Positions 1 to 22,927 of a stretch of 22,927 nt of DNA are shown here, one piece after another. Source of the DNA: a bacterium (GTDB lineage Bacteria; Chloroflexota; Dormibacteria; UBA8260; Bog-877); NCBI GenBank assembly GCA_021817025.1, contig JAKAWF010000023.1, forward strand, positions 1-22,927, in the 5' to 3' direction. Position 1 is the stretch's first letter. Each line of letters begins with the position of its first letter. The position numbers and the translations under genes are program-made. The notes below the pieces were generated by a model. It saw only the letters and a list, made by a program, of their open reading frames with translations. It had not been told where the DNA came from and searched no databases.

Positions 1-1008
1 TCTAACCGTGGCTTGGGGTTGGCGCTGATGCACGTACATGGCCTGCTTCAGGGCCACCATGCTGGTGACGTTTCCCAGGTAGGGGAGGTTGGCGCCGTCC
101 TCGGGCCCATCGCAGGCCAGGATCACCACTCGCTGAGCCGGCGCGCCGGTCGAGGGCCTGAGGATGTCGCCCTGCCGGGCGAGATCCTCCATCCCGACCG
201 AGGTGATCACGTCGGCGAGCTCCCCCAGCCCGTAGCGCGCGAAGTGCTCGTCTGGAGCCGGCTCGAAGCCGGTGGCGAGCACCACCGCGCCCACCTCCAG
301 CTGGTTCAACTGCCCGGCCTGGTCCAGGGCCGCCTTGAAGCGCCCGGGCTGGCCCGACACCTGGGTGACGGTGGTGGAAGTCAGCAGGGTCACGTTGGGA
401 TGGGCGGCGACCCGCTGCACCAGCGCCTCGGGGTCGAGGTCCAGGAGCGGGGACGAGGCCGAGGTGGGGTAGCCGCGGTGGATGCGGCGCGGGAAACCTC
501 CCGCCTGGGGCTCCCGGTCGACCAGGGTGACCTGGTACCCGGTGTCCGCGGCGGCGAGGGCGGCGCTCAGGCCGGCCGGGCCCGCGCCCACCACCAGGAC
601 CGACCGCTCATGGTCCTCCTGGTAGGGCGTGGGGGGACTCGTGTAGTGGGCGCCGGCTATCCCCATCCGCAGCAGATCCCCCGCCAGCTCCTGGGTCGAC
701 TCCTCCTGAGGTGGGTGGCTCCAGGCCACCTGTTCGCGCAGGTTGACCCGGCGCACCGGGAGCGGGCCGAAGCGAAACACCTGGCGGTTGACCCGCTGGG
801 AGCAGGCGGCGACCACCACGGAATCGAGTCCCTGGGCGGCATCCCCGGCGATCAGCCGGGCGTCCTCCAGGCAGAAGGCGGGCGAGCTCCGAGTCGTCGT
901 GACCCCGTCCTGGGCCTCGGCGAGCGAGGCCAGAGCATCGACGTCCATGCTCTCCCCGATGCCGCAGCCCCGGCAGATGTAGACCCCGGTCCGCTGTCCT
1001 GTGCTCAC
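1..1008 (-). CDS. qmoB: QmoB-like FAD/iron-sulfur subunit of the quinone-interacting membrane oxidoreductase (3' end off window)
   Basis: The visible 336 codons are the N-terminal part of an HdrA-like flavoprotein. QmoB belongs to the QmoABC complex, which exchanges electrons between APS reductase and the membrane quinone pool. The GTG start at 1008-1006 overlaps the qmoA stop in a GTGA arrangement. Residues 9-19 contain VYICRGCGIGE with Cys12 and Cys15, a start typical of QmoB, and further cysteines lie at 46 and 69. A dinucleotide-binding GAGPAG motif is at residues 141-146, and a second flavoprotein signature (VVLATGFEP) follows later. Family members are about 750 aa, so more than half, including the ferredoxin and MvhD-like parts, should lie beyond base 1, probably followed by qmoC. 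Placement directly after aprA-qmoA supports the call over a generic HdrA. Confidence 0.88.
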   Translation of the reverse strand, partial: MSTGQRTGVYICRGCGIGESMDVDALASLAEAQDGVTTTRSSPAFCLEDARLIAGDAAQGLDSVVVAACSQRVNRQVFRFGPLPVRRVNLREQVAWSHPPQEESTQELAGDLLRMGIAGAHYTSPPTPYQEDHERSVLVVGAGPAGLSAALAAADTGYQVTLVDREPQAGGFPRRIHRGYPTSASSPLLDLDPEALVQRVAAHPNVTLLTSTTVTQVSGQPGRFKAALDQAGQLNQLEVGAVVLATGFEPAPDEHFARYGLGELADVITSVGMEDLARQGDILRPSTGAPAQRVVILACDGPEDGANLPYLGNVTSMVALKQAMYVHQRQPQATVR

Positions 1009-2291
1009 GCTCCTGCCCTCACCCCCCGGACCAGGTCCAGGGCCCGCATCGCGGCGGCGGTGGCGTCCAGGGTCGAGGTGGCCACGTCCACGGGGGCCCG
1101 GGCGCAGCCCGCGGCGAACAGCCCTCCCCCGTCGGCGCCCTCGTCGAAGAAGCCGAAGACATCGCGGGCGTCGTCGCCCAGCGGTCCCATCGGGCCTGGG
1201 CTGGGCACCATGCCGGTGGCCAGCACCACCAGGTCCACTGGGACCCGCTCCATCCCGCCCTGCACCATGTCGTCGGCGACCACCACCAGCTGGCCGCTCT
1301 TGGGGTCGGCCACGATGTCGGCCACCTTGCCCTTGACCGCCCGCACCCCAGGATGGTCGAGCACTTGGGCGGCAAAGGTCTGGTAGGTCCCTGGGGTGCG
1401 CAGGTCGATGTGGAAGACATGGGCCTGCGCCTCGGGGTTGCGCTCGAGCAGGAGGCTGGCCTCCTTCAACGAGGCCAGACAGCAGATGCCGGAGCAGTAG
1501 GCGAGGTGCAGGCGGTCGCGGGAGCCGGCGCATTGCACGAAGGCCGCGCTCTTGACCGGAGAGCCGTCCGAGGGGCGCAGCAGGCGGCCTTCGGTGGGGC
1601 CGTTCTCGGCCAGCATCCGTTCGAACATCACGTTGGTGACCACGTCCGGGTGGTGACCGAACGCGAGGTTGACGATGGCGGAGGCGTCGTACGGCTGCCA
1701 GCCGGTGGCGAGGATCACCGCTCCCACCTCCAACTCGACTGTCTCCGGCTCCATGTGCAAGTCGATGGCCTGGTAGGGGCAGGCCTCGACGCACTTCCCA
1801 CACTGGTCGAAGAGGCAGGTCGAATCATCGATGGCGTAGCGCATGGGGAAGGCCATCTCGTGGCTTAGGCAGATGGTCTTGGCGGTGCTCATGCCGTAGT
1901 CGAAGGGGTTGGGGCGGTCCACCGGGCAGACCTCGCTGCAGGCGCCGCAGGCGGTGCAGCGTTCGTTGACGTAACGAGGATGGCGGCGGATCCTGGCCTG
2001 ATAGTGGCCCGGCCCCCCCCGGAGATCCTCCACCTCGGCCATGGTGAAGAGGCGGATGTCGGGGTTGTCGCGGAGGCGCTGGAAGTTGATCTCGAGGCCG
2101 CAGGCCGGAGGACAGAGCTTGGGGAAGTAGCGGGCCAGTTGGGCCACGCGCCCCCCCAGATGGGGATTCTTCTCCACCAGGTAAACCTGCGCGCCCGCCT
2201 CGGCGGCCTCCAGGGCGGCGGTCATCCCGGCGATCCCGCCACCCACCACCAGGATGCTCTCCGATGCCCCGGCCTCGCCAGTCGCCCCCAT
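1005..2291 (-). CDS. qmoA: QmoA-like FAD/iron-sulfur subunit of the quinone-interacting membrane oxidoreductase
   Basis: A 428-aa HdrA-related flavoprotein, predicted to pass electrons between AprBA and the rest of QmoABC. The FAD Rossmann motif GGGIAG is at residues 17-22, followed by the VEKNPHLGGR stretch. A conserved PKLCPPACGLE block lies at about 58-67. Two ferredoxin-like cysteine sets follow: C112, C115, C118, C122 and C159, C164, C167, C171. VQCAGSRD and a Cys-rich CSGICC block occur in the second half, as in known QmoA proteins. Length is close to the usual 410-430 aa. The reading frame stays open upstream, but the ATG at 2291-2289 was chosen because the flavin fold begins 12 residues later and the aprA stop is only 1 bp away. 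No clear Shine-Dalgarno is present, so translation is probably coupled to aprA. Confidence 0.93.
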   Translation of the reverse strand: MGATGEAGASESILVVGGGIAGMTAALEAAEAGAQVYLVEKNPHLGGRVAQLARYFPKLCPPACGLEINFQRLRDNPDIRLFTMAEVEDLRGGPGHYQARIRRHPRYVNERCTACGACSEVCPVDRPNPFDYGMSTAKTICLSHEMAFPMRYAIDDSTCLFDQCGKCVEACPYQAIDLHMEPETVELEVGAVILATGWQPYDASAIVNLAFGHHPDVVTNVMFERMLAENGPTEGRLLRPSDGSPVKSAAFVQCAGSRDRLHLAYCSGICCLASLKEASLLLERNPEAQAHVFHIDLRTPGTYQTFAAQVLDHPGVRAVKGKVADIVADPKSGQLVVVADDMVQGGMERVPVDLVVLATGMVPSPGPMGPLGDDARDVFGFFDEGADGGGLFAAGCARAPVDVATSTLDATAAAMRALDLVRGVRAGA

Positions 2292-2292
2292 C

Positions 2293-4158
2293 TCAGTCCA
2301 CGATCGAGTGGTGGGGATGGGTCGCCATGGTCCACTCCCCGGTGTCCTCGTGGTAGCTGGAGTTGACGAAGACCTTCCACTTCTGGTCGTCGATGTGGGG
2401 GTAGTCGCCACGGTAGTAGTACCCGGGCCAGCGCGTCTCCTCGCGGTAGAGGATGTGGCGCGCGTGGGCCTCGGCGACGCGGATCCGATCCCACAGCTCC
2501 CAACACCGCAACAGCTCGTGGCGGTCGCGGGCCGCCACCCGGCCCATGTCCTCCTTGAGGCTCTCCAGCAGTTCCAGGCCGCGCCGCAGGGTGGGCTCGT
2601 TGGTGATGTAGTTGGAGCCCAGCCCGGCCACGTATTCGTCCATCAGCTTCTGCAGTCGCAGGAGGCCCTGCTTGGGGTAGAAGTAGTTGGGGTTGATGTC
2701 CGGCTTGGTGGAACTGCCCTGGTACCTCTCGAAGACCCGGTAGGGCTCGAACAGCGTCTCGACGATGGCGTTGACCCGCTCCCCGTCCACGCTCGGGCGA
2801 TCCGGATTGTCGGTGATGAAGGCCATCGCCGCCTTGGCCGCCAACCGTCCCTCGGTGTAGGAGCCCGAGGAGAACTTGTGGGCGGACGCCCCGACCCCGT
2901 CCCCGGCGGCGAAGAGCCCGGGGACCGTGGTCATCCGGTTGTAGCCCCAGAAGTAGCCCTCGGCGGCGAGGTCCTCCGGGCCGCTGACCCAGGCGCCGGT
3001 GGCGGATGAGTGCGACCCCATCAGGTAGGGCTCGGTCAGGGTCAGCTCCGAGGGCTGGACCGCCGGGTCGATGTTGTTGGAGGCCCAGAGCAGCGCCTGC
3101 GACATGGTCATGTCCAGGAAGTCCTCCCAGGCATCGCTCTCGATCGCCCGGATGGCCTTGGGGTCCAGCCCCTGGGTGAGCGCCTGCAGCGCGTCGTCGG
3201 TGCGCATGTAGTGCGGCCCCTTCCCCTGGGCGCGGTCCAGCAGCATCTGGTGATTGCGGAGCGGGGTCGGGATCGGCCGGGTCTGGCCGTAGGGGGGGAA
3301 CTCATCCAGGGCCTTCGCCTGGGTGTCCTCGTACAGCTCTCCGTAGGCGTTGCGCACCTTGCCCTTGAAGAGCAGGAACCACATCCCCACCGGCCCGTAG
3401 CCATCCTTGAAGCGGGTGACCACCAGCCGGTGCTCCATCTGGGTCATGGTGGCGCCAGCCTTGATCATGAGCGAGTAGGCGGAGCCGGTGTTCCAGGGCG
3501 CGTACCAGATCCGCCCCAGTCCCTCGCCCACCGCGTGGGGCCGGAAGATCCCGGTGGCGCCTCCCGCCGAGGAGATCACCGCCCGGGCCTTGAACACGTA
3601 GACCTTGTGGTCGCGCACCGAGAAGCCGATGGCGCCCGAGACGTGCCCGGTGGCGGGATCCTTGAGGAGATCGGAGACGAAGATCCGTTCGTAGACGTTC
3701 TCGGGGCCGATCGCCTTCTTCGCCGCCTCCGCCACGATCGGCTTGAAGGACTCCCCGTGGATCATGATCTGCCAGCGGCCCTCGCGCTTGTAGTGGCCGT
3801 CCTCGGTCTTGAAGATGGGCAATCCCCACTTCTCGAACATGTGCACCGAGGAGTCGACGTGGCGGGCGATGTCGTAGACCAGGTCCTCCCGGCACAGGCC
3901 CATCAGGTCCTGGCGGACGTAGCGCACGAAGTCCTCGGGCTGGTTCTCTCCCCAGCGCATGCCCATGTAGCAGTTGATCGCCGACAGCCCCATCGCCGTC
4001 GCTCCGCTGCGCTCCACCGCTGCCTTCTCCACGATCGTGGTGCGCAGTCCATGGGCCCTGCCCCAGTACCCGGCTTCGAAGGCGGCACCGCAGCCTGCCA
4101 TGCCGCCGCCGAGGATCAGGAGGTCGGTCTCCACAACCTCAATCTCGGGCTGGTTCAT
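2293..4158 (-). CDS. aprA: Dissimilatory adenylylsulfate (APS) reductase, alpha subunit
   Basis: A 621-aa flavoprotein that interconverts APS and sulfite plus AMP, working with AprB in the cytoplasm. The FAD-binding GGGMAG is at residues 17-22. The region from VEKAAVERSG to AINCYMG (about 43-66) is characteristic of AprA. By eye, residues matching the described Archaeoglobus active site are present: Asn62, Trp222, Arg249 (in VTRFKDGYGPVG) and His382 (in GSHSSATG). Family members are about 620-660 aa, so the gene looks complete. The ATG at 4158-4156 overlaps the aprB stop (ATGA) and has a GGAGG about 5 nt upstream. The longer open frame reaching 4473 runs antiparallel to nothing useful and overlaps aprB, so it was trimmed. 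AprA exists in reductive and oxidative types, and which one this is needs a tree. Confidence 0.97.
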   Translation of the reverse strand: MNQPEIEVVETDLLILGGGMAGCGAAFEAGYWGRAHGLRTTIVEKAAVERSGATAMGLSAINCYMGMRWGENQPEDFVRYVRQDLMGLCREDLVYDIARHVDSSVHMFEKWGLPIFKTEDGHYKREGRWQIMIHGESFKPIVAEAAKKAIGPENVYERIFVSDLLKDPATGHVSGAIGFSVRDHKVYVFKARAVISSAGGATGIFRPHAVGEGLGRIWYAPWNTGSAYSLMIKAGATMTQMEHRLVVTRFKDGYGPVGMWFLLFKGKVRNAYGELYEDTQAKALDEFPPYGQTRPIPTPLRNHQMLLDRAQGKGPHYMRTDDALQALTQGLDPKAIRAIESDAWEDFLDMTMSQALLWASNNIDPAVQPSELTLTEPYLMGSHSSATGAWVSGPEDLAAEGYFWGYNRMTTVPGLFAAGDGVGASAHKFSSGSYTEGRLAAKAAMAFITDNPDRPSVDGERVNAIVETLFEPYRVFERYQGSSTKPDINPNYFYPKQGLLRLQKLMDEYVAGLGSNYITNEPTLRRGLELLESLKEDMGRVAARDRHELLRCWELWDRIRVAEAHARHILYREETRWPGYYYRGDYPHIDDQKWKVFVNSSYHEDTGEWTMATHPHHSIVD

Positions 4159-4610
4159 CACATCCTCCCGCTCGGTACCGGCAGCTTGTCCACGCCCAGC
4201 CAGGACCCCTCGGCGCACAGGTGGGGATCCTTGAGGGTGGCGAGGTCGGGGGCGGCCGCCCCCTCGAAAGGCTCGATGGATCCCCACTCGGTGCTGCGGA
4301 TCGGGTACTTGAACCGCTTCACCCGCTGGTCGCGGAACTGGACGGTCCACATGATGGACTCGGTGCCGCGCAGCGGGGTCAGGCTGGCCCCCAGGGGCAT
4401 CACGTCCGTGTAACCGCGCATCGCGATCGCTGACTGGGGGCAGGTCTTGACGCAGGCATAGCACTCCCAGCACTGGTCCGGCTCCTGGTTGAAAGCCCTG
4501 CCCATGGCCACGTCCAGCACCATCAAGTCGTTGGGGCAGATGTAGGCGCAGGCGGGCTTGTCGAGGGCCTTGCAGCCGTCACACTTGTCCGGATTGACAT
4601 AGGTCGGCAT
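4158..4610 (-). CDS. aprB: Dissimilatory adenylylsulfate (APS) reductase, beta (ferredoxin-like) subunit
   Basis: A 150-aa protein carrying two [4Fe-4S] clusters that feed electrons to or from the AprA flavin. Cluster ligands are visible as C10, C13, C21, C25 and C47, C50, C53, C57. Trp48 (in CWECYAC) sits where a tryptophan has been described between cluster and flavin in the Archaeoglobus enzyme. The C-terminal half (about 75-150) is the usual AprB tail that wraps AprA. The length is normal for the family. The start lies 2 bp downstream of the sat stop, with a GAGGAGG inside the sat 3' end about 8 nt upstream of the ATG. Its stop overlaps the aprA start. Confidence 0.97.
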   Translation of the reverse strand: MPTYVNPDKCDGCKALDKPACAYICPNDLMVLDVAMGRAFNQEPDQCWECYACVKTCPQSAIAMRGYTDVMPLGASLTPLRGTESIMWTVQFRDQRVKRFKYPIRSTEWGSIEPFEGAAAPDLATLKDPHLCAEGSWLGVDKLPVPSGRM

Positions 4611-4612
4611 CG

Positions 4613-5857
4613 CTACGTCCTCCTCTGATCGAGCGTCTGGGCGGGGTTGGCGGGTGGGCGATCGGAGTTGGCCGGGCCACTTTCCTGGGCCAGGCCGAGG
4701 TAGTGCTCTCGGAGGATCTCCAGCACCTCCGGGCGGCTGAAGTGCTCGGGCACCTCCTCCCCAAGGGACAGCAGCCGGCGCAGGTCGGTGCCGCTGATGA
4801 GCAGGCGCTGGCCGGGATCGTGAGGGCAGGTCCGGGATGAGGCCATGCCGTCACAGCCTCGGCAGTAGAAGGTCAGGTCGAAGAACATCGGCCGCAACTC
4901 GAGCGCTCGCTCAGGGATCTCCTTGAAGATGGCCTGGGCGTCGAACGGTCCGTAGTAGCTGCCCACGCCGGCGTGGTCGCGGCCCACGATGAGGTGGCTG
5001 CATCCATAGTTCTGCCGGAAGACGGCGTGCAGGAGCGCCTCTCGGGGTCCCGCATACCGCATCTCCATCGGATAACCGGCCTGGACGCAGGTGCCGGGCA
5101 CGAAGTACCCGGAGACCAGGGCGTCGATGGCCCGCACCCGCACTTCGGCGGGGATGTCGCCTGCCTTGAGCCGTCCCAGGAGCTGGTGGATCAGGACCCC
5201 GTCGCAGACTTCGACAGCCACCTTGGCGAGGTACTCGTGGGCGCGATGCATGGGGTTGCGCGTCTGGAACGCCGCCACCGTGCTCCACCCCAGTTGCCCA
5301 AACAGCTCCCGAGTCTCCGCGGGGCGGAGGTAGAGCCCGGCGTACTGCCGGGGGAAGTGCCCCTCCGAGAGCACCTCCACCGGTCCAGCGAGGTTGAACT
5401 CCCCTTGCTCCAGCACCTTGGCCACACCCGGGTGGGCGGGGTCAGTGGTGTGGTAGACCTCGCGGCACTCGTACTGGCGGTCGATGCGGTACCGTTCGTC
5501 GACCCGCATCGCGGCCATGATCTCGCCGGTTTCACCGTCCACCAGGGCTACCTCGCTGCCCTGGGCCACCCCGCTGGCCACCTCGGCGCTGGCCGACAGG
5601 GTTATGGGAAGGGGCCAGAAGGTCCCGTCGGCCAGCTGCATCTGGCCGCTGCTGGCGCGCCAGTCCCCCTCGCCCATGAAGCCCGCGAGGGGGGTGAATG
5701 CCCCGATTCCCATCATGATCAGGTCGGAGGTCTCCCGCGAGGTCATCTGGACCCTGGGCAGAGTCCCGGCCCTAGCCGTGCGCTCGGCGCGATCCGGTTC
5801 CGAAACCAGCAGCGGCTCGAGGCGACGGCGGGGACCGTGGGGGGGGACCAGGGTCAT
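4613..5857 (-). CDS. sat: Sulfate adenylyltransferase (ATP sulfurylase), dissimilatory type
   Basis: A 414-aa enzyme that interconverts ATP plus sulfate with APS plus pyrophosphate. Beside aprBA it can activate sulfate for reduction or make ATP from APS during sulfur oxidation. The nucleotide-binding [11 protein letters not shown] motif is at residues 198-208 and GRDHAG at 292-297. A Cys/His set C332, C335, C344, H346 matches the zinc site of homo-oligomeric bacterial and archaeal Sat. There is no APS-kinase domain. The length is usual for this form. The ATG at 5857-5855 overlaps the stop of the metallophosphoesterase gene (ATGA). The frame is open further upstream, but that part has no Sat similarity. 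Confidence 0.96.
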
Positions 5858-6642
5858 GCCGGCGTCCGGACCAGGCCCGCCGGGGTGCGCCAGGTGGCGG
5901 TCTCGATGTAGTGGTGGACCGCCGCCCGCCACGGCACCTGGCGCCGCTCCAGCTCCGCCAGGGGTCGGCTGCGGTCGTAGTCGACCCGACGCAGGGTCAC
6001 CCGCCAGGGCCCAGCCGGCTCGCCGTGATCCCGTTCGAGCAGGGCATAGCTGGGACGGGGATCGCCGTCCAGGGTCCAGCCCGCGCTGCCCACGTTGACC
6101 ACCTCCCCCCGCGCCACCCTGCGCTGAAAGGGGCGGTGGGTGTGGCCGCAGAGGAGCGTGCCCGCCCAGGCGTGGGCGTCGATCTCGGAGTCGGGGGTGT
6201 CGGGCCAGATGCCGCGCTCGTCGTTCCCCGGGGATCCATGCACCACCAAGCAGCCGGCCAGCTCAGCCGAGGGCGGCAGCTCCCCCAGGAAGCGGAGGCG
6301 GTCCCGTCCCAGCTGCTCTCGGCTCCAGTCCAAGGAGATGGACTGCTCTGGATCGCGAGTTCCCGCCAGCGGTGCCGAGCCTTCGGCCAGGTAGCGGTCG
6401 GTGTTGCCTCGAACCGTGATGGCGCCCAGGCTGCGGACGAGATCGACGGACTCAGCCGGGGCCGGACCATGGGCGGCGAGGTCGCCCGCCACCACCAAGG
6501 TGTCGCAGCCCAGGCCGCGGATGTCCTCGAGCACCGCCTCCAAGGCGTAGACGTTCCCGTGGATGTCGGAGAGCACGCAGATCCGCTCGGCCGCCCCTTC
6601 GCTGCCTCTTCCCCCGCCGGTGGCCGAGGCGGCCTCATTCAT
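5854..6642 (-). CDS. Calcineurin-like metallophosphoesterase (YfcE/MJ0936-type)
   Basis: A 262-aa cytoplasmic phosphoesterase with the complete metal-binding set: SDIHGN (Asp26, His28), GD at 53-54, RGNTD at 78-82, the His135 block (VVHGSP) and GHTH at 167-170. The last 70 residues (NVGSAGW onward) are typical of the short YfcE-like bacterial family. The substrate cannot be read from the sequence. Phosphodiesters and nucleotides are both possible. It overlaps sat by 4 bp and seems to be the first gene of the sat-apr-qmo run, so a role with adenylyl compounds is an attractive inference but no more than that. The ATG at 6642-6640 was chosen because it lies 20 residues before the first motif. 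The upstream open frame is low-complexity. Confidence 0.85.
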
Positions 6643-6848
6643 GGCGCCCGAACCCTCTGCGGGCAGCTGGGTCGAGGCTTGTGGTAGGGATCGAGTCACT
6701 TCACACCCTCGCCCTGACGCACCCGGCTGAAGGTCACCGAGGGCCGCTGGAGGCGAACCAGCCAGGGCCCGGCCTTCCCAGCGACGGGGGAAGATCTCAG
6801 CCCCGGGCAGTGCCCCAGCCTTCGCATTCCATGGGCGCCTGACCGAGG

Positions 6849-6878
6849 CTGGGCCCCGTTCCCCGGCTGGCGGCCCAG
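6849..6878. terminator. Possible hairpin in the gap after the response regulator
   Basis: A 7-bp perfect stem, CTGGGCC (6849-6855) with GGCCCAG (6872-6878), encloses a 16-nt loop. It lies about 40 bp beyond the response regulator stop and about 200 bp before the metallophosphoesterase start. No T-run follows, and stems of this size arise by chance in GC-rich DNA. The 6643-6915 gap shows no recognisable -35/-10 pair for the sulfur operon. Whether transcription reads through from the regulator genes is open. Confidence 0.25.
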
Positions 6879-6915
6879 ACGGCACCGAAATGTGGAACGC
6901 CCTGGGACCCATGGG

Positions 6916-7680
6916 CTACGCCCCTCCTATGTCAGCCGGCTTCACTCCAGTATGCGAGGGCCGTCTGGCCCTCGGGTTCCCCCGGGGGGGGCGATTACCA
7001 TCCCCCGAAAGGGGGAAATCTGGGCCGTCCGGGCTCCCCTGCCCGCTGTCGAGGAGACCCACCTGAAGGGCCGCCAGCACGGCTTCGAGCCGGTGCTTCT
7101 TGCCCATCTTGCGCAGGGTGTTCTTGACATGGCTGCGGACTGTCTCGTCACTGAGGAAGAGGCGACCGGCGATCTCGCGGTTGCTGAGCCCCTGGGCGAC
7201 CAGCCCCAGCACTTCCAACTCCCGCTGGCTGAGGTGCCACGGGCCACCTACCTCCCTGAAGCCACGCCGCGCCAGGGAGAGGATCTCACCGGTGACGGCC
7301 GGGTCCAGGTAGGACTGCCCGGCCGCCACGGCCCGGATCGCATCGCCCAGGTGGGCCACCGAGGTTTGCTTGACCAGGTAACCAGCGGCGCCGGCTTGCA
7401 CAGCCCCCATGACCTCCTGCGGACCATCGACCCCGGTGAGCACCAGCACCTTGGCCGTGGAGCCTTGCTGCTGGAGCAGACGCAGTGCCGCCAATCCTCC
7501 CATGCCGGGCATGCGCAGGTCCATCAGGATCACATCGGGCTGGAGTTCAGCGGCCCGGACGAGGGCCTCCTCGCCGCTGGCCGCGGTGCCGACCACTTCG
7601 ATGTCAGGGTTGGGCCCGAACATGAGCGCCAAGCCCTGGCGGACCAGCTCGTGGTCGTCGGCGACCAGGACCCGGATCAC
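6916..7680 (-). CDS. NarL/FixJ-family two-component response regulator
   Basis: A 254-aa DNA-binding response regulator, partner of the kinase encoded just upstream. The receiver domain covers residues about 2-120 with acidic residues Asp8 and Asp9, the phosphorylation site Asp54 (in MDLRMP), the LVLTG switch region and the GYLVKQ lysine. The LuxR-type helix-turn-helix follows (LSQRELEVLGLVAQG to TVRSHVKNTLRKMG). The start is a GTG at 7680-7678 overlapping the kinase stop (GTGA), so translation is probably coupled. The last 35 or so residues after the HTH are Pro/Gly/Arg-rich, have no counterpart in the family that I know of, and are encoded by DNA full of palindromes. The position just before sat-apr-qmo suggests control of that operon. 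Confidence 0.93.
   Translation of the reverse strand: MIRVLVADDHELVRQGLALMFGPNPDIEVVGTAASGEEALVRAAELQPDVILMDLRMPGMGGLAALRLLQQQGSTAKVLVLTGVDGPQEVMGAVQAGAAGYLVKQTSVAHLGDAIRAVAAGQSYLDPAVTGEILSLARRGFREVGGPWHLSQRELEVLGLVAQGLSNREIAGRLFLSDETVRSHVKNTLRKMGKKHRLEAVLAALQVGLLDSGQGSPDGPDFPLSGDGNRPPRGNPRARRPSHTGVKPADIGGA
6955..7016. promoter_or_regulatory. Cluster of perfect palindromes/hairpins in the 3' end of the response regulator gene
   Basis: Three structures lie within 62 bp. CGAGGGCC (6955-6962) pairs with GGCCCTCG (6967-6974) around a GTCT loop. A C5/G8 run occupies 6979-6991. TCCCCC (7001-7006) pairs with GGGGGA (7011-7016) around a GAAA tetraloop. They sit in the part of the regulator gene that encodes its odd C-terminal tail and upstream of the sulfur operon. 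They could be an operator for the dimeric regulator, RNA hairpins that slow transcription, or chance in GC-rich DNA. Function is inferred only from symmetry. Confidence 0.35.
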
Positions 7681-8831
7681 AAGGGGCTGCTGCCGGAAAA
7701 GGCCCTGTGCCGGGGGACTGCCGCCTCCAGCGTGGTTCCCGTACCGGGCTCGGACACGAGCTGGAGCCGTCCTCCCAGGGTCGCCAGCCGAGCCCGCATG
7801 CCCCGGATGCCGAACTGGGGCTTCATCTGGTCCTCCCGCAAGCCCGAGCCGTCGTCCGAGACCCGCAGCCGAACTGGGTCGGAGCCGGCATCCAGGACGA
7901 CCTTCACGTGGCGCGCCTGAGCGTGACGGGCCACGTTGCTGAGCGCCTCCTGGGCCACCGACAAGAAGGTGTGGCGCGCCTCGCGAGACAGGTCGGCGAA
8001 GTGTCCGCGCGCCTCCCACTCAAGTTCCAGGGGCGGTCCGGCCAGGTCCCCGAGATGTTCGCGCAACTGGCCCAGGAACTGCCGTTCCAGAAGCTCGGCC
8101 GGCCACAGATCGTAGATGCTCTGGCGCACCTGGACCAGGGTCTTCTCGACCAGGCGTTGGCATTCATCCAGGCGGTGCGCCTGCTCCTGGTCGTCCTTCT
8201 CGGCTGCTCGGGCGCAACCCTCGAGGGTGCAGGTGATGGCGAACAAGGACTGGATCACGGCGTCGTGCATGTCGATGGAGATCCGGGTTCGCTCCGCCTC
8301 CACCGCCAGCCGGCGGGTGCGGTCCACGCACATCCGGACGCCTGCGAGCGCCTCTCCGGCGTGGGCGGTGAAGCGCTCCAGGGCGGCTGTCAGCGGCGTG
8401 CTGAGGCCGCCTGCGGGGATCCCCACGGCGAGCAGCCCCAGCGGTTGCCCTCGGTAGCAGATCGCGGCGATGGCGCAGGGCGCGGCGATGAACTGGACCC
8501 GCACCAACCGCGCCGGGGTTGCGAAAGCTTTGGCGAGGGCACCTCCGTCAGCGATCGGCAGCGGCTGTTGCGCATCTGTTGTCAGCGTCTTCGCCGGGGC
8601 GCCATGCCAGTTGCCCACCCGGCGCTGAGCCTCGTCGACCAGGCCGACGGTGGCATCCGGCAGTCCCAGCGCCTCGCTGACGGCGGCCACGATGCATTCC
8701 TGGACCTCGTCCATGTCGCCGCTGCCGGCGACCGCCAGGCGCAGATGTTCCAGTGCCCTCAACTCGGCCCCGGCCAGACTGACCTGATCCTCGGCCATCG
8801 CTGGCGTGCCGGGGCCTATCGCCACTGGCAT
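7677..8831 (-). CDS. GAF-domain sensor histidine kinase (HisKA_3/NarL-partner type)
   Basis: A 384-aa cytoplasmic sensor kinase with no membrane segments. A GAF-like domain spans about residues 25-165 and would bind a soluble ligand or redox group. The dimerisation/phosphoacceptor helix holds ERTRISIDMHD with His189. The ATPase domain shows the N box (Asn299 in LSNVARHA), DDGSG at 326-330, GIRGM at 341-345 and GTGT at 363-366. Cysteines at 46, 119, 125, 168, 201, 206 and 224 could take part in redox or sulfur sensing, which is inference. It starts 13 bp after the ArsR gene and overlaps the regulator gene. A second in-frame ATG lies 11 codons in (8798), but the first has a GAG-rich stretch upstream. 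Confidence 0.92.
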   Translation of the reverse strand: MPVAIGPGTPAMAEDQVSLAGAELRALEHLRLAVAGSGDMDEVQECIVAAVSEALGLPDATVGLVDEAQRRVGNWHGAPAKTLTTDAQQPLPIADGGALAKAFATPARLVRVQFIAAPCAIAAICYRGQPLGLLAVGIPAGGLSTPLTAALERFTAHAGEALAGVRMCVDRTRRLAVEAERTRISIDMHDAVIQSLFAITCTLEGCARAAEKDDQEQAHRLDECQRLVEKTLVQVRQSIYDLWPAELLERQFLGQLREHLGDLAGPPLELEWEARGHFADLSREARHTFLSVAQEALSNVARHAQARHVKVVLDAGSDPVRLRVSDDGSGLREDQMKPQFGIRGMRARLATLGGRLQLVSEPGTGTTLEAAVPRHRAFSGSSPL

Positions 8832-8844
8832 CCTCGTCTCTGGC

Positions 8845-9222
8845 TCACGACCGTCCCAGGCGGGGAGGTGCCGGCTGCGAGGTCACCGCCTCATAGGAGC
8901 CGGCCAGCCACTCTTCCTCCCTCAGCACGTCCCGCAGGACCTCTCGCAGGAGGTCGAAGGCCTGGACCAGGCGCGGATCCCGCAGTTGGTAGTAGACGTT
9001 GCTCCCCTCCCGCCGGTGCCCCACCAGCCGCTTGGCCCGGAGGATGCCCAGGTGCTGGGAGAGGTTGCTCTGGGACAGGCTCAGCGCCACGGCGAGCTCG
9101 CCGACCGGGCGGGGCCCGTCTCTGAGCTGATCGATGATGAGCAGCCGCACCGGATGGGCCAGGGCCTTGCAGAGGTAGGCGTGCATCTCGTAGTAAGCCC
9201 CGGCGTTGGAGTCCTGCGCCAC
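8845..9222 (-). CDS. ArsR/SmtB-family winged-helix transcriptional regulator
   Basis: A 125-aa dimeric repressor-type protein. The fold opens with YLCKALAHPVRL (about 16-27). The recognition helix is SQSNLSQHLGIL (50-61), followed by the wing (REGSNVYYQL, 71-80) and a C-terminal dimerisation helix. The ELCVCDL metal motif of ArsR/SmtB is absent (ELAVALS here). Only one cysteine, Cys18, is present, so the two-cysteine persulfide switch of SqrR/BigR-like sensors cannot form within one subunit. The GTG start at 9222-9220 lies 1 bp after the dsrE2-like stop, and an ATG at 9186 is an alternative. It is sandwiched between a DsrE2-like gene and a kinase, so it probably controls this sulfur locus and its own promoter. 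Confidence 0.9.
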   Translation of the reverse strand: MAQDSNAGAYYEMHAYLCKALAHPVRLLIIDQLRDGPRPVGELAVALSLSQSNLSQHLGILRAKRLVGHRREGSNVYYQLRDPRLVQAFDLLREVLRDVLREEEWLAGSYEAVTSQPAPPRLGRS

Positions 9223-9223
9223 C

Positions 9224-9787
9224 TCAGATGAAGAGGGAGACGTCGGCGTCGGAGGCCCAGTCCAGGAAGGTGGCGGCGCCGCAGGGTGCCTCGGCACCGT
9301 TCATGAGGTCGCCCGCCGCGTAGCCGAAGACCCCCATCGTCATCGCACACGGCATCAGGCGCACCCCGCCAGCGACGGCGGCCTCCAGCAGGTCGTCGAT
9401 GGAGGCGACGCCGTGGGACTTGAACATCGACTTCATCACCTTGGTCCCGAGCGAGGTCATGCCCGGGATCGCGCCCAGCAGGTTGGGGACCGGCATGGGC
9501 ATGGCCGGGTTGCCCAGCGGCGCCACCTGCAGCTTGACCTGCTTCTGGCGGTGGATGATGTTCAGCCCGTAGAAGGTGAAGAAGATGGCGGCATCCCAGC
9601 CCAGGGCGGCGGCGGTGGTGGCCAGAATCAGGGGAGGGTAGGCCATGTCGAGGCTCCCCTTGGTCGAGATCAGGGCGATCTTCTTGGTGCGCTCAGCCTC
9701 GTGCTGGGCCTTCTCGGCGAGGTACGTATCGACGGCCTGTCTCACCAGCGCCTGCATCTCTTCTGGGGCGGACACTTGCACCTGCAT
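9224..9787 (-). CDS. DsrE2-like (DsrE/DsrF/DrsH superfamily) sulfur-transfer protein
   Basis: A 187-aa member of the DsrE2 group. These proteins carry protein-bound persulfide sulfur, often alongside TusA and rhodanese proteins in sulfur oxidisers. After a charged leader (1-35) the fold starts at KKIALISTKGSLD. The likely active cysteine is Cys147 in LMPCAMTMGVFGY, matching the CxxT/SM signature of DsrE2. A second one, Cys169, lies in EAPCGAATFLDWA. The start at 9787 has a clear GGAGG 7-8 nt upstream, and the earlier in-frame ATG at 9844 is inside the promoter. It is the first gene of the minus-strand unit and is divergent from another DsrE-family gene. Confidence 0.9.
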   Translation of the reverse strand: MQVQVSAPEEMQALVRQAVDTYLAEKAQHEAERTKKIALISTKGSLDMAYPPLILATTAAALGWDAAIFFTFYGLNIIHRQKQVKLQVAPLGNPAMPMPVPNLLGAIPGMTSLGTKVMKSMFKSHGVASIDDLLEAAVAGGVRLMPCAMTMGVFGYAAGDLMNGAEAPCGAATFLDWASDADVSLFI

Positions 9788-9840
9788 CGCAATACCTCCG
9801 AGCCGGCCTTGTCCGGAACCCCCAGGACAGGAGGTCAGCC

Positions 9841-9865
9841 ACATTCGGATGTCGGCATATTATGC
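9841..9865. promoter_or_regulatory. Candidate operator: two adjacent palindromes in the divergent promoter
   Basis: ACATTCGGATGT (9841-9852) has 4-bp arms around TCGG, and GCATATTATGC (9855-9865) is a perfect 5-bp-arm palindrome. The second covers the -10 element of the minus-strand promoter, the usual place for an ArsR-family repressor to block RNA polymerase. Assigning it to the ArsR protein encoded two genes downstream is inference from position and symmetry. Confidence 0.5.
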
Positions 9866-9884
9866 TTCTCGCGCCCCAAGTCAA
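9857..9884 (-). promoter_or_regulatory. Sigma70-like promoter of the dsrE2-arsR-kinase-regulator unit
   Basis: On the minus strand TTGACT (9884-9879) and TAATAT (9862-9857) are separated by 16 bp, a near-consensus pair inside an unusually AT-rich patch of a GC-rich region. The predicted transcript would start near 9850, about 60 nt before the dsrE2-like ATG. No equally good pair was found for the plus-strand genes, whose promoter must lie in the same 131-bp gap. Confidence 0.7.
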
Positions 9885-9918
9885 GGGCCGGCTGGTCCGC
9901 GGTCGTCAGGAGGGTGCC

Positions 9919-10293
9919 ATGGCGAACAAGTTGCTGATCATGATGACCTCGGGTCCGGAGTCGCCCCATCGACTCGGAACCCCCTTCTTCCAGGCGATGG
10001 CGGCGGCCGCCCTCGACTACGAGGTGCTGATCGTGAGCACCATGGATGCGACCCTGCTGCTCAAGAAGGGCGTGGCGGAGACCCTGACCGTGAAGGAAGG
10101 CGCCCACAAGACGGTGCTCGACTTCATCAAGGAGGCCAAGTCAGCCGGGGTGGGCCTCTACGTCTGTCCCGCCTCGCTGTCCCTGCACGACCTCACCATG
10201 GAGGACCTGATCCCCGAGGTGGACGCGGCCATGGGCGCGGCGCGCTACTCCGAGGTCGGCCTGGACGACGACTGCAGGGTCTTCTGCTACTGA
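9919..10293 (+). CDS. DsrE-family protein (DsrE/DsrF-like fold)
   Basis: A 124-aa DsrE-superfamily protein, probably a persulfide carrier. The fold begins KLLIMMTSGPES. The likely active cysteine is Cys83 in LYVCPASLSLH, followed by the conserved EDLIPEVDAAMGAARY stretch (95-110). The C-terminus DDDCRVFCY adds Cys119 and Cys123, two residues from the end. The ATG at 9919 has AGGAGG 5-6 nt upstream, and the in-frame ATG at 9862 lacks this. It is divergent from the DsrE2-like gene, and its stop overlaps the next ATG by 1 base (TGATG). Sulfur-carrier function comes from the family. The partner is unknown. Confidence 0.88.
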   Translation: MANKLLIMMTSGPESPHRLGTPFFQAMAAAALDYEVLIVSTMDATLLLKKGVAETLTVKEGAHKTVLDFIKEAKSAGVGLYVCPASLSLHDLTMEDLIPEVDAAMGAARYSEVGLDDDCRVFCY

Positions 10294-10487
10294 TGGCCGG
10301 GGAAGATACCCCCGAGTTCACGATCCGGAGCCGCCGGCGGGGGACCTTTCGGCTCCAGAGTCCCGACGGGACTCCCCTGAGCTTCGGTTCGCGGGATCGC
10401 GCTGAGGCCGTGTGCTCCGCGCTCAATCGCGAGGACCCCAACGATGAGGAGCCAGAATACGTGGTGGAGGCAGTGTCCCAGCGATGA
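10293..10487 (+). CDS. Unrecognised 64-aa protein between the DsrE-like and ubiquitin-like genes
   Basis: A small, charged open frame that I do not recognise. Its ATG shares a base with the DsrE-like stop (TGATG), and its own stop overlaps the next start (ATGA), so both junctions point to real coupled translation. Residues 8-31 alternate as for two or three beta strands (FTIRSRRRGTFRLQ, then TPLSFGS), residues 34-46 look helical (DRAEAVCSALNRE) and the tail is acidic then hydrophobic (EEPEYVVEAV). One cysteine, Cys41. No membrane segment or signal peptide. It could be an adaptor or a chaperone for one of its neighbours, which is speculation. Confidence 0.7.
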   Translation: MAGEDTPEFTIRSRRRGTFRLQSPDGTPLSFGSRDRAEAVCSALNREDPNDEEPEYVVEAVSQR

Positions 10488-10759
10488 ACGAGAACAGCGA
10501 GAACCTTGACCGGGCCCGTCTCACCGTCACCTCGGCCGGCGAGAGCAGAGAGTTCCGCCTGTCGTGGGGGACCACGGTTGGTGAGGTCGAGAAGGCCGTG
10601 GCCGACGCCTTCGGCATAGACCCAGCGTCCCGGCTGGAGCTGTGGGGCGCGGATGGCACCAGCTTGTCCAACAAGCTGGAGCGGACTCTTGGGGAGTTCA
10701 AGGAGCGGCGGATCTGTCCCAAGCTGGCGTTCGAGTTCCGCGGTCAGAACCTGCCGTGA
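10484..10759 (+). CDS. Small ubiquitin-like (beta-grasp) protein
   Basis: A 91-aa protein whose pattern follows ubiquitin: strand ARLTVTSAG (11-19), strand SREFRLSWG (21-29), helix TVGEVEKAVADAFG (31-44), the PASRLELWGADGTSL segment (47-61) like ubiquitin's QQRLIFAGKQL, TLGEFKERRI (68-77) like TLSDYNIQKE, and a last strand KLAFEFRG (80-87) like HLVLRLRG. This alignment was made by eye. The C-terminus is GQNLP, so the di-glycine tail needed for conjugation or thiocarboxylation is missing. One cysteine, Cys78. The ATG at 10484 overlaps the preceding stop by 4 bp. Its place in a sulfur-carrier operon recalls beta-grasp sulfur carriers (ThiS, MoaD), although those need the Gly-Gly end. Confidence 0.75.
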   Translation: MNENSENLDRARLTVTSAGESREFRLSWGTTVGEVEKAVADAFGIDPASRLELWGADGTSLSNKLERTLGEFKERRICPKLAFEFRGQNLP

Positions 10760-11234
10760 TCAGCGCCTGCTGGGCCCACCCACCGCCTCGCCGGTGACGC
10801 CAGCCCGGGAGCTCTTGGCTCGGGTTGCCAACAGTTGCCGGCCTCGTTGGTCAATCACGGCCATTTGGGGAGCGGCCATGGCTGGGGGTCAGAGCAGGCA
10901 GCCCAAACCTGTGTTCCCAGGGGACTGAGGCACCGTGAGCGATGAGATCACGAGGGAACTCTCGGGCGGAGCCGAGTGGGCGGCGATCCATCTGGAGGGC
11001 TTCTGCGCCGGCCGGGAGCGCAACCGCCAGAAGTCGAGCCGCCGGGCGGGCCTCGCCCGGGTGCTGGAACCCTCGGAGAGCGCGGCCTCGGCCAGGCTCC
11101 GATGGCAACGGGATGCCGCGGCGTGGGCCAGCGGCTCTGGGCCCGGGTGAAGCGCCCGCCCATCCACGCCCTGCAAGGCGAGGCTGGCCAGCGGCCCCAT
11201 CAGTGTGCGGGTCTTCTGGATGTGGCCTGCCACG
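10760..11234. other. Gene-poor stretch before the repeat array
   Basis: No convincing gene was found in these 475 bp. A 71-codon GTG-started frame (10935-11150, plus) and a 114-codon frame on the minus strand (10889-11233) are open, but neither has a good ribosome site or a recognisable motif, and they overlap each other. An imperfect stem near 10804-10825 (CCCGGGAGC with GCTCGGG) could end transcription of the DsrE/ubiquitin-like operon. Given what follows, this may be decayed mobile-element DNA. Confidence 0.4.
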
Positions 11235-11348
11235 AACTAGGGACCACCCAGGGAGAGTGTTAGCCAGTAACTAGGGACCACCCAGAGAGGTTTTGGCCAC
11301 AAACTAGGGACCACCCCAGGCCGTTTTAGCCAGGAACTAGGGACCACC
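11235..11348. repeat. Array of four direct repeats, 33-34 bp period
   Basis: The core AACTAGGGACCACC begins at 11235, 11269, 11302 and 11335 (periods 34, 33, 33). The inter-core segments also share a GTTTTAGCCAG-like end (11262-11268, 11291-11301, 11323-11334), so the whole unit is repeated with decay. Read on the minus strand the core is GGTGGTCCCTAGTT preceded by CTGGCTAAAAC. Subterminal multi-copy repeats of this general type (a GGTCCC block near a TGGCC block) are what I recall for IS21-family element ends, but no transposase gene is attached, so the assignment is tentative. Confidence 0.75.
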
Positions 11349-11350
11349 TG

Positions 11351-11872
11351 GCCTGGTCGCTGGTGAACCGGTCGGGGAACCAGGCCGCCTGGGGGAGGAT
11401 CGTCCTGCCCCTCACCGGGGAAGCCAGTCACGACGCCGACGCGATCGGGGTGGCGGGGCTGGTTGCCATTGCCAAGTCGGCAGGGGCGGCGATCGCCGAT
11501 GAGGACCTCGACTTCTCCCGCTCGCGGGCTGGACTGCGCCATCTCCCGCGCCGGCTGGCTCGCCTGCTCTCCTGCTTCTCCTACAACCAGATCCTGACCA
11601 CCCTGGCCAGCAGATCCGCTCGCGAGGGGGTCAGGGATGTCCCCGTGAACCCGGCCTGGACCTCTGTCTTGGGACAGGCGAACTACGCCGGGGTCCACGG
11701 GGTCGGCGTGGATCAAGGCGCGGCGTGGGTGATCGCCAGAGGCGCCTTGGGCTTCTCGAGCAGGCTTGGTCCTGCCGGGGCACGGACGCTGCCGGGAGAA
11801 TCCACAGCCCGGTCGAGTTGTTCACCCCCTCTCCCCGGACCCCTCTCCCCAGCTTCTACTACTACTTCTTGA
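11351..11872 (+). pseudogene. 5'-truncated TnpB/OrfB-like (IS200/IS605-type) transposase-associated fragment
   Basis: The frame from AWSLVNRSGNQAAW (from 11351) carries blocks I associate with a zinc-finger-poor TnpB/OrfB-like group: HDADAIGVAGLVAIAK, DEDLDFSRSRAGLR, ARLLSCFSYNQIL, VPVNPAWTSVLG and GAAWVIARGALGF. Full proteins have several hundred residues before this point, and none are present: the similarity starts 2 bp after the last direct repeat. It fades near 11770, and the remaining codons to the stop at 11870-11872 are low complexity. Substitutions such as SVHQAAA to GVDQGAA hint at decay. RuvC-type nuclease function is not expected from the fragment. Confidence 0.6.
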
Positions 11873-11975
11873 CTCGCCTTCGGCTCTCGCATGTCCCCAT
11901 TAGCGGCTCCCATGCCCCCGCGCCGCCACCGGGGCGACAACCCAGTCTCACCCGCCTGGGGGAAGAGATTTCCGG

Positions 11976-11995
11976 GTTGGCCGACGTTGGCCAAC
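11976..11995. terminator. Hairpin downstream of citrate synthase
   Basis: GTTGGCC (11976-11982) and GGCCAAC (11989-11995) form a perfect 7-bp stem with a 6-nt loop, 15 bp beyond the gltA stop. There is no T-run in either direction. Location makes it a candidate transcript end for gltA. Confidence 0.4.
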
Positions 11996-12010
11996 TTGGG
12001 GAGTAACGGT

Positions 12011-13300
12011 TCAGGCTGGCAGGTGTCGCTCCGGGTAACCCACGTAGACCTGCCGGGGGCGGCCGATCTTCTGGTCCGGATCCAGCAGGCCCTCCTCCCA
12101 CTGCGCCAGCCAGCCCGGGGTGCGCCCCATGGCGAAGAGGACCGGGAACATCTCCACTGGGATGCCCATCGCCAGGTAGATGATCCCCGAGTAGAAGTCC
12201 ACGTTGGGGTAGAGCTTGTGGGTGATGAAGTAGTCGTCCTCGAGCGCGATCCGCTCGATCTCCAGGGCGATGTCGAGCAGGGGGCTGGGGCCGGTCACCT
12301 CGAAGACCTCCTCCGCCACCCGCTTGATCAGCTGGGCCCGGGGATCGAAGTTCTTGTAGACCCGGTGGCCGAAGCCCATCAGCCGGAACTCGCCCGCCTT
12401 GACCCGCCGGATGTAGTCGGGGATGTTGCCCACGCTGGCGATGGTGTTGAGCATGCGCAGGACCTGCTCGTTGGCGCCGCCGTGGAGGGGGCCGTAGAGC
12501 GCCGCGCAGGCCGCCGACATGGCCGAGTAGGGGTCCGCCTGGGAGCTTCCCACCAGCCGCATGGTGCTGGTGGAGCAGTTCTGCTCGTGGTCGGCGTGGA
12601 GCACCAGCAGCACGTCCAGGGCGTGCTCCAAGACCGGGTTGGGCTGGTACTTGAGCTCGGTGGCGCGCCACATCATGTTGAGGAAGTTGCCAGTGTAGGA
12701 GAGCTCGTTGTCCGGATAGGCGTAGTACAGCCCCATGGCGTGCCGGTAGGCGAAGGCGGCGATGGTCGGCATCTTGGCGATCAGGCGCACGATCTCGCGG
12801 TGCCGGATCGCGGGATCGTGAATCTGCTTGGCCTCGGGGTAGAAGGTCGATAGCGCCCCCACCGCGCTGACCAGCATCCCCATCGGGTGAGCGTCGTGGT
12901 GGAAGCCGTCGATGAAGCGCTTGATGTTCTCGTGGATGAAGGTGTGGTGGGTGATCTCGGCGGTCCACGTGCCCAGCTCGGCCGGGGTGGGCAGCTCGCC
13001 GTTGAGCAGCAGGTAGGAGATCTCCAGGAAGCTGCGATGCTCGGCCAGTTCTTCGATCGGGTACCCCCGGTAGCGCAGGATCCCCTTGTCGCCGTCGATG
13101 TAGGTGATCGCGCTGCGGCAGCTGGCGGTGTTCTGGTAGGCGGGGTCGTACGTCATCATCCCGAAGTCGTCGGCGGACACCTTGATCTGCCGGAGATCGA
13201 GCGCACGCACCGTCCCATCCACGATCGGCAGTTCATAACTCCGGCCGGTCCGGCTGTCGGTCACCGTCAGCTTGTCCTGATTCGCCGCTTCGTCACCCAT
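12011..13300 (-). CDS. gltA: Citrate synthase
   Basis: A 429-aa enzyme of the hexameric bacterial type that condenses acetyl-CoA and oxaloacetate in the TCA cycle. The catalytic triad is visible: His273 (GPLHGGANE), His312 (MGFGHRVYKN) and Asp368 (YPNVDFYSG). LHADHEQNCSTST (234-246) and an N-terminal GILRYRGYPIEEL block (73-85) confirm the family. Length is normal. The ATG at 13300-13298 is preceded by GGGGGAG. The frame stays open to 14419, but that upstream part is not homologous. It stands alone, divergent from the deazaflavin oxidoreductase gene. It could be a 2-methylcitrate synthase, but no prp genes lie nearby. Confidence 0.96.
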   Translation of the reverse strand: MGDEAANQDKLTVTDSRTGRSYELPIVDGTVRALDLRQIKVSADDFGMMTYDPAYQNTASCRSAITYIDGDKGILRYRGYPIEELAEHRSFLEISYLLLNGELPTPAELGTWTAEITHHTFIHENIKRFIDGFHHDAHPMGMLVSAVGALSTFYPEAKQIHDPAIRHREIVRLIAKMPTIAAFAYRHAMGLYYAYPDNELSYTGNFLNMMWRATELKYQPNPVLEHALDVLLVLHADHEQNCSTSTMRLVGSSQADPYSAMSAACAALYGPLHGGANEQVLRMLNTIASVGNIPDYIRRVKAGEFRLMGFGHRVYKNFDPRAQLIKRVAEEVFEVTGPSPLLDIALEIERIALEDDYFITHKLYPNVDFYSGIIYLAMGIPVEMFPVLFAMGRTPGWLAQWEEGLLDPDQKIGRPRQVYVGYPERHLPA

Positions 13301-13663
13301 CGCTCTCCCCCTTTGGCTGGCCGGACTCGGAACATGATCCTCCAATCGTCTCTTCCTAGTCCAAACTGAACCCGACCTCGCTGAGTCTCCGCGACGGGCT
13401 GGCCGTGGCCCTCCCGCCGCGGCGGCCTCAGCCGAGCCCAGGCACGGGCGCTGACTGGTCGGTGCTCTCTGCGGCCTCGGTGGCCACCTGCCTGGCGCAG
13501 GCTGGTCCTCCTGCCCCTGGCCGAGTCCTCGTGGGTGACTTCGGTGAGCTCGGAGCGGCATCGTCATATGCTTTGCTTGGGACGCTGACGCGGTTGGATT
13601 GGGTGCTGGGCCCCGCCACCGGATGTGCCCAGAGCTGGCCCGCTGAGCGAGGAGGAGACCAAG
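13301..13663. other. Divergent intergenic region upstream of citrate synthase
   Basis: These 363 bp must hold the promoters for citrate synthase (minus) and the deazaflavin oxidoreductase (plus). Open frames on both strands lack motifs and ribosome sites. I found no -35/-10 pair good enough to name. Confidence 0.4.
13651..13655 (+). promoter_or_regulatory. Shine-Dalgarno GGAGG that favours a TTG start
   Basis: GGAGG within a GAGGAGGAG run lies 8 nt before an in-frame TTG at 13664. The upstream GTG at 13625 has no comparable site, so TTG is the better-supported start for the deazaflavin oxidoreductase. Confidence 0.55.
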
Positions 13664-14095
13664 TTGGCGGAGATTGAACCAAGGTCGGCGCCGCCTCTGT
13701 TCGGGGCGGAGCACGTGCGTCGCTATCTCGCCACGGGTGGCCAGGTGGGGCATGCCTGGAACGGCGTTCAGACCCTGATCCTGACCACCACCGGCAGGCG
13801 CTCTGGGGAGCCCCGCCTGACCCCCCTCATCTACGGCCAACATGGGACCGCCTACGTGGTGGTGGCCTCCAAGGGCGGCGCCCGGGAACACCCCGCCTGG
13901 TATCTGAACCTGCTCGCCCACGATCAATGCCAGGTCCAGGTGGGGGCCATGGTGGCAGCGGTCCGGGCCCGGGTCGCCCAAGGCGAGGAGCGCGCCCAGC
14001 TGTGGCACCTGATGGCCCAGATCTGGCCCGCGTACAACGACTACTCGGCCCGGACCGTGCGCGAGATTCCGGTCGTGGTGCTGGACCTGGTCTGA
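13664..14095 (+). CDS. Deazaflavin (F420)-dependent nitroreductase/oxidoreductase family protein (DDN-like)
   Basis: A 143-aa split-beta-barrel protein of the Ddn-type family (cluster of F420H2-dependent reductases). Diagnostic segments are LILTTTGRRSGEPRLTPLIYG, VVVASKGGAREHPAWYLNLLAH and the C-terminal YSARTVREIPVVVLDLV. The family reduces quinones or other small molecules with F420H2. Cofactor use is inferred from homology, and no F420 synthesis gene is visible here. A TTG start with a strong GGAGG was chosen, and a GTG 13 codons upstream (13625) is the alternative. A strong hairpin follows the stop directly. Confidence 0.87.
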   Translation: MAEIEPRSAPPLFGAEHVRRYLATGGQVGHAWNGVQTLILTTTGRRSGEPRLTPLIYGQHGTAYVVVASKGGAREHPAWYLNLLAHDQCQVQVGAMVAAVRARVAQGEERAQLWHLMAQIWPAYNDYSARTVREIPVVVLDLV

Positions 14096-14126
14096 GGCGG
14101 GCGCCGCCTCCCGCTGGGCGCCCGCC
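14096..14126 (+). terminator. Strong hairpin directly after the deazaflavin oxidoreductase stop
   Basis: GGCGGGCGCC (14096-14105) pairs perfectly over 10 bp with GGCGCCCGCC (14117-14126) around an 11-nt loop, starting at the first base after the TGA. No T-run follows. Position and stability make it a likely transcript end. Confidence 0.65.
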
Positions 14127-14336
14127 CTGGCGGCGGCGGAAAGCTGGACAGAACTCCGGGCCGCCTGCTTCGGTTCAGATCGGTGCGACCCCTCTCCTGC
14201 GACTCCCATCGGGCCCGCAACCGTGCCCGCGGACACGCGGCCCAGCCCGCACGAACGGGCTCGCTTGGGACAATGAATGCAGCGGGCGCCATCGGGGCGC
14301 GGCCCAGCGCCCGGTTCAATAAGAGAAACGACCGTG

Positions 14337-15080
14337 ATGAGTGACTCGATGCGCGCGGAGACGATCCGGTTCCGCGGCCATGGTGGCGACGAGCTCGAGG
14401 CGTACCTCGGCCAACCCATCGACGGCGGTCCCCGCGGCGGTGTGGTGGTGATCCATCACATGCCGGGCTACGACGAGGGTATCAAGGAGATCACCCGAAA
14501 GTTCGCCGCCCACGGCTACCTGGCGCTCTGTCCCAACCTCTACTTCAGGGAGGCCCCCGGGGCGAGCCCGGACGACGCCGCCGCCGCCGCGCGGGCCAAG
14601 GGAGGGGTCCCCGACGAGCGCTTGGTGGGGGATGTGGAGGGCGCGATCCAGCACTTGAAGTCGCTGTCCTACTGCAATGGGAAGGTGGCCACGATCGGGT
14701 ACTGCTCGGGGGGTCGGCAGTCGTTCCTGGCTGCCTGCAGCCTGCCCCTGGCAGCGGCGGTGGTTTGCTACGGCGCCTTCATCGTCGCCGAACCACCGCC
14801 CGGAATGCCCCTCCAGGTCTCCTCCCTGGCGCACCTGGCACCCCAGCTCAGCTGTCCCTTGCTGGGGCTGTTCGGTGCCGAGGACCAACACCCCGCCCCC
14901 GCTGAGACGGCCGATCTGGAGGCAATTCTGACCGCCAATGGCAAGGCCTTCGAGTTCCACACCTACGAGGGTGCCGGGCACGCGTTCTTTGCCACCGACC
15001 GGGTGAGCTACCGGCCGCAGGCCGCCAACGACGGCTGGGCGAGAATCTTCGACTTCTTCGCGCGCTACTTGGGAGCCTGA
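14337..15080 (+). CDS. Dienelactone hydrolase family alpha/beta-hydrolase
   Basis: A 247-aa cytoplasmic hydrolase. The nucleophile elbow is GYCSGG with Cys123, and the rest of the triad is probably Asp183 (FGAEDQHP) and His215 (GAGHAFF). VVVIHHMPGYDEGIKEITRKFAAHGY (36-61, motif start shown by IHHMPG at 39-44) is the usual DLH N-terminal block. Cys rather than Ser is typical of the DLH group, which opens lactone rings of chlorocatechol pathways, though many relatives have unknown substrates. The ATG at 14337 has only a weak purine-rich stretch upstream, and an ATG four codons later is possible. The next gene begins 3 bp after the stop. Confidence 0.92.
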   Translation: MSDSMRAETIRFRGHGGDELEAYLGQPIDGGPRGGVVVIHHMPGYDEGIKEITRKFAAHGYLALCPNLYFREAPGASPDDAAAAARAKGGVPDERLVGDVEGAIQHLKSLSYCNGKVATIGYCSGGRQSFLAACSLPLAAAVVCYGAFIVAEPPPGMPLQVSSLAHLAPQLSCPLLGLFGAEDQHPAPAETADLEAILTANGKAFEFHTYEGAGHAFFATDRVSYRPQAANDGWARIFDFFARYLGA

Positions 15081-15083
15081 GCT

Positions 15084-15386
15084 GTGTGCACCTATCGCAC
15101 CGAACGGGTCACGGTCAGCGGCAGCGGCAAGGGCGCCGGCGGCTGGTTTCATCTGACCGACGCCACGGTCTACTTCGACCATCCCTTCCACGCGCCGGCT
15201 GAGCACACCCTCAACATCGACTTTCTCAACCCTGCCCAGGGCCCTGCCGCCAGGGTCGCGGTGGAACTCGACGCCAGCTCGGCGCTGGCCCTGGCCGAGG
15301 CCATCCGGCTGCTGGTCCAGGAAGCCTCCTCAATACTCGAGGGGGGAACTCGAGACCAAGTCCCCACCACTCGACTGGTCACCTGA
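15084..15386 (+). CDS. DUF6295-like small protein
   Basis: A 100-aa protein starting with GTG, 3 bp after the dienelactone hydrolase stop, so the two are probably co-transcribed. The MCTYRTERVTVSGSGKGAGG start, the DATVYFDHPFHAPAEHTLNIDF block (27-48) and VAVELDASSALALAEAI match what I recall of the DUF6295 family, whose function is unknown. A Cys at position 2 and several histidines (23, 33, 36, 41) could bind a metal, which is inference. The C-terminal 15 residues look disordered. Confidence 0.75.
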   Translation: MCTYRTERVTVSGSGKGAGGWFHLTDATVYFDHPFHAPAEHTLNIDFLNPAQGPAARVAVELDASSALALAEAIRLLVQEASSILEGGTRDQVPTTRLVT

Positions 15387-15425
15387 ACCGCCTCGTCCGA
15401 GCCTCGGGCCCGCGGACGAGGTGGT
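15387..15425. terminator. Bidirectional hairpin terminator between convergent genes
   Basis: Bases 15387-15399 (ACCGCCTCGTCCG) pair with 15413-15425 (CGGACGAGGTGGT) over 13 bp with one G-T pair and a 13-nt loop. The stem begins right after the DUF6295-like stop and ends 30 bp from the nucleoside phosphorylase stop on the other strand. There is no T-run. A smaller stem (ACCCA 15440-15444 with TGGGT 15450-15454) follows. Confidence 0.7.
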
Positions 15426-15454
15426 GGAGTCGGAACCCGACCCACCGGCTGGGT

Positions 15455-16279
15455 TCAGCCGCTCTCCCGCAGGACGGCTGACGGGGCTGGGCCCACGGTG
15501 GCGGCGAGGGTGGCGATGGCGGCCGCCAACAGCCGGTCGAGGCCCGTCTGCGCTGCCTCGTGGTGGAACTGGGGCCTCCATCTCGCGCCGGTCAGCTGGT
15601 CGCTGATGGTGAAAGCGGTGGCGAACTCCAGCCCCCTGAACTCGGCGACGGCAGCCAGCGCCGCGGCCTCCATCTCCACTGTCAGCACCCCTTCGTCGCG
15701 ATAGTGCCGCAACTCGTCGACGGTCTCGCGATAGGGGGTGTCTATGGTCCAGGTGGTGCCGACCAGGACCTCGCGGCCGTGGGCCCGGAGTTGGGCCAGA
15801 AGGCTGGCGGTGAGGGCCGGCGACGGTTGTGCGTAGCGGCCCGGTGCCAGATAGTGATGGGACACCCCCTCATCGCGGACGGCGCGGTCGCAGACCACCA
15901 GGTCTCCGACCTTGAGCCCTGGCTGGAGTCCCCCGGCGTACCCAATCGCCACAAATCGCAGCGGCCCCGCGGCGGCGATGTCCTCCATTCGGTTGGTGGC
16001 GGCGGGGGCGCCCACCCCGAAGGCCCCGGTGATGCCAACCAGCCCTTGTCTGGTCGCCCGCAGGTGGAAGTCACCGACGGCTCCACGGGGCGCCTCCAGT
16101 CGCTTCCAGGACGGGTCGGCCACGACCCGCTGGAAGAAGGAGTTCTGGAAGGTGATGATCACCCCCAGCATCGGTGGCAGCCCCGGCCAGGCGAAGGCGT
16201 CCGCCAAGTAGCATTGGTAGTCGCTCGGGTTGACGAACGGTTCGAAGGCGTGCTTGCCCGCCAGATTGGGGAATCCCAT
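15455..16279 (-). CDS. Nucleoside phosphorylase (uridine/purine phosphorylase family, PNP_UDP_1)
   Basis: A 274-aa enzyme that would split nucleosides with phosphate for salvage. Supporting blocks are GAFGVGAPAATNRMED (85-100, phosphate/ribose region), AIGYAGGLQPGLKVGDLVV (111-129), the base/ribose-binding VEMEAAAL (201-208) and TISDQLTG (224-231) with its Asp. NPSDYQCYLADAF near the N-terminus resembles uridine phosphorylases. The exact nucleoside is not readable. The ATG at 16279-16277 is chosen because the frame further upstream is low-complexity. Its ribosome site is weak. It is transcribed alone, convergent with the DUF6295-like gene and divergent from the MFS gene. Confidence 0.88.
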   Translation of the reverse strand: MGFPNLAGKHAFEPFVNPSDYQCYLADAFAWPGLPPMLGVIITFQNSFFQRVVADPSWKRLEAPRGAVGDFHLRATRQGLVGITGAFGVGAPAATNRMEDIAAAGPLRFVAIGYAGGLQPGLKVGDLVVCDRAVRDEGVSHHYLAPGRYAQPSPALTASLLAQLRAHGREVLVGTTWTIDTPYRETVDELRHYRDEGVLTVEMEAAALAAVAEFRGLEFATAFTISDQLTGARWRPQFHHEAAQTGLDRLLAAAIATLAATVGPAPSAVLRESG

Positions 16280-16498
16280 GCCGCCAGGATACCCAGGGGC
16301 GCCGCTCCGGCCGGCGGCAGCAACCCCGTTATGGGGATGGCCGCTCGCCATGACCAGGGTCGCCGGATCGTCCCCAGGAGGGCTGTCCATCACCGTCCTG
16401 ATCCCGTGGTTGCATTGATTCCATCTGCGCGGCGCAGGGCCACCTCCGGTGCGCTATCGTCTCGGCATCGGCCCGATTCTTGGCGGCAGGGGGATCCG

Positions 16499-17977
16499 AT
16501 GAGCAGCGCGGACAGCGCGAAGACAATTCGAAGCTTGGTCCCGGCGAGGATGGACCGCTTACCTTGGAGCCGGTTCCATTGGCTGGTGATCATCAGCCTC
16601 GGGGTCTCATGGATCCTCGATGGTCTTGAGATCCAGATTGTTGCAAGCGTCAGCCCGGTGCTGCAGGAGCACTCCACCCTCGGCCTCAGCAGCGCTGAGG
16701 TCGGGCTGATCGGAACGGTCTACCTGGCCGGGGAGGTGGTGGGAGCACTGGTGTTCGGGCGCCTCACCGACTCTTTGGGGCGCAAGCGGCTCTTCATCTG
16801 GACCCTGACGCTCTACCTCATGGCCAGCGGCATCTCCGGGCTGTCGCCGACTCTGGGGTTCCTCCTCCTGTTCCGCTTCCTGGCGGGGATGGGTATCGGC
16901 GGTGAGTACACCGCGATCAACTCCGCCATCGACGAGCTGATTCCCTCCTACTACCGTGGCAGGGCCGACATAGCCATCAACGGCACCTACTGGGCGGGCG
17001 CGATGATCGGCTCAGTTGGTTCCATCTTCTTTCTCAACCCCCACCTGCTGCCGGTCAACCTGGGCTGGCGGATCGCGTTCTTCGTTGGCCCGGTCATCGG
17101 TTTGGTGATCATCTACCTGCGCCGCCAAATCCCGGAGAGTCCGCGCTGGTTGCTGACGCACGGCCGCGGTGCCGAGGCCGAGCGCACCGTGGACGAGATC
17201 GAGGCCCGGGTGCGCAGGCAGGGGTTGGAACTGGCCCCGGTGCCCGACCGTCGGGCCATTGAGGTGACGGGACAGGGCATGGTCTCATACCTGCAGATAG
17301 CCAGGACCATGCTCCGGGATTACCCATCGCGTTCGTTTCTGGGTTTCTCGATGATGGTGACCCAGTCCTTCCTCTACAACGCCATTTTCTTCTCATACGC
17401 TCTGGTGCTGGTGCACTTCTACCATGTGGCCGCTGACCAGATTGGCTTCTTCTTCTTCCCATTTGCGCTCGGTAACCTAGCTGGCCCGCTGCTGATCGGG
17501 CGCCTGTTCGACACCATCGGCCGCCGCAAGATGATCATGTTCACCTACTGTGTGTCAGCGATCCTGCTGGCTATATCAGGGGTCCTCTTTGACGCCGGCG
17601 TCCTGACGGCGACCACCCAGACCATCTTCTGGTGCGTGATCTTCTTCCTCGCCTCCGCGGGGGCCTCCTCTGCCTACTTGACCGTCAGCGAGATCTTTCC
17701 GCTGGAGCTGCGGGGACAGGCGATCTCCTTCTTCTTCGCCATCTCTCAATTGGTAGGAGGAGTGGGCGCCCCCCTGATCTTCGCCTCCCTGGTCGGCGCG
17801 GGCCACAACCCGGGCCCGCTGACCATTGGCTACTACGTGGGCGCGGTGGTGATGTTCGCGGGAGGGGTCGTCGCCTGGTTCTTCGGAGTCAACGCGGAGC
17901 GAATGTCACTGGAGGACGTGGCCCGCCCGCTGTCGGCGGTGGGCCGGGTCGGGGTCACCTCGGGCAGGCAGGCATGA
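16499..17977 (+). CDS. Major facilitator superfamily transporter (metabolite/sugar symporter type)
   Basis: A 492-aa inner-membrane transporter with about 12 hydrophobic segments. The MFS motif A is present twice, as expected for the two halves: GRLTDSLGRKR (about 86-96) and GRLFDTIGRRKM. RFLAGMGIGGEY after TM4 and PESPRWLL after TM6 are typical of the sugar/organic acid symporter group. The substrate is not readable. The ATG at 16499 follows AGGGGG at 6 nt. A universal stress protein gene starts 67 bp downstream and is probably co-transcribed. Confidence 0.93.
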   Translation: MSSADSAKTIRSLVPARMDRLPWSRFHWLVIISLGVSWILDGLEIQIVASVSPVLQEHSTLGLSSAEVGLIGTVYLAGEVVGALVFGRLTDSLGRKRLFIWTLTLYLMASGISGLSPTLGFLLLFRFLAGMGIGGEYTAINSAIDELIPSYYRGRADIAINGTYWAGAMIGSVGSIFFLNPHLLPVNLGWRIAFFVGPVIGLVIIYLRRQIPESPRWLLTHGRGAEAERTVDEIEARVRRQGLELAPVPDRRAIEVTGQGMVSYLQIARTMLRDYPSRSFLGFSMMVTQSFLYNAIFFSYALVLVHFYHVAADQIGFFFFPFALGNLAGPLLIGRLFDTIGRRKMIMFTYCVSAILLAISGVLFDAGVLTATTQTIFWCVIFFLASAGASSAYLTVSEIFPLELRGQAISFFFAISQLVGGVGAPLIFASLVGAGHNPGPLTIGYYVGAVVMFAGGVVAWFFGVNAERMSLEDVARPLSAVGRVGVTSGRQA

Positions 17978-18044
17978 ACTCTGCGGCCACCGCCCCAGTT
18001 GCAACCGCTGACCGCCGTCACCCCACTTGCAAGAGGAGGCGTCC

Positions 18045-18521
18045 ATGAGTCCAGTTGCGCCAGACGCGTCCGCCCGAGGCTACATCGTGGTCGGGGTCAG
18101 CCCGACCACCGGTTCCCAGTCCGCCCTCCGACGAGCGGCTGAGGAGGCCAGCCTGCGAGGGTTGGAGCTCCGAGCGATCACCGCCTGGAGCCCGCCCGTT
18201 TCCTCAGGGCCGCCGGGCATCCGGCCGCCCGCCATCGAGCCCCGGACTCCTGGCGAGTGGCAGGCAGAGGTGGAGGAGGGCCTGGCGACCGCGGTCCGCC
18301 AAGCCCTGGGTGACGCCGGCGACATCACCTGCTTGGCGGTGCGGGGAGCGACCTCAAAGGTCCTTCTGGCCGCCGCTGAGGGAGCCCAGATGCTGGTGCT
18401 CGGGTCGCCCCGTCCGCACGGCTCCCAAGCCATGTTGGCCCGGGTCCGACCATTACGGCTGATATCCATGGCCCGCTGTCCGGTCCTCATCGTTCCAGCC
18501 CGAGGTGACGGCTCAAGCTGA
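18045..18521 (+). CDS. Universal stress protein (UspA) family protein
   Basis: A 158-aa single-domain USP. It begins GYIVVGVSPTTGSQSALRRA, has helix RGLELRAITAW, and ends with MLVLGSPRPHG and ARCPVLIVPARG, the usual last strands. The nucleotide loop normally reads G-2x-G-9x-G-S/T. Here GSPRPHGSQAML lacks the spacing and the final glycine, so ATP binding is doubtful. The ATG at 18045 has AGGAGG 5-6 nt upstream. Probably in one transcript with the MFS gene. Confidence 0.88.
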   Translation: MSPVAPDASARGYIVVGVSPTTGSQSALRRAAEEASLRGLELRAITAWSPPVSSGPPGIRPPAIEPRTPGEWQAEVEEGLATAVRQALGDAGDITCLAVRGATSKVLLAAAEGAQMLVLGSPRPHGSQAMLARVRPLRLISMARCPVLIVPARGDGSS

Positions 18522-19026
18522 CGTGAGCACCCCCGCTGCGCTGGACGGTCGCCTCAGGCAGCGTCGGCGTTCTCGGCGTCGTGGCGGACAGGTGCCAGCG
18601 CAGCCGGTGGTGGTGCATCCGGGAGCGGTGATCGGCGTTCAGGGCGCTCGCACGACAACCTCCGCGCCGGCCGCAGCTTCAGCGGCGGTTCCTGAATCGG
18701 GCTGGAGCTTCAGGGCCGTGGCTTGGGCAAGGAGATGCAGGCCGCCATTCCTCACCTCGGCTTGGCCGGCCCGGGGGCGGAGGAGGCGCAGCGCTCGGCC
18801 CGCAGTGACAACCACGCCTGGCTGGCCGTCTCCCTGGTGCTGGGCTATGAGGAAGACAGGCAGCTGGCCGACCGCCGGAGTGGGAACTCTGCCGTGACCT
18901 GGCTGCGCCGGGCGCGCGCGCTGGCGGCGGCACCGGCTGTGCGGGGGCGGTGTGGATGACCTGGAGCCCTGCCTCCAGCTGTTCTAAGTCGGTCTCGCAG
19001 ACTGAAGGGGGCCGACCGAGAGCGGA
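18522..19026. other. Convergent intergenic region without a recognisable gene
   Basis: These 505 bp separate the stress protein (plus) from the aminopeptidase (minus). Two overlapping plus-strand frames (18505-18897 and 18723-18959) are open, but neither has a supported start or a recognisable motif. A 6-bp stem, CTGGAG (18961-18966) with CTCCAG (18973-18978), is a weak candidate terminator for the minus-strand genes. Confidence 0.4.
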
Positions 19027-21609
19027 TCACTCTCCCAGTGCGGGCAGCTCGGCCGGGGTGCGCTGATCCAGCTCGCGCGCGCGGATGGCGCGCTGAGCCT
19101 CCTCCAATCCGTCCTGGTAGATTCGGCGCAGGTCGGGTCTCAGATCCGGCCGCCGGAACTGCTCCTCGATCGCCGCCACCAGCATCACGTGCGGAGGCAA
19201 GGAGGGGAAGAACCAGTAGGCCAGGTCCCGGCTGTACTCTGGGCCACGACTCTGACCAAGCCTGTCGACGGCCGCGAAGAAGCGGGGGATGTAGGGCAGC
19301 AGCAGGTCCTCGCGGCGGACTCCGGCGAAGCTGCGCCCAACCCATATGGTCGCCTCCACGGTGGCGCTCTCGTCCTCGGTCAGGAAGCGGAAAACGTGCT
19401 CCTTGGCGGACGCCGACGGCATGGCCGCCCGAGCCGCCAGCGCCCGCACCTGGCCGGTGCTGGTGGAATCCGCTCTGAGCATGTCCGTGATCTCCTCGTC
19501 TCCAGCTGCGCCCCGAGCGCAGAGCGCGGTCACGAGCCGCCAGCGCAGTTCCAGGTCCAGCACGACCCCCTCCGGCAACTGCTCGCCGCCCAGCATGGCG
19601 CGACAGCGATCCACCTGATCCGGGGCGCTCGCGGCGGAGATGAAGGCGCGCAGCCAGGCCACCTGGTCTGGGCCGCGGGGCGGGCTCGTCGCCAGAGCCC
19701 GCTCCGCAGCCGCGGCCAGCATCGCCTCCAGCTGATCGCCCCAGGCGGGCGCGACGTAGTTGGAGAGGGCTGCCCGGGCGCTGCCGAGCACAACCGGGAT
19801 CAGCGACTGGTCGCGCTCCTGAGGCAGATGGGCGACCACCATCTGGACGAAGCGCCGCCCCGGCATCTCGGCGTCGCGAACCATGTCCCAGGCTCCGTCC
19901 CAGAGCAGCGCTCTGGCGAGGCTGTCCGAGACCTCTCCGAGGTGGCCTTCCATGGTCAGCTGCGAGATTGGATCCAGGCGCAACTTGGCGTAGCTCCAGG
20001 CCCCGTCGTTGGGCAGAATCAAGGCTGGCCGCTTGCTGCCAGCCAATTCGGCCACGGCCGTCGCCGAGCCCTCGACGTCGACCTCCAAGCGCCGCACCAG
20101 CTCCAGTCGGCCCTGCTCCCAGTCGTAGAGGCCGACCCCGATCCGATGGGGGCGCAGGGTGGGCTGGCTCTGGCTCGCCGACTGCATTACCCGCACCGAC
20201 TGGAGCTCGCCCCCGACCGCCTCCGGAGAGCTCCTGACCTCACACCGCAGGGTGTTGATCCCGACCGTCTCCAGCCAGGCGCGACTCCAGGCCCCAACAT
20301 CCCGTCCCGAGCTGGCTTCCAGGGCGCTCACCAGGTCGCGGAATTGGGCGTTGCCGTCACGGTGGCTCTCGAGATGGTTGTGGACGGCGGCGAAGAACGG
20401 CTCCTCGCCGACCCAGGCGGCCAGCTGGCGCAGTACGGCCGCCCCTTTCTGGTAGGTGATCCGATCGAAGTTGAGGTGGACCGCCTCGGCGTCGGGCACG
20501 GCCGTCACCACCGGATGCGAGGTGGTGTGCTGGTCCTCTTCGACCGCCAGCTGCTTGAAGGCGGTGGCCCAGTAGGTCCAGGCGTCGTCGAAGCTGGTGG
20601 CCCGGTCCTGAGCCACCGCCGCCATGAAGGTGGCGAAACTCTCGTTGAGCCAGAGGTCATCCCACCAGCGCAGGGTCACCAGGTCCCCGAACCACATGTG
20701 GGCCATCTCGTGCAGGATCAGTTCGGCGCGCAGCGACCGCTCCCGCGGGGACGGCTGACCGCGGTAGATCATGCGGTCCGTGATGGTGATGCAGCCCGGG
20801 GACTCCATCGCTCCGTTGACCTTCTCAAGGCAGAACGCCTGGTCGTACTTGGAGAACGGGTAGGGGATCCCGAAGCGCTCCCGATAGAAGTCCAGGCCCT
20901 GGCGCGTCACCTCGAAGATCTCGGGGGCCGCCTTCTCCAGGTCCTGCGCCAGCGAGAGCGGCGCGTACAGGGAGAGGGGGATGTCGCCGTGCTGCCGGTG
21001 GACGGCGTGGAGCCGCCCCGCCACTATGCCCAGGACGTAGGGTGAGAGCGGCGAGGTGGGCTCGAAGCTCCACCATCTGGCTCCCTCGGCGTCGGTGGCA
21101 GGGCCGGGCCGGCCCTGCTCAGTGGATACCACGGTCCAGTCCTGGGGTGCCCGGATCCTGAAGCTGAAGCGGCCCTTGAGATCGGGCTGGTCGAAGCAGG
21201 GGAAGACGCGGTGCGCCTCCGCCGGCTCCAGATCGGTGTACAGGTAGCGTTCGTTGTCGGAGGGGTCGATGGCGAGGTGCAGGCCGAGCCCGGTGCGGTG
21301 ATAGGGCGAGGAGCCCGAGACCTCCAGCAGATTGCTCGCCTCCAGCGGTGGCAGTTCGATGCGCTGCCTGGCATAGGCGCCCAGGTCCAGGGGTTTGCCC
21401 TGCCAATGGATCGTGTCGACTCGGTCCACTTGGGCGTCGATGAACGTCTTGGCCCCCGGAGTTCCCAAGAACTCCAGCCGGACCGTGAATCGGTAGCGGT
21501 CCGGCCCCTGGGCCAAGTCGAGCTCCACCGCATATTCGCAGCTCCGGATCAGGGACGCCCGCGTCTCCGCCTCGGTCCGGGTCAGCGATACGTTCTCCCC
21601 GGTCACCAC
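19027..21609 (-). CDS. pepN: M1-family metallopeptidase, aminopeptidase N (actinobacterial PepN type)
   Basis: A cytoplasmic zinc aminopeptidase of about 860 aa that trims N-terminal residues from peptides. Counting from the GTG at 21606, the zinc motif HEMAH is at 299-303 with the third ligand Glu322 in NESFA. The region ITYQKGAAVL holds the catalytic tyrosine. The exopeptidase motif reads GAMES (265-269) instead of GAMEN. The C-terminal half is the helical ERAP1-like cap. Length fits the actinobacterial PepN group (about 850 aa). The start is one of two adjacent GTG codons (21609 or 21606). The open frame to 22011 overlaps the upstream permease gene and is not homologous. It lies 40 bp after the permease stop. 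Confidence 0.94.
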   Translation of the reverse strand: MVTGENVSLTRTEAETRASLIRSCEYAVELDLAQGPDRYRFTVRLEFLGTPGAKTFIDAQVDRVDTIHWQGKPLDLGAYARQRIELPPLEASNLLEVSGSSPYHRTGLGLHLAIDPSDNERYLYTDLEPAEAHRVFPCFDQPDLKGRFSFRIRAPQDWTVVSTEQGRPGPATDAEGARWWSFEPTSPLSPYVLGIVAGRLHAVHRQHGDIPLSLYAPLSLAQDLEKAAPEIFEVTRQGLDFYRERFGIPYPFSKYDQAFCLEKVNGAMESPGCITITDRMIYRGQPSPRERSLRAELILHEMAHMWFGDLVTLRWWDDLWLNESFATFMAAVAQDRATSFDDAWTYWATAFKQLAVEEDQHTTSHPVVTAVPDAEAVHLNFDRITYQKGAAVLRQLAAWVGEEPFFAAVHNHLESHRDGNAQFRDLVSALEASSGRDVGAWSRAWLETVGINTLRCEVRSSPEAVGGELQSVRVMQSASQSQPTLRPHRIGVGLYDWEQGRLELVRRLEVDVEGSATAVAELAGSKRPALILPNDGAWSYAKLRLDPISQLTMEGHLGEVSDSLARALLWDGAWDMVRDAEMPGRRFVQMVVAHLPQERDQSLIPVVLGSARAALSNYVAPAWGDQLEAMLAAAAERALATSPPRGPDQVAWLRAFISAASAPDQVDRCRAMLGGEQLPEGVVLDLELRWRLVTALCARGAAGDEEITDMLRADSTSTGQVRALAARAAMPSASAKEHVFRFLTEDESATVEATIWVGRSFAGVRREDLLLPYIPRFFAAVDRLGQSRGPEYSRDLAYWFFPSLPPHVMLVAAIEEQFRRPDLRPDLRRIYQDGLEEAQRAIRARELDQRTPAELPALGE

Positions 21610-21649
21610 GCGAATTCTACTTGGGCCGCCACCAGTGGAGGCCGCCCGA

Positions 21650-22927
21650 TCACGGCTCTCCGAGGTCGTAGGTGACGTCGGCGACCGCAAAGTCCGCCCG
21701 ACCCAGGAGCGCGGACTTGATGTGGAAGGCGCGGTGGTTGTGCAGCAACTGGTTCCACCAATGGCGCGTGACCAGCTCGGTGAAGACAATGGTGCAGACC
21801 GCGTCCCGCTCCTTCTCGCGGTAGCCCTGCAGGTACCGCAGCACGGGTTGGACCACGGTGCGGAACGGTGAGAGCACGATCGCCAGCTGGGGCCGGGGCA
21901 GCTCCGGGTCCGAGCCCAGGTATCTGTCGACCCAGCCGTCCCAGGCATCGACCAGCGCCTTGGCCTCCTGGTCCGGCTCGGTCCCCACGTCATCGCGGCG
22001 CACCCCTCCATGACCCGCTTCCGCCACCGGCTGCTCGAGCGGTTGGCCGGTGGCCACGTGGATCGCGATCACCTCGTCAGCGATGGAGCGGGCGTAGCTG
22101 AGGCCGCGGAGGGTGAGCACGTCCAGGCCGGAGACCGGCACCAGAGCCACCTGCCGGCGGGCGGCCGGAGCCGGTCCGGTCTCGCGCTCGTCATGCCAGG
22201 CGCTGGGGAAGCTGGCCGCCACGACCCGATGCTGGCGCAGCAGGGCGAACTTGAGCCGCAGCGAGCCGGGCCGCCGGAGCAGGTCGAGGTTGCCCGCGCT
22301 GGTCACGTACTCCGGCACCATCACCGTCACCATCTGGTCGGGTGCCTGGGCCCGGAGTTCGTCCAGCAGCTTGAGGAGCGCACGCAGGCCCTTCCGCTCC
22401 GGCCGGTCGAGCACCTGGGTGCGCACCTGCGGCCGGCGGCCGGGGTCAGCCGCGGCCCGAGCCAGGACTCTGCGGATGCCGTCGCCAACCGCAGGGTCGG
22501 TGGAGAGGTTGAGGGCGACCACGTCGCTGCCCAGGGTGGTGGCATAGAGCAGCGCCTTCTCGGTGGGGGAGTCCAACTCCCTGACCGGGACCACGGTGCG
22601 GTAGGTGCGCAAGGGGCGGGCGGATGGCGACAGTCGCTGCAGTTCGCCCCGGATGCGCCGGTAGTGGCGGCTGACGGACCAGAAGTACCAGACCAGGATC
22701 GGGACGATGACCAGCACCACCCAGGCGCCCAGGCGGAACTTGACAACCAGCACGATCACGTCCACCAGCAGGGTGGCGGCAGCGCCCAGGCCGTTGATGA
22801 AGAGGTTGCGGCGCCAGTGCGGCCCCCGGGTGCGCCAGCCGTGGCGGACCAGGGCCCCCTGGGCCAGCGTGAACGCGGTGAAGACCCCGATTGCGTAGAG
22901 GTTGATCAGGCGATCGGTGCAGATCGG
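21650..22927 (-). CDS. APC-superfamily amino acid permease, C-terminal part (5' end off window)
   Basis: The visible 425 residues are the end of a permease whose start lies beyond base 22927. The first 21 or so include LINLYAIGVFTAFTLAQ, a late membrane helix of APC-type amino acid transporters. Two more helices follow (LFINGLGAAATLLVDVIVLVV and GAWVVLVIVPILVWYFW, near 22700-22800). The remaining 330 or so residues are a soluble domain with universal-stress-like halves (TVVPVRELDSPTEKALLYA; VALVPVSGLDVLTLRGLSYA). This layout is known for large APC permeases and may sense nucleotides, which is inference. The aminopeptidase follows 40 bp downstream, so transport and peptide breakdown may be co-transcribed. 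Confidence 0.88.
   Translation of the reverse strand, partial: PICTDRLINLYAIGVFTAFTLAQGALVRHGWRTRGPHWRRNLFINGLGAAATLLVDVIVLVVKFRLGAWVVLVIVPILVWYFWSVSRHYRRIRGELQRLSPSARPLRTYRTVVPVRELDSPTEKALLYATTLGSDVVALNLSTDPAVGDGIRRVLARAAADPGRRPQVRTQVLDRPERKGLRALLKLLDELRAQAPDQMVTVMVPEYVTSAGNLDLLRRPGSLRLKFALLRQHRVVAASFPSAWHDERETGPAPAARRQVALVPVSGLDVLTLRGLSYARSIADEVIAIHVATGQPLEQPVAEAGHGGVRRDDVGTEPDQEAKALVDAWDGWVDRYLGSDPELPRPQLAIVLSPFRTVVQPVLRYLQGYREKERDAVCTIVFTELVTRHWWNQLLHNHRAFHIKSALLGRADFAVADVTYDLGEP

Follow-up and report, generated by a model that had tools for sequence, protein, structure and literature searches.

A ubiquitin-fold protein lacking a terminal Gly-Gly is encoded in a DsrE operon among sulfur-oxidation genes of Dormibacteria-like Chloroflexota

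Introduction

Ubiquitin-like modifiers are held to derive from prokaryotic sulfur-transfer proteins (PMC5654768). In the Bil systems (BilABCD), BilA has been described with two ubiquitin-like (Ubl) domains (PMC11354881). TmoB, YukD and RnfH are bacterial ubiquitin-fold proteins outside conjugation, and TmoB binds its monooxygenase as a subunit (Iyer et al. 2006, PMC1779556).

On the sulfur side, the genes dsrE3A-dsrE2B-tusA of Metallosphaera cuprina adjoin hdr-like genes; the same source names the structure 3MC3 as DsrE3A and defines the DsrE3A subgroup by the motif Cys-X7-Cys (PMC4175335). In the sHdr-LbpA route, sulfur is described as passing from rhodanese to DsrE3C and on to sHdr-LbpA, possibly with TusA, and SoxR is described as a two-cysteine sulfane-sulfur sensor (PMC11582611). 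Among the matches listed by our searches of the open-licence literature, we found neither the gene triplet described below nor a link between ubiquitin-like, DsrE and heterodisulfide reductase-like proteins. The papers on sHdr, DsrE3C, LbpA and TusA found in that literature left ubiquitin unmentioned, and none was found there that joined Dormibacter with ubiquitin.

Here we analyse a stretch of 22,927 nucleotides of bacterial DNA, which we call the window. It holds three genes, for a DsrE-like protein, a protein of 64 amino acids (s64) and a ubiquitin-fold protein of 91 amino acids (UBL). These form one translationally coupled operon in Dormibacteria-like Chloroflexota with sulfur-oxidation genes.

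Results

Gene layout and conservation

The three genes of the triplet lie on the plus strand with overlapping ends:

9919-10293, plus strand: dsrE-like ORF, 124 aa, with AGGAGG directly 5′
10293-10487, plus strand: 64-aa ORF (s64), overlapping dsrE by 1 bp
10484-10759, plus strand: 91-aa ubiquitin-fold ORF (UBL), overlapping the 64-aa ORF by 4 bp

Profiles of UBL, DsrE and s64 were each searched separately in 110 genomes of the class. The UBL was found at E<=1e-33 in 4 genomes, and the identical four were recovered with DsrE at E<=1e-72 (E=3.6e-73 or better) and with s64 at E<=1e-33. Nine other genomes of the class held only a distant DsrE; the best of these (1.8e-22) came from a genome without strong s64 or UBL matches. 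In all four genomes, as in the window, the triplet genes were adjacent and in the same order, giving five loci (the window and L001-L004). The four are related metagenome-assembled genomes of unstated completeness, first reached through DsrE. Four s64 matches at E 0.0016-0.0097 were excluded from the s64 count. In a sample of the phylum, where no more than 13 candidates were scored in each genome, the UBL profile matched 5 of 400 genomes at E<=0.01, three of them triplet genomes; a match in G317 (E=0.0058) and one in G420 (E=4.7e-4, spanning three stops) were excluded from the family. In two other phyla, none of 297 and none of 299 genomes was matched, in a search that had no positive control and tells little. 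Close relatives carry various database names, several being Candidatus Dormibacteria, Dormibacteraeota or Chloroflexi and others Thermomicrobiaceae or Nanopelagicaceae; the window presumably belongs with the former set.

Pairwise dN/dS among the five loci was below 1 in all 30 comparisons (10 per gene), ranging over 0.05-0.25 for DsrE, 0.12-0.49 for s64 and 0.27-0.67 for UBL. The triplet exceeds chance because its proteins are conserved in four further loci and dN/dS is below 1, which rules out chance ORFs; its presence in 4 of the 110 genomes likewise rules out a triplet confined to the window genome. The preliminary description of this DNA had reported the overlaps of 1 and 4 bp on the plus strand, had placed the genes next to a DsrE2-like gene and an apr-qmo cluster, and had named recurrence of the triplet in other genomes as a test. 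The ORF coordinates agree with the first of these points and Pfam and NCBIfam matches with the second, and the four further loci, with the genes adjacent in each, show the recurrence.

The starts of s64 vary. In L002 (1200-1395), the conserved 64-aa frame has no ATG, GTG or TTG near the dsrE end, as checked from 60 bases 5′ of the dsrE stop to the conserved part of the frame; this is an unusual start or an assembly error. In L004, the s64 frame may begin within dsrE. A tandem repeat with a 33-bp unit in 3.4 copies lies 3′ of the operon, at 11235-11348.

Sulfur-oxidation surroundings

Upstream of the triplet, the window encodes regulatory and sulfur-oxidation proteins on the opposite strand:

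9788..9918, no strand assigned: intergenic region between the divergent genes; block at 9839-9868 conserved in the five-locus alignment
9224..9844 (ORF; likely start near 9787), minus strand: DsrE2-type protein, divergent from the triplet, PF13686 158 bits
8845..9297, minus strand: ArsR/SmtB-family regulator, NF033788 84.6 bits (cut-off of 55 exceeded)
7677..8831, minus strand: probable histidine kinase, recognised by eye, with homologues in L001, L003 and L004
6916..7665, inside ORF 6916-8019, minus strand: probable LuxR-type response regulator, recognised by eye, with homologues in L001, L003 and L004
4613..5932 (ORF; true start probably further in), minus strand: sat, sulfate adenylyltransferase, PF01747 293 bits
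4158..4610, minus strand: aprB, TIGR02060 188 bits (cut-off exceeded)
2293..4473 (ORF), minus strand: aprA, TIGR02061 918 bits (cut-off exceeded)
1005..2411, minus strand: HdrA/QmoA-like flavoprotein, NF040770 370 bits (under the cut-off of 1100)

The DsrE2-type protein also matched NF047629, at 179 bits and thus under the curated cut-off of 210, and adjoins the triplet in all of L001-L004. For sat, NF003166 and TIGR00339 both exceeded their cut-offs. The true start of aprA is probably near 4160, because the match starts at residue 117. We infer the name QmoA for the HdrA-like flavoprotein from its place beside aprBA; its homologues likewise adjoin aprBA in the genomes of L001, L003 and L004. 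A phosphoesterase-like ORF, noticed by eye, also lies upstream of and divergent from the triplet. In these three genomes, homologues of ArsR, DsrE2, the kinase, the response regulator, the phosphoesterase, sat, aprBA and HdrA/QmoA share the contig of the triplet, with ArsR on the same side. The L002 contig is short and includes, at its edge, DsrE2 and a stretch resembling ArsR.

Palindromes occur in the block corresponding to 9839-9868 in L002 and in L004, where the sequence is ATATTCGAATAT. The inverted-repeat score of the dsrE2/dsrE intergenic region was matched by 13-97 of 500 shuffles across the five loci. These features hint, weakly, that the block may be an ArsR-type operator.

Two of the triplet contigs, those examined further, carry sHdr-like genes. 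On the L004 contig, models of HdrB, HdrA, HdrC/TfrB-type and EtfB proteins were matched, all under their curated cut-offs, and similar HdrB-, HdrA-, HdrC- and EtfB-like ORFs were seen by eye on the L001 contig. Both contigs encode GCV_H proteins of the LbpA kind together with lipoyl ligases, and an ORF of the L001 contig proved, when tested, to be a TusA. The gene content of the two contigs resembles the sHdr-LbpA gene set. Between the HdrA-like and HdrC-like genes of L004 (3962-4705) lies a gene for a 247-aa protein with no Pfam (E<=0.001) or NCBIfam (E<=1e-5) match.

The DsrE protein

The window DsrE matched PF02635 (39 bits) and PF13686 (35 bits), both in excess of the cut-off, and its closest solved relative, in a profile search against PDB sequences, was 3MC3 (E=1.3e-12). 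Cys83 occupies the active-site position; it was invariant in sets of 29 and 15 aligned sequences and aligns with a cysteine of 3MC3. The protein thus combines membership of the DsrE/DsrF family with the active-site cysteine of a DsrE3 sulfurtransferase. The Cys-X7-Cys motif of DsrE3A is absent from it: residues 83-91 read CPASLSLHD, the second cysteine being missing. With regard to the linkage that characterises DsrE3B/C, LbpA-like genes shared the contig with the triplet in both contigs examined, not immediately adjacent. A C-terminal CRVFCY, present in 5/5 triplet loci and 26 of 82 database relatives, appears to mark the DsrE group of the triplet.

DsrE relatives were also seen at L005:3402-3773 (59%) and L006:1350-1670 (52%), in metagenome-assembled genomes labelled Thiohalobacter and Acidobacteriota. 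Neither s64 nor UBL was seen 3′ of these genes, and no UBL match was present in either genome. In L006, a GCV_H-like frame, recognised by eye, follows the DsrE relative. The database protein P0033 has a DsrE of the triplet group in frame with an HdrB-like N-terminal sequence, either a fusion or an assembly chimera.

The ubiquitin-fold protein and the 64-aa protein

The window UBL gave no Pfam or NCBIfam match at E<=1, and its comparison with PDB sequences was uninformative; with the UBL profile, the best match to PDB sequences was ubiquilin-2 (E=0.55). An AlphaFold2 model (pLDDT 82.8, pTM 0.70) was built from a 72-row alignment, consisting of 70 of the 120 listed family proteins and 2 loci. 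Its predicted fold is beta-beta-alpha-beta-helix-beta, and its best structural matches in the PDB (Foldseek/VIA) were ubiquitin-family domains.

A search with the single window sequence recovered, apart from the window protein itself, 2 relatives. With a 7-row profile, built after reading four related loci, 140 database proteins were found at E<=0.1, counting that of the window. The UBL belongs to an unnamed protein family. Residues were counted in the 120 best of the 140 proteins plus three locus sequences, 123 in total (121 distinct). Among the 22 positions counted, Trp28, Gly58, Arg67, Leu69 and Cys78 were invariant. Pro79 was found in 119/123 sequences and Cys55 in 120/123, two of the remaining three having Ser; the window UBL is the only one of the 123 with Gly55. 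The tail beyond position 86 is variable, with 1-16 residues. The window protein ends in EFRGQNLP; none of the 123 sequences ends in GG, and 3/123 contain GG among the last 12 residues. The 91-aa protein had been described as resembling ubiquitin along its whole length, as lacking Gly-Gly and as perhaps relying on Cys78. The predicted beta-grasp fold, with ubiquitin-family domains as its best matches, upholds the resemblance against a fold of another kind, and the family alignment agrees on both the tail and the cysteine.

Among 72 family members, the YukD model was matched by 24 at E<=1 (best E=0.0036), and no Pfam match to TusA was found at E<=1. Weak Pfam matches outside the ubiquitin fold were to AglB_L1 in 8 members (best 0.0052) and DUF4892 in 6 (best 0.02).

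The s64 protein is a conserved protein of unknown family. Cys41 and the stretch LNREDPND are invariant in 5/5 loci. It had no Pfam or NCBIfam match at E<=1. Its predicted structure is strand-helix-strand (pLDDT 82.3, in a model built from 5 sequences only), and the fold search against the PDB gave no match at E<=0.001 (best E=2.0).

Relation to Bil-type modifiers

In the phylum sample, the UBL profile found a distant homologue in genome G389 (E=2.1e-7); alignment of the UBL family with this Ubl by hhalign gave a probability of 95.5% and E=1.5e-8. The G389 Ubl gene precedes matches to BilB, BilC and BilD (E 7e-5, 8.5e-7 and 6e-9), and the ThiF match in this operon was slightly under the Pfam cut-off. 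The UBL family is thus homologous to a Ubl whose gene stands with those for an E2, an E1 and a JAB protein. A second Bil-type Ubl, 60% identical to that of G389, was found in G506 (2 of 177 genomes of that class). Its gene precedes a BilB-like and a BilD-like gene (BilD E=1.3e-13), with a JAB-like frame between them seen by eye. Close to the C terminus, both Ubls carry SGG with A or AVDA after it, an arrangement that would fit a JAB-processed modifier. They keep Cys55 and Cys78, with Arg or His after Cys78 in place of Pro79.

The two Bil-like operons (L014:5111-7862 and L042:6729-9488; Ubl, E2, JAB and E1) encode single-domain Ubls of 93 and 96 aa. Neither Ubl was recognised by PADLOC at E<=0.01; Pfam was tried for the L014 Ubl only. 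The L042 operon continues into restriction-modification-like genes, judged by eye.

The window UBL itself matched the BilA model weakly (E=0.0027). At E<=0.1, 6 of 72 family members matched this model and 66 did not, which argues against too close a link between the UBL and Bil. BilB was found in 0/4 triplet genomes and in 2/2 controls, the control scores being weak (E 8e-4 and 1.4e-3). The BilD model was matched in 3/4 triplet genomes, on contigs other than that of the triplet. These matches were partial: in frames of 292-436 aa they covered model positions ~202-320 of 453, as would be expected of MoeB-type proteins. The Bil-like E1 of G389 had no match at E<=0.001 in the four genomes. BilB together with BilD was thus not found alongside the UBL in any of them, and none of the 123 UBL sequences ends in the GG that conjugation would use. 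On these results, which come from genome-wide searches for BilB, BilD and a G389-type E1, we reject conjugation by local machinery. The UBL family shares a common ancestor with Bil-type modifiers and lacks what conjugation requires, the loss having presumably occurred in the sulfur family.

Discussion

The triplet may serve a joint sulfur-handling function. We tentatively favour, at a little short of an even chance, a reading in which the UBL serves sHdr-type sulfur oxidation by docking, without conjugation, onto a DsrE3-type sulfurtransferase. The sulfurtransferase would hold sulfane sulfur on Cys83. The UBL would bind it non-covalently, probably via residues 57-79, where its conservation is highest, and together with the 64-aa protein would steer sulfur transfer to downstream sHdr/LbpA acceptors. 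Its place next to DsrE3 would then be comparable to that of TusA next to dsrE3A-dsrE2B in Metallosphaera. In favour of docking are the strong matches to all three profiles in the same 4 of 110 genomes, dN/dS below 1 for each gene, the predicted ubiquitin fold without a terminal GG, the homology to Bil-type Ubls in genomes where BilB was not found, the sulfur-gene surroundings and the match of DsrE to 3MC3, with the Metallosphaera cluster as a precedent. Other observations count against it. The UBL has diverged much faster than DsrE (39-56% identity to the window protein vs 78-95%), a divergence for which a tight conserved interface would have no need; the cysteines at positions 55 and 78 are found in the two Bil-type relatives as well; and only 5 loci have a visible context, the window included, all from related genomes.

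The cysteines invite other readings. Sulfane sulfur or a thiosulfonate might pass from Cys83 of DsrE3 to Cys78 of the UBL and then to LbpA/sHdr, the UBL being a sulfur carrier. The invariance of Cys78 (123/123) and the proline that nearly always follows it (119/123; Arg or His in the two Bil-type relatives) are in keeping with such a carrier, as are the place of the UBL where the Metallosphaera cluster has tusA and the C-terminal CRVFCY of DsrE in 5/5 triplet loci. However, the Bil-type relatives, for which nothing points to a sulfur role, also have both cysteines, and the L001 genome has a TusA gene of its own on the contig, so that we consider a carrier possible but doubtful. A fuller version, in which a Bil-related UBL was stripped of its glycine tail and now carries sulfur through Cys78-Pro79 between DsrE3 and the sHdr/lipoate machinery, is unlikely. 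The pair Cys55/Cys78 (120/123 and 123/123, and both in the two Bil-type relatives) might instead be structural or redox-sensing, bonded as a disulfide or binding a metal. On this reading the UBL would sense redox state or sulfane sulfur and thereby switch DsrE or the pathway, and would not act as a carrier. An ArsR-type regulator does adjoin the operon, but the window UBL and two others are without Cys55, and the window ArsR has a single cysteine, unlike the two-cysteine SoxR; we regard a sensor as quite improbable.

Two further readings would remove the UBL from sulfur transfer. Since both s64 and UBL diverge faster than dsrE, they might be passengers, co-transcribed without a functional link to it; the strong matches, however, occur only together, in 4 of 110 genomes, in overlapping or close frames and common surroundings, which makes passengers very improbable. 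Conjugation or processing of the UBL by an E1/JAB from another part of the genome has the slightest chance of all. UBL homologues in Bil-like operons and the partial BilD-model matches on other contigs of 3/4 triplet genomes are what it could draw on. Against it stand the 0/123 sequences ending in GG, the failure to find BilB in the four triplet genomes (controls 2/2, with weak scores), and the MoeB-like character of the partial BilD matches together with the lack of a G389-type E1 at E<=0.001.

The core of the preliminary description largely stands: the ubiquitin fold, the triplet, the sulfur context, the missing Gly-Gly and the hint at Cys78. Its analogy to the thiocarboxylates of ThiS and MoaD finds no support, given a variable tail (1-16 residues after position 86) that never ends in GG; we reject a thiocarboxylate carrier on this ground. 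Its suggestion of C-terminal processing is likewise unsupported, given the same tail and the failure to find a BilB-like E2 in the four triplet genomes.

Our results suggest that a bacterial relative of ubiquitin has been re-used in sulfur energy metabolism. The sequence evidence ties a Bil-type modifier to a sulfur-oxidation operon, possibly the path from sulfur transfer to modifier taken in reverse. Two unnamed protein families, that of the 64-aa protein and that of the UBL, gain a place in a pathway, and the UBL becomes a candidate partner, open to testing, in the sulfur relay of DsrE3 and sHdr-LbpA. If Cys78 were a carrier after all, it would provide a second chemical route for sulfur carriage by a ubiquitin fold, through a side-chain cysteine and not a C-terminal thiocarboxylate, and would put such carriage into energy metabolism, not cofactor biosynthesis.

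Comparison with known systems

The UBL shares the ubiquitin fold with the Bil Ubls, but it lacks Gly-Gly, has no E2 or E1 neighbours, sits in a DsrE operon and has one Ubl domain where BilA has two. With ThiS and MoaD it has the beta-grasp fold and a sulfur context in common; it differs in that no adjacent E1 was seen and that the C-terminal Gly-Gly, the thiocarboxylate site, is missing from the ends of the 123 UBL sequences. Without a C-terminal glycine there would be no adenylation and therefore no thiocarboxylate, unlike in ThiS and MoaD.

TusA resembles the UBL in being a small protein encoded with DsrE-type proteins and in having a cysteine followed by proline, its motif containing Cys-Pro; the TusA fold differs from the ubiquitin fold. 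The Metallosphaera cuprina cluster is similar in placing a DsrE3-like beside a DsrE2-like protein, and Hdr-like and lipoate genes lie on the triplet contig in two relatives of the window. It differs in that the place of tusA is taken in the triplet by the 64-aa and UBL genes.

TmoB, YukD and RnfH share with the UBL the ubiquitin fold and a dedicated operon, and TmoB, as an enzyme-bound subunit, comes closest to the mode of action proposed here. The operon of the UBL differs from theirs in concerning sulfur transfer, and no secretion, monooxygenase or Rnf genes were noticed adjoining it; ESX-type neighbours, expected of YukD, were not noticed on reading through the loci. Like these proteins, the UBL of the triplet would be a bacterial protein of ubiquitin fold that is not conjugated and has an operon of its own, one that is tied in this case to DsrE and sulfur oxidation.
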